From Gloeopeniophorella convolvens (lineage: Eukaryota; Basidiomycota; Agaricomycetes; Russulales), in the NCBI GenBank assembly GCA_022496205.1, contig WTXD01000031.1, positions 248,001-312,000 of the forward strand: 64,000 bases of DNA, in the 5' to 3' direction. Made by a program: the position numbers and the translations under genes. Below, one piece after another: positions 1 to 64,000 of the stretch. The notes under the pieces are model-generated. The model worked only from the letters and a program-made list of their open reading frames with translations. It was not told the DNA's origin and searched no databases. Position 1 is the first letter of the stretch. Each line of letters starts with the position of its first letter.

Positions 1-2015
1 AGCGGCGGACGCTGTAAAAGTGGCCCCGGAGAAGCATGACACGGAGTGTGGGGGGTCCATTGCGCATGAGCGACTGTAGCTCGTCTGACAGGTCAAACGG
101 CAGCGAAAGGAACTTGAGCCCGCTTGGCAGACCGGGGCATAATTGCTGCGTGTAGAGCTATCAGAAGGGTTCGTGACGCCCAATAGCCCGTTACACGTAC
201 CGATAAGTGTGCGATAGTGGTATCGTCCGGCACGCGCAGGTCGAGGGCAACGACGCCGCGCGGGATGAGCCATGCGGACAGCGCGGACGACAAGTCTTTC
301 GGCACGTCAAGAGCGAGCGCGCGCAGGCGCACGAGCGACGGAAGTGCGCCCCAGATTGCCGCGTCGTACCCGACGCCAGCGAGCGAGAGCGTGTTCGTCA
401 GCCGTAGCGACGTGAGCGCGGGGTGGCCGCGCACGAGTTCCGCGATGGCAGGGAAGAAGTCCGAGTCTGCGTGATCGCGCGCCGCGTTGAGCAGCACCAC
501 CGATAACTCGCGTAGCGCCAAGAACGTCCCCGGCCGTGCGTGTGCCCGGAATGCCGTCGAGAGGATGCAGCCACGCTCCAGGGCGACCTCGAGCCAAAGG
601 CTTTGGAGCTGCTGGCCGTGCGCGAGGAGCTGAGAGACGAAGTCGGCGTCCTGGACCGTGAGAGAGAGGTGGAGGATGCGCAAGTTGCTCGTCGAGAGGA
701 AGGGTGTCGGATAGCGCCGGTGGCAGTTGCGGATTACGAGGGTATGAAGGGCTACTGTTCGAGTAGACAGGAATCCCTCTATGTTATTGAGGGCCTCGTC
801 TCCCTCGCCGCTGTAAGCAAACCGGTTGAGCCGAGGAAGTCTCGGGAGCGGAGGCGGCGTCGAGCTCGTTGATCTTTCGAGAGGTAGATGTCAAACGTAG
901 TGTGGGGGTTGAGGGAGGAGCACATACTCAATAACGAGAGCTTGCAGCTTCGGGTGACTCTTCTCCAATATGCCAAGAAGGGGGACTAGAGCATCGTTAC
1001 CCATGGTGCAGCTGAATACCTTCAGGTTGCCAAGCTTGGGAAGGACATTGGCCAGCATTCCTGAGAACAATTATCAGTGTCGTGCGAGGGGTTTAGGGAG
1101 AAGGATCCATATACCAATTTGGAACGAAGTGAGGACATTTTTGCTGTCCTCTGGGGCCCAGACAGTCAACGATCTGACAAGATTGGCGTACGTCGTGTCA
1201 GAGACGAGTCGGCTGAGGATGTCAGCGCTCCGCTGTGCGTGCCATTGATCGATCTCAGAGGCAGCCTCTGGCCCTCCGTTACAAGTCGGATCGAGCTGCG
1301 CGGTTCCGAAATGCAGGCAGACCTTCTTAAATAGCATCTGGCTTGCGATAGAAGAGAGGGCGTGGGGAACGAGGAGGAGGCTGCGAAGGTCCCGTCTCGG
1401 AAGAAAGGAGGCGATTTCCCGCCAGATCTCATTCGAGAAGCGTGGAGGCCCGTGCGCGCGATTTGTCTGCTGGCAGCGGGAGTGATTTAGTCTCATGAAT
1501 AGCTGGGAAGCCCGTTGACACGGACGAGCTATGCCCAGACTCACATCACCAATCGACATCTTGCCACCCGCCGGTGGCATCAACGACTTCGCCTCACGAT
1601 GGTTAGGATCCAGCAATAGTATGGCCTGCAAATCTGCGCACCACCAGTGTCAGAGTCAGAAAAAGGGCAATTGCATCAGCGCGGGGGACAACTTATACCC
1701 TGGTGTGCGGCACCCCGTAACCCCGCCGCGAATCTAGCCTTGGCGCGGAGAATACGAGCCTGTATGACCTTGTCTTGATACATGGACGAGACCTGGAGGC
1801 AGGACTGGACCCCGTTCTCGATCACAGTCCTAGAGCTACAGTCGGTAAATGAGAGGGCCTGGCCTCTCCGGCGCTTGATGGGGACAGACGTACTTCGCAC
1901 CCGCGGGAAGACGCTCCATCGCATAGAGGAGTACGCTTGTTTTTTGATCGTTCGAGAGCGACGCCACGACATCGCGGATGCTGGCATCCAACATTTTAGG
2001 GTTAAAGACCGCCAT
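1..2015 (-). CDS. TPR / F-box / LRR protein, 3' end off window
   Basis: Likely a substrate receptor of an SCF ubiquitin ligase. Exons on the minus strand: 2015-1894, 1835-1699, 1633-1115, 1060-928, 873-201 and 145-1. All introns are 54-65 nt GT-AG and every phase fits (528 codons to the last intron, then 48 codons to the edge). Residues 1-105 look like TPR helices (NDQKTSVLLYAMERL; LQAILLLDPNHREAKSL). An F-box follows at about 148-195 (RFSNEIWREIASFLPRRDLR), then leucine-rich repeats (LREL, LTSLRLTNTLSL, GLKFLSLPFDL). The start ATG gives MAVFNPKMLD; an upstream exon cannot be excluded. The substrate is unknown. The gene is incomplete only because the window ends. Confidence 0.82.
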
Positions 2016-2514
2016 CGTGTTGGCGGGCGGGCCCCCAGAGGCGGGGGGGCTTTGGCCTGGTCCTGCGCGAGGGGTATAGTCAGTCGTCTGAGTTCGGAGT
2101 GAGGCGCGCGAGAGGCCGGATCCCCATCAGCGGCAATGAAACCCGGCTCAGAATCCCTACGCACGTCGTTCTGGCACGTCTACCACAATTCCCGTATGGC
2201 GATGCAGGGGAGCCATGGTTCGTAGTACGCGGGGGAAGCAAGAAACCCGTCACTGATTCGCAAGTCGGACACGGAGATGGTCAACACCACAGTGACGCAC
2301 TGGCAGTTTTAAGTACATGCCGTGCATCGCCCAGCCGGTTGATCCCGGGTACTCTTTCAAGCGCCCCGGGGACGCCTGGGAAACGCGCCCTGCAACGCTC
2401 CCTTCGATTCGTCCCATGCATTATGCTCAGATGAAATCAGTACGTGACTTGTCGTAACAACTCGTTAGAATACAAGAATTCATGTCGAACTAGGGTATAG
2501 AGTGGGGACAATCA
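2016..2514. other. intergenic
   Basis: Sequence between the start of the TPR/F-box gene and the stop of the DUF6535 gene, both minus strand. I see no coding exon or repeat; it should hold the F-box promoter and the DUF6535 terminator. Confidence 0.5.
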
Positions 2515-5213
2515 TCATGGTACTGCTGCGTTCGCCGACGTTATGACTGGCTCTTGCTGGCCCTCCGGGGATGGTGGTAGAAGTTTGGCGAGCGCCTCGT
2601 TGGCGATGGCCGATCCGGGAACCCGAAACTGCTCGTATGTCCTGATGGTCATAACAGCTTCGGAAACGTGCCGCCCAGATGTGCCTTGCAGCACATTGGC
2701 TGTGAGTTTGATAAGCTCCTCCGTAAGGAGTTCAGGAAGGGCGTAGTTCAACGAGGATGTGAGGAGAGAGGCAAGGGCGGTTTGCGTCCCGAGGTTGTTC
2801 TTATGCAATTGCCAATCTGCCGTGATGGTCGCATATGTCTTTAGGTACGTCTCGCGAGCGGCATCAGTTTGGGTTTCCTTGCTTGAGTGGACCGCCGTCA
2901 GGAATAACTCGAGCGTGTACACCATCCCGCCGTCGCGCAGGTCCTGCAGGCGTCGTAGCTGTTCCGTGAACGATGTTTGACTCTGTGCCATGAGTTTCAT
3001 CGGCCCCGCATCCAGTATCTTCCCAAAGCCGCCTTCGATAACATCCGGTTGGTTGACTTGGCCGACAGATCCTGCCCTCTCGATCTCGCGCAGGGTCCAA
3101 GAGCACTGGCGGAGATCGTCTACCAGCGCACGCGGTGGCGCGATCAGAGGCAGCTGCCAGTTGGACATCGATGAGACGTAACTTGGCATCCAAGGAGCGG
3201 GCCCTGCCCAGGCCAACAACCTTCCGGGAAGGTACGCCAGTACTCCACTCGTGCTGGCGGACACAGCCACCGACAGGTCGACGATTCTCTCGTCCAACCG
3301 CTGAGCCCATCCGAGGTTGTTCCACGTCATCTCGAGCTGCCTGAGATGCGCCTGATTTTCTTCCAGTATCTTGGGGAAGACTTCGTCTGGCGGGCCCGTC
3401 TTGCCTACTAATGCGCGCCGCAGCTCTGTCGCGGCCTCCCACGCGGCATGCATGGACCTGTCCAGGATCTTCGCCGTCCTCGCCGCGAGCACGTCCTGGT
3501 CGCCACTCTCTCCACGGACCTCAGCGAACGTCGCGATTGCGCGTGTCGCTGCGGAGCGCACCGCCTCCGTCCGCAGCTGGGTGCGCACGGTCATCGCGGT
3601 CATGCACAGCCAGCGCACCGCGAAGGGCCCATCGAAGCCAGGTGGGCTCTCTGACCACTCCGTGATGCGTTCCGAACGGCCGAGGTAAGCCAGCGCGCGC
3701 GCGAGCGTCTCTCCCTCCGCGAACCACTCCCAATGCCCGTCCATGTTCAACACGAAGGCGAGCGCCGCGTCGACGCACGCGCGTGCGCGCAACCGCCGCT
3801 TCGTCTCCTCCAGCATCCCGTGGTCCGTGCACGTCTTGAGGAGTCGCGTGATGCGCCCGCTAAAGTCCGCTACGGCGTCGCGGGAGTGCGGAAGCTCGAG
3901 CTCCTGCGAGGCGTGGTTGAGAAGCTCTGGGTTCTTCGCTATTGCCTCCCAGACGTCGCGGCCCCATGACGTGTTGAGGGTGCCGGGGATGCCTTGGACA
4001 AACGGTTCGAGTTCGTAATCTTCGGTCAGGTTCTCGATGACCCAGCAGATACCCCGTGCGTCGCGTTGTAGGCGCTCGTCTGATTGTTCCATGGCAAGCT
4101 GCACGCGCCCATCCGACATCGAGGTATTGATCTGCTTCTTGACCGCAGCACGACCATGAAACTTGTAGAAAAGCCACCAGAACAGGCCGGACAAAGGCGT
4201 CTGATAAGGTGACTGGGCATATACCATCGGGGAGACCATTGCGCCAATGTATAGGGCACCGCATAAGGAGACCATGACAGTGACGACGATGGCGACGGTT
4301 TCGTTGATCTTAAACAGGAAGTCGCAGAGCCCGGCGAAGAATAGGAAAAGGGAGATATGAATGAGACTGGAACGGTGTTTAGATAGCCGGACAACAGTGA
4401 TAGAGGCAAAGTACGCACACGGGCACCCCGTCCACAAGAATCGTCATCCTCCCGCTCATTGCCCCCTCGTATAAGAATTGCCTTAGTCGCGCACGCTTGA
4501 GAGAACTGTTGTAACGCTGGAAAACGTGCATGTATTCGCGGACCCATTGCTGCACGATAGTCGCTGCAAGCGCAGCTCCAAGGCTGAAGATGAGACTCAT
4601 AAACCACAGGATGTTGACGCGGATGTCGGAGCCATCGGGGTTAGGGCCCAAGTCGAGCCTACTTGGAAGTTGTATCGAGACTTGATTGCCATCCGGTCCG
4701 AGTTGTTGTGTCACTTGGGAGAGGAGGGTGACGGCCTGCTGGAGCAGGAGGACGGTTTGTTCCGCGCGGTCCGGCTGCAGGTTCTGGTAGCTCTCGACCA
4801 AGAACGATGTCAAACTGGCGGAGAAAAGACCAGCCTGTGCGCAGCGTTGAGGGGACCGTACCGCTCCACAAGTATCGCGGACTCACGAAGATGATGATGC
4901 CCTCCATGTCGTCCTTCCATGTTTCGATCATGGCCTTGTCATGGTTCTCCCCCTCCTGCACGTACACCGACCATAGCTTGGCCGCGCGTTCATCATACTC
5001 GGCCGTGTTGGACTCAGCGGTATCTGAATCCGACGCAATGTCGCCTCCACCTGGTATTTGGTACTTTCTTCGCGTCTTTGGAAGAGAGTTGTTGGCGGCC
5101 GCCCGGGCCTGTGCGGCTTCACCGTCGGAAATGATACTGTAGCCACTGCCAATAGGTTCTGGCGCGTCTGGTACTTGTTTTTCTAAATCCTGATTTATTT
5201 CTGTAGCTGCCAT
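2515..5213 (-). CDS. DUF6535 multi-pass membrane protein
   Basis: Fungal-specific membrane protein with the DUF6535 N-terminal domain. Three exons: 5213-4887, 4834-4419 and 4366-2515, giving 864 aa in frame. Introns are 52 nt each, with donors GTGAGT and GTGCGT. Domain signs: KLWSVYVQEGENHDK and WKDDMEGIIIFAGLFSASLT (first membrane segment), SFLVESYQNLQPD, then FMSLIFSLGAALAATIVQQW, the basic loop LKRARLRQFLYEG, and membrane segments ISLFLFFAGLCDFLF and VAIVVTVMVSLCGALYIGA. The remaining ~600 residues are soluble and helix-rich. No enzymatic motif is visible. The function of the family is unknown; it is commonly expanded in Agaricomycetes. Confidence 0.88.
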
Positions 5214-5922
5214 TCCGAACGCGAGGCGAGTTCGGAAGCACTGGAGACTCGAAGTGGTAGCGGTGGAGGTGGGGGGGAGGTGAAGGGAATGGGGTGTGGG
5301 CCCGCGAATGCTTTAGCGGAGTGAGCTGAACAAGGCTGAACGAGCTGCTGGCGCGGTAAACGCGCTTGCGACTCCAGTGGGGTTATTCGGAAAGTCATCG
5401 CAACGAGATGATGTTGTGGACCTTGTGGTTTCAAAGAAATCCCCGGAATTCGATCGGCCGTGCGCCTCCGTGCGCCCAACCCAGTAGATTCACAACTTTT
5501 GTTACAAACAACTCCGACACCTACTCCTTCATGCGCAGTGCCCGTCAGCACATCCAACATCTAACACCTCCGATACCGTGTCAGCCCTGCCTGGCAAGCA
5601 CAACTACCCTTATCCGGAGATTCGGTATATAACGGAATAGCTGTGCATCAAGAAGCCATGCGCCGGAGAGGTTAGTTCAGCAGTTAGACTTCGCTCATCA
5701 CCACGAGCTGATTGCGCGCTTACGAGAGGTTCCAGACCACGGTAGCGTGCGCACAGCTCACTCTCGACTGGTTCAGTGGACCCGGGATAGCCGTGGAGCA
5801 GTCCGAACTTCCATTCCTGACCGTCTGCTCCCAGCGGTACCGTCTCCGGACTTGAACGTGCGCCCGACGAGGAGCCTGCAATCCAAAGTCACAGCTCCTG
5901 CCGCTGAACGTAGTAGTAGGCT
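5214..5922. other. divergent intergenic region
   Basis: Lies between the DUF6535 start (minus) and the probable first exon of the NACHT-WD40 gene (plus), so it should hold both promoters. A TATA-like stretch (tatataacg) sits near 5627. No coding exon recognised. Confidence 0.4.
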
Positions 5923-8900
5923 ATGGCTACTCACCTCAACGATCTGAGCTTCGCTCAACCGGCGTATACGTACCGTGTCACGAGTGCGTGCCCTTCCAAG
6001 TGGATGTCTCCAACGTTCTACTAAGCTGACCGGACGAAGACGTCACTATATTGCCTCTTGCGTCCACCAAGATTTCCAGAGTGCTGGAGCTCGTCATTGA
6101 TGGGGAACAACGTACTATTGTTCACCAAGAGTCAAGGCCGAACAGAGAGCTTTTTTGGGACATCAAGCCACCTGTGTGCGCAGCTTGTGGTCTACAGGAC
6201 GAGCCATTCTTCTCACCTTGTCCCACAGGATTGTGCTAGCGAGCTCCCTAATCATTCTCCAACCTCACGAGGCTCGGTCTCTTCTTTCTCCTCGTAGGCG
6301 AAAGCTGGAAAGTGTAGAAATTCACGGAGATGCCATCATATTCGCATGCTCAGTGAACCCGGGCGAGCGGACACATGGTAGGCACCGACCTTGCCTTTCT
6401 AATGTCCATTCAAAAATTCGACTGGGCCGCAGAATATGTGTATCTATGTGAACCCGGAGACTTCTCTGTCACGTTTTCCATCACAGCACATCCGGAAACA
6501 GCCAGACCAAGCTTGGACGACGCGCCTTGGCTCAAAGGTCCGATCGTACCTTCGCCCCAACCGGGCTCGATAGAACTCCAATATGGGCCTCAGCACGCAC
6601 CGAACTCCTTCCGACAGGCTTTCAGTACCCTTCTACTTGTTCAAAAAGCCTTGGAGGGGGACACCCTCATCGTAAGTTGCCACGACCTGTGCCCAGGTAT
6701 TGCTGCCTGATAATATTTGCTTCAGACAGGAGAAGAATGGAAGGGTGCGGAGGAGGCACTGAAAGGTCTCGCAGAGGTGCGTTCGATGCGGTAGTCAGGG
6801 TAATACGCGCACCGGCTGATCCGTTGTCACCGCAGAGGATGCCCTCTGAGGCTCTGGACCTGGACTTCCAGGAACTGGGAGATCTCGTCGACTCTTTCAT
6901 CAATCTTCTCTCTCTCTCGGGGTCTGCGCCTTTGCTACGCGCAGGGCCCGTGACTGTTGGCACCTTTCTGAAGGTTATACCAAACATCTGTAATTTCGTG
7001 CAAGATTTCTTGAAACATCAACTTGAGCATCAGACCAGGCGTGCGCCCATACATAACACATGCCCCGTTCGAAGCTGACTCTTGATCCGATGCCCCTTTA
7101 GACAAGTCAAACACTGCCGATACTCGCAAGCGCCTTGCCGATACGTACAGAGTCCTTCTCATGAGGCTTAGGAGGAACTTTGAGGAACGCAAAAACGTCA
7201 ACCTCGAGTGGGAGGTGTATCACAAGAACCAAGTCGGTTCTGCCCTTAGTGGGGTTGCCACTGTTCAGGCAGGCGAGGTAGATCTACCGGGTACCATAGG
7301 TACGCTATCTCCGGCGAGGCATGACTATGGCCTCTCATCTTTTATCCAGAGGACGAGGACGAGAGGCTGGCGAACTGGTTATACCCCACCTATTTCCCAG
7401 ACTCTATCCAAGCTATACGCTGCCTGGACGGGACTCGCACAGCGGTATCGGACACTGTCAACAGCTGGTTGGCAGATAGGAAGGCGGACCAGAATATCAT
7501 GTGGATAACTGGTAGCCCCGGGACAGGCAAGACGGCCGTAGCACGGAAGATTTCATCCCATCTCGACAGCTTACAGCGTAATGGATGTACGCTTTTCTCC
7601 ACACGTGACCGGCGTTCGCATCCTGCCCAGATCTGGGGTACTGTCGGGTACTTCCTCGCGTTGTTTGATCCCGCCGTCAAGGCTTCCATCTTGAAGTACA
7701 TTGATGAGGCCGCGATTCCCAATAATGTATACAACATGTACCATCTCCCGGTTCAAGATTCATTCCAAAACCTGGTTGCCACTCCTCTCAAGAAGTACGC
7801 TTCCAACTTCGGCGAGCGCCACCTGTCGTCCTTCTCGACACCCTAGATCATTTCTCCCATGCCCTAGATGAGCTTTTACCGACGTTCGCTTCGTGGCAAG
7901 AGCTTGGTCCCCGGTTCAAGCTCATTGTCGTGAGCCGCGCAGAGGAGCGGATCGAAGAGAGATTCCGTACGCTGAAGGTCAGGAAGATCGACATCTACTT
8001 AGGCGAGGACAACGCAACCTCAGGTCTCCGTGTCGGACCCCAAGACATCCAAGAGGACATGAGCAACTATGTCAAGAAGCGTTTCGTCGCATTGAAAAAA
8101 AATCGCAAGAACTACCCGCAACGTGGCCTGAAATAGTTCAGGTTGACAAGCTCACGAAGCACGCGGGGGGGTTCATGTTATGGGCGAAGGCCGCCATGGA
8201 CTACATTGAGAGCAGCCCCGATCCGGATCAGGCGCTGTCAGTCGTCACCACGAGCGGACCCAATATGAAGTATAGCCCTGTGGACGACGTCTTCGAGGCT
8301 TTCTTACTTGATACCTTCCCTACCGGGCCTCCGGCAACCTTTCACGCTTGTGTCGGCGCACTTTGCGTTGCCAAAATACCCCTCAGCGTAGACGACCTTG
8401 CGCACCTCCTCGAAGACAGATTCAAGTCGGCCCAGCCCAAGGACGTCTGCATGAAGCTACTACCCTTTCTCGCTATTAAAGGGTCTCCGGAGGCTATGGC
8501 GATTAGTCACCCGGCCTTCACGACCTACCTCTCAGACGAGAAGCGGTGCCGTAACGACGGCTTCGCTATCAACCTCCACAGGACTCATCGCAAGCTCACC
8601 ATCACATCTCTGCGCTTGATGATGCACCAAGCGCACGGGCTGAAGTTCAACATAGGGGGGTTCACGTCCTCGCACATCAAGAATGAGAAACACCCACATC
8701 ACGGATCGGGTTTCAAAACAGCCATACCTCCCCACCTGTCCTACGCATGTCGCTTCTGGGCCGAGCATCTTCATGAGACTGAAGAGAAGACGGATGCGGA
8801 ATTATTGAGCCTCCTTCGCGTCTTCTTCCGCGGGCACTTTCTGCACTGGCTGGAGGTAATGAGTCTCTGCGGTGCCGTCGAGACAGTCTCTCCCCTGCTT

Positions 8901-11900
8901 ACGAAGGCTCTCGAATGGTTGAAGGTGAGCCGCGTTATAATTCACGCATAGATCACCATAAAATAACATGTCCTGCCTTTAGGATGTGGACGAAGAACTA
9001 GTAGCTTTTGTTGCGGACGCGATCCGCTTTGTCATCAACTTCCAGGAACCGATCAGCGCAAGCGCCCCTCATATCTACTTGTCCGCCCTTGTGTTTGCCC
9101 CGAGTGGATCTAAAGTAGCCCAGCAATACGTTCAGCAATACCCCAAGTTGCTCCGTGTACTTAGTAACTGCGAGAACGAGGAACACCTCAACACGTTTTC
9201 GTTCACATCGGAAGGTTTCGTTTACTCGCTGTCACTCTCGCATGATTTGTCGCGCCTTGCCATATGCGGTGGGGGCGGGGAAGTCCACCTACGGGATTCG
9301 GCTACAGGTGACCTGATCCACAAGCTCACTGGCCATGCCTCCTCCATCTACCGTAGCGTATGGTCGAAGGACGACAAATTCCTCATTACAGCCTCCGCAG
9401 ATTCGACAGTCAAAGTCTGGGATGCCGGATCAGGCACCCTGTCGCGCACGTTGGAAGGCCACACAGATTGGGTGCGGTCGGTGGCACTGTCACCCAAGGA
9501 CGATGATACCGTTGCCACAGCTTCCGATGACACGACCGTCCGCTTCTGGAGCATGCAAACCGGGAAACAACTGTATCAACCGAGCCGTGCTCACCGGGAC
9601 TGGGTTCGCGAAGGTGAGCATTCAGATCTCTACATTGTCCACCGCTTCCAATCTCATTCGTAAGCGTAGTCGTCTTCATGCCAGATGGAGAGCACGCAAT
9701 CTCAGCCGCAGACGACTTGGAGATACTGGTCTGGTCCATAGATTCTGGGCGGTCCATTCGCAAGCTGGTAACTGGTCTTCGGGGCTACCCGCGGTTTCTC
9801 GCTCTCTTCGGCGATATACTTGCAGTAGCTACCGAAGACCCGGCGATCGACGTTTTCGACATCCATACGGGAAAGCGTTTGCTCCCTCACCTGAATGGTC
9901 ACTCCTACGGCATCGCGGGTCTCTCTTTCTCACCAGATGGAAAGTACCTCGCCTCGTGTAGTGACGATAGGACAATCAGGCTGTGGGATGCACAAACGGG
10001 CGCCGCGCTGAGCAGGGCCATACTCGGTCAAGATTCGTCTGTCAGCACTATCCTTTTTGCCGACCAAGATCGCCTTCTTTCTGCAGGATCAGATGGATCA
10101 GTTCGGACATGGAGCATTCCGGCCATCCTCTCGTTCGCCCCCGCCGTCTCCGCACCTTTCCGGGCCATCCAACCCGTTGGTCCGGCTGTAGTTGCTCTTG
10201 ACCCCAAGGCATGCCGGACCTGGAGACCAACCTCGAAGGCAGACCTGAGCACGCCTTCGGTCGAACTTCACGGTCTCACTTACTTCACTGTCGCCTCTCT
10301 TTCCCCAGACGGAACACGGGCAGCGACATCAGACGACAAGGTCGTATTATTGTGGGATACCGTCACAGGGAAATTGCTCCACACCCTCGATGACCACCGC
10401 GCAAAAGTCATCACTCTCTGCTTCTCTCAAGACGGTAATTTCCTCGCAAGCAGCGACTCGTCGCTCAGGGTCTGGAAGGTGAACGATGGTACTAGAGCCC
10501 TGGGCCCCCTGGAAGGGCACTCAGCGCCAATCGGAGCCGTTGCTTTATCGCGAAAGTATGCCATCACCGGCAGCAATGACCGCACGGTACGCATGTGGTC
10601 CATGGATTCGGGAGAGTCCCTTCACGAAATCCCGACGGGCCTTCATGACGACTGGATACGCGGCGTATCCATTTCCCGTGACGAATCATTCTTTGTGGCT
10701 GCCTCCGAAGAAGGTGCTGTTGTTGTCTACTCTACGGAAACCGGCAAAAATGTGTCCCCGATCTTCAAGGTAGATCAAGGGACGGCGGGCTCTGCGTTTT
10801 GCCTAGCCTTGTCGCATAGTTTCTCCAGTGACGGTCTAGTTGCGATAGGTATGCCTTCGCTATCATCGCCGATGCGATTTAACTCAATTCACAACTACCG
10901 TTAAAGGAACAGCAAGAGGGTCCGTGATTATCAGCCGCTTTTCCCTGACAGACCGGGAGAAAATGGCAGAGACGCTGTGCATGCATCAAGAGCACACGGA
11001 CCCGCTGCGCTCCTTGGCCTTCATGGAAGACACGAAGACGGTCGTAACTCTGTCATCCGACGGTATAATCCGCATTATCGCCGTTCCTGAACAGAAAGAG
11101 AGCAACCGCAGAATTTTCTTAGACCATTCCGACTGGGTACATGCGGTCGCGATCTCACCAGATCTGAGCACAATCGCTTCGGGCGTATGTATCTGTTTAC
11201 TTCTGTGGTCCCGCTTGCAAACCAGTCGTCACAGGGAGACGATGGGAAGCTCGTCATACGCGACATGAAAACAGGAGATATCATAAGATCCGTCGAACAT
11301 GCCCACGAAGATTGGATAAGAACGCTGTCGTTCTCTCCCGATAGCGAGCTGCTTGTGTCGACGAGTGACGATGAAAAACTTGGTCTAAAAATGTGGAATG
11401 CGCGGGACGGCACCACGCTGTTCTCAATTAATCAGGCAACGCGCTGCGCTCACTTTACCCCGACAGGATCGCATCTCGTCACCAGTGAGCACTCTTAACA
11501 CCCAGCAGCTGCCGTAGCTAATTCGTTGATAGCACGGGACAACGTTATCACCATATGGGACGTGAGCGCGAGCATCCTCATGGGGCCTGTGCGTCGCCAG
11601 ACGCTCTCTGGGCATTCTTCACGCATCAATGCTATAGCGCATTCTCACGACACTGCCCTCCTCGCCTCTGGGGACGCAGAAGGAAACCTTGCCATCTGGA
11701 ACGCAAAAATGAACCCCGCCTTCCAGCTCCACATGTTCCGGGCCCATGCATCACGAATCCACGCAGTCGCCTTCTGCGGCATGACCGTCGTTTCTTCCAG
11801 CGACGACTCGACTATCCGAATATGGAGTGCCGAGACAGGCGAAAGTCTCTTGGAACCCATCCATGCTAACTCGGGTCCCGTATTCTCTGTCGCAATATCC

Positions 11901-12374
11901 GCGGACGGGAAGAGAATAGCAGCTGGTGGCGAAGATCGGACTGTAAGGGTGTTTGATGCTCACACGGGGCACCCACTCCACATGCCTCTTCGCGGTCATG
12001 AGGCCCCCGTGTTATTCATTGACATATCCCCGGACGGGCAAACCATTGCCTCATCGGATACTAACGGCGTCGTTTCCCTGTGGCGGCTAGACTCTTTTTC
12101 CAGGACATCTTGGCCGGATGCCTTCCTTCGGCGTGTCGGTGAAGAGGATATCTGCACCATCGACGACGAAGGCATGTTCGGGAGTAGCATCCGGATCGAG
12201 AACGGTTGGATACGCGGCAAAGGCGAGGAGTATCTCTTCTGGGTACCTCCCATGCACCGTCATGGACTGCGACTACCAAATACACTCGATACCATAGGGA
12301 ACGAGGAAACGGCCATTGACTTCCGCAACTTTGTTCACGGGTCCTCATGGACTCGCTGCCGATCAGTACAGTAG
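5923..12374 (+). CDS. NACHT-WD40 STAND NTPase (NLR-like), frame-disrupted
   Basis: Fungal NLR-type signal-transduction ATPase. Probable start ATG 5923 (MATHLNDLSFAQPAY), a 56-nt intron, then a C2-like N-terminal region (ISRVLELVIDGEQ; SSHLCAQLVVYR). A helical linker with DTRKRLADTYRVLLMRLR follows, then the NACHT domain with P-loop GSPGTGKTAVA (~7511) and Walker B-like PVVLLDTLDH (~7830), a winged-helix region, and about 18 WD40 repeats to stop 12374. Clear introns: 6672-6725, 6777-6835, 7041-7101, 8925-8982, 9614-9669, 10849-10906, 11185-11225, 11485-11532. Frame breaks occur in the C2-like part (near the six-T run at 6151-6156), at about 7790-7820, and in the eight-A run at 8095-8102. These are either sequence errors or decay. 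Family role is heterokaryon incompatibility or innate recognition; the ligand is unknown. Confidence 0.8.
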
Positions 12375-14319
12375 TCTGTACTTGCGTCGCGCCTATACAC
12401 GCTTTGTTACTTCCCGCGTAGTCGGGTTGAAATATCCACTAAAGTCATTGCCGACCGTATGGAACCCAAAGAAGTACCGAACAAGTACAACTGGTAGCGC
12501 CGTGATCGCGTGGTGACCTTGGCGATGTTCACCCCTACATCTGCAGTCAGTAAGATCCGAGCTCGAGTCTGGGTCATATGGCGCACGCAGAACCTTACAC
12601 TGCTCTCGGAACCTTCGGGCAAGCCCGCTGTATGCGCTGGTGGGAGTAGAGTACTAGGCACCGACTGTCCAAATTCCGGTCAGGCTACACTCCAAGCCGA
12701 CCGCCGGCGTCTGAAGATCTGAAGATCTGACGGAGAATACCGGAACGGTGGGGCCGACGGCCCGCGGGCCGGCGGACTTTCAAGACCGAACAGACGCGAC
12801 CAACAACATGCGACACGTGAATGGTAGATTACTCCAGCTGGCACCAGGACCGTGCAACTTGTTGCCGTCCCTTCCCAGTAACGCCACGCCCTGTGATAGC
12901 TGCCATGCGCACGTATGCCATCCAGTTTCATTTACAAGGCTGGTAGACCCGATTCCCAAACTCCAACTACAACAGCCCTGAAGGCCATAGCACCTCTGGG
13001 GCGCTCTTCATCACAATCCCGAAATACGAGCATTCTACCGTTGATTGTCTCGAATATCGCACGGCAGCATCTCTGCTCCTCTAGGCACGGCCTCCGGACT
13101 AGCGGAGCCTCTAAACTGCCACATGGCTGTATGGCACCTCCGACGGGCGACGGGCGGCGTGCAGCATGCTTAAATCCCACACTGCAACCGCCTCCATACC
13201 CAACCATCACGCATCAAATATACATACACACACACCTCATCAACCGAGGCGTGGCGGCTGAATGGGCGTAGGGTCATACTGCTGTTGTGATTGATATAGG
13301 CCAAGCCATGCGTGCGTTGCAGACATGCCTGCCCAACGACTCCCAAACGCGTTTGTCATCGCCAGCGGCGTGGCGGCGTTGTAGGGGTTCTACTCGGTGT
13401 TTGTTTGTAATGCAAACTGAGCACTTAAGCTGATCCCTTTCACGTGTCCGCTATTCAATCCGTGCACCCAGTAGAGATCCGTGCCAAGGTTAGACAAGAT
13501 GGTCATCCACCGGCAGAGCTTGTGGGGCACGCAAGACTAGTACTATAGGGTGGCGTCGGTGGCTAGGTCGCGGTCTAGAACATCAAGGTGGGCCCCTATC
13601 CGGGCGAGTGATCGTGATGGGGAGAATCCAGCAGCGAGCCTCATTGCCTTTGCGTGGGTATCCGACCTTAGTTAAAGGACGTCAAGGGCCCTCTCGGCTT
13701 GGGATGCTTTGCCTCATACGCTCATATTAATGAGAGTAGGCCTCAAGGTAAACCTCCTCAAGCTATATGCACACAAATCTTCAACGACGACCATATGGTA
13801 CATGTGGGTAGGATTGGTGCGTGGCTCGCGATGGCGTGCATGGTGATCTGCCAAAGTGGAATGTCGAGACCGTCAGCTCAGCGCCGCTAGACCGTTCGAT
13901 GGCCGAGGAGCCATCGGGTGAGCGGAAGCTGCCCAAAAGCGGACTGTATGTAAGCGCTCGTGCCACTGTATCGGCCTCCAACGAAAATTGGACCATCGCT
14001 GACTGGTCTCAGGCGCCGTTGTAACGCCGACGCACGCCTCGACCAATACAGTCAAGCGTGTAACCGTCCCCTGCTACTAGCTCCTTGTTGCGCACATTAC
14101 GCTACCCATATCGCGCAGTCGAGAGCACATCGGGTTGCTGCGTTGGATTCCGATTCCTTAGAACCCAGATCCATCCAACAGATCTTCAATGTGGTAGGAT
14201 ATCTGGAACGAGTGCATGGCTACTATGACTAGCTGACCGTTTTAAAAGGGCAGCAGAACCGGGCACATCGATGTCCATCGCGTCTACTCCTCGCACTTGC
14301 CATCCGGTTCGTTCTCACC
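12375..14319. other. long intergenic stretch
   Basis: About 1.9 kb with no convincing coding exon on either strand. A 10-nt unit (tctgaagatc) is repeated twice near 12714-12733. Otherwise I see nothing. Confidence 0.4.
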
Positions 14320-14852
14320 ATGTCGCAATCTTATCAATATCCGCCGGAATCTGCATCAGGGAAAACAAGCCAACCTCAAAACGCACCTGCGGGGTTCGTA
14401 GCAGGCGGTAACGCCCAACACGCTGCTTCCGAGAATTCCTACGCAACCAGCGACGGGGCGAACGTGACCAACTTCCCCGCGGACGCCGCATATCCTGGTA
14501 CCTTCAACACCAACGATCCCAATAACGCACGCCAGCAAGACCCGCAGGATGGATGGATTCCAGGATTCGCATCTATGGTCAGTGTTTGCAACAGTGAAAC
14601 ATGTCACGTGGTAACATCTACCGCTCGCAGGATCCCCATGCGCGGCGCGAAGCGCTAAATCGACATCTTCAAACGCCCGAGTTCACATACGAAGGCATCG
14701 TGCGCACGTTGTTGCAGCAACAGAACCAACCTCTTACCGAAGCTCAGAAAAGGGCATTAGCTGAGAGAGCCATGGAGGAATCACGGAGACGCATGGAGCA
14801 ACTCGCAAGGCTTTCGAACGGGCAGGGCGGATTTCAGCCGAGGCAGTTTTGA
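14320..14852 (+). CDS. small polar protein of unknown function
   Basis: Two exons, 14320-14577 and 14631-14852, with a 53-nt GT-AG intron at phase 0, encoding 159 aa. The ATG has a good context (ctcaccATG). The first exon encodes a low-complexity N/S/G/Q-rich segment. The second encodes a charged amphipathic helix (FTYEGIVRTLLQQQNQPLT, then AQKRALAERAMEESRRRMEQ) and a Q/F-rich tail. No signal peptide, membrane segment or known domain seen. I do not recognise the family; the helix may mediate binding to a partner. Confidence 0.6.
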
Positions 14853-16274
14853 ATGTCCGGGTAAGGTGGAAGACGGGTGTTGTCCAAGTGTTAGATGAAG
14901 TACTTACCCTGGGGGGTTTCACGGGCTCAGATATTTAACTGTGACAACTGTTTGGCTGCATTGGTGATGGAGGCTGTGTCCGACCCGCGGGTTACGGTCC
15001 TGACAAGGTAAGTGATGGGCGCCGGTACGGAGTGAAGAGGTAACTTGTACCCCATGATGCATGACGCGCGCGCGCAATCAGACGGACCGTGGGAGACGGT
15101 GTGCACTATTGCCATCTGTGGGTATTGATCTGATACAAGAAGTTCGTGGCCCTGGTGCCCGAGCACTTGTCCGTAAGCTATTGCTATGTAGTTGATACAG
15201 TTCGCGCCTCGAGTGGGTCGGCCGCTCAGGCGGATCTTCTGTGCAAGTAGCCATGTATGCTTTTGCTGTAATAAAGCCCGATAGCGCTGTCAGATCAAGC
15301 TGGTGATATGTACAAACACCTGCTAAAGGGAGAAGGACGCACCCGACCCCGCGTTTCCCGTGCCGTCCAGAGTGGATCCAAACTGGGTGGCGGGCGTGAT
15401 GCCAGAGGGACTCCGCCAAGGGCGTGGATGCAAACCTCCCACAGGCCAAGAGCCAGGGTGGATCTGGGTGTGGCCAACGCCCCGCCTCATGGCGGTCAGT
15501 ATTGCGCCGGACATAGGCGTGTGAGCGTTCGACTCGGGTTCTCACCGAAAGTTCGATCCACCTGTGGATGGATTTCCTAGCAGGCCCGATGATTAGATCC
15601 CAGGTTGCAAGAGCATCATTTATCGTCCACCGACTCGGATGCGGATCCTTGTCATCCCTGGCCAAAGGTCCCGACCATGCGCTCGATACTCGAGTGGAGA
15701 GCTGTGGATCACTTGTTCCTTCCGCTCGTTCCTACCTTATCAGCTGCTCTCATCAGACGCTGGAGCATACGCGATCTGATACGCACCTTCCCCTAAGAGA
15801 AGATCGAGGAACTCTTCGACATCTTCAGCCGACTGCACTTGCGTGGTCAGCGCGGAGAACGAAGACATCGAAGAAGTCTAGAGATTCCAATGAATGCCGT
15901 GGAGCGTGTCGCGCCGCTCGGCTCATGATTGCGCACGACGGCGCTCGAGCGGCTTGTGGATACGCAGATGACACACGGCTTGTCAAAGTGTCAATCACTC
16001 CTGCACAAACGATTACCAATGTAGGTATATTATTGATTTCGATGCGGAGCTCTTCTCGCGGACTCACACGGCCCTAGGGCTATGTGGCGAGATGTCGTAC
16101 AATCTCTGGTAGAATTAAACCCAGCTGTGATACGGTAGAATACGTCATTTGAATGTACGAATAAGAGCGTTGAGGTGTAGCGTATGTACCTCTCACAGAC
16201 GCCACGGCACCAGCCTGCTGGACTTCCGTCAAGACGGCCGGGAAGGATCGGTGCCCTACACACTCACCCGAATC
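14853..16274. other. intergenic
   Basis: About 1.4 kb between the small unknown gene and the 3' end of the first MYND copy. Open frames exist (for example minus 15078-15665), but none has splice-consistent continuation or a recognisable domain. I call nothing here. Confidence 0.4.
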
Positions 16275-18618
16275 CTACACCTCAGCCACCCGACTGTCAT
16301 CTGTCTTCCTGGCCTCGCGCTTGCACGCCTTCCGATGCTCGTCCGTCCAGTGCTGCTTTTGACACTCGCTATCGCAGTATCTTGTCTTTTGACATCCACT
16401 GCATTTGCGCAGCACCGCGCTCGGCGCGCCACACCAAGAGCAGCGATAGAGGGCAACGTCGTTGACGCCGGCTCGGGGGTGCATGTACGAGCCCTCGTTG
16501 GAAACACGAGCTTCGCCATATGAAGACCCTTGTGCACCCTGCGCCTCTTCCAGGACCATGCGTTCAAGCCACCGGACCAGGGCCGCTTCTGGCGTGTTCG
16601 CAGCAATCTCTATCGGCGCGCGATCAGCAACTTCGCGGACTGCGGCGGCCCATTCGCGCTGAGCGGCGTCCATGCGCTCAAGCAACGTCTCGCGCGCGGC
16701 GCGGAATTGAGTGCGTTGTACCGCATTCCAAAGAAGGAGGTGATCTCATCTGATATCTCAAGCTTTTCGTTCGCCTCCTGCGCCGGGCGGTGTATCAGAT
16801 ATGTGACTCAGCGATAATGCGGGGCTCACCTTGAATTCAGGCAGGCTTTCTAATGCCTCATCGCCCTTCACGAGTAACAGCATGAGCAAATAGATGCATG
16901 AAACTTCACCAACGCTGCGTGCGTCCGGTGGAGCCTCGCGGAGGAACGAGCCTGAATCCTCGAAAGCACAGAGAGCTGCAGCCAAACCGTCCTCCAGCGC
17001 ACGCCCTGATGCGATGGCCGCGCGTAGCCACTAGACTGCGACGTTCGCACCATACTCTGCGCTACGGTACAGCAGCCCGCACCGAACATATTGCGTCGTA
17101 TCTTTCGCTCCGCAGCGCAATCCTTGTCGTGCCGAACGGACGCCTTCCTCGCCCGAAGAACCGAGCGCGATGACGTAGTGAAAGTATGCCACCCGCGGTG
17201 AGCGTTTGAGGGCTGCGCGGGCAAGCGCGACTGCTTCCGTGCGACGTGCCTGTAGGATCAAGCCTTTGGTTTCGACGATGTCAGCCGCGTCTGCGTCGCC
17301 CGGACCGCCGCGCTTGCGCAGAGCGGTGGCACAGTGCGGCACCGCCTCCATCCACCGGTTGAATGGGAACTGAGGTGGCCTGGTTGAGCCCTCGGTGTTT
17401 GGGTTAACTTTGGACCAGGCCAACCCGAGAGAGTACTCAGTCCGGAGAATGAGCCGGGCGAGCTTCTCACCGAGTTCGGCAAGATCTTTTGTCTCCTTGG
17501 CGCGTCCTATCGCGTTCAGCATGTCACGTGTGCATTCCATGATCAGCGTCGTCTCAATTCGGTGTTTGCCGTAGGCCGTGGCTGCCGCGTCTGCACGTTC
17601 CGGCCAGGGTTTGCAGGACACGGTGCTTGCCACCAGAGCCCCCATGTTGGACTGCGCCACGGGATCCTCGCTGTCGAGTACGTGCAGCCGTACAACGCCT
17701 AACACGCCCGTTGCACGGGCTCGAAGATGTGGTGAGCGTGTGAGTGCGACGAGCAGGTTGATCGAGCTTGGCTGCGCTTGCAGTATGTCCGGGAAGTGCA
17801 TCGCTACGGAAGCAACGTAGGTCGCCGCGTGTTCCCACGCGAGAGGAGTCGCTCCGGGTTTGCGCAAGAGGACCAGTATCGTGTGCAAAACGCGGGGGAG
17901 CTCGAAAGATTTGAGGAGTTTTGGTTCTGGTGGATTGCGGACCTCCAGGAGGGCTGAGAGAGAGCGCGAGAGCACAGTTATTGCAAGTTCCACGGCTACA
18001 GTGTCATCGGAATTCTTGTCCAGATGAGCGAGAATGACACCCGATTTCTTTGAGACCTCAGTATGGACAAGAGTCCCGCCGTGATGAGTGACAGTTGACA
18101 GACACTGGAGGATGATGCGTGATGCGATGGGCGAGTTGAGCAGCGAAAACGCTTTTGGGAGAAAAACTGCTTCAACGTTAGAAGAAGTGGCTTGCATGAG
18201 AAGGTCAATCCGGGGTAGAAACACACCTGTCACATGGAAAATATGGTCACGTAGAATTGAGTCGACGGACATCTTAGCGTACACAGCGACGATGGTCGCC
18301 AATGCTCGGTCGCGGTTCGCGGCAGCAATGGGAGTATCGCTGGGCAATCTCTTGAAGAGCTCCCAGTTGGAGATGAGTTTAGCATTTACTCTGTCGAAGT
18401 CCTTATGGACATTTTTCAGGCCGGATCGCGTGCTGATTTCTTTAGTCCGATCAATTGGAGATTAACTCGAGGTGGAGAGAAAGGTGGTACTTTCCTGGGA
18501 GTTCAAGGTGCTGGCACAGAGCATCCACAGACTGATCCCAGCCCTCCGCACGGAATACATTGTCAAGAAACGCCTGACGGGTACCAGATCCTGAACAAGG
18601 GGTCAGACTTCTTCCCAT
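16275..18618 (-). pseudogene. MYND-finger family copy 1, disabled
   Basis: Same architecture as the intact paralogues: a short N-terminus (DNVFRAEGWDQSVDALCQHL), a long helical middle and a C-terminal MYND zinc finger (CSWCGAPSAVLRKC, CSGCQKTRYC). Exons about 18618-18491 (or 18495), 18432 (or 18439)-18227, 18169-16830 and 16777-16275. Two lesions are visible. There is an in-frame TAG at 17031-17033, where paralogues read through into ERLRAAIASGR. There is also a one-base frameshift at about 16711-16730, just before AARETLLERMD. The last exon is 503 nt, not a multiple of three, which agrees. Downstream sequence still encodes a good MYND finger, so decay is recent or the lesions are sequence errors. 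Confidence 0.78.
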
Positions 18619-19625
18619 CGTAGACACAGCTCGTCGGACACAAAATCTGACCTGCGCCGGTTATGGCATGTGTGGGCTTTCTCCTTGGCCTGCTTTTTGT
18701 TCTTGGACCAGGCATGTATTGATCGGCGCGAGATAAGACGATGCAGTCACGCTATCCGGAAGGTGGTGAGAAGCAGGAGAAAGTATTCTCCCAAAAACTT
18801 CGAGCGGCGGCGTCGCGAGATGACGGTAGATCAGGCGCTCACGATTTGAGAAGTCGGCCCGCGAAGCCGCGGCTGGATAATCATCCGATTAGCCAATCAG
18901 AACGCTTCCCCTGCCCGTTCAGTCAAGGTCCATCGAGTCGGGCACTCGGAGATGATCCTGATTCCTAACGTTCCATCCACCCTTCCCCCACAAATACTAA
19001 TATGTTCAATGGAACCGACTCCAACTTGTTCAGGCTCAACCCCGTTATGTTACGCCGTTTCTGTCCGCAATGTTAATGCCCTGTTGGATCCGCCACCGGT
19101 ACCCCGGAAGGTGTGCTAGAGTCACCGAGCTTTGCTCAATAGAACACCCAAGAACTACTTGGCGGTCTTGTTTCCCTACACATGCGCAGGTAGTGCGGGA
19201 GTGTGGTAGTGCTGAAAGTTTCTGTTGAGTTCCTGTGCACTGTCAGGTGGCTCCCATCATCGAATGCATAGACTTATCGGAAGGCCAGGAGCAGTCAACG
19301 GCGGAGGGTGGTCCTTCGACCGACTCCAGTGGTGGAACTGTCCCTGCTCACCCTTCATGTCGCAATGTAGCGTACAATAGACGTTCAACGTAAATGCATC
19401 ATACAGTAGTTCAAGGAGCGTGCAGGCTTCGTAAAACCGTTGACGGCGCCGCGCGAGATAGGCAACGGATCATACAAACTCTAATAGGTGGACCTGCCCA
19501 AAACCTGCCGCAAGGCTGAGGTCAGTAGTATCTCAACATGTGGACTCTATCTCGCGTACTAATCTATACAAACTACTGGCTGTCATCATCTTCAGGGTCG
19601 CGATGGAGGTCTGTAGACACCATTT
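18619..19625. other. intergenic
   Basis: About 1 kb between two minus-strand MYND copies; it should hold the promoter of copy 1 and the 3' UTR of copy 2. No exon, repeat array or RNA gene seen. Confidence 0.4.
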
Positions 19626-22048
19626 CTAGCCCCCCACGTTGTCCATCGATCCCGTCTTCGATTTGCATACATCCCTATGCCCGCCCGTCCAGTGCTGTTT
19701 CTGGCAGCTGCCATCGCAGTATCGGGCCCCTTGGCACCCGCCACACTTGCGCAGCGCCGCACTGGGAGCACCACACCAAGAGCACCGGTAAAGCCCCACG
19801 TCCTTAACTCCGATGCGCGGATTGTTGTACGCGTTCTGATCGTACATTCGGGTACGCCAGGTTACGGGTCTTCCAGTCCCCTGGGCTTCGTCTGAGTCCA
19901 TATGCTCGAGCCACCTCGCGAGTGCCGCCTCCCCTGAATTGGCGATAGTTGCTGTGCTCGAGGCGCGTCCCGCGATATCTGCCACGCTTGCACCCCACTC
20001 GCGCTGCGCCTCGTCCATGCGATCGAGTAGCGTCTTACGCGCTGATTGCACCTGCGTATGCGTCGAGGATAACCCAAGGAATCGAGAGAACTCCATCGAA
20101 ACCTCGAGCTTCTCATTAGCTTCCTGGGCCACGTTGAGTGTCATACAGCTATCTGGGAGAATGAAAGTGCTCACCTTCAGCTCCGGTAGACCGTCTTGTA
20201 ATTCGTGCCCTCGCACGAGCAGCAGCATGAGTGTGTAGAAGCACACCGCGGCGTCAATGTTGCGTGTGTCGGGTGGTGTCTCCTGCAGGTACTTCCCCGC
20301 ATCTTCAAGCGCGCATAGCGCCGCAGCGAAACCCTCCTCGAACGGGCGCTCCGACGCAATCGCCGCACGCAGTCGCTCGATCGCAAGCTTTGATCCTTGC
20401 TCGAGAGCGCGGTAAAGGAGTAAGAACCGTATGTTCCCAGGTGCGCTTCCGCCCCCACAGCGCAGGCCTTTTCGCGCGGCGCGTACACTGTCTTCGGGAT
20501 TATCGGCGGCGAGAGCGAGCGCGTAATGGAAATATGGCATGTTTGGCGAGCGCCTGATGGCAGCGCGAGCGGATGTATGCACTTCGGAGAGCTGTGCGTC
20601 CACCACCAAACTCTTGATCTCGAGGATATCCGCAGCATCGGCGTCATTCGGCGTGCCGCGAGCCCGTAGCGCCGCAATGCAATGTGGTGGGGCGTCCCAG
20701 ATATTCCTAAACGGTAAACCGAGTATACCAGCTAAAGGAATTTTGGAGATTGGGTCCTGGGAAGTTCGACCATTGTGTTGTGCCAAGGAGATGTCGGAGA
20801 GCATCATAATTTTGGTTAGACATTCGCCAAATACAGCGAGATCCCGCGTTTGAACCACTTGGAAAATTCCCTCTTGTAGCATCTTCCCACAATCGACGAT
20901 CTGCATGGTCTCGAGGGGGTGTGGATACGCTTCTGCGGCTGCCTGCATGCGTGGGGGCCATGGCCTCAGCACAGCTTTGGCTAGTTTTGGCATGTCGAGC
21001 CCAATTACGAGATCTTCCTTCTCTCCGGCATGCAGGCGACGAATGCCCAGAATACCGGTCGCGCGCGCTCGAAGATCGGGCGAACGGGTGAGGGCTACAA
21101 GCAGGTTGATTGCGCTCGGGTGTTCCTTCAGAATGAGAGAGCCGCGCATTGCCACCATAGATATGAACGACGTCGCGTGCTCCCAGACGAGGGGTGTGGC
21201 CCTGGACTCACGCAGCACCACTACAACCGCAGTCACGAGGTTTGGGATTTGCATCGACTCGATGAGATCGTCGTCCAACCCCAACGACTCATCGGCGAAT
21301 CCCATGACGGCAGTGATGCAGCGGGAGAGCAAGATAACAGCAAGCTCGACGGCCTGGAAATCCCAACACGCCCTGTGGAGGTATTCGAGAAAGTCGCCCG
21401 TCTTTCTTGAGATTTGGGTAAGGACATCAGCGCTACCATGGTGGGCAACCGTGATGAGAGATTGAAGAATCGCATGCGATGCGGTTGGCGAGCCGAGCAT
21501 GGAAATCGCCTTGGGGAGGAAGTCTGATAAAACGTCACTTCGCGTGTTGGGGCACGTGGACAAAAGAGCTACACAGACCTGCCTCGTGGAAGAATCGGTC
21601 GCATAGCTTTGAATCGACAGACATCTTCGCATACATGCAGATGACAGACGCTCCGATTCGATCGCGGACAGCGATGTCCATGGGAGTTCCGTGCGGCATG
21701 AATTTACATAGATCCCAGCCACGCTGGAGCTTAATATTTATTTGATTGAAGTCCTTGTGGACCCTCTTCAGGCCAGATCGAGTCTCCACATCTTAAATCC
21801 TATCAATTCAAAGTATCCGCTGCTAGAGCAAGAGGGTGCTTTCCTGGGATCCTGAGAGCATTGCGCAGACGCTCAACGTTATCTGTCCAACCTTCGTTGC
21901 GCAACATACTCTGAAGCATAGCATGCGTAGGGACAAAGCCCAGGTCACCACCATGCGCTGCGCTAGATGGGCCCGTGCTTGCAGCCCTCAGGGGTGGCGT
22001 GTGCGTCGGCCGTTGCCTTGGTTTCCTTCTCGCTGCTGAGTTCGGCAT
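19626..22048 (-). CDS. MYND-finger protein, copy 2
   Basis: Four exons: 22048-21844, 21791-21579, 21523-20175 and 20123-19626; 754 aa in frame. The start is MPNSAARRKP. An acidic/helical segment (MLRNEGWTDNVERLRNAL) is followed by SGLKRVHKDFNQIN, an Armadillo/HEAT-like helical region of about 450 residues, and a C-terminal MYND finger (CSWCGAPSAALRKC, CGGCQGARYC). MYND fingers bind proline-rich peptides and occur in regulators and methyltransferases; no SET domain is present here. Intron 1 has no GT or GC donor at the position fixed by frame and by paralogues (CCAG then GAAAGC), so it would be a GA-AG intron or a broken site. Introns 2 and 3 are normal. Confidence 0.85.
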
Positions 22049-22648
22049 GGCTTCGGTATCGGGGTGTTGGACCTCGCGTTCGCGACGGTCACCGCAGCTA
22101 AAGTAGAGGAAAGAGCGTGTCTTTGTCTCCGGTGTGCGCCCTGGCAAGCCTTACCTTAGAGCTTCGAGGCGCCGTGCAGGCAGTGGCACTGTGACCTCCA
22201 CTGTCACGTTGATGCATGATGCAGATACATGGCGCACAGCCTGTAAGATTCACGTGACTGGGCCGCGGGCCGGCTCCTGCCGGCATCGACTTCGATTGGA
22301 TGATATTACACACTTCCGTTACGTTATATTGTACACCCGGACATCGGTCGCCAGTGGCCGCAGGCCTGTGGTACGACGTTTGTTTTAAACTGCTGGACCT
22401 GGCATTGTCTTCTGGCGAAGGACCCGCTCATCCAGGCCGCTGCCACCCGTGCTTCTCCATGGTGCAAATCAGATATCGATATCGCCTTCAGCGGAATGCT
22501 GATACGCAGTGACAATCGCTCATCCGTGCCAGCACGTCAACAGCACGTAGCACGAAGCAAGACGTACAATAATGGCAATATCAAGTACTATGCATGAAGC
22601 TAAAGCATATACCATAGACAGAGGTGAGCATCATCTAGTACACGCCTA
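22049..22648. other. intergenic
   Basis: Carries the promoter of MYND copy 2 and the 3' flank of the first proline-rich paralogue. Nothing else recognised. Confidence 0.4.
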
Positions 22649-23719
22649 CTAGCTGAGCCGCGCAACTGCCGCTTCGCGCCGCAAGACTACCATCTCGCGC
22701 CGTGCAATATTTCCCTCGCGCTGCGCAACCTTCGCCTCGCGCTGCCTGACCTCCTCTTCGCGCCGTACGACCTTTGCGCTGCGCTGCGCCAGTCCCTTCT
22801 CCATCCTGTTGAATTCTATCGAACGCTCACTCATGTGTGTGTGGCTAACAGCATCTCCTCCGCTACTTGGCTCGCGCTGATCCAACCGGATTAGCTGCAC
22901 GGTCCTCGGCGACGTGCGGCCCTCTTGCAGCACAGGACTATGGGTGGTCAGGGGCACTGGGCCAGCACGTGGCGCCACGTCGTCTGGAGGCGAGTCTCGC
23001 GGAGATGCAGCAGCCGGGGAATAGATTTGAAAGTGTGCGCGGCGCGCTGACGGCGCTGGCGTCGGAGTTCGTTTCATAGGGCTTCGTGTTTGTCGCCGTA
23101 ATGAGACATGGTCGGGGGCGTATGATGGTGATGGCGAGGCAGGATGATGAACTCGCACAGACGGCGCTCGGGAGCCTGCAACGGATTCCGTAGGGGGCGG
23201 AGGAATGAAAATCTCCTCGGACTCGACGGGGACGGGGCCCTGATTAGCGCCCATTGGGAGGTTGACCGCTATACTGGGCAGGTTGCGCCCAGATGGTGCC
23301 GACTCGGTCTGCATAAGCGCAGCCACCGGAATTGGAGAAGGTGCAGGGAGGACAGGCAGGGTGGGCGCGGGTGCAACGCGGGGCGAGGGCCGATATGAAG
23401 GAGCAGGAGCAGGAGGCGGTGTAGAACGTGGTTGTCGCAGTGCACAGATGGCTGATGTATTTGGGGAGACCGCGCGTTGAAGAATGTGTGGTGCAGATGA
23501 CACTGCCGGCACGGGTCTTCCCTGGCCATAATGCGAGCCAGCTGTCCACGACGATGGTCCCACCGATGCGAACCCCTGCGGCAAAGGCGGGTTCGCATGT
23601 TGCGCCGGTAGAACTTCTCGAAGAGTCGAAGTTGGAACATCGCGTTGCAATGCAGGATTCCGAATTGGGTACGGATAGGAACGATGCCATGATGCGCCAG
23701 AGGGTTGACTTCTATACAT
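22649..23719 (-). CDS. Pro-rich / coiled-coil array protein 1, tail missing
   Basis: First of five tandem paralogues. The ATG at 23719 gives MYRSQPSGAS and 356 aa; an upstream exon is possible because the frame is open further 5'. The protein is proline-, serine- and arginine-rich (many PAPSP-type runs) and probably disordered. It ends in heptad-like R/E repeats (REAKVAQREGNIARREM) predicting a short charged coiled coil. Unlike the other four copies it stops right after the coil and lacks the C-terminal YTVRTVxSYKER motif. Function unknown; the coil suggests self-association or pairing with the neighbouring copies. Confidence 0.6.
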   Translation of the reverse strand: MYRSQPSGASWHRSYPYPIRNPALQRDVPTSTLREVLPAQHANPPLPQGFASVGPSSWTAGSHYGQGRPVPAVSSAPHILQRAVSPNTSAICALRQPRSTPPPAPAPSYRPSPRVAPAPTLPVLPAPSPIPVAALMQTESAPSGRNLPSIAVNLPMGANQGPVPVESEEIFIPPPPTESVAGSRAPSVRVHHPASPSPSYAPDHVSLRRQTRSPMKRTPTPAPSARRAHFQIYSPAAASPRDSPPDDVAPRAGPVPLTTHSPVLQEGRTSPRTVQLIRLDQREPSSGGDAVSHTHMSERSIEFNRMEKGLAQRSAKVVRREEEVRQREAKVAQREGNIARREMVVLRREAAVARLS

Positions 23720-24392
23720 GGAGTCCGGATGAGGTAGTCTTCGATCTAATACAACTGAACCAGTCAGTCTGATTAGGGAAATGCATCTATCGTGATCGAA
23801 GGACGCACCGACGATCGGGCACCTGGGGAAGAGAGAGGTGGGAGGTGGGAGGTGACTGGCTACCACATGGGCTGCCTCGGTGTTCGTGTTATAAGATGGA
23901 CGGCGAGGTTACATGAGAACATCTGTAGTACTCGCAGCATGGTCTCCGAGGTAGAGGGGAGAACGGGAGGCGCACAGCGATGGCCATCATCCATGCTGAG
24001 CGAGGTTTCCTGCAGCAGTGGCAGCGCCTTGACCGAATGAAGCCCTGAAGGCCTGACGTCGTAGTCGCCAGCTTGAGGTGACCTGGACATGCAATCAAGT
24101 CCATTCAGCTCCGGCTAACAGTGTCGCATGCTATGTGCATGGGAGACCTGAGGCTGAGCGCTGAGGATCCGAACCATATGCGGTGCTGTAAGCGCCCCCG
24201 GACTACTGATTGTGGAGATTGTTATACTGCCCCCAAGGTAAATGTAGGTCTTTGAGTTCACGAAAGAGAGTAGTGGTGTGGCGGGGCGTCGTGCTGCCCG
24301 CGCATGGCGAAAATCGCTGCTGTACACGGGTTTGATGAGCGACCGGCAGCCTCCGTCCACGCCGGCGCCCAGCCGCAAGGCTGCCCGCACCG
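23720..24392. other. intergenic
   Basis: Spacer between array copies 1 and 2. It may contain the 5' leader or a short first exon of copy 1; I could not fix one. Confidence 0.35.
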
Positions 24393-25790
24393 CTATTTGG
24401 CTGCGTCGCCCTTCCGCGCTACACCTCTGTTGGTGCGCTCCTTGTACGAATTGACCGTCCTGACGCTATACCACGCCGACTCTGCACTGAACACCGAGTC
24501 CCGGGTCCGAGAGCTGAACGGGCTCGCAATCTCGCCCTCGCTGCTCGGCTCACTGTCTTGGCCCTTCACCCGTGTATGGGATTTAGTTGTTCCGGCGCCG
24601 CGTGCCTGCGCCTGCACTTGGGCTTGCGTCAATCCCTCCATCATCTCTTGCATCCATTCGGCCTTGCGATTTGCCTCCTGTAGCATACCCTCTGCCTCCT
24701 GACTGCGCTTTGCGACCTCCGCCTCGCGCCGCGCGAGCGCCTTCTCCCTTTTGCTGAGCTCGCGCTCGCGTTTCACAAGGTGCGCCTTCGCATCGTGGTC
24801 CTCACCATCGACAGGGGGACCATGTTGCGCACCTGCCCTGGGCTGTGATGTCCCCGACGACGTGTGAACAACCTGGGGTGCAGGGACATGGACAGATGCG
24901 GAAGGCGAAGGGTCGCGTCTGGCCGTCGCAGCCGAAAATTGCACCCTCTGAGGCAGCGTCGTGACAATTGGAGAAGGAACATGAGTATGGTCGGATAGGA
25001 TCGGTACTCGCGGCGGCGAGTGCGCTCGTTTGGGAGTCCTTTCAGGAGATCGCGATCGCGGCCATGGTGAGGGTGTTACATAACAATATTGAAAAGGTGG
25101 GCGTAGCTTGCTTGTGAAACGAGATCGCGACCGCCCACGAACGTGCTCTGGAGGCTGCAGCCTTCGCGGTGATGGAGACCGATGGCGCCCTTTACGAGAT
25201 GGGGACGTTGACGCCCTTCGTCGACGCACAGGCTCTTCATCCGGTGGTGATGGAGACCGCGATCTCTGCGCATGTTGGTGTGAAGAAGCATAGCGGTAGC
25301 CCGGGGAAGACGAGCGTCGTCGTGGGTTGCGGCCCGGGCGTGGGCGTGCCGGGCCGGATCGCGGGAGTGGCAGTGGCGGTAACAGAGGCGGCGAAGGGGT
25401 CCGTGGGCCGGGCCCTGGTGGACGTATTGGTGGCGAAATCGGCGGACGTGGGAGGTGAAGGTTTGAAATTTGGGGTGAGGAAGCTGGCGCCGACGCTACG
25501 GTTGAGAGCAGGTAGGGACGTGAGTCAGAGATGGGAGCTCGAGGGTTCAGGGATCGTGTTTTGGAAGACTCGAGTTCCTCCGGCTGTGAATGCAAGTGGT
25601 GGTCACCATGCTGCAGATTCTGCGCAGACGCCGAGGGTCCTATACCCACGGTATGTGGTTGTTGTAACGGCTCTGCTTGTGCTGATCTAGTTACCGGTTG
25701 AGGCGCTTTCGAACTTGAAGGTGCACGCTGCAAAGATGGGGCGAGTGCCGGACTCGAGCGACCCTGTGGCGCGTTCAAAGATTGATTCAT
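24393..25790 (-). CDS. Pro/Arg-Ser-rich coiled-coil array protein 2
   Basis: Single open frame of 465 aa from ATG 25790 (MNQSLNAPQG). The N-terminal ~250 residues are proline-rich. The middle is rich in RS/SP dipeptides (RRRRASTSPSRKGRHRSPSP), like splicing-factor RS domains. It is followed by a charged coil (ELSKREKALARREAEVAKRS) and the array-wide C-terminal motif WYSVRTVNSYKERTNRG. The RS dipeptides would fit a nuclear RNA-associated protein, but this is inference from composition only. No RNA-recognition domain is present. Confidence 0.68.
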   Translation of the reverse strand: MNQSLNAPQGRSSPALAPSLQRAPSSSKAPQPVTRSAQAEPLQQPHTVGIGPSASAQNLQHGDHHLHSQPEELESSKTRSLNPRAPISDSRPYLLSTVASAPASSPQISNLHLPRPPISPPIRPPGPGPRTPSPPLLPPLPLPRSGPARPRPGRNPRRRSSSPGYRYASSHQHAQRSRSPSPPDEEPVRRRRASTSPSRKGRHRSPSPRRLQPPEHVRGRSRSRFTSKLRPPFQYCYVTPSPWPRSRSPERTPKRAHSPPRVPILSDHTHVPSPIVTTLPQRVQFSAATARRDPSPSASVHVPAPQVVHTSSGTSQPRAGAQHGPPVDGEDHDAKAHLVKRERELSKREKALARREAEVAKRSQEAEGMLQEANRKAEWMQEMMEGLTQAQVQAQARGAGTTKSHTRVKGQDSEPSSEGEIASPFSSRTRDSVFSAESAWYSVRTVNSYKERTNRGVARKGDAAK

Positions 25791-26364
25791 TGGCTGGAGG
25801 ATCTTTCAAGTTATCTAGGGTAATGCACGGGAGTATCAATCAGCAGCAGGAGTGGTTTGGCAACATCGGAAAGCGTACCTTGGAGCCTTAACAGAGAGCC
25901 AAGGGGAGAGTCGATGACAATCTAGTCTAGGGTACCTCACGCTATAAACTGGGCTGCAAAGACGTACGACGCTGTGAGATAAGCCGCAAATAGCTCTCCT
26001 GAAAGATGGTGCTACCGGTGGCGGAGAATGAGGCCCAAGCAGGACATTCGGAAATGGTCTCCGCGATAAGCTGGCCCGAATCCGACTGCTCGTGGTCACA
26101 GGATGACTTGAGGCGATCCGGATTCTGTCGCACCGCAACGACCGAACCCTGGCGTTTGTGGGCACTCGGTGAGAATTCACACCCTCGGAGCGCTTCAGCG
26201 GGGGCTACGCTGATGCGTCGCGGGAGTCTCAGACGGGATTTGCATTACAGAGTATAGCTCAACAAGGCAGAAACCTGCTACAAACTGGACAAACAATCAA
26301 CATCCAAAGTCGAAAGAAAAAGTGGTGGGACAGCTTACGACTGATACTACTAAATGTCGCGCAA
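25791..26364. other. intergenic
   Basis: Spacer between array copies 2 and 3. No exon recognised. Confidence 0.4.
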
Positions 26365-27936
26365 TCATACTTCTACTACGGATTCTTCCATCACGATTTC
26401 CTTCTTCGGCGGACCCCTGTTAGTGCGCTCCTTGTACGACTTGACTGTCCTGACCGTGTACCACGTCGACCGTGTGGTAGCCATCGAGCCTCGAAGACCG
26501 GCGCCGGGGGTCCCGTCACCTGCACCCTGCTCGTCGTCTTCAACATCCGACTCGTCGCTGCCTTCTCCGCTCGCAAGCGCCTGCGGTACGTGCACACCTG
26601 CGTCGCGCGCCTCAGCCTGCGCCTCGGCGAGAGCCTGCATCATCTCGCGCGCCCATGCTGCCACGCGCGTGGCCTCCGCCATCAGGTCCTCAGCCTCCTG
26701 GCTGCGCTGCTCAACCGCCTCCTCGCGCTCCTCGACCTCTGCCTCACGTTCCCCGACCTCTGCCTCACGTTCCTCGACCTCTGCCTCGCGATGCGCCACC
26801 TCGAGCTCCTTCCTACTAAGCTCCAGCTCGCGCTCCTCGATGCTCTTCGTGCCTGTGCCTTCGGCATCGTCATTGGGACTGTGATGCGCCGTATGGACCG
26901 CCTGCGATGCCGTCGCCGCAGCCAACGGTAGCGGCTGCCGCTGCGGGGGAGGCGTGCTGGCATGCTCGGGCGACGAAGGCACGGGAGATCGCAGTGACGG
27001 CAGCGATGATGTGGACGAAGATTGTAGCGGTGAGACCAGCGGCGGTGGGGTGACTGGCAGCGCCGGGGTGCGATTCATCCATTCGTGTATGCGGCCAGGT
27101 GAGTGGAAGCGCCGCGATGGCGACAGCGAATCCCTACGGGTCGAGGGCGTACGCTCGTAGTCAGACTCGTGGAATGGGGATCGTCTTCGGTAAGGAGGGT
27201 GGGAGCGGTGCGTATGGCTAGATTCCCGGGATGGCGCTCGCCTTCGTGATGCAGACCGATTCCTAGCGTCTCTGTCCTGCACCGACATGGATGGCCTCCG
27301 CCGAGCTGCGCGGCGGGAAGGCTCCTCGACATACTGAGGGGAGCGTGAACGCGAGCGTCGCGACGGCGAGCGACCACGGGTGTAATGGCGCTCGAACGGG
27401 GACCGACTCCGCCGCGCAAAGCGATGCACGCGTACTTCAGAGTATGTTGGAGAGGGAGATCGCGAATACCGATGTTGCATACGCATGGCGCCTACCCTAG
27501 GGGACTCCCGGGAGCCCGAACGCTGCCGAGACCGATAAGGAGAGGTATGCATGCGCTCGATAGAGCTTGATGACCTATGGAAGATGGTACGCGGTCGGCT
27601 GGTGGAGGTTGCTGGCCTCACTGGCCGTGAATGAAGGACGGGAGATGGCAGCGCCCTCCTGGTGGAACGATACGGTGGGGGGCGGGGCATTTCAGGAAGC
27701 TTTGACTCTACAAGTTGCCAGCCGGAGTGATTGCCTTGGCTACGTTGTGGTCTCGATGGCCGCGCTGATGCTCCCACAGACGCAGGACCTTGTTTGGGGC
27801 GTAGGTCTGGTCGGCCTAGTGCGTCACTCAGTCGCTTGAGAATCGTACGTCCACGCGGGGGCGGAGGCGGAGGTGGGTGCACGCGCGAGCGTATGCGCCG
27901 GCCTGGGGGCGGCGGGGGTGGTGGTGGTGGAGCCAT
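26365..27936 (-). CDS. Pro/Arg-Ser-rich coiled-coil array protein 3
   Basis: 523 aa from ATG 27936, which starts the polyproline run MAPPPPPPPPPGRR. The order matches copy 2: polyproline N-terminus, an RS-rich domain (GRSPSRRSRSRSPQYVEE), a proline/serine linker, then a long charged coil made of repeated HREAEVEEREAEVGE units. An acidic stretch (SDESDVEDDEQG) precedes the C-terminal motif TWYTVRTVKSYKERTNRG. It is the longest and best preserved member of the array. The acidic patch and motif are shared with copy 4, showing these two are the closest pair. Confidence 0.7.
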   Translation of the reverse strand: MAPPPPPPPPPGRRIRSRVHPPPPPPPRGRTILKRLSDALGRPDLRPKQGPASVGASARPSRPQRSQGNHSGWQLVESKLPEMPRPPPYRSTRRALPSPVLHSRPVRPATSTSRPRTIFHRSSSSIERMHTSPYRSRQRSGSRESPRVGAMRMQHRYSRSPSPTYSEVRVHRFARRSRSPFERHYTRGRSPSRRSRSRSPQYVEEPSRRAARRRPSMSVQDRDARNRSASRRRAPSRESSHTHRSHPPYRRRSPFHESDYERTPSTRRDSLSPSRRFHSPGRIHEWMNRTPALPVTPPPLVSPLQSSSTSSLPSLRSPVPSSPEHASTPPPQRQPLPLAAATASQAVHTAHHSPNDDAEGTGTKSIEERELELSRKELEVAHREAEVEEREAEVGEREAEVEEREEAVEQRSQEAEDLMAEATRVAAWAREMMQALAEAQAEARDAGVHVPQALASGEGSDESDVEDDEQGAGDGTPGAGLRGSMATTRSTWYTVRTVKSYKERTNRGPPKKEIVMEESVVEV

Positions 27937-28879
27937 AACCGGGTTGACTGAAGGGAGTACAAGGCGCGACAAGCTATGCTTAGATATGGTGAGAGGGGCT
28001 ATGAAGCCGTAGAACGATCAACGTACCTCGAGCTGGCAGCCCTAGTCAGCCAGGACTGCAGGACTACTTACTTCGGGGAGGTCGCCAGACCCCGGATAGT
28101 TATTCGAGCCATCATGCATTCATGAGCAGGCCTATGGACTTCAATTCCTCGTGTAAGGCGATGCTGTGCGTACATGTGCACTGAGCGCGCAGCGAAAACA
28201 ATGCACACTGTCAACGTATGCCATGGAACCTGTCAGTGCAAACAGGTGCAAACGACTCACGAGGTCTAGGCCTTCGTGACGACGCGCATCGGCCGTGTCC
28301 GGACACGCGCGGCACGCGTCGGACTGCGCCGCCTGTCGCTGCATGATAGTCAGTGGTGTTGTGTTCCTTCCAAGTCAGCTCAATTGCACAATGTGCGACA
28401 GTGCCTTTTGCCGCGTCAAAAGGCACCCAGTGTGTATGCCTGCCGACTGAGTCTCATTCAATCGACGGACAACGAAGTCACAAGATACATAACACTCTAA
28501 TTCGTCCCAAAGCCAGGCCTAGTGTTGCGGGAACCCAAACAACGCATACAGGGCATGATGTGACGCACTGAATTATGCCTCAAGCCAACTCTCCGTCCTA
28601 CCACAAAGCATCTATCTGGTGGAGAAGGCTCACAGGACGCTCCCATAAGCTGTACGACGGAATGACCAGGTGACCAAACGCCAAAGCAGGCTGGCTTATT
28701 CAGACTGACTTGCGGCGGTCCTGTGGTACGGGAGCTTGAAGAGGCGAAGGTGAAACATTACGCCTGGCCGACATAATCAGGACTTGCAATACAGACGGCA
28801 AGACACCGACAAAAGACTGTAGTATCAATTGAACACCTGCAAGTACGTTAACAGGGAAGGCGGAGGGTCGAGATATGCC
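27937..28879. other. intergenic
   Basis: Promoter side of array copy 3 and spacer. No gene recognised before the relic that starts near 28,880. Confidence 0.4.
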
Positions 28880-29130
28880 GAAGGACGGCGTGAATATAGC
28901 TAGATCTAGGTCGCATTCACAGCGGCACCTGCTCTGAAGAGTGCGACCTTCGCGGTGGCTTTCGATAACGCCCATGATACGGGGGTCTCGACTTCTCGTA
29001 TGGTGGCAATGGAGACCACGATCGCCGCGCGCGCTGGTATGAAGAGGCATAGTGGTGGTTCGGGGATGGTGACCGTTGACGTAGGATAAGGCCCGGGGGT
29101 GGACGTCCGGCGACGACAGCGACAAAGGCG
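28880..29130 (-). pseudogene. relic of an array copy (RS-domain part)
   Basis: The DNA here is clearly similar to 25,090-25,345 inside array copy 2. On the minus strand one frame reads YASSYQRARRSWSPLPPYEK, matching YASSHQHAQRSRSPSPPDEE of copy 2, then runs into a stop after about 40 codons. The coil and C-terminal motif are absent. It looks like a decayed fragment of a duplicated copy. Confidence 0.55.
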
Positions 29131-29166
29131 GTGGCATATGAGCTACCATTAGATGGTGTTGCGCGA

Positions 29167-30219
29167 TCACGCTTCTGGAATGATATCCTTCGGCATGGTC
29201 TTCTTATTTGGCGGGCCCCTGTTAGTACGTTCCTTGTACGACTTGACCGTCCTGACGGTGTACCACATCGAGCGCATGGTGTCGGCTATCGAGCCTCGAA
29301 GTCCATCGCTGGGGGTCTCGTCATCCGCACTCTGCTCTCCGAGTTCGACATCCGGTTCGTCGCTGCCTTCCCCGTCCAAGACAAGGGGATGCAGCATGCG
29401 CGCACCTGCGTCGCGCGCCTGCGCCTGCGCCTCGGCAAGAGCTTGCAACATCCCGCACACCCAAGCTTCCCTGTGCATGGCGTCCGCCATCAGGTCCTCA
29501 GCCTCCTGTTTGCGCTGCTCGGCCGCCTCTTCGCGCTCCTTCACCTCGGCCTCGCGCTGCACAAGCTCGCGCTCTTTCCTGTTGAGTTCCAGCTCGCGCT
29601 CCCCGATGTTCCGTGGGCCCGTGCCTTTAGCATCACAGCTGACGCTGCGATACATCACACGGACCGCCCGCGGTGCCCTCGCCGCAGTAGGGGGTGGCGG
29701 CCGACGCCGCAGCGGAGGCGTCGTGTTGCGCTCCGGAAACGATGGCAGGGATGACGGTGGTGATGTAGATGGAGACAGAGATAGGGGTGGGGTGTGGTTC
29801 GCCCATTCGTGGATGCGGTCGGGCGAGCGCGAGCGCAGCGGCAGGGACAAAGGGGCATCATAGGCTGCGCGCGTTTGTTCGTACGCGGATTTTTGGGATG
29901 GGGGCCTTGTCCGGTAAAGAGAGCGAGAGTTCTCGATAGAGTGCGATGGCCGATGTAAGATGGTGCGTGGTGGGGTAGAGTGGCTGCCTTCGCTGTGTTG
30001 AAGTCCTCTTGGCCGCGCTGACACTCCTACAGAGGCTGCATCCTGTTTTGGGGGCGGGTGCGGTTGGCTGAGCAGGTCGACCAGTCGCTTGAAGTCAGAA
30101 CGGCTGCGCTCACGCAGCGCTAGCGGCGGAGGCAAAGACAGAAGCAGAGGTGGAGGCGGAGGGGGAGCAGGGCGCGGGCGCACTTGTGGGAGCGGCAGGA
30201 GTGGAGATGAAGACGCCAT
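29167..30219 (-). CDS. Pro-rich coiled-coil array protein 4
   Basis: 350 aa from ATG 30219 (MASSSPLLPLPQVRPR). The N-terminus is proline-rich, with a short basic middle (SRSPDRIHEWANHT) shared with copy 3. It has a charged coil (GERELELNRKERELVQREAE), an acidic patch and the C-terminal motif MWYTVRTVKSYKERTNRG. Compared with copy 3 most of the RS domain is missing. The frame is intact. Function unknown. Confidence 0.66.
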   Translation of the reverse strand: MASSSPLLPLPQVRPRPAPPPPPPLLLSLPPPLALRERSRSDFKRLVDLLSQPHPPPKQDAASVGVSARPRGLQHSEGSHSTPPRTILHRPSHSIENSRSLYRTRPPSQKSAYEQTRAAYDAPLSLPLRSRSPDRIHEWANHTPPLSLSPSTSPPSSLPSFPERNTTPPLRRRPPPPTAARAPRAVRVMYRSVSCDAKGTGPRNIGERELELNRKERELVQREAEVKEREEAAEQRKQEAEDLMADAMHREAWVCGMLQALAEAQAQARDAGARMLHPLVLDGEGSDEPDVELGEQSADDETPSDGLRGSIADTMRSMWYTVRTVKSYKERTNRGPPNKKTMPKDIIPEA

Positions 30220-31074
30220 GTTTATGCCGGTGGAAGTAGTACAGCGCACGCGAGGCTGATATACGTTCCACAATGCAACGTTTGAATATTGTGAGTGATG
30301 TTGCGAAGCCAGAGAGCGGTCGACGTACCTCGAGCAGGCATTTAACTGGGGCTCATTGAAGAACGTCACCAGGCCCGGGGTGACTTAGGCCATTTTAGTT
30401 GATCCATGAAGCGCGATCCCACTAGGAAGGGCGATGCTGTACATGTACAGCGTTAAGGTGTTGCAACGATGGCAATGCGAATGTTGTCGACTTCTTGATT
30501 CACGAAGGTCGCAATATTTGTCGAGCGCCAGTGAGACCGAAGTCGTCCGACTCCGACCCAACTCCGACCCGTGCGGTGGCGTCCGTGTCCGTGACAGCCG
30601 CGTGCGCCACCCACATGCCACGCCAGAGGTCGAGGACGGATACATAAGACTGCGTTCACTCGGGCTGGCATCGCATCATCGCAGCAGTGCTCTATTATGA
30701 AAACTCTGACACAGCAGAGTATGCGAGCCATCGTGCATCATGCGTCGAATCTCGAGCCCCGAGCCGCTTTTCAATCCACTCACACCGTTCAGTATGTACA
30801 GCTTGAATATGGCAATACCTGTACTCGCGCGTTAGAAAGGTCGCAGGACGCCCCAATAACCACCGCCCGACAGAATTCGCTGATTTAACACCGAAGCACG
30901 CCGATGGCCCCAGGGTGCCGGGCCTCCGGTGACAGGGACTGTCGTTCCAGTAGCCCAGCAGCTCTCACGATAGGTCACCCTGCGCCTCGCTCGGAGTAAA
31001 GCTGGGCGATGCCTGCCACCTGTGCAAGTGGTAAATATCTTAAGCTATGATCCATGACATTGGAAAAGCGCACA
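30220..31074. other. intergenic
   Basis: Spacer between array copies 4 and 5. No exon recognised. Confidence 0.4.
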
Positions 31075-32093
31075 TCATCGCAGCCGCGGGGCCATCACAT
31101 TGTCATCTTCATACACCCGCCTCAACCAGATGCGTTTGATGCGCTCCTTGTACGAATTGACTGTCCTGACGGTATAATGGGCTGAAATGTCAGAGGCCAC
31201 CGTGTCCCACGAGCGAGCGCTGAGCAAGCTCTCCGCGCTGCCCATCCCGCCGTGGTCTTCTGCCAGCCAGTCCCAATCCGGCCCATGCGTGTGAGCTCCT
31301 GGCCCCAATGCCTGTGACGGATCGCGCAGCACTTCACGGGCCCACTCGGCCATGCTCAGCGCTTCTTGCAACGTGCGCTCCGCCTCCTGGCTGCGCTCCG
31401 CGACTTCCGCTTCGCGCCGGGCGAGCTCCGCCTCGCGCTGCGCGAGCTCCTGTGCTGCTGTGCGGTGCTTGTCGTGATGCACTGCACTCCCTGGCCATGC
31501 GGCTTTCGACAACCCAAGGCTCCCAGGAGGCACCGCCAACGTGGGGAGCACTGGCGCGTCCGGCGGTGGTGAGACGATGATCATCGGGTGGGTGCGAGGG
31601 TCCTCGTCGAACAGTCCATGCAGACTCAAGGCTGCAGTTGCTGGCTGCGGGAAAATGTACAAGCGTGACGGCGCATATAGGACCCCATTATCATCGGGAG
31701 GAGATACATGCAGGACAGGCAACCCTCCGGGAGCCTCTGCAGCCACTGTGCGTGATTGGGAGTATGGGACCTCACTGCTCGGTTCCAGTTGGCGGACTGG
31801 CAGTCCCGCAGACCGGGCAGGCTCGGGTTCCAAGAAGAGCCCAGCTGATAGAGTTGGTGGAGGCGAGAGTAGATCCCCAGGAGCCACGGGACTGTAGTTG
31901 GTTCGACGCAGCTGCGCTTTACTTGGAGGAACTTGCAAAAAGGACAACGGCTGATCAGATGCTGGATTCGGAGGGCCCGGATCTGGGGCGGCAGGGAGCT
32001 GACGCTGGTCGGTGACCCGTGAATCTGACGCTGTAGGGTCCAGGAGCGTACCTTCAACGGGGGCTCGGTACTGACAAGTAAAGGCAACTCCAT
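31075..32093 (-). CDS. Pro-rich coiled-coil array protein 5
   Basis: Two exons, 32093-32052 (MELPLLVSTEPPLK) and 32004-31075, separated by a 47-nt GT-AG intron at phase 0; 323 aa. The body is proline-rich but has no RS domain. The coil is short (ELAQREAELARREAEVAERS). The C-terminus carries YTVRTVNSYKERIKRIW, a diverged form of the array motif followed by an extra basic/acidic tail. This is the only copy for which I could place an upstream exon, so the others may also have one. Confidence 0.65.
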
Positions 32094-32799
32094 TTGAGGA
32101 CTACCGATGGGGGGTGGAATGAATCTGATATATTGACGCTGGCAGCTGAGCCTGCGCGGCAGTGCGCCGCATTGCCATTGACACGCAGCGGTCACTTCAG
32201 TTCAAACTCGAGACGGGGCGGTGCAAACCGTGCAAGACGACGTCAGGCCTCAGGTGACCGGGGTCCTCTGGGCTGGGGTCCCTGGTCCTCGGTCCTCGGG
32301 CCTCACTGAACCGTGGGACCGCGCTTCTGTAGTTCTGCGTCATGCGGCCATGCAGGCCGACCGCGACGCGTTGAACTTCAATATCATCACCTTCGACTAC
32401 AAACTCCCGCTGGTATCTGCGAACGGGATTAATTTCAGATCACTCAAGCAGGCCTCCGGCTGGTTTGACCAGTTCAATCAGGGCGCCTATCCCTTGGTCT
32501 GTCCGCCCTTTCGCCATTCCTTCAGTCCATCCACGGCTCGAGGCCTGGAATGCACGCATATGTATTCACAAACAAAGCGTGCTAATCTTTGATTTGCACG
32601 CAAAGTTGAGCCACAGACACAGTGCGACAGACTAGCAAGCTGATGCAGCTGTTCAGCTGTCGCGGAGCCACAATCTTAATACGACTCCTCAGGCGCCCGA
32701 AGCACACTGGCTGGTGGGCTCTCAGATCAAAGATGGGCGGGGCTATGCAAGAGTGTACAGCTAGAACTCACAACTGCTCGAGAGGTCGGGCGAGATCAC

Positions 32800-33130
32800 T
32801 TCAAGCCCCTAAATTTGGCCAGCGGCCACCATGCGCAACTGGGGACGACCCCGGTGCGGTGCGGGCTGACGATCCCAGATTGATTGCGCGAGCCCGGACT
32901 CCAGGAAAAGCTCAGCTGATCGGTCAAGAAAACCCGTCGGGAGCCGGGGACCCCAACCATTATGCGTGATTGTCTCGATGGTGCGATGGTGCGCAACCAA
33001 ACTTCAATCACGCTAGTCAGGAACCCGAGGAATGCCATATAGGTTCTGAAGACGTACCTTCGGCGAGGGATCGGTGGTGGATTCAAGCGAATACCACTCC
33101 AGACGTGAGGGCTGTGCATAAGGCGTGAAA
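32800..33130 (-). pseudogene. relic of array copy 5 (5' part)
   Basis: Patches at 32,870-32,965 resemble 31,740-31,860, and 33,035-33,085 resembles the exon 1/donor region of copy 5: minus-strand TDPSPK followed by a GTACG donor, against TEPPLK and GTACG in copy 5. The frames between are broken and no coil is encoded. I read it as a strongly decayed sixth copy. Confidence 0.35.
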
Positions 33131-33649
33131 ATGGGACCCGCACTGATGGCAGAGTGCGAAGCGCGAAACGGCATCGAGATAGCGCAAAGCATTGAAGAAC
33201 CCCGTTCTCCACGTGGTCGGTTGCCCGTTGTTCGTGCCGGTGTCCATCGGTGGCTGGTGAATACGCACTTCCGAGACCTGGGGACCGACCAGTTTTTTGG
33301 GTGCGTTAACCTTGGGCATGCTCGCCAACGTAATTGATATCCTCTGAGTCGACGTTCAAAATCAGTGCCACGAGTCCTGAGTAGAGTGCGCAGCTGCCCG
33401 GACCGTTGTCCGAGCGCCTCGGACTCGTCGTCTATTTGGTTATTTATTTGTTTGTTACGAAGAAGCGATATGTATCAACAGGAGATAACACCAGAGAAAA
33501 CTATCTAACGTACAAGTATCTGGCCTGCCTTTATAACGCGCTGTAGCGAAGCCACTTGGACTTCGCTGTAACAGTAAATGCTACAAATTCCGCGCCCCCG
33601 ACGGGTTACGAATAAGTAGGGCCAGTGTGGCGGGTCAACTGGTCGAAAT
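33131..33649. other. intergenic
   Basis: AT-richer stretch between the array relic and the 3' end of the F-box gene. No gene seen. Confidence 0.4.
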
Positions 33650-35440
33650 CTAAGCATGTTCAACATGCACGTAATCGACCACCTCGCAGATAGCATCGAT
33701 GTCAATGTCGTCCATGGTGCATGAATCGAAGATAACCTTTCTAATAGCCAGTCCTTGCTCCTTGCGCGCGCGAAGCGCCGAAAGTAGCGACTCACCCACT
33801 CCCGCACCCCTGATGGACCATAACCTCAGCTCCTGAAGTTCGGGGAAGACCACGGGACCTCCCTCGGGTGGCGAGAGGATGAGGCACAGAGTGGATGCGG
33901 GGGCAGAAGTGCAGCAAGTGATGACCCTTGCGCTTGGGAAACGCTCCGCGAGGTCGTCCCAGAGCTCCGGGTCCTCGACGATCAGGGTGCGCGCAAACAG
34001 TGGTGGAAGTGCGCGACAAGCGGCGCGGAAGATGGTGGCCTTGTGTGTACCCCGGGCCATATCCCTGAAGCTTATATTGACGTCCACGTCATGCCTGAAT
34101 GGACGGAGGTGGTAGGCCACAGGCTGCCATGGAGTTCTGTGCGCAATCAACTGCACCCCCAGCAACCAATACGGGAGACGGAGAAGCGCGAGGGTACCAT
34201 CGCCACCGGTCCCCTCGAAATAGCGGAGTGTTCGGCGCACCAGAGGTAAGATCTGATCCATCCTTAAATCGCAGGTTTGTATACGAACTTGGCATGTGAC
34301 GGGGTAACTGACGTGTTCGAGAAAGTACGGCAAAGACTCAACGATCTGATCGCCGAGGCCGTCAGCCCACACAAAATCTTGCAAGTGTGAAAGTTCAGCA
34401 ACACCAGCCATAGCCTGTACAGGCCCGCTCCTGGTGGTAAAGGCCCCGATCAAAACCAGAGTCCGAAGTGCAGGCGTGCTCTTCAGAAACTCAACGGCGT
34501 CCTCGACGAAGGCGGGCGATACATCCTGATAGGGAGTATGAGTGTCGGTAGTGACAGAGAGGTAGGTCAGATTGTATGTGGGAACGAAAAGAGGTCCCCA
34601 TTGAGCGAACATACTGGTGAGCGAGACGTGGCGGAGGGCCGATGAGTGGCGGACAAGGGTATCGAGGGAGATAACACTATCCGCCGGCTCGTAGTAGGAG
34701 GGGTCTTCCACGTTGGTCGCAAACAGTTCGACGTGCTTCAATGATGGCGCACCGATCTCGAACTGGGTGAGGAAACGTCGGAAGGATGACCCTGAATCGG
34801 CTCGCAGCACCAGCGCCTTAACGCGCGACAAACCGCTTGGGGGCAGCGTTGCAACGCTATAGTACGGGGGTGGAAGGTGGCCAAGTATTCGGAGTCCAGG
34901 CATTGTCCCAGAACGAGCGAGGCACCTCTGCACCCAGCTTGGACCGAATCCCACGAGTATATTCCTCCATAAGGAGGGGGCTCCCAGAGCGACGCTTCTC
35001 CAACGCTGGCAAACTTGAGAGCAGGCTATCCACTCTGGTAGAGCCCAATCCGGGCCATATGATGAGCTACCGTAGTAAGAAGATGCCGGCGGGTCCGCGA
35101 TTTCGGGGGAAAAGTCGCTTTGACCCGGTCCAACTGTTGGGTCTGCTGTGATGGAGAGGTCGATCCACGCCTCGAAGACGAAACAAAGGAGCTCGTCGGG
35201 CAGTCGATAGACCGGGCAGACCGCAGCATTGCGGCGCGCCTTGGCGTGTTGCACCGCGGTGTTGATGGCGTCGAACTCAGACTCAGATAGTCGGTGACGG
35301 GTTTCGTATCCGGAGTTTGGGAGGTCGCTACCATATAACTGAGATTCTACACGATCCGGCGTATCGAAGCGGACCTGAGAGCACTGTGACCAGGAGGATT
35401 GGGAACTGACGCTGCTATCAATGCCATTCAGTGGCTGCAT
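33650..35440 (-). CDS. F-box protein
   Basis: Intron-free frame of 596 aa from ATG 35440 (MQPLNGIDSS). A coiled region (DAINTAVQHAKARRNAAV) precedes the F-box, PVYRLPDELLCFVFEAWI, which continues after a ~40-residue insertion with WIACSQVCQRWRSVALGAPS and LWRNI. The rest is an LRR-like fold (LSRVKALVLRAD, LKHVELFATNV, LRHVSLTSMF, LRTLVLIGAF). The F-box would bind Skp1 in an SCF ligase; the substrate is unknown. Such genes are strongly expanded in Agaricomycetes. Confidence 0.85.
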   Translation of the reverse strand: MQPLNGIDSSVSSQSSWSQCSQVRFDTPDRVESQLYGSDLPNSGYETRHRLSESEFDAINTAVQHAKARRNAAVCPVYRLPDELLCFVFEAWIDLSITADPTVGPGQSDFSPEIADPPASSYYGSSSYGPDWALPEWIACSQVCQRWRSVALGAPSLWRNILVGFGPSWVQRCLARSGTMPGLRILGHLPPPYYSVATLPPSGLSRVKALVLRADSGSSFRRFLTQFEIGAPSLKHVELFATNVEDPSYYEPADSVISLDTLVRHSSALRHVSLTSMFAQWGPLFVPTYNLTYLSVTTDTHTPYQDVSPAFVEDAVEFLKSTPALRTLVLIGAFTTRSGPVQAMAGVAELSHLQDFVWADGLGDQIVESLPYFLEHVSYPVTCQVRIQTCDLRMDQILPLVRRTLRYFEGTGGDGTLALLRLPYWLLGVQLIAHRTPWQPVAYHLRPFRHDVDVNISFRDMARGTHKATIFRAACRALPPLFARTLIVEDPELWDDLAERFPSARVITCCTSAPASTLCLILSPPEGGPVVFPELQELRLWSIRGAGVGESLLSALRARKEQGLAIRKVIFDSCTMDDIDIDAICEVVDYVHVEHA

Positions 35441-37061
35441 AGAATGGGCATGGCAACGGCGCAGCGCATCACCTTTCGTATGACATCCGACCAATGCGGA
35501 CCGTTAATGGGATGAGATGGAGTTGACCAAGAGTTGACACAAAGTAGATAGCAGAGAAACAAGCGGGTTGACAGGTTTATGTGTGGCACCGGCAGAAGCG
35601 GCAGTGACGTGGTGCGTATGTAGACTGATGAATCGATGACCGCTGGCGAAGACGTCTACACGATGCTGACGATGACAATGAGCGACATGCATTGCCGTGG
35701 GAGAGCGTAGTGACCCGTTCACTGGCAGCGTCGATCAAGCTTTGGCTGCGTGTTGTGACTTGTGTGCGCGTTATTTGTCATATCACGTGCACACGACTCC
35801 GTCTCTCAAGCCCTCGAGCTCGTCCGAGTCCAGCGATTCCGCTTGCGAAACACGCCCATTTTTTTTATCCATGTCCCAGCTAGTCTACGGCATTGCTCAG
35901 CCCGCCTTGTGAATGACGGTTGTCACTTATACCTTTCAACGGCGGGAACAAGTCTCTTTCCGATGCTCCTCTCGTCGCGCCTGAGGGAGAACCCGCTTCC
36001 TCCATGATGACCGACATCCAGCAGGCGCCCCAACTTTAAGCGATCAAGCAGACACAACACAGCCTGGTGCTTCGAGCTTCAAGCTCAAGCGTCAGCCCTC
36101 TAGAAACACAATTGCTCATCTGCATCATCCTTCGGACCTCTCCATTCCAGGGCTAGCAACCTCAGCGGCACCGTCAGAATCCGTGAGAGTCTCGAATCAA
36201 CGTGCTCAAGGAACGCGCTCGTGCGCAGCCCCCGCCATGCGCACCCTCAATCCACGAACCTCGCATCACTTAAATCGGCCTTACACCCAGCGCTCGGGCT
36301 GCTCCGCATAAGAATGGCCGAGGCACCCACACCGTCTCCGGTCGCACTGTGTCACTTCAAGCCCTCTGAGCAGGTTGCCGTTGCGCCCGCGGTGACTGCC
36401 AAGTTTTTCCTTCTGCCATCCTAGGAGACACACTCGGCTAGGAGGTCAGGATGCTTGGATTTGGTGCGTCGCGCGATCGTCTTCGAACTGGATGCGGGGT
36501 GCGGGTGGCGTGCTGACATGCGCGTCTTGCGTAGGCCCGATTCGACCCCACGACGCGCAACGAATCGGAATACTGCTGTCGGCATGATCTGATGTGTACG
36601 ACAGTTGAATTTGCTTCAATGCATTTTGCGATGGCCCGCTGCATGCTTGCTTCAAGTTCCCACGCGCATGACGCAAGGACTTCGACACTCTGCCAAGCCC
36701 ACACCGACGAGGAAGATATGTATAACAAAGCTTCATACTAAGCTTTTGGTGCACAGTCAACTAGCCAATCTCTTCAACGCGCAATCTTAGGCGGGAGGCA
36801 ATATTGGGGCACCTAGCGCCAAGTTCGGACGCGCGCTGCGCGAGGCCTTCAGTGCTCTGCCAGGTCTGCACCAACGACGAACACCAAGCTTTCATGAAGT
36901 CCAGCACAGTCGACTGGCCGATCCTTCCGACGCTCAAGACCCCAGCAGGAGTGGACGCTCTCACGACTCCCGCTCCCCGCTTCTAGATCTCTGATCTAGT
37001 GATTGACGTAAAGCATAACCGGGAACCTCTGCACGAAATTCCAATCTGTGACTCAATTCCA
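35441..37061. other. intergenic, with a diverged direct repeat
   Basis: About 1.6 kb between the F-box gene and the transposon. It contains two related segments, about 36,634-36,790 and 36,806-36,963. I found no gene that I could support. Confidence 0.4.
36634..36963. repeat. diverged direct duplication, ~165-nt unit
   Basis: Two tandem segments share the ordered blocks caagttc, acgcgc, ctctgcca, caccgacga/caccaacga, aagctt and agtc(a/g)act(a/g)gcc. The minus strand of both gives similar peptides (WQSVEVLASCAWELEA and WQSTEGLAQRASELGA), so the unit may once have been coding. Confidence 0.4.
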
Positions 37062-37070
37062 GAGGCATCC
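37062..37070. repeat. target-site duplication, left (GAGGCATCC)
   Basis: Nine bases identical to 43888-43896 on the other side of the element, directly outside the inverted repeats. They match with no mismatch, which suggests a recent insertion. Confidence 0.85.
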
Positions 37071-37283
37071 TAGTCTCGTTCCCGCCTAGTCTCGTTCCCG
37101 CCGTTCACAGAGCCGGCTAGGAGGGTTGAAATTGTCGGTTGTTGAGTGTTGTCATTGGTAGATCGGATTTAGAATCTGAAATGGTGCCTGAAAAAACCCT
37201 CGCTAGCCGGCTCTGTGAACGTCTGGTGCACTTCGCATGGGAGACCCCCCATCGTGACTGATTGTAACGCCTGGCTGTTAAGC
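37071..37283. repeat. left terminal inverted repeat
   Basis: Starts with two direct copies of the 16-mer TAGTCTCGTTCCCGCC (37071-37086 and 37087-37102). A hairpin follows (37103-37221), then the conserved block GGGAGACCCCCCATCGTGAC (37239-37258) and ACGCCTGGCTGTTAAGC. Each block has an inverted counterpart at 43,776-43,887. Confidence 0.8.
37103..37221. repeat. subterminal hairpin in left transposon end
   Basis: Arms GTTCACAGAGCCGGCTAG (37103-37120) and CTAGCCGGCTCTGTGAAC (37203-37220) are exact reverse complements, extended by gagggtt/aaccctc nearby. The loop is about 80 nt. A hairpin in the same place exists at the right end, so it is probably a functional part of the terminus. Confidence 0.85.
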
Positions 37284-37411
37284 GCATGTCAAGCGACGGA
37301 CTTCACGTGGGCAGACGCGTCGACTTACGTGGTAGTAATAGCGTAAGTCTCTAGCTGACCAACTTGGTGCCAACGCATCAACCGACAAGTCACACTCCTG
37401 CGGGCAGGGCC

Positions 37412-40400
37412 ATGTCTGACCCTCCAACAGGTCCAGAAAATGGTGTTCAGAGTTCCATGGAACAGGACATTCGTTCTCTTACACAATCTGATGCACTACC
37501 TACAGCTCATGAAGCAGAGCGGGCACGGTCATATGCCCTTCTCAATGATGCACGACGGAGGGCCGGGGGAAGGTACAAGTCAGCAGATGCAAGGAAGATC
37601 ATGGTGGATGAATGCACACGTAGATCATGCGGCAGGGTTGTCCCGAAGGAGTGGCAATTGGATGTAGCAGAATGCATCATCCTCGGTGTCGACTGTGAAG
37701 TAATTGCTCCGACTGGTGCAGGGAAGACCATACCATTCATTCTGCCTGTGTTCTATCAACCAAAGAAGGAGATTGTCATTATCTCGCCTCTAATTGCCCT
37801 TCAGAAAGATCAGGTATGTTAGAACCTATAGTTCATCCATAAGCTAACAGTTGCATAGGAGCGTCGGTTTCGTGAACTCGGAATACATGCAAAAGCAATA
37901 AACCGAGATACCTATAGCCGATCTGTCAAGAGGGTGCGTCCGCTGCAGAGATTGAATGTTTTTTAAGTACTCACGATACAACCAGAATCTCAAGCGTGGC
38001 CGGTATCCAGTGATACTGACTTCACCTGAGATGTGTCTGCTGCACCCAGAGTTCCGTGCCGCTTTAGAAGCACCGTCAAAGCGTCGAAGGATTGCTGCCT
38101 TTCTGATAGACGAAGCCCATTGCATCACACAGTGGGGCGAAGAGTTTCGACATGCGTATAGTGAGCTGGGGACACTTCGAGCTTTTGTGTCAAATCGCGT
38201 ACCATTCCTCGTCACCTCTGCGACTCTCACACCTGCAGACTTGGTTGAGGTTCGCAACTCGGTGCATATGCAGCGTCACTCATCTTTCCACCTCAACCTC
38301 GGAAATGATCGGCCTAATATCACCTGGAACGTTCACCGAATGAAGGCTGCCAAGTCTGACGTCGAATCACTCGCATTCCTCTTACCTGAAACAGAGAGTC
38401 TCGAATCTGACGCAAAGCTCATCCGCAGTGTCATCTTCTTTGATGATATCTCATTGTCGATGGAGGTGCTTCGGTGGTTCCGCGAACACCTTCCTGAACG
38501 GCTTCGAAAGCGCGTGGCTTGCTATAATTCAATGCGCGGTGACGAAAGTAAGATTGATGTCATTGAAGAATTCAATAATGGGAACATAGACATACTATTT
38601 GCGAGCGAAGCAGCGGGCATGGTGAGTGCATGTTGCAAGTATGAGATACTCTATTAATGCCGTGTTTTGCATTGCAGGGGTGCGATCTGGCCGATGTCGA
38701 TGTCGTCGTGCAGTTTTTGGTGCCAAAATCACTCTCGATCTGGTTCCAGCGTGCTGGCCGTGCCGGGAGGCGGAGAGGTAGCCAAGCTAGTGCATATCTA
38801 TTGGTTCAGCCGACGATCTTCCAAGAAGTCGGAAAGGGGACGCGCCTGGCTGGTGATGATATTAAGTACAAGAAAGACGTCGAGGTTGGCCTCCGTGATT
38901 GGATTGAGACAACTGGGTGCCGTCGCCTTGTTGCTGATGAATATTTCAACAACCCAGGTCATGAGCGTGAGTTGTCTTGTTCGCGTTGTGCGCTTTGGGT
39001 ATGAGCTAATCAGCGGTAATACGCTATGTAGCGTCTGTTGGCGTGTGTTGTGACAATTGCGCGCGCGCGATGGCAGCCGCGCAAGGTTCGCAAGACGAAT
39101 CTCAGCGCGAGCGGCCGACAACTCCCATCCATTCACGCAACCCCTCCATTATCACACATCCCACTCCTAGCAAAGCTCTAAATTCTTCAGGAAAACGGCC
39201 AATGCTCAACCCTGACGCGGATCGCCCCCCAACGTTCCTGTCAGGCGACAGGGGGACTTTCTTCGCGCCGCGGAGGCTGCTCTGAAGACATGGAGACGCA
39301 GTACGTGGCTCGAACATTACTCGTTGCGCCCCTGGGGTGTCGAGGGCCTGATGTCCGATGCTGTGCTGACCGGGTTCGCGACATACGCGCGCTGGTCGGA
39401 GGTGGATCACGTCGCCAGCTCAGATCAGTGCCCTGCCGCGGCGAAGTGGTGGGCGTTGCACATCCATGGCAAGGATGTTCTGGACGTCACACAAAAAGCA
39501 CACAAGAGGATAGCGGACGAGAACGAGCTCGCGAAAAAACAACGGAACGACGCTCGTAAACAAGCGACACGCGAACGGCAAGAGGAGAAGAAAAGGATTA
39601 AGACAGAGGCGCGCGAGCAAACAAAGATCGAAAAGGGGAAGGCACGGGAAGAGAAGGCATCCACGGACGTTGAACGGAAGGCGAGGGAGCGCGAGGAGAA
39701 ACAAAGGGCCAAGGAGGCGGAAAAGAAGCAGAAGGCGGAGGAGGCGGAGATGGCACGCCTTATGGAGGAGGCGGCCATACATATGGCGGTTCGTTTTTGT
39801 TTCTCTCCATTTTCTGGGCTTAGTATTCCATGCGCTAACGGTCTGTACACCAGGCATTGCGGACAGAGCCCAGGCGTATCGCGCCGCGGCCGCGTCCCGC
39901 ATACCGTGGCGCGCAGGCTGCCCTTCCGCCCGCCGCGCCCACTCAATCCGATCCTGCACCACCAGCGGCACCATCGCAGGCGTTGTATCCACTGCCAGAG
40001 CCAGTCGCGCCGTGGCCGCAGCCGGATCCAGCGTTCCACGGGGCACACCATCATCACCACCCCCCACCACACGCTTCCTCCGAAACGCCCGTAGCCCACC
40101 CAGTCGATTACCCGCAACCGCTACCCACCTACTCACCAGCCCCCGCGCACTATGGCCCACTTGTCTCACTCGCAGTGCCGAGTCCCGCGGTGGATATCGC
40201 ACTCCGTACAGACCTGCCGGCCGGTCCATCTACACCCGTTCTGCAGGACAACAGCTGGGACTGGCCCTCCGAAGCCCCATATCCGAGCGCCCTTTTTGAG
40301 GGGCACGTCAGGCAGCGCGCTTACGTCGACTACCGTGCACCTCCCCCGCCGCCGGACGACTTTGCGTTGGTAACGCACAACCACGTCTCCAACGGCCCGA

Positions 40401-40833
40401 TCCGTGCGTCGCGATTTTTTCGTCTTCCCGATTAACTTTGTTAACCTCATTATGTGTAGGCGATCCAGCATTCCTTACGCCGCCATATACCCCGCAGCAC
40501 TCGTCGCGGAATGCACACCATCTCCCTCCCGTTTCCGCGCCCCAGCAGCGTGCGCCGTTCGGAACTCACCCATACACGCCGTCGAACACGCCTCAGTACA
40601 CACCGCATAATACGCCTCAATATACCCCCCATAATACGCCCCAAGGAACACCTTCTTGGACTCCGCACCACACGCCGCAAAGGGCTGTGATGGCACTGTA
40701 CGCACCATCTCGCCAGATGCATCCGCCCGCGCCGGTCCGGTATGTCGCGCCGGCCCGGGTGACCATCCCGGTCCCCTACCACCAGTCGCAACCGCCGCCA
40801 CCGCCGCAACAAGGATGGCATGGCGGATTTTAG
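37412..40833 (+). CDS. RecQ-like DEAH DNA helicase of the transposon
   Basis: ATP-dependent 3'-5' DNA helicase type. Exons: 37412-37813, 37859-37933, 37986-38621, 38678-38966, 39032-39788, 39854-40403 and 40460-40833 (~1,027 codons). The Q-motif-like WQLD is followed by motif I APTGAGKT (99-106), Ia IISPLIALQKDQ, II DEAHCITQW (201-), III SATLT, VI WFQRAGRAGRR, and a Cys cluster (CCDNC) in the RecQ zinc region. The C-terminus has a KTWRRSTWLEHYS segment, a long K/E/R-rich coil and a proline/tyrosine-rich tail with PQYTPHNT repeats. A one-base frameshift lies near 39,250 in a five-G run (cagggggac): the frame jumps from FLSGDRG to DFLRAAEAALK with no room for an intron. It is convergent with the DUF6589 gene. 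Confidence 0.83.
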
Positions 40834-40866
40834 TAAGATATAAATACAATCGTTTCAATCCACAAT

Positions 40867-43648
40867 CTATTCTGCCCCTGCTGAGATGCTTCCCGCGTTG
40901 TCTTCCTGCGTCCCGCTACCGGACTCACTCGCTGAATCTGCAGATCGCTTCTCTAGTCTGGATTGAGAGGTATTGCGCTTGAACGACCGCCCCTCCCACC
41001 ACCGATCGAACACCCCATCAGGCTGTGTAACTGCATTCTGGCCAATCGTGATGACATCTTTTGCCTGGTCACCTTCCCGCGTGATGGTGCGGCCGTCATG
41101 GCGCGAATACCATTTTTCGTCAACGATGACATCCATCCATTTCTTCACGTCCCTGTCTTTTCCTGGTACTGTATGTGCTGATCCTCGAGACCTAATAAGT
41201 TGGTGCTGCGCCTTCATATGGGCCGCAACTGCACGGAAGACCGGAACGCCAGGTGACATTCTCGAGAGCTGCTCGAGCGTCGCCCCCGGGCCGCTAGACC
41301 GGTACGTAACCTTTTGAAGTATCAGCGCGAGGTTTCATCCTCACAAGGCATAGATCACCTTGATATCCTTTATGTTTTGTTCTTGAGCCTGGTCAATTGG
41401 CAGGAAACCATCCCGATTTCCCATACGGTTCAGCAACCAGCAGTGCTTTCGGACAAAATTTCTGATTCGTGGAGGGTAAGTGTGACGTATCATGCGAGAA
41501 CAACTTAAAACTGACTTCACCTCCGGTGTCCACTCGCGCTTCAAGCCTTGCAGCAGCTCCAGGACCTCAATTGTGTACTTGCTGTGCTTGCTTCCAGCGA
41601 AGCGAAACAGCAATGTGGGTAGGAGGTCTTCCATGCGCCCAACATCTCCCATTTTGATTGCCTCCCGCAGATCAAAATATGCCAGTGTATCTGCCAGGAA
41701 CATGATAGCATGGTATTGAACTTCGTCCGAGATGTCACCGGCTTCGTTCCTCAGTTGGACAAGCGCAGTTCGTGAGGCATATCTCTTGTAGATCTTCTCC
41801 GCGAGGGCGATTAGCTCATGAGGGGTTTTACTCAGAAGTTCCGATAGGTCACCGTTTTTGAGAGACGCAGCTTGGATCCAGCATGCAAGAACGTGGGCCT
41901 CGCCAATGTGCCAAAGCGCCTCATCAAGATGATGCCAAAACGGGCCTTTTGTTTGCGTCTTCTGTAATCCTTTCCGCTTGAGTAAGTCGAACGCACGTCG
42001 CAGGCCAAACCCTGCTGATGTTCCTTCATATTGCCCCAGGAGCGAGCTCGCAAATGCAAAGAGGCAGTGAAGCCACCCAAACACTGCAAGGACCCAGTCA
42101 AGACGCTCAAACCCATTGACATCGTCGTGCCGGTACTTCGTTAGGCCGCGAAGGCGTTCGACTGTGAGTTGGTCACCTATAATCGCAACGAGGAACTCAG
42201 CCGCAAGTCGCTTCCGGTCCTCGTTGTCGTCATCAAGGTGTAGTATCTGAAGCAGATATTTGAGGACCTGTTGATTCCCCTCATAACTCGCTTCCTCGAT
42301 GTCTGCAGTGTATAGCATGAACTGCTCTATGGTGTTCTCCAGACCCGCCGGCAGCTGGTTTGTGGGAGGAGGTGGTGCGAGGATGGGGTTATCACGGTGA
42401 GGGTAAGTCTTGAATGCTGGAGATTCAAGTAGAAACCGCAAGATTCTATATCTTGCCTGTGCTGCTATACGAGAATCTGTGGCGTCCGCTTCGCTACCGT
42501 TCATCAAGGCCCCGATGGAGAATGGTTCCTTTGCGCCTTCAATACGCGTAGTTCGAAACTCGCTGCCGAACGTCTCTGAAAGCCGGACAGAACGCGGAAA
42601 CACCCAGAGTGTTGCAGCGCATGCGCTGTAGAAATGGTGCTGGTTGTCTGATCGCATCGAAAAGACGCGTTTTGGGATATTGACGTTATCATAGGAGAGT
42701 ACGAATGCCCGCTTCCTGACCGCGACGACGGCTCCTTCCATCTGCTTCTCCGAGATGCTCCCGAATGCATTGTTGGTCCATCTTATACTCATCGCGAGGC
42801 CCGTAGAATGAACAGCATCGAAAGCACGTGAAGAGAGGCCACACGACTTTAGGTAGATTGCCCAGAGTGCCGCGAGGCGATTGGACTTGTGCGAACGTGT
42901 GTAGGAAAGCATGCTGATAATATTCATCACAACCTACAGGTAATCTAAGTCATGCCGCTACACGCAAGATCTGGTACCACGGACTCACGTTATTGGGTCT
43001 TTTAGATGTGTTTCGCTTTTCTTGCGACTTGCTCCATGCTGTGCCTAACAACAGATCCCACAGGAGAGGTGCCGACTCCTGAAGTTCCGCGGATAGAGTC
43101 GGGAAGCTCAGAGATGTGAGGGTCTCTAGGGAAAGTGGATCACCAGGCGAGGTGAGGACTTTGGCGACTGCACGCATCTCATCCTGGATGCTCTCCTTGA
43201 CGCAGTCTGCAGCGAACCCCTCTATGATCGCTCGGCTCACATCAGCCTTTCCACCAGGGGGCTTCCACCAGCGCTGTAGCAGATCCAGGAACTCGCCGCT
43301 TGAGAGAAATCGGGTTCGCGCGCCTCGTATTTGAGGGTCACTTGTGCACTGCTTGTCCCCCCAGCAGACCGCATTCAAGAACATTCCGAGATCGAGGCCC
43401 TGTGTATTCATAAAGTCCAGTACTGCCTTGGCCCTTGTGCATACATCGGCACCCAAGTTGCTTGTGGGATACCGTGCGTGTTGCCATGGCCGGCGATGAT
43501 TGTGAGGCTCCTCCTGGTCCGATGCATCACTGCTTGTAGCTGTCAAGGACCCTGCATCTTCATCAAGCACAAAGTCGGAATCATCCTCTGATTCGTCATC
43601 GAAAATATCACGAAAGAATTGAGGGAGGTCTGCGGCTATGTTGTCCAT
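40867..43648 (-). CDS. DUF6589 protein, proposed transposase
   Basis: Three exons, 43648-42989, 42933-41359 and 41310-40867, with 55- and 48-nt introns; 892 aa. An acidic N-terminus (DDESEDDSDFVLDEDAG) precedes the DUF6589 region: VVMNIISMLSYTRSHKSN, VLSYDNVNIPKRVF, FLVAIIGDQLTVERLRGL, LDWVLAVFGWLHCLFAFASS, HIGEAHVLACW. The conserved end is DIKVTYRSSGPGATLEQLSR, KDRDVKKWMDV, AKDVITIGQNAV and WWEGRSFKRN. The Asp of YDN, the Asp of GDQLT and a later Glu (EAHVLACW) are in the order expected of a DDE/RNase-H-fold transposase; that is inference. It ends 33 nt from the helicase stop. It is the only other gene in the element, which makes it the transposase candidate. Confidence 0.85.
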
Positions 43649-43775
43649 TTGTGATGTCTTTCGATAGCACGATGCTTGCGCGCACACAGAAAGCAGCCAT
43701 CATGATTATCAAGCGACATCAACTGATAACATCTCACAATTGTGCTGACAATCATATAATACTTTTGACACTACT

Positions 43776-43887
43776 GCTTATGTCAGGCGTGATGGTTGTC
43801 ACGACGGGGGGTCTCCCTAGCGAAATACCCCAGACGTTGCAGGAGCCAGCCGAGCTGGATCTCTGCAACGATCTGGAACCGAGACTA
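43776..43887. repeat. right terminal inverted repeat
   Basis: Read on the minus strand it begins TAGTCTCGGTTCC, then the hairpin, CGTCTGGGG, TTTCGCTAGGGAGACCCCCC and GTCGTGAC, then ACGCCTGACATAAGC. It is shorter than the left end because the left end has a doubled 16-mer and a longer hairpin loop. Confidence 0.8.
43836..43869. repeat. subterminal hairpin in right transposon end
   Basis: Arms gttgcaggagccagc (43836-43850) and gctggatctctgcaac (43854-43869) pair almost fully around a 3-nt loop. It occupies the same relative position as the left hairpin. Confidence 0.75.
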
Positions 43888-43896
43888 GAGGCATCC
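43888..43896. repeat. target-site duplication, right (GAGGCATCC)
   Basis: Exact copy of 37062-37070, directly outside the right inverted repeat (CGAGACTA then GAGGCATCC). Confidence 0.85.
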
Positions 43897-45074
43897 CGAC
43901 GCCATCTTCTTTCCCATCGCCAGTCGGCAGGAAATAAATTCCATGAGCCAACGCAAACGCAAGTCTTGCAGCACCAATAGAATCATGCCCAAGCTTCTGG
44001 CAATTTGCCTGCGAGGGCAGTGGTTACGAGGCTGCTGCCGCGCACGCGTGGAGATGGAGCAATCGGTATATTCGAGGGGACTGCTCACCCAAGTGCCCGC
44101 GCCAACGCCCTACGTGCGCGTGAATCCGTGATGTCTGCACAAAGACGGTCAAGCAAGACGGAAGCCGCGGACGTGCATGCATGCATACTTGAACAACTGC
44201 CAGCTGCCAGCCGCGTATAAATTTCTCGACGTCGTCTGCAACATGATTACCTTCGCCCGGCGGCCTGATGCAATTTCCCTGGACTCTCACGGTCGCCCCG
44301 TCTGCTGGCACGCCATCTTCGTTTTTGCGTAAGTGGCTGCAGGGTGATGACAGTCGCGTAAAGTACCTGCTGGCTGTATCGGCCTTCGGGCGTAGCCGAC
44401 GACGCGGCACGATGCAACCGGGTGCGCATTCTAGAATGTCGTGACGGCCGGCCCGGGACTCGAGCTCAAGTTGGACCGCCGGCGGCTGCCGGCGCCGACG
44501 GGTCTCTTCAACAATCAGCCCGGCGCAGCACACACGACACACAATTGCAACAGCCTGAACATCCGGAGATGGTTCATCTCCTTTGCCTTTAGACCGACGA
44601 CGGGAAACCCTTATCAACGGCGCAAATGACATGCCACAGGAGGTTCATATCATCGCGCCACAGCACATGCAGCAGCGCAGGACAAAGCTGACATCTGGAC
44701 AAACGGGTGTCGTGCCGCGCTTGCCTGGCAGGCAGCGGGGCAACGTACATATATAACAGGGTGACGGCATCCGGGAAACGGGGGTGCGCCGTGCGGGAGC
44801 TAACGTTTGCGCACAGGAACGCAGCGCGCCCGAGATCAATCAAGGTTTGCGCGGGCTCTGGCCAGGGGTTCTCTTCCAATGCACGCGCCAGGCATCACGC
44901 GTTCACGCTGCCGATGCGAATTCAGTACGCCGCTGCGAAGCTCACGTCACGTCGCCTCCCGCTCCTCAAAACCACCTCCGCGGGCACCCCGCCCCCGCCT
45001 CTGCCCTTCCGTCCGTCTGCCACCCCCCCTCCCCTCGGATCCGTCGCTCGTTTCATTATTAATAATTGTTCCTT
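43897..45074. other. intergenic
   Basis: About 1.2 kb between the transposon and the DUF6534 gene; GC content rises here. A TATA-like stretch (catatataac) lies near 44,748. No gene supported. Confidence 0.4.
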
Positions 45075-46785
45075 ATGGCTCCGACCGCGTCAAGCAACGC
45101 GACGCTGTATGCGGATACCGATGGTATCCCAGACGGCGTGCTCTCCCTGTGCGTCTACCTTCGCCTCGTGAAAGACGCATCGTCGTTGACCCGCGCGGCG
45201 CACGCAGCGTCGGCCCCATCGTGCGTGCCGTCCCGCTGTCCTGCGCGCGCAGATGCTCATCTCCCGCAGCTCGTGGGCAGCATACTGAGCTGGTGTCTGT
45301 ACGGCCTGCTTATCATGCAGCTCTGTGCGTGCCACCCGCGCGGCGTCCGCGTGCCCCGCTGATTATAACCCGTCCCACCACACAGACGTGTACTACCTCG
45401 CGTTCCCGCGGGACACGCTATGGGTGAAGCTCATCGGTGCGCATCGCTCTCCACCAGTCCGTCCGGAGCCCGCGCGCTGACCCAACCGCGCGCGCAGTGT
45501 ACGGCCTGTTCATCCTCGACAGCGCGCAGTCGGTGATCATCACGGACGTCGCGTGGAGCATCCTCTGCGCGGGGTGGGGCAAGCCCGACGCGCTCGTAAA
45601 GACCAGCTGGGGCTTTGCGATGACGCCGCTCATCGATGCCCTAAGTGCGCGCGCTCCGCCTGCCGTGTCTTCTTTTCGCTTCGCTGACGACGGGGCCCGT
45701 TTCTTTTTTGTTTCCGCGCGCGCAGTCTCCACGTGGGTGCAGGTGTTCTTCGCGTGGCGCGTGTGGATCCTCGGGCGGCGCTTCGTATGGAAGTCGCTGA
45801 CGGTGTTCATCGTGCTCGTGCGTCGCTCTTTTCTGCTCTGCGCGCCCGGCGTGCGTCGCTGACGGCGCGCCCGCAGCTCGCGCTCTCGATGGGCTCCCTG
45901 GGCGTCGCGGCCGGCATCAAGGTAGGCGGGCCGTGGGTGGCGCGCTGTGCGTCTGACTCGATGCTCACCGCCCCGCGCAGTATGCAGGGATTAACGACGT
46001 ACGGCGTATCAACGAGATCTACCCCATGATTTGCGTGCGTGCACTGCTCGATCCACCGCAGGACCGTCGCTGATCCCGGGGCGTGCTCGTAGACATGGCT
46101 CGGCGGGAGCGTGCTCGCGGACTCGCTGATCGCCCTCAGCATGGTGTACCTGGTGCGTCCCGCCGTCAGCCTGAAATGCACTGCGAGCTAACGCGCCGCG
46201 CGGGCAGCTCTGGCGCGCAAAGCGGCAGGCACGATGGAGCGACAAGACAGGCAGAAAGCTCACCAAGCTGATCCGATCGACGGTCGAGACGGGCGTGCTG
46301 TCCGCGGCGGTGGCGGTTCTCGACCTGAGCTTCTTCCTCAGTTCGAACCGGAACAACATCCACATCACGTTGTGCGCGCTCTCTCTCTCCTCTCTCTCTC
46401 TCTCCGCGCGGCTCGCTCACGGCCCGTCCAGCGCGTTCGTGATCTCGAAGCTGTACAGCAACGCACTGATGGCGTCGCTCAACTCGCGCGCGGGCGTGTA
46501 CGAGCGGATCGTGCTGCCCAGCTCGCTGTCGATGGACCTGGGGAGCAGACAGATCACGACGCTCCAGTTCCGGCACACGGAGGGCGAGAGCAGCGGTGAG
46601 TCGTCCGGCGAGACGGGCGAGGACGGCGCCGGGCGCGCGCGTCCGTCGTCGGGCAGCAACTGGAAGCTGGTGCGCGGCATCTCTCTCCTCTGACTGCCTG
46701 CGCGCGCCGAATGTTCACTGGACCTTGTGGCTTGCAGCCGATTCTGCCGCTCGATATCATCGACGGCCTCGAGGAAGAGGTGTAG
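45075..46785 (+). CDS. DUF6534 multi-pass membrane protein
   Basis: Fungal membrane protein with about seven membrane segments and a C-terminal DUF6534 domain. ATG 45075 (MAPTASSNAT); the first junction is unsure. Later exons fit in phase: to 45324, 45386-45436, 45498-45644, 45726-45817, 45877-45921, 45981-46034, 46093-46152, 46208-46371, 46432 to about 46670, and the final exon to stop 46785. Segments: LVGSILSWCLYGLLIMQLY, VYYLAFPRDTLWVKLI, VYGLFILDSAQSVII, ISTWVQVFFAWRVWILGRRF, WLGGSVLADSLIALSMVYLL, TVETGVLSAAVAVLDLSFFL and the hallmark KLYSNALMASLNSRAG. The tail is Ser/Glu/Gly-rich. The intron at 46372-46431 contains a CT microsatellite. Role unknown; a receptor- or channel-like fold is only a guess. 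Confidence 0.82.
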
Positions 46786-47299
46786 CGCGCGGCCGGCACC
46801 AGTTCCTTCCTTCTTGCAGTGTTCGCGGATCCGCCTACCAGCTAGCTTATCGGGCCATCGTCGGGGGCCCCTGGGTACCAAGTATCATTTTGCATCGCAG
46901 CAACTCGCATTTGTAGTTTTGTCATCACCATCATCAGCAGTAGCACCCACCACCACAACCACCATCCCCCATACCCGCCCGTAGCTAATTAAACAGTCGT
47001 CCGTACGTCTTGCTATCGCATCTGCTTTCGCGCGCTCCCACTGCACGGCTGGCTCGCGCGGAGTCCGCGGACTCGGGATTGCCGTCGACCGGTTGGAATG
47101 AATGCATGGGTCTGGTGATGCGGATCGAAGCTAGCATCGGCAGGGGCGCTTCGCTTCTGCGTTGGTTCGGGCTGCGTCGCGTCGCGGGCATCAATCGCGA
47201 CGTCTGTGTGCGCCGCGGCCGTGGGCGAGGCGCAGCCTGGGCCCTGCTGCAGCATCGCTCGCCCGCGTACAAGTATGAATTCCGGCGTATGTAGAGTAC
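46786..47299. other. convergent intergenic region
   Basis: Holds the 3' flanks of the DUF6534 gene (plus) and the METTL16-like gene (minus). A run of caccaccacaaccaccat-type repeats lies near 46,947. No gene. Confidence 0.45.
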
Positions 47300-49108
47300 C
47301 TACTCTGCGGCAACAGCAGCGTCGAGCACCTTGCGCGCCACGTGGCTCGCAAAGCCCTCGAACGCGCGCACGTCCCGCCCCGACCGCCACTCCACCACCG
47401 CCGCCGCCACCCCGCCCTCCGTCTCCACCCACAGACCCGCAACCAACAGCGACGCAGCCCCCGCGTCGACCGTCTGCGCTTCATGTGGCGCGCCGCCCCC
47501 GCCGCCGCTGCCGCCGCCTGCCGACGAGCAGCACGCGACCACGTCTCGCGCGCCGCGGTCACGACGTACTCCGTGCGCGCGCCAGGGCGCACGGAGAAGG
47601 GCAGCGCGAGCGCGCGCAGCGTCGCGGGGAGCGTGTCGGGCGGTGGCGCGCGCGGGAGCGGCTGGCGGTGCGTCGTGCGCGGCGGGAGGAGGCGCGCGAG
47701 CGCAGGGGCGCGCGGGCGCGCGATGGTCTGCGGTGCGCTCAGGTCGTGCATGAGCGAGGCGGAGCGGCGGGGGAGAGGAGGGGTACGCACATCGGGCAGG
47801 CGCGCGGGCGCGAAGGACCACGCGAGCGCCCAGCGGCGCGTGTGGCCCTGCACGAGCTCCGCGAGCGCGTAGTTGTCGATCGCGTGCGCGTGGAGGAGCG
47901 CGACGAGCGTCGTGAGCGAGGAGAGCTTGCCCAGCATTGACGTGTACCATCTGCGCGCCGCGCGGGGGCGTCAGCGTGCGTGGGCTGGCGGGGAGAGGAG
48001 GCGCGCACCGGCAGCGCTCGCGGTGCACGAGGCTCTCGCGCACCATCGCGCCCACGAACGCCTCTTCGCCGCCGGGCGTGACCATCTCGACCTCTGCGCC
48101 GGTGCACACCTGCGCCACATCAGCTCGGATCCTCTGGTAGAGCCAGGGCACGCACGGCGCTGGGCGCGAGCTCCTTCGCAGCGGCAGCCTGCGCCGCCTC
48201 GTCCGCGCTCGCGTAGAACGGCGGGTTGCACATCGAAAAGTCGAACCTGCGCGCGCGCATACACACGCTCAGCGGCTGCAGGCGCCGGCGGGGAGCCGGA
48301 GCACGCACGTCGCGCCCGGGTCCTGCGCGAGCGGGAGCAGCACGGGGCCCGCGGGGTCCGCGCGCAAGAGCGCGATGCGCGCGGCGAGGCCATTGCGCGC
48401 GATGTTGGCTTGTGCGGCGTGCAGCGAGGCGGCGTCGACGTCTGCGGTTGCGTTGGGCGGCGTGCGTGAGTGGGGGGGAACCCGCGCGCACCGGTCGCGA
48501 CGAAGGTCCAGTTCTCCGCGAGACGGCACGCGAGCAGCGGATAGATCGCGGATGCGCCGGTGCCGCTGCGGTCATGTCAGACGCGCGCAGAGGAGGACGG
48601 GCACTCAAGGGATGACGTGCATGTCGATGCCGCGCACGGGCGCGGTGTCCGAGTCGTGCGCGCCGCGCGAGTGCGCGATGATGTCCTGCAGCCAGAGGAC
48701 GTAGTTCAGCCTGCCGGGTGCGCCGGTCAGCGTTCGCTCGGAGGCCGTGCGATGTGGTGCGGTGGGACGGCACCCACCGGTTGGGCACGGGTGGACACAG
48801 CCTGTCGTCTGGGATGTCGAGCTGCAGCTGAAAGTCGCGCGCGAGCAGCGCCTGCGTGAGCCGTCTGTGCGCTGCATGAGCGCGCGGGGCAGCGGGGTGT
48901 GTGTGAATGGGGACGCACCGCTGGGCGGTGTCGTCGTGAAAGTCGATGGTGGAGCCGGGGAGGATGCTGTGAATGGGGAGAGGGGCGTGAGGCGGGACGC
49001 GGGGGCGGGGGAGGACTGCCGCGGGACGGACTGGGGTGCGAGGGGCGGGTAGGCGCGTGCGAGGGCCACAAAGTCGGGCGGTGTTTTGTACGGATTGCGC
49101 GGGTGCAT
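47300..49108 (-). CDS. METTL16: METTL16-type RNA N6-adenosine methyltransferase
   Basis: SAM-dependent methyltransferase of the METTL16/methyltransferase-10 family, which methylates U6 snRNA and some structured RNAs. The start MHPRNPYKTPPDFVALARAY is diagnostic. It continues with GSTIDFHDDTAQR, LTQALLARDFQLQLDIP, LNYVLWLQDIIAH, the SAM loop RGIDIGTGASAIYPLL, VATDVDAASLHAAQANIARN, the catalytic CNPPF (~48,215-48,230), GGEEAFVGAMVRESL, WYTSMLGKLSSL and LVQGHTRRWALAWSF. The C-terminus ends FEGFASHVARKVLDAAVAAE. Many short introns. One (48566-48620) joins RGID to GTGA with a GC donor (GCACGT). Expected in the nucleus. Confidence 0.88.
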
Positions 49109-49314
49109 TGGGCGACGCTCAGCCTGAGATTGTGCGTTCGGAGCGACGGAAGAGCGTTTGGCTCTCCGGGCCGCTGACCTTGCGCTCCTTCCCCCCGCTC
49201 ACTATCGGCACCTGCCCTGGAGCACCCAAGAAACGAATGGTATTACAAGCAACGCTACACACTCGCCCGCGCACGGCCCAATTCCAACAGATCTACGTGT
49301 CCTAGCAAGGCACC

Positions 49315-50019
49315 TCACAGCTTGGCGGCGTCCTCCTTGGTCGGCTGCGGCGACGGGTCCATCTTGATGTGCACGCCCGTCGCGACGAGCCGCCCGTGCG
49401 TGCTGTCCCAGATCTGCCCTCACCACGACATCAACTCGGAACACGCACAGCGCCCAGCACGCAGACGCACCTCGGTCCGCGAAGACCGCACGCGGTTCCC
49501 GACGGCGATGGTCGTATTCACGATGCGCAACAGCGCGCCGCTGCCCGCGCGCGGTCCCGGTCAGCACGGGAACGGAGCGGGGTATCCGGACGCACCGCGG
49601 CGCCGGCGCGTGGTACGCCATGTTCAGCACGAGCGACACGCCCGACGACGTGCCGAGCACGACGCTGATCGCGAGCCCGGAGAGCACGTCGACGAGCAGC
49701 GCCGCGCACCCGCCGTGCAGGAACCCGCCGTAGTTGAGCATGTCTGCGCGCCCTCGTCATATCAGTGCCGCGCACAGCCAGACGAGCAGCCGGGTGGCGC
49801 GCGCGCACCGTCTTCGACAAGCAGCTCGAACACGGCGCGCCCCTCGGCGCGCTCCGGTGCGCCTGCCTGCGGCTGGAGCGCCGCCTCGGTCAGGCGCGTG
49901 CGCGCAAAGATGGTGTGGCCGAAGGTGGGGGTGCGGCTCATTGTGCGCTGCAGGACGCGTTGGAGCGCGAGCTTGGTCTCGCGCGGGGCGTTGCCGGCGA
50001 CCGTGTCGGGGTCGGACAT
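49315..50019 (-). CDS. HotDog-fold thioesterase (PaaI/THEM4-like)
   Basis: Probable acyl-CoA thioesterase. ATG 50019 gives MSDPDTVAGNAPRETKLALQ, then FGHTIFARTRLTEAAL and GRAVFELLVEDG. The HotDog helix exon follows: DMLNYGGFLHGGCAALLVDV and LSGLAISVV, in which HGGC is the family's signature turn. Next are GVSLVLNMAYHAPAP, VNTTIAVGNRVRSSRTE and, after a further intron, IWDSTHGRLVATGVHIKMD, to stop 49315. At least four exons. No targeting peptide is obvious. The substrate chain length cannot be told from sequence. Confidence 0.82.
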
Positions 50020-51101
50020 GCGTGCGGGATGTAAGTAGGATACGCCGTAGTAGGAGGTATGTAGTAGGTGCCAGTGGGTCCAAGTGGACTTGCATATGTA
50101 CTCAGCTACCGGCGTCTTGATCGCTTCCGCGAGCCGGTGCCTGTGAATTCTTCCTCCGGCATCTTTGAGCTTTGTGCTCAGCGGCCACATGCCTCGCACA
50201 TGCCAGTGAGCAGCCACGAGCCAAGCTGAGCTCGTCGGATCATGGTGCAGGCGCGTGCACTCAAGTGGCAGCGCATCACTGTGCGGGCCCGCTGGCGTAT
50301 GGGGTTACAAATTATACCTCTTGCAAACTCACCCTTCTGTCAGAACTCGGACGCCATGGTATATCGTACTTGTCCTTCTGACGTCCGTAGGACAACCCCG
50401 GCCCATGGCCAACTTTTCACCATGAAACACGCACAGTAGTCGCCCAGTCCTTTTCGAATATACTCTTCCACGAAACGACATGTGGCGTTTCCAGACAGTC
50501 CCGCCCTCCCACAATTGCTCACCGCCCCCTTGACTTCATGCCGACCAACACACAGCGAACAGCGCGAAACACCCCACAGCGCTCATATCGTCTGATCCCG
50601 CCCCTGCTTCTTTACCCCCTGCAACCACATTCGGCAGCGCGTTGACGATCACTCCCGCCTGATGGATACCCACTAGCACTCTCGCCACCGTAGCTTGCTG
50701 GATGGCCGAGGCTCCTTGACGATGCGGCCCCGCCTGCGCTTGATGCAGACATTTGACGCCACCCCCTGGGGTTACCAGAGGGATCGACCGCGCTCAGGGC
50801 CTCTCGTGCGCAGACCGGCTCTGTGCTTTCCATACCCGGGCTGAGATGGCCCAAACACACACAGCCATAGCGGCCCTCGCGATCAGCACCGGTGCGGCTC
50901 GCGAAGTACGTTGTCACCCCGACTTTGTACTCGCGGTGTCCGCCCATGACCAACCACGCGCCGCGTGCAGACACACCGCGCGCATAAATGCGTCCCGCGG
51001 CGCGGGTTTCAAACTTCGCTTGTGCCGCACGACCCCAGGCCTTCCGCCTCCGCCTCCACCTCCGCACCCACCTCTTGCCGCTCCGCGCAACAAGTTGCAC
51101 G
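50020..51101. other. divergent intergenic region
   Basis: Should hold the promoters of the thioesterase (minus) and the hemerythrin-like gene (plus). I see no coding exon that links to either. Confidence 0.4.
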
Positions 51102-52331
51102 ATGTACCCGCTCCCGATGGTCACCGCCGTGCCCGTCGATCTCGTCAGCGCAGAGTGCGTCGCCCCGCTCCGCGCCAACATGTGGCAGCACCTGACGCCC
51201 CCCGCAGCAGCCGCGCCGCGTTCCCATACGCGCTTGCGCTCATGCACGTGCGCACCTACCCTTCTCTGCCGCGCCACGCGCTGACGCCCGCTCTCTCGCG
51301 CAGAACACGATCCTGCGCGGGCTCAATCAGGCACACTTCCTCGCGCGCTACCTGCACGCGCGCGACAGGCGCATCGCTGCGTACCTCGACTACGTCACGG
51401 GCATCGCGGAGCTCGCCGAGTGGCTCCTCCTTGGTGCGCACCTGGATCCCTTGCGCGTTCGCGCGGCTCTCGGAGGCTGACGGTGCGCTGTGGCAGCGGA
51501 GGACAGGGTGTTTGGCACCCGGCGCGCTAGCGGGCGCACGCCGCGCGAGGCGCTGGGCCCAGAGTGCGCGCCGGACGCGCGTGCGCTGCTCGGCGACGTG
51601 CGGAGGCTCGGCGAGCTTGCGCTCGCGTACTACGAGGTGCGCGTCGCGCGCTATGCCCTCCCTCGCTGCGCGCGCTGATGGCACGGCGGTGTGCAGAGAC
51701 GGCAGGACTACGACGGGCACCAGATCGCGCTCATGATGTCGTTCGGCGGCGAGCTGGCGGCGCGGATGCAGAAGCAGGTGCGCCGCCCTGCGCTCTGGTG
51801 TGTGCGCCGGCGCATGACTGTGTGTGCGTGTCCGGTGGGTTCACAGGTCGACTGCTTGAAGCCGCAGCGCCTTGCAAAGGTGTTCACCCAGGACGAGATG
51901 AGACGCGCAATGTCAAGTGAGAGGCGCTCCCCCTGCTGACCGGGCAGTGATTGCGCAGCCGGAGACTGAATACTCGCACAGAGCACGCGCGGTGGTTCAT
52001 GAGCAGGCCGGACCACGACTTCCTCGTCCCGTGCGTGTCGCCGTCGCGTACCTCCAGCTCGGCGCTTCGCTGACGGGGCCTGCGCAGGTTCTTGATGTCG
52101 CACCACAACCGCGCCGAGACGATGCAATGGCCGTTCTTCTCCAGGCGCGACCTGCACGACATGCACCGGAAAGAACAGACGTTCGTCGAGTGAGTGCCCT
52201 CAGCGCCCTGCGGCGTTTGTGGGCAGCGCTGACAGGAGTTTAGTACGTGGAAACTGGCGCCATACAACGTGCGTAATGGCGAGCCGCAGGAGGTCGAAGG
52301 TCCGGAGAAGAATAACAACCCATACGAATGA
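51102..52331 (+). CDS. hemerythrin-like protein, diverged
   Basis: Short exons from ATG 51102 (MYPLPMVTAV) to stop 52331. The segment FPYALALMHNTILRGLNQAH followed by FLARYL matches the start of fungal hemerythrin-like (HHE) proteins. DGHQIALMMSFGGELAARMQ, LAKVFTQDEMRRAMSEHARW, FLVP(R)FLMSHHNRAETMQW and the end WKLAPYNVRNGEPQ also fit that family. Normal members have an HHxxEE...FP iron site after the first helix. Here the spliced sequence reads EWLLLAEDRVFG, so the paired histidines appear lost. It may no longer bind a di-iron centre. Exact junctions of the middle exons are uncertain, so a missed exon could restore the site. Confidence 0.55.
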
Positions 52332-53013
52332 AGACCGCCCGCAAATCAGCTATAGCTTGCCATCTTGAGTATCACTGTATCACATAGGACGGAAGAAACC
52401 GGAAGCAAAGGAAGGTAGGATTGTGTCGACTGTACATGCATCTGTATCTATATCTATATCTGCGGCGTAAATTATTGGAATGAAACGTTGAAGTTCACTA
52501 TCGGCGATGGACTTGCGCTGGCTTGGAACTACGTGATATGTAAATACAATGTTTGTCTCCAAACTACGAGCCCCAGGGAAAAGGGCTGCCAAAAGGCAGG
52601 TAGACCGGTCCTCAACTCACGGAGACGATGCAGTCGGGCTCTCTGTGATCCACACGCCTTCATAACGAAGGTCAGCGGCAGGGAATGATCGAACTGCTAT
52701 ATTGTTCCACGACCGTAACAGGCCTCCAGTGTGAGATGAGCACAGGAAGCCTTGACTGGGTGCGTGGGGCGGATTGCAGGGATATCAGGTGTGAAGAGCT
52801 CCAACAATAAAGCATTGCATTGAGGACCAGAACCGCGCTGTCGACGAGGTGGGAGAGAAAATGAACGAGGGTCACTTGTTGGCCGGCCCGGGGACGGCGC
52901 CCCATAGTGTGAGTCGGGCCGGGCGCGGCGGATGACGTTGGGTGAGGCAAGCGCACGACACCAAGTTGAACGCTCTCCGACTCTCTCCTGACCACCACAA
53001 GCACCACCACGCC
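52332..53013. other. intergenic
   Basis: Between the hemerythrin-like gene and SOD; contains the SOD promoter. A tatctata repeat lies near 52,446. No gene seen. Confidence 0.4.
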
Positions 53014-54021
53014 ATGTTCTCCCTCGCCCGCACCATCGTCCGCCCCGCGCTCGCCCGCACTCTCGCGCAGCGTGCCGCCGCGCTGCACACGCTCCCCGAG
53101 CTGCCCTACGCATACGACGTGAGCCTCACCCCACCTGACCTGACCCGAGCCCTCCGTGCGGAACGTGCTGAGGGTATTTTACTGCAGGCCCTCGAGCCGC
53201 ACATCTCCAAGGAGATCATGCAGCTGCACCATACCAAGCACCACCAGACGTATGTGAACGGCCTGAACACCGCCGAGGAGGCCTACGCCAAGGCGTCCTC
53301 GACCGGCGACAAGATTGCGCTGCAGTCGGCGCTCAAGTTCAACGGCGGTGGTACGTGCTCTTCTCCCGATTAACATCCGTTAGAGCAGCGCTGACGGTGG
53401 CGCCGCGCAGGCCATATCAACCACTCGCTCTTCTGGAAGAACCTCGCGCCGGCCGGCCAGGGCGGCGGCCAGCTCAAGGACGGTCAGCTCAAGTCCGCGC
53501 TCGAGCGCGACTTTGGCTCGGTCGACGCGTTCAAGAAGCAGTTCAACGCTGCGACTGCGGCGATCCAGGGCAGCGGCTGGGGCTGGCTCGGTTACAGCCC
53601 CAAGACGCAGAAGCTCGAGATTGTGACGACGGCGAACCAGGACCCGCTGCTCTGTGCGCTGGACTGTTTTTGACGCTCTGGTGCTGGAGGGCTGACTGGG
53701 TTTGGCTTGCAGCGCACGTTCCCATCATCGGTGTCGACATTTGGGAGCACGTACGTCACGTCCCTGCATCAGTGATCCTGCCTTACTCATACTCATTCTC
53801 GCGCAGGCCTTCTATCTCCAAGTACGCCTTCTGACGTTTGCGCCCGTTTGTTACTAACACAACCCTTTTTCGCACCACAGTATAAGAACGTCAAGCCCGA
53901 CGTAAGCACCTTCTCAACGTTGCATCGACGCTGTCACTGACTCCGTACACAGTACCTCAACGCTATCTGGAACGTCATCAACTTTGAGGAGGCCGAGACG
54001 CGCTTCGCAGAGGCCGCCTAA
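53014..54021 (+). CDS. SOD2: mitochondrial Mn superoxide dismutase
   Basis: Converts superoxide to hydrogen peroxide and oxygen. Seven exons: 53014-53118, 53188-53350, 53411-53653, 53713-53750, 53807-53821, 53881-53901 and 53953-54021; 217 aa. An arginine-rich N-terminus without acidic residues ([20 protein letters not shown]) is a mitochondrial presequence. Core motifs: [56 protein letters not shown], and the signature DIWEHAFYLQYKN supplying metal-ligand Asp and His. The first ligand is the His of EPHIS, the second the His of HINHS. Two microexons (15 and 21 nt) fall inside the signature. Converges with the acid phosphatase gene, 163 nt apart. Confidence 0.96.
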
Positions 54022-54184
54022 GGAGATATGCAACGAACAATATTCCAGCGTTGTGCTTGTACTAAATCCAACCCAAAATATCATCTTTGCCTACTGCACG
54101 ATGCTCGAGCGCTCGGAACCAGATGACGAAGTCGGCCGGCGCGGCGCGGTCCCGTGACGAGCCCCCACGATCACGTTGCCGCGT

Positions 54185-55918
54185 TCACGCCGCGCCCATG
54201 CACCGCGCGAAGAGATTGTCCGGCACGAGCGCGCGCAGCTTGCCCACGAGCGTGTCGAGCGCGATCCATTCAAGACCGGGGAAGGGTGTGCCTTGAAATA
54301 GCACGCGCACGAAGCGCGCACCGCGCGCCTCCCACACCTGCACGCTCCTTGTCAGCGTTCGCATTGGCCGGGGAAGGTCGGGGTGCACCTCAAAGATAAC
54401 CTCGGTCCCGAGCGCGGGCCAGCGCAGCTGCGACGCGCCTAGCCCCGCGAGGAGGCGCACGAGCGAGCCGTCGTGGCCAACGTAGAGCGCCAGGCGGTGT
54501 GTGTAGGAGGGCCCCGCGAGCGCGTCAGCGAGCTCTGAGAAGAACACACCTGCGCACCCGCGTCAGCGTGCACGTCGCGCATGATCGGCTTCGCGCACCG
54601 AACGTAAGGGTGTTGTACGTGGACGCGTTTTGTGCCGCGCGCCAGATATAACTCCAGAGTGTGAGGCTCAGAAGGCAGGGGCAGGAGAGGGCGCGGGGAC
54701 GCACTCGTACTCAAAGTCGCCGAGCGCAAAGACAGTCGCTGCGTCCTGCTCCGAGACGCATGCGCCGGCAGTGTTGCAAGGCAGCGGGTGGCCGTGGCAC
54801 GTCCGCGCGCTGAGCGCATCGAAATAGTGGTCGTCTGGCCGCGTCCGTTCAGAAAGCGTGCCCCGGGAAGGGAGAAAAAGCAGGGCAGCGCACACCACGA
54901 CTCCCACGCGGACATGCCCGTCGTGCCGAAGACAGCGCCCAGGCGCGCCTGCAGCGCAGCGTTATCCGCGAGGTGCTGCGTCCACGCGGGCACGCTCTCA
55001 AATGCGTCGCGGACTGCGTCCGCGGCAGGGCATGCGTATCCCGGGACGAGCGAGTCGATCTACCGGCGCCGCGGTGGGTGAGTTCCAGCAGAGAAGACGG
55101 GGAGGAGGGCGGGGAGGACGCACGGAGGAGGGCTGCGTGTGCACGGGCCAGCGCTGCCCTGCGATGCGCGCGTCCATCGCCGCGAGCAACGCGCCGGCCG
55201 TCTGCATCGTGCGGTCTTCGGTTGACGTGCGCACCCATATCTCGTCCTGCGACACCTCTCTCAGGAACCCGAGCTTGCCATGATAGACCCCCCACAGATC
55301 CTATCCGCACACCAGTGCATCAGCGTCTGCGCCCAGGGGAGAGGGGGAGAGGGAGAAATGGAACGCACCGCGCCGTGCGCGTGCGCATCCGTGAGCCCGC
55401 CGGGCGTGAGCTGTCCCGCGTCGCACGTCCCGTTCCAGAGCTGCACCGCGAACGGGTGCTGCGCGGGCGTGCGCGCGTCGTGTGCGATCGCGGCGCCGCC
55501 CGCGTCGTACGTGCGTTGCTCGGCGCCCGTGCAGTCCCACCCGGCTGCCGGGTTGAGCGTACGCTCGGCGGGCGCAATGTTGTCCGGCGTGCGCTGGGTC
55601 TGGTTAGCAGCGGCAGTTGGGATTGGTGTGCGCGGGGCGCACCTTGTGGTGCCGCATGACGAGCGCAACGTGCACGAGCTGCGAGGCCGAGGAGACATCC
55701 GGCGGGAGGGCGTAGTGTGCGGCGTTGGCGTGCGGCGCGTTGCAGAAGTTGTATGTGTTCCAGGGTAGGCTCGCTGGCGTGCGTGAAGAGTTGTACACGC
55801 CGTTCGTAGAGGCGAGGGACCCTCCCCCACTTGTAGCATTCTGCGCGGCGGCGGCAGGTCCACCGGGTGTGAATGGGAGGGCAGTGAGCGCGAAGGCACG
55901 CAGGGCGCGGCGGAGCAT
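54185..55918 (-). CDS. secreted histidine acid phosphatase
   Basis: Branch 2 histidine phosphatase (phosphomonoesterase). ATG 55918 gives MLRRALRAFALTALPF, a signal peptide, followed by many N-glycosylation sequons (QNAT, YNSS). The catalytic motif is a variant RHHKRTPDN (in place of RHGxRxP), split by an intron after RHHK. Further motifs: GWDCTGAEQRTYDAGG, LWNGTCDAGQLTPGG, WVRTSTEDRTMQTAGALLA, HGHPLPCN, and the proton-donor motif YVGHDGSL (~54,480). It ends LVPDNLFARCMGAA. The last intron is 51 nt and in frame. Expected to be extracellular or in the vacuolar pathway; the substrate is unclear (phytase activity cannot be inferred). Confidence 0.82.
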
Positions 55919-56414
55919 TGTCACGGGTGGGTCGGCCGTCCCAAGCAGAAATTCCAGGATCTGCTGCCATATCCGCGGTGTTATAATAGCTTGTATTGCG
56001 CGGCGGGGCGACGCACGGAGCGAAGATGCAACATCAGGTGGTCGCGGTAACGCGCTCCGTTGGACTCACGAGAGCGAAGCGAAGGGCGCGTCGATGGTGA
56101 TGCGCACGTGCACCTGTGTGGGAGTGCCAGCTGCCAGCCAACCCCAACCTGACAACACCGCACACGTTCAACTACTACGGCATGGTTTACCCCACTTCGA
56201 CACGGCGTTAGACTCGCGAAGCGTGTTCTCAGACCAGGTGACGGGGCATCGGAGCGTGCAAAGGAAGTCTAATTAGAGGCACTACTGCGCTTTTACTATC
56301 GTCTTCTACTGCCTCCCAACATCCGACGACAGCTGGTAGCCGCTGAGATGCATCCAGCTGAGCACAATGCAGTCCAGCTACCTGGGTGTGAAGGTCGGAG
56401 CGGCGCAATGCGGC
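55919..56414. other. intergenic
   Basis: Promoter region of the acid phosphatase and 3' flank of QCR6. Nothing else seen. Confidence 0.45.
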
Positions 56415-57079
56415 TCAGCGAAGCTTGGCAAACAGCTTTGGCGCCAGTTCGTTCTGAAAGACAAGGCTCAGACAGCGTGAACATACAGAACAACGGGACG
56501 CTTACGTCGGTGCAATGCATCATACTAGAAGGAGCACAGTGAGATTCCAGCTGGAGAAACGATATGAAAAGGCAATACGTACTGGACTAGAAGGGATGAT
56601 AGACGGAAGCAACGCATCAAGTCACGTCAGCAGGTGAGCTAGTCATTGCAGGCAGGAAGCACGTACACCTGACGGCGCACCGGTGCTAGTCAGCACATGT
56701 CCGAGTCGAGACAAACACGAGGCTCACATTTCCTCGACGCAGTCCTCATGCTTGAAGCCCTTGCCGGACTCCACCTTCTCCTGGCAGTGGAAAAAGTGCT
56801 GCGCGGCAGCGCGGCACTTGGGCGACTCCTGCGCCTCCTCGCGCAGCTGCGGATGAATCTGCACACGCACAAACAGGGTCAGCAACGTCGACTCAGACGC
56901 GTCGACAGGGAAGGCCGACGCACATCTTCGGGATCCTCCTCCTCCTCCGCGGCCTCCTCCGCGGCCTCCTCCTGGGGCTCCTCCTGGGACTCCTCCTTCT
57001 GTTCCTCGGGGGCCTTTTCCTCGGGGGAGTCGGCGTGGACCGTTCCTATGAACGACGAGAAGAACGACGAGAGGCTCAT
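56415..57079 (-). CDS. QCR6: ubiquinol-cytochrome c reductase hinge protein
   Basis: Acidic hinge subunit of respiratory complex III, on the intermembrane-space side, assisting cytochrome c1-cytochrome c interaction. Four exons: 57079-56924, 56858-56728, 56524-56506 and 56453-56415; 114 aa. The N-terminus MSLSSFFSSFIGTVHADSPE is followed by a very acidic E/P run, then REEAQESPKCRAAAQHFFHC, KHEDCVEE, IMMHCTDNELAPKLFAKLR. The paired Cys residues (CX11C and CX11C pattern) are the conserved disulfides. The third exon is only 19 nt, yet it encodes the last conserved Cys (MMHC). It shares a 287-bp bidirectional promoter with MYND copy 3. Confidence 0.9.
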
Positions 57080-57366
57080 GGTCGTGTGTTGCGGTGCACC
57101 AGGTTCGGAATTTCTGAGCGGCCAGCGCGCACGCGGGCGTCGTCGGGACCAGGTTCAAGCGCCGCCTCGGTAACTTCCGGTGTCATGACGCGTCCAAAAC
57201 TGACACATTGACACACCGCCATGCCGGGCCTGCTACTTGGGTCACAACCTATATCAGTTGCTGCGTTCACATTCCACGGTCTGCGCATACCCCCCACGAC
57301 TCGTGCTGCACATTTCTACACCAGGATCTTACCGAGGAAGAGAATACCCGCTCATTCAGTACTGAC
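57080..57366. promoter_or_regulatory. bidirectional promoter, QCR6 / MYND copy 3
   Basis: The two ATGs face away from each other with 287 nt between them, so both promoters must lie here. A TATA-like cctatatcag sits near 57,248. Confidence 0.45.
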
Positions 57367-59774
57367 ATGCCACCGAAAGCGAACAGGAACTCGAAGAGCA
57401 GCAAGTCGAGTCTGCCACCCTTTCCCTTCGAAACCCTCTTCAGTGCTGCCCACCTCTCCAGCGACACGGATCCCGACCCGCTCTACTACAATGCCTATCA
57501 CACAAAAGGGTGGGCATGGTTCGCAGACATACTATGTCGCTCGCTCGACTTACCAGGCAAGTGCATGTCTACCCTCATTTCACGTCATCGAATTGACTGA
57601 GCCGAAGATGTCACCACCAAGTCTGGTCTCAAGAAAGTCCATAAAGATTTTAATGAGATCAACGCGAAGCTCATCAATATGTGGGACTCCATGAGGCCCA
57701 TGCCCGTCCACACGGACGCGGACTATCGGATGCGCGATCGCACTTTAGCAGCCGTTATTTGCGCGTACACCAAAATGTGCATCGATTCCGTCCTATGCGA
57801 ACGTATCTTTCGCGAGGCAGGTTCGTGCTTTCTGTTACCTGTTGCGACAACCGCCCGACCGACCGATACGTCCGTAGATCTTCTCGACAAGGTGATCTTC
57901 ATGCTTGACTCGAAAGTCACCATGCATGCCATCCTTCAGTGTCTCATCACCGTGACACATCATGGTAGCCTCTATGTCCGCACAGAGATCTCCAGGAAGG
58001 CGGAACAAATCATTGGATTCTTTCAAAGGGGGTGCTGGAACATTGCGGCTACGGAACTCGCCTTCGTTGCGCTCACGCGCTGCATTGCGTCAGTCCTCGA
58101 GGCACCCGATGCAAAACAAGACGTCGATCCACCCCTTTTCCATGCGATGCGAATCCTCAACGTCCTTGTCATAACGCTCGGGCTGTTGAAAGAGCCCAAA
58201 GTGTCGCCACTCTTTTGGAAGCACGGAACATCATTCATATCAATCCTGGCATGCACCTGTTCGGACGCTTTGAAAATACGGCCGAGTTCAATCAACCTGC
58301 TCGTCGCCCTCAGCCGTTCGCCCGACCTCCGCGCCCGTGCAACGGGCGTTCTGGGCGTGCAGCGCATGTATATCATCGAACAGTTCACTCGAGAAGAGGA
58401 GTATGAGAGGAACCCTCCGCCACTCAAGCCGAAACTGTCGGTTCTCTCGGGGCAATGGCCAGCACGCATCAAAGCCGCCTTGAAAGCATATCCCCACCCC
58501 AGTGAGACTGACAAGTTTAACGAGTGCCGACAGGTGTTGCGCGCGATCGTCTCGCAAATGGCCCCCAAACGTGATTTAGCTACGCTTGGGTACTACTTGG
58601 CATGCATCGTCACTCTCCACAATGTTTCCCTCGCCCTCGACCTCGCGCAGCCAGGTGACTTGCCCATACCGAAGCACGACCTGCCCGGGCTGACCTTCAC
58701 CGGCGAGTGGGACGTGCCGCCGGAGTGCGCCACGGCGCTCCGCGCACGCAACAAACCGACCGACAGCATGCTGGCAGACATCCTCGACGTCAAGCGATTG
58801 ATTATGGAGTACCGCTCAGAGGACTCCCAGGCGGCCGCCCGCGAAGCGCTCGTGCGCTCGCCGGATGTCGCGTACTTCTACTACGTGCTTACGCTCGGCG
58901 ATGCGACCGCCGAGGACGGTGTCCGCGCCGCGCGCAAGGGCCTCCGCTGCTACGCCATGCAGGACCCGCACTATCTACGCTGGGAGCTGCTGCACCGCGC
59001 GGCGGAGCACGGCTGCGAGATCGCGCTTGAGCGACTGACCACGGCCGGCGCAGACGAGCGTGTGTTCCAGGAGGGCTTTGCGGCCGCGCGGTTCGCCCTC
59101 GAGGACGCCGAGACGTATTTGCGCGAGGCACCGCCAGATGCGCGCAACATGGGGCCCGTCGCAGGCTTCTATACGCTTATGCTGCTGGTCTCGCGGGGCC
59201 ACGAGCTCAAAGATGGGCTGCCAGAACTCAAGGTACGTGCATCCATATCTCTAGACTTGACTTGGGGCTCACGTCGGACACGTCCCAGGACGCAAATGAC
59301 AAGTTTGAGATCGCAACCGAGTGGCGCGCGTTTGTCGGCTCGCGCAAGGACTTTACGCCGACGCTCGCTGCGCGCGAGACGCTGCTCGAGCGCATGGACG
59401 AGGCGCAACGCGAGTGGGGCGCCATCGTGCGCACGATGGCGAAGCGCGCGCCAGGGGCGGCCGAATTCGACGAGCCGGCGGCACTCGCGCGGTGGCTTGA
59501 GACCCTGACCGCAGACGACCCAGGCGAGAAAGAGACGCCGCCCGCGCCGTGGCGCTTGCGCGTGGTCGACGAGGGCGTGCACGCGGGCACGCACATCCCG
59601 GTCAGCGACGTTCTGCTGGGCCGCTGCTCGTGGTGTGGTGCGCAGAGCGCGGTGCTGCGCCGGTGCAGCGGGTGCCAGCAGGCCCGGTACTGCGATGCCG
59701 GGTGCCAGAAGCGGCACTGGACGGGCGGGCACCGCAAGACGTGCAAGAAGGTAAATGCGGCTCGGAAGGAGTAG
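57367..59774 (+). CDS. MYND-finger protein, copy 3
   Basis: Four exons: 57367-57556, 57608-57820, 57878-59232 and 59289-59774; 747 aa, all phases consistent. A basic N-terminus (MPPKANRNSKSSKSSLPP) leads to KGWAWFADILCRSLDLP, SGLKKVHKDFNEINAKL, a long helical region and the C-terminal MYND finger (CSWCGAQSAVLRRC, CSGCQQARYC, CQKRHW, HRKTC). Intron 1 is GC-AG with the standard GCAAGT donor. Intron 2 (57 nt) can be read through in frame, so a gene finder may miss it. The last exons are GC-richer than the first. Binding partner unknown. Confidence 0.9.
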
Positions 59775-60309
59775 GCCGCGTTGTGCTGGGATGTTATATT
59801 GTTGCGATACCGGATATGTATGTATCGCGGCTATGCCGTTTATTTAAGGTTCCGCGGTGAGGTGGGCACTTGTAGGTGCGAGTTATGTATACACGTAATG
59901 TGGATCTGACCATACATATATAGCAAGGGGTGAAGATCGTCGTCGGGCAGGCAGAGCTGCCACAACTCCTATTCGCTGTTCATCGATCATCGACATACTT
60001 TGCGTCGACTTCACCAGTTGCTTGACCATCGCGTTCGCACGCCTCGCGCACCAACGCCATCAACGGCACCCTCTCGACCTTCTTCAAAGCATTTGGCACT
60101 CGCATGTCCTCGCACGTTGGCGCTTCAGGCAATGAGCGCTAAGATTGAGGCGGCGACTCGGTGTTCCCCGAGCGCCAACGCGTAACCTCGTCGCGTCGCC
60201 GCGTCGTCGATTCTTGATCCACCTGCCGTTCCCCAAGCGCCCATCAAGCGCCCTGCTCCCTCCGCTGCGGTGAACCAAGTCTCGCAAAGCTTACATCCTC
60301 ACCATCGTG
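59775..60309. other. intergenic
   Basis: Spacer between MYND copies 3 and 4, carrying the promoter of copy 4. No exon recognised. Confidence 0.45.
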
Positions 60310-62724
60310 ATGCCACGCCGCGGAGTCAAAAATAAGGCCAAGAAAAAACTTACGCGCCCACTGGGTGGTGGTGGTGTATGGCCCTCTGGCATACCGGACT
60401 ACGCACCCCCGAAGGACTTGGCCGATAATATCTTCCATGCGGAAGGCTGGGCACCGTGCGTTGAGCTTCTCACTTATCATCTTGAGCTCCCCGGTAGGCA
60501 CCGCCCTTTACTCCCACTTCATTTCTGACGTCTTCCGGGCCAAAGATCTGAACACACGTGCCGGCTTGAAAAAGGTGCACAAGGATTTCGATGAGGTCAA
60601 CAAACGGCTCGAGGAGAACTGGTGCTTCGCCGAGAGTTTCCCGTCTATCACACCCATGGGCATCATTGCCCGCGACCGTATGATGGCAACGGTGGTCGCT
60701 CTCTACGCCAAGATATCCGTCGATTCGATTTTGCGTGATCGCATCTTCCGCGAAGCAGGTCAGCATCTTCACCTAGCTCGCGTCATTATGACAACCTGAC
60801 ACATATCTCAGACTTTCTTTCCAAGGCTCTTTCCGCTCTCGAGTCCCCCGCAGCATCCCACGTCGTTCTTCTGGCGCTCTCGACGGTGACTCACCATGGC
60901 GGCCTTTACGTCCGCACGGAGATAGCCAAAGAGTCAGGCGTGCTTCTCACGCACCTCGACGAACAACCGGACGACCTAGTAGCTGCAGAACTAGCCATCA
61001 CTGTTCTCTCCCACTGTATTTGCGCCGTCATCGAGGGAGAACAACCCCCGGATGCCAAACTTGTCAAGTCGCTCAATATTCCGCGGGTCGTGCGCACGAT
61101 GCTCGCTTACATGCGCAAGCCTGGTGCAAGTGCGCTCCTCTGGGAGCATGCCATAGAATTCCTTGCCGCTGCGGCACACCACTGCTCCGACGTGCTTCGC
61201 GATCAGCCAAGTGCGATCAACTTGCTCGTCGCCCTCACCCGCTCTCCAGACCTCCGCATACGTGCAACGGGAATATCGGGCATCTTGCGATTGCATATCT
61301 TTGACAGCGAAAAGTCTCTGACGCAATTCGACCCGCAAAAGCTTATCGCTGCCGCAGGCCGGCGCTGGCCTGACAAAGTCGTTGACGCGAACATGGACTA
61401 CGGAATGACACGCACAGAAACGATGCTGACCGCCGCCGGAGCGCGTGACTTCCAAGCTGCCATGATGCATGCTGTGCAAACGGGCGATCTCGCGGAACTC
61501 GGAACGACACTCGCGAAACTCATCATGCGCACCGAGTATTCGATCTCACAGGGCGGGTTCCAGGTTCAGGACTCCCGTACGGGCAAGATTGCGTTCGATT
61601 CATGCGGGTTACCTTTCACCATGTGGCACGACGCACCTCAGTATTGCGCCACAGCGCTCCGAAAGCGTGGAAACGCGGGAGACGCCGAGGCAGCGGATAT
61701 CGTCGAGCTCAAAGGCTATCTGATCAGGTCTCGCATGGCCGAGGCACGTCTACTCGCCCGCGCCGCGCTCGAGCGCTCCCCGCTCTCCCCATTCTTCCAC
61801 CACGTGCTCACACTTGGGGCATCGTCCACGGACGGCGTGCGTGCGGCGCGGCAAGGCCTGCGCCTCACTGTTCCGGGCAGCGCGGGCTACGTCCGCTGTG
61901 CCCTGCTGTACCGCAGCTCGGAACATGGTGCAGAGCTCGCGCTCGAAAGGCTACGTGCAGCACTTGCGTCGGGACGCGCGCTTGAAGAGGGCTTTGCGGC
62001 GGCGCTGTGTGCGCTTGAGGACGCAGGCACCTTCCTACAGGAAGCACCGCCGGACTCACGCAGTGTCTCGCCTGTTGTCTGCATATACACACTCATGCTT
62101 CTTCTCGTACGTGGGCACGAGCTCGCGGATGGGCTTCCAGAGCTCAAGGTAAGCTTTCTCATCTACCTTCCTATGACGTAGAGTTGACATTTGTTTATTC
62201 TAGGAAGCAAGCGAAAAACTGGAGATTGCGGATGAGGTATTACGTTTCCTCAAAATGCCCATCCGACACACGCAGATGCGCAATGCTTGCGCAACCGCGC
62301 TTGAGCGCACTGACGTTGCCCAGCGCGAGTGGGGCGCTGCCGTGCGCAACATCACGAAAGACGGCGCTCTGGACACTGCAGCAACACCAGATGCAGCACA
62401 TGCTGCGCTCGCGGAGTGGCTCGAGCGCTTGGACGTAGGCGACACGACGGAGGGCGGTGCAGGCTCGCACACACATCCACGCCTCGGCGTCAACGACGTC
62501 GAGTTGTACCGTTGCTCGTGGTGCGGCGCACCCAGCGCGATACTGCGAAAGTGCCGCGGTTGCCAGAAGTCCCGGTGCGTGTGCCGTTTGCCTTGCTCGT
62601 AGCTACGGGTGTTGACTGGCCGATTTGGGCGTGCAGATACTGTGACAACAGGTGCCAGAAGCAACACTGGACGGGCGGTCACCGCAAGGTGTGCAAGCGT
62701 GGAGACAAGAAGGCCGAGGAGTAA
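60310..62724 (+). CDS. MYND-finger protein, copy 4
   Basis: Five exons: 60310-60493, 60546-60758, 60812-62148, 62204-62574 and 62637-62724; 730 aa. The start is MPRRGVKNKAKKKL. NIFHAEGWAPCVELLTYHL and AGLKKVHKDFDEVN precede the helical region. The MYND finger (CSWCGAPSAILRKC, CRGCQKSRYC, CQKQHW, HRKVC) is interrupted between Arg and Tyr of SRYC by a 62-nt intron that no other copy has. Intron 1 has a normal GT donor (GTAGGC), the only copy with GT at that site. Coding frame intact. Confidence 0.9.
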
Positions 62725-63340
62725 ACGTCTCGTTCCATCGCTCCCGTCGATATTTTGGCAGATGTTTAGGGTAAGTATCTTGATCGAGTTATCTTGCGCA
62801 TAGTTGATCATCGTGTACGTGAGAGGTGCGTCCACGTTTTTTCCTCCGCACATATTGAGATGCCTGACGCAAGTTGGCATTGGTTGTCCCTCAGGCAGCA
62901 GTACCAGTAATTGTACTACATACCGCCATTCAAGGGTACTTGGAGAGCCTGAGCGGCAGAATCGCCCTGGCTGCATGTCCAGTCCCATAGTTCCTGTAAC
63001 AGAGATTATCGCTTGGCAGACGCAGGTCTGCTGTGCCCTCCAGTCTGAGCCACCTATGAGCTAGGCCCACTGATCGGCATGGCATACGTGACCTGAGGAC
63101 TCCGCGCGAGTTTGAACAGTGAGAACGGCGCTGAGCGGCGCCGCCCGTCGATTCGTTGCCATCAATTGTACCTGAGCACAATAGATAATCTGGATGACGA
63201 TGCCATCGGCGTGGCTTGAATGTGGTGGCCGTGTTGTGACTCCGATCAGTGTGTCCAGGTCTGTCCTTTGTGCATCGGGCAGCCACCGCGGCTTACATAT
63301 GGCGCCACTGACCGTGACGCGCTCTGCTTCAGTGTCCTCC
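62725..63340. other. intergenic
   Basis: Spacer between MYND copies 4 and 5. No gene recognised. Confidence 0.45.
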
Positions 63341-63348
63341 TATAAAAA
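63341..63348 (+). promoter_or_regulatory. TATA box of MYND copy 5
   Basis: tataaaaa, 59 nt before the ATG at 63407. The short distance and good match make it a plausible core promoter. Confidence 0.5.
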
Positions 63349-63406
63349 CGCGCCTTTCCTCAAAGGTAGAGCGTGCATCTTGCACGCTTAACCGTCTCCT
63401 GCTACC

Positions 63407-64000
63407 ATGCCCGGTCCGCGAACGAAAACCAAGTCCAAGATTCGACAACGCAGCCCGTCGACAGCCAGTGCGGCAGGTGGCACGGCCCCTTCTGATCGCA
63501 CATCGGGTTTTGCCCCGACCCAGGCAGACCTCGAGAACATTTTTCATGCAGAGGGATGGGCCGCATCTGTACATGCCTTGTGCCGTGATTTTAGGATTCC
63601 TGGCGCGTACTTTGTCTTGAAAGATGTTGATAAAACCTGACTCGAATTGGGCGGCTCTACCGCTACAGATGTCAGCACACGCTCTGGCCTCAAGAAAGCT
63701 CACAAAGACTTCGAAGAGATAAACGCAAAGCTTCTCGTCATCTGGGACTACTGCAAGAATTCAATTCCCAGAAACCCCGTCTCGGACCTGTTCCGCGATC
63801 GAGTAACGGCAACGGTTGTTGCGTTATACACCAAGATGTCTGTCGACATAATCCTCCGGAACCGCATTTTTTGCGAGACAGGTTGGCATCGCCTTTTTGA
63901 ATTCGTGACATTTGGGCAATCTGACATCTCTGCAGCTTTTCTGAGCATGGCACTGTCGTTGCTCGATGCACCCTCTGCCTCCCACCTCGTCCTTCAGTCT
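63407..64000 (+). CDS. MYND-finger family protein, copy 5 (3' end off window)
   Basis: Exons 63407-63602 and 63669-63881, and an exon open from 63936 to the edge. The start MPGPRTKTKSKIRQR is followed by DLENIFHAEGWAASVHALCR, SGLKKAHKDFEEINAKL and FLSMALSLLDAPSASHLV, matching copies 3 and 4. Intron 1 needs a GC donor (GCGCGT) to keep phase with the next exon, which is 213 nt as in the other copies. The MYND finger itself would lie outside the window, so family membership rests on the N-terminal similarity. Confidence 0.82.

Follow-up and report, generated by a model that had tools for sequence, protein, structure and literature searches.

A recently active DNA transposon family of Gloeopeniophorella convolvens, most likely AcademH, that encodes a RecQ-like helicase and DUF6589, a predicted DDE transposase

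A complete DNA transposon that carries two convergent genes, one for a RecQ-like helicase and one for a DUF6589 protein, is present in the genome of the russulalean agaricomycete Gloeopeniophorella convolvens, and it is a member of a genuine, recently active transposon family. It lies in the window, by which we mean the whole stretch of 64,000 nucleotides that was analysed (C235:248001-312000), and copies of it were sought in the 36.68-Mb, 404-contig assembly by searching all contigs with both its ends and its body. We hold it to be quite probable that this is a transposon of the AcademH kind, moving most likely by cut and paste, in which DUF6589 would be the DDE transposase and the helicase a second factor. 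As far as we have searched, the transposase role predicted for DUF6589 and the subterminal hairpin at the ends are newly recognised here; a literature search returned no mention of DUF6589. Seen as a single transposon, the pair would account for two recurrent agaricomycete gene families at once, and this view carries the warning that some mushroom genes named 'RecQ' or 'Bloom syndrome' may be transposon genes.

Ends of the element and target-site duplication

The order read in the window is GAGGCATCC, TAGTCTCG, about 6.8 kb, CGAGACTA, GAGGCATCC. The two copies of the 9-bp GAGGCATCC match perfectly and are the only ones in the window when both strands are searched. TAGTCTCG stands in inverted orientation at both tips, and the inverted match between the two ends extends over 53 nt with 79% complementarity. 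The inverted tips, the inverted blocks and the perfect duplication that the first-pass annotation had described can all be read in the sequence, and its claim of a complete DNA transposon with a helicase and a DUF6589 gene holds with one correction to the ends. In the window copy, the left tip of 16 bp occurs twice in tandem (37071-37086 and 37087-37102). The seven other left ends that are closely related, on C168, on C29 and in five non-autonomous copies, all start at the second tip copy. Thus, the canonical element is 37087-43887, and its flanks carry the 9-bp duplication (Table 1). The doubled tip (37071-37102) reaches outside the canonical end and yet lies inside the target duplication; perhaps it arose by slippage after insertion, or perhaps it was inherited from the donor copy.

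Table 1. Features of the element, in window positions
Feature	Positions	Strand	Remark
Left target-site duplication copy, GAGGCATCC	37062..37070	.	
Extra tandem 16-bp left tip, TAGTCTCGTTCCCGCC	37071..37086	+	not seen in seven closely related left ends
Canonical left end	37087..37258	+	TAGTCTCG tip, spacer, hairpin, blocks GTCTGG, TTCGC, GGGAGACCCCCC, TCGTGAC
Left subterminal hairpin, 5' arm	37102..37120	+	19 bp, no mismatch
Left subterminal hairpin, 3' arm	37203..37221	+	
RecQ-like SF2 helicase gene as read	37412..39285	+	4 short introns inferred
DUF6589 gene, predicted DDE transposase	40867..43648	-	874 aa after removal of three inferred introns
Candidate catalytic Glu codon	41380..41382	-	E518 of exon 41341-42933; E in 33/33; structural end offsets in part
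Candidate catalytic Asp 2 codon	42172..42174	-	D254 of exon 41341-42933; D in 36/36
Candidate catalytic Asp 1 codon	42688..42690	-	D82 of exon 41341-42933; D in 36/37 ungapped rows
Right end	43798..43887	-	TAGTCTCGG tip, spacer, hairpin, same block order as left end
Right subterminal hairpin, 3' arm	43835..43842	-	
Right subterminal hairpin, 5' arm	43863..43870	-	8 bp, end read inward
Right target-site duplication copy, GAGGCATCC	43888..43896	.	

Copies and past mobility

Copies on C168 and C374 belong to the same family as the window copy. The C374 copy differs from the window copy by 2 substitutions in the 5,961 bp common to both; it is broken near element base 840, and the left part that it lacks (bases 1-842) is found on C29. 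The unrelated insertion that breaks it (L034 from about base 2230) includes CTAACCC-like repeats. The C168 copy differs from the window copy by 26 substitutions across 6,801 bp, all of which are transitions; 22 of them are changes from C/G to T/A in C168, and 16 of these 22 are at CpG against a baseline of 27% of C/G bases that sit in CpG. This pattern is like that of methylation decay or of a RIP-like process. Besides these, there are five non-autonomous copies of about 2 kb with both ends (C104, C257, C278, C35 and C74), which have about 172 bp in common at the left end and 101 bp at the right end and differ pairwise by 7-22 substitutions and at most 22 gapped columns. Of a sixth, on C365, the right end alone was seen. 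No convincing gene was found in the C278 copy, the only one of them that was translated, its longest stop-to-stop frame being 136 codons. Degenerate CCCTAA/TTAGGG-like repeats occur in this 2-kb copy (C278:417-2412), oriented oppositely towards its two ends, and four similar copies exist. Three diverged families in the genome have the same tips and the same gene pair.

Both ends were located on a single contig for 13 copies (C235, C168, C104, C257, C278, C35, C74, C323, two on C290, C161, C163 and C57). Every one of the 13 is flanked by a perfect 9-bp duplication, which is more than chance would give, and no two of the duplications are alike; the one counted for the window copy on C235 flanks the doubled tip. 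Multiple copies that share their ends but are flanked by individual duplications are what the first-pass annotation had proposed to look for, and its suggestion of a recent insertion is likewise supported. The contig-split copies C29/C374 and C55/C88 also show a duplication match, with the reservation that the duplication itself helped to pair them. Five further ends were left unpaired (C46, C68, C365, C342 and C251), and for C342 the expected 9-mer was absent from the left side examined.

For the site of the window insertion, the assembly contains no uninterrupted version, the only matches being its own two flanks, and the evidence of an empty site was therefore taken from a nested insertion on C290. 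Here, a family-3 element has its left end interrupted by a family-2 element, which is flanked on each side by one copy of TGGAGGAGG. When the flanks were rejoined with one TGGAGGAGG, they aligned without a gap over 551 bases to uninterrupted family-3 elements, with 548/551 identical bases in C163 and 544/551 in C161. Insertion was thus precise and created a 9-bp duplication.

The helicase gene and its pairing with DUF6589

The spliced helicase matches PF00270 (DEAD, E 9.4e-22) and PF00271 (Helicase_C, E 2.7e-14) of Pfam, and the nearest solved chains for its central exon are WRN, RECQ5, BLM and RecQ. As read by eye, it retains the Walker, DEAH and RecQ-type aromatic-loop motifs. The RecQ zinc domain scored 17.1 bits, which is below the 25-bit cut-off. 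The C-terminus is uncertain: a Lys/Glu-rich frame that overlaps the gene is open at 39216-40094 and more open frames reach 40833. The helicase frame stops at 39285, and near there the window copy is 1 base shorter than both other copies; we infer that the frame is broken in the window copy.

The first-pass annotation had seen only two genes, convergent, inside the element, and this was confirmed. The same arrangement recurs in the genome. A profile search with DUF6589 gave 34 matches, which we merged to 21 loci, and a convergent helicase is found within about 5 kb at 16 of them, including the C2, C332 and second C342 loci, which are merely 21-29% identical to the query. For two loci (C68 and C88) the contig breaks off on the side expected to carry the helicase, and at the remaining three (C4, C105 and C10, the last a fragment at a contig start) no helicase was present in the 7-10 kb examined. 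Some helicase matches have no DUF6589 match close by (C342:106576-107217, C349:191504, C395:25 and C344:1782), the first being more than 20 kb from the nearest one; these are possibly solo or decayed copies.

Neighbouring RecQ-like and DUF6589 genes, the other check that had been suggested, are also found on contigs of other agaricomycetes. The pair is present as genes g10494 and g10496 on a 6,277-bp contig of Dentipellis fragilis, on a 9,273-bp contig of Amylostereum chailletii, and as the consecutive locus tags PAXINDRAFT_12087 and 12088 in Paxillus involutus. Among public proteins, at least 28 of 85 DUF6589 proteins (at least 27 of 84 contigs) are on a contig identical in size to one that has a helicase match, the count being a lower bound because on the helicase side the best 120 of 5,745 matches were compared. 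Species names, checked by eye, agree for all 27 size-matched contigs, and when contig sizes were shifted by 1-50 as a control, the mean was 0.04 matches and the maximum 1. Sharing was seen for at least 2 of 18 contigs under 15 kb, at least 7 of 31 under 150 kb and at least 11 of 49 under 500 kb; the sharing of a large contig is weak evidence for pairing. The species-named hits among the 85 DUF6589 proteins listed are from what we take to be agaricomycetes throughout, and no animal relative was among these 85 matches, about 8,000 candidates being scored per search. The DUF6589 and helicase hits listed are mostly annotated as hypothetical protein or P-loop hydrolase.

DUF6589 as the predicted transposase

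The DUF6589 protein matches PF20231 with an E-value of 3.7e-103. AlphaFold models of DUF6589 are closest to the P element, Hermes and RAG1 proteins, DDE transposases that contain a helical insertion, a structural likeness that comes without a strong Foldseek E-value; absence from the lists of fold matches was not taken as evidence. When DUF6589 was compared with solved structures in the PDB, there was no credible sequence relative (best E 0.82 and 0.32), and when 38 DUF6589 proteins were searched against Pfam-A at E <= 0.1, no named transposase profile was matched. From the structure models, together with the conservation of the two Asp and one Glu candidates in Table 1, we predict that DUF6589 is a DDE transposase, and it is most likely the transposase of this element.

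If so, the DUF6589 transposase would bring the two ends together, cut at TAGTCTCG and join the ends to the target at positions staggered by 9 bp; host repair would then convert this stagger to the 9-bp duplication. The RecQ-like helicase, as a second conserved factor, probably acts on the subterminal DNA that forms hairpins, by opening or resolving it, or else aids repair after excision.

Subterminal hairpins

All eight ends that were compared, left and right of four families, have a stem between the tip and the GTCTGG block. The stems are 8 to 38 bp long with 0-2 mismatches, and DNA folding recovers the same stems. When the bases of the stretch from tip to block were permuted 2000 times, seven of the eight stems were reached in 0/2000 permutations and the eighth, that of the right end of the window family, in 4/2000. 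For covariation, the first 15 pairs were counted in five left ends, those of the four families plus that of the non-autonomous copies. Each of the 75 cells is paired, 74 by Watson-Crick and one by T-G, and both sides have changed at 11 of the 15 positions. Eight of these 11 depend solely on the left stem of family 3, which may have been replaced wholesale; positions 2, 13 and 15 do not depend on it. In the right stems both sides have changed at 1 of the 8 positions compared. The right stem of the decayed C342 copy has one T-G, which is outside the covariation count.

These figures bear on whether the hairpins matter to the element. They could be a functionless by-product of the growth of long inverted repeats, with transposition needing just the tips and the GTCTGG-TTCG blocks, and we give this explanation a little less than an even chance. 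It fits the family-3 stem, whose arms seem to have been swapped whole and not pair by pair and which supplies 8 of the 11 two-sided changes on the left; it fits the single such change among the right stems, and the four families are of common ancestry and hence not independent. However, a stem has been kept at the same place in every one of the eight ends, at the low permutation frequencies given above. Alternatively, the RecQ-like helicase that the element encodes may take the hairpins as its substrate, extruding or resolving them before the DUF6589 cut, so that end recognition in AcademH-type elements would depend in part on DNA shape. We regard this as unlikely; if true, the ends of a DDE transposon would be defined by conserved secondary structure, beyond sequence alone. 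A literature search, in whose scope the defining 2020 paper on AcademH did not fall, gave no description of hairpins at Academ or AcademH ends. Recent copies, short non-autonomous copies and recurring hairpins together make a ready system for studying a helicase role in DDE transposition.

Relationship to AcademH and to other superfamilies

The nuclease of AcademX is of the XPG type, and AcademH was reportedly defined by Kojima in 2020 in Mob DNA 11:15. Passages in two later papers describe AcademH, a lineage of the Academ superfamily, as helicase-carrying transposons found in animals and fungi, with duplications 9-10 bp long (PMC10045372, PMC10799480). One of these passages gives 9- or 10-bp duplications for AcademH and 3- or 4-bp duplications for AcademX, which is of the same superfamily, and its author ties the difference to the helicase versus the nuclease (PMC10045372). 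The other describes AcademH as a low-copy transposon in Basidiomycota, Ascomycota and Mucoromycota with domains that include DEAD and Helicase_C (PMC10799480). In the parts concerned, three further papers merely cite the AcademH paper or name Academ (PMC8290104, PMC12210899, PMC9970103), and one lists 'Academ-2' in a boletalean mushroom (PMC12411881). Like AcademH as so described, our element is a helicase-encoding DNA transposon with a target duplication in that length range and a basidiomycete host (PMC10045372, PMC10799480). Its SF2 helicase has both PF00270 and PF00271 matches, its duplication is 9 bp in 13/13 copies, Gloeopeniophorella convolvens is a fungus of the Basidiomycota, and the DDD/E transposase is represented by a predicted structure and a conserved D/D/E. 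AcademX differs in having 3-4-bp duplications, against 9 bp in 13/13 here, and a nuclease where the helicase sits here. The family is therefore most likely AcademH, an assignment made from these published descriptions.

The first-pass annotation knew of no described element with this gene pair and considered a new superfamily or an aberrant Mutator-like one. The former claim gives way to AcademH, published in 2020, whose described features the element matches (PMC10045372, PMC10799480). A new cut-and-paste superfamily, distinct from Academ and only coincidentally provided with a helicase and a 9-bp duplication, is in our view improbable. It draws on the likeness to AcademH being one of descriptions and not of compared sequences, on the 38 DUF6589 proteins without a named Pfam transposase profile, and on the subterminal hairpins, which are present here and go unmentioned in the citing descriptions of AcademH (PMC10045372, PMC10799480). 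Against it, the helicase, the duplication length and the host group all agree with AcademH (PMC10045372, PMC10799480), in which a helicase and a 9-10-bp duplication are already combined in fungi, and it was set aside.

The Mutator alternative fares worse. Mutator elements (MULEs) have target duplications of about 9 bp, which fits, but at E <= 0.1 in Pfam-A, which includes Mutator transposase profiles, no such profile was matched by any of the 38 DUF6589 proteins; distant kinship is possible, and we think an aberrant Mutator-like element very improbable and reject it. The best structural matches of the DUF6589 models, namely hAT (Hermes), P element and RAG1/Transib, have an RNase-H-like DDE core that is interrupted by a large helical insertion, yet the DUF6589 profile has no credible sequence match to any solved structure, and none of the three is known to have a helicase partner. 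Their duplications are 8 bp in hAT and P element and 5 bp in RAG1/Transib; hAT and P element were rejected on the 8-bp duplication against 9 bp in 13/13 here. KDZ elements (Kyakuja-Dileera-Zisupton) are large fungal DNA transposons with 8-bp, not 9-bp, duplications, and they too were rejected because the KDZ profile that Pfam includes is not among the matches of the 38 proteins. Helitrons, which have neither a target duplication nor terminal inverted repeats, were rejected because both are present here. Kolobok targets TTAA, in contrast to the 13 different 9-bp duplications of this element. KolobokH, a DNA transposon with a helicase, carries that gene in common with it (PMC10799480).

Other observations in the window

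Elsewhere in the window, at 22649-32100 on the reverse strand, there is a tandem cluster of five long open frames of 341-550 codons that are seemingly related. They have a Pro/Ser/Arg-rich front and a coiled coil made of 21-bp repeats, and four of the five have a common tail that resembles YTVRTVNSYKERTNRG.
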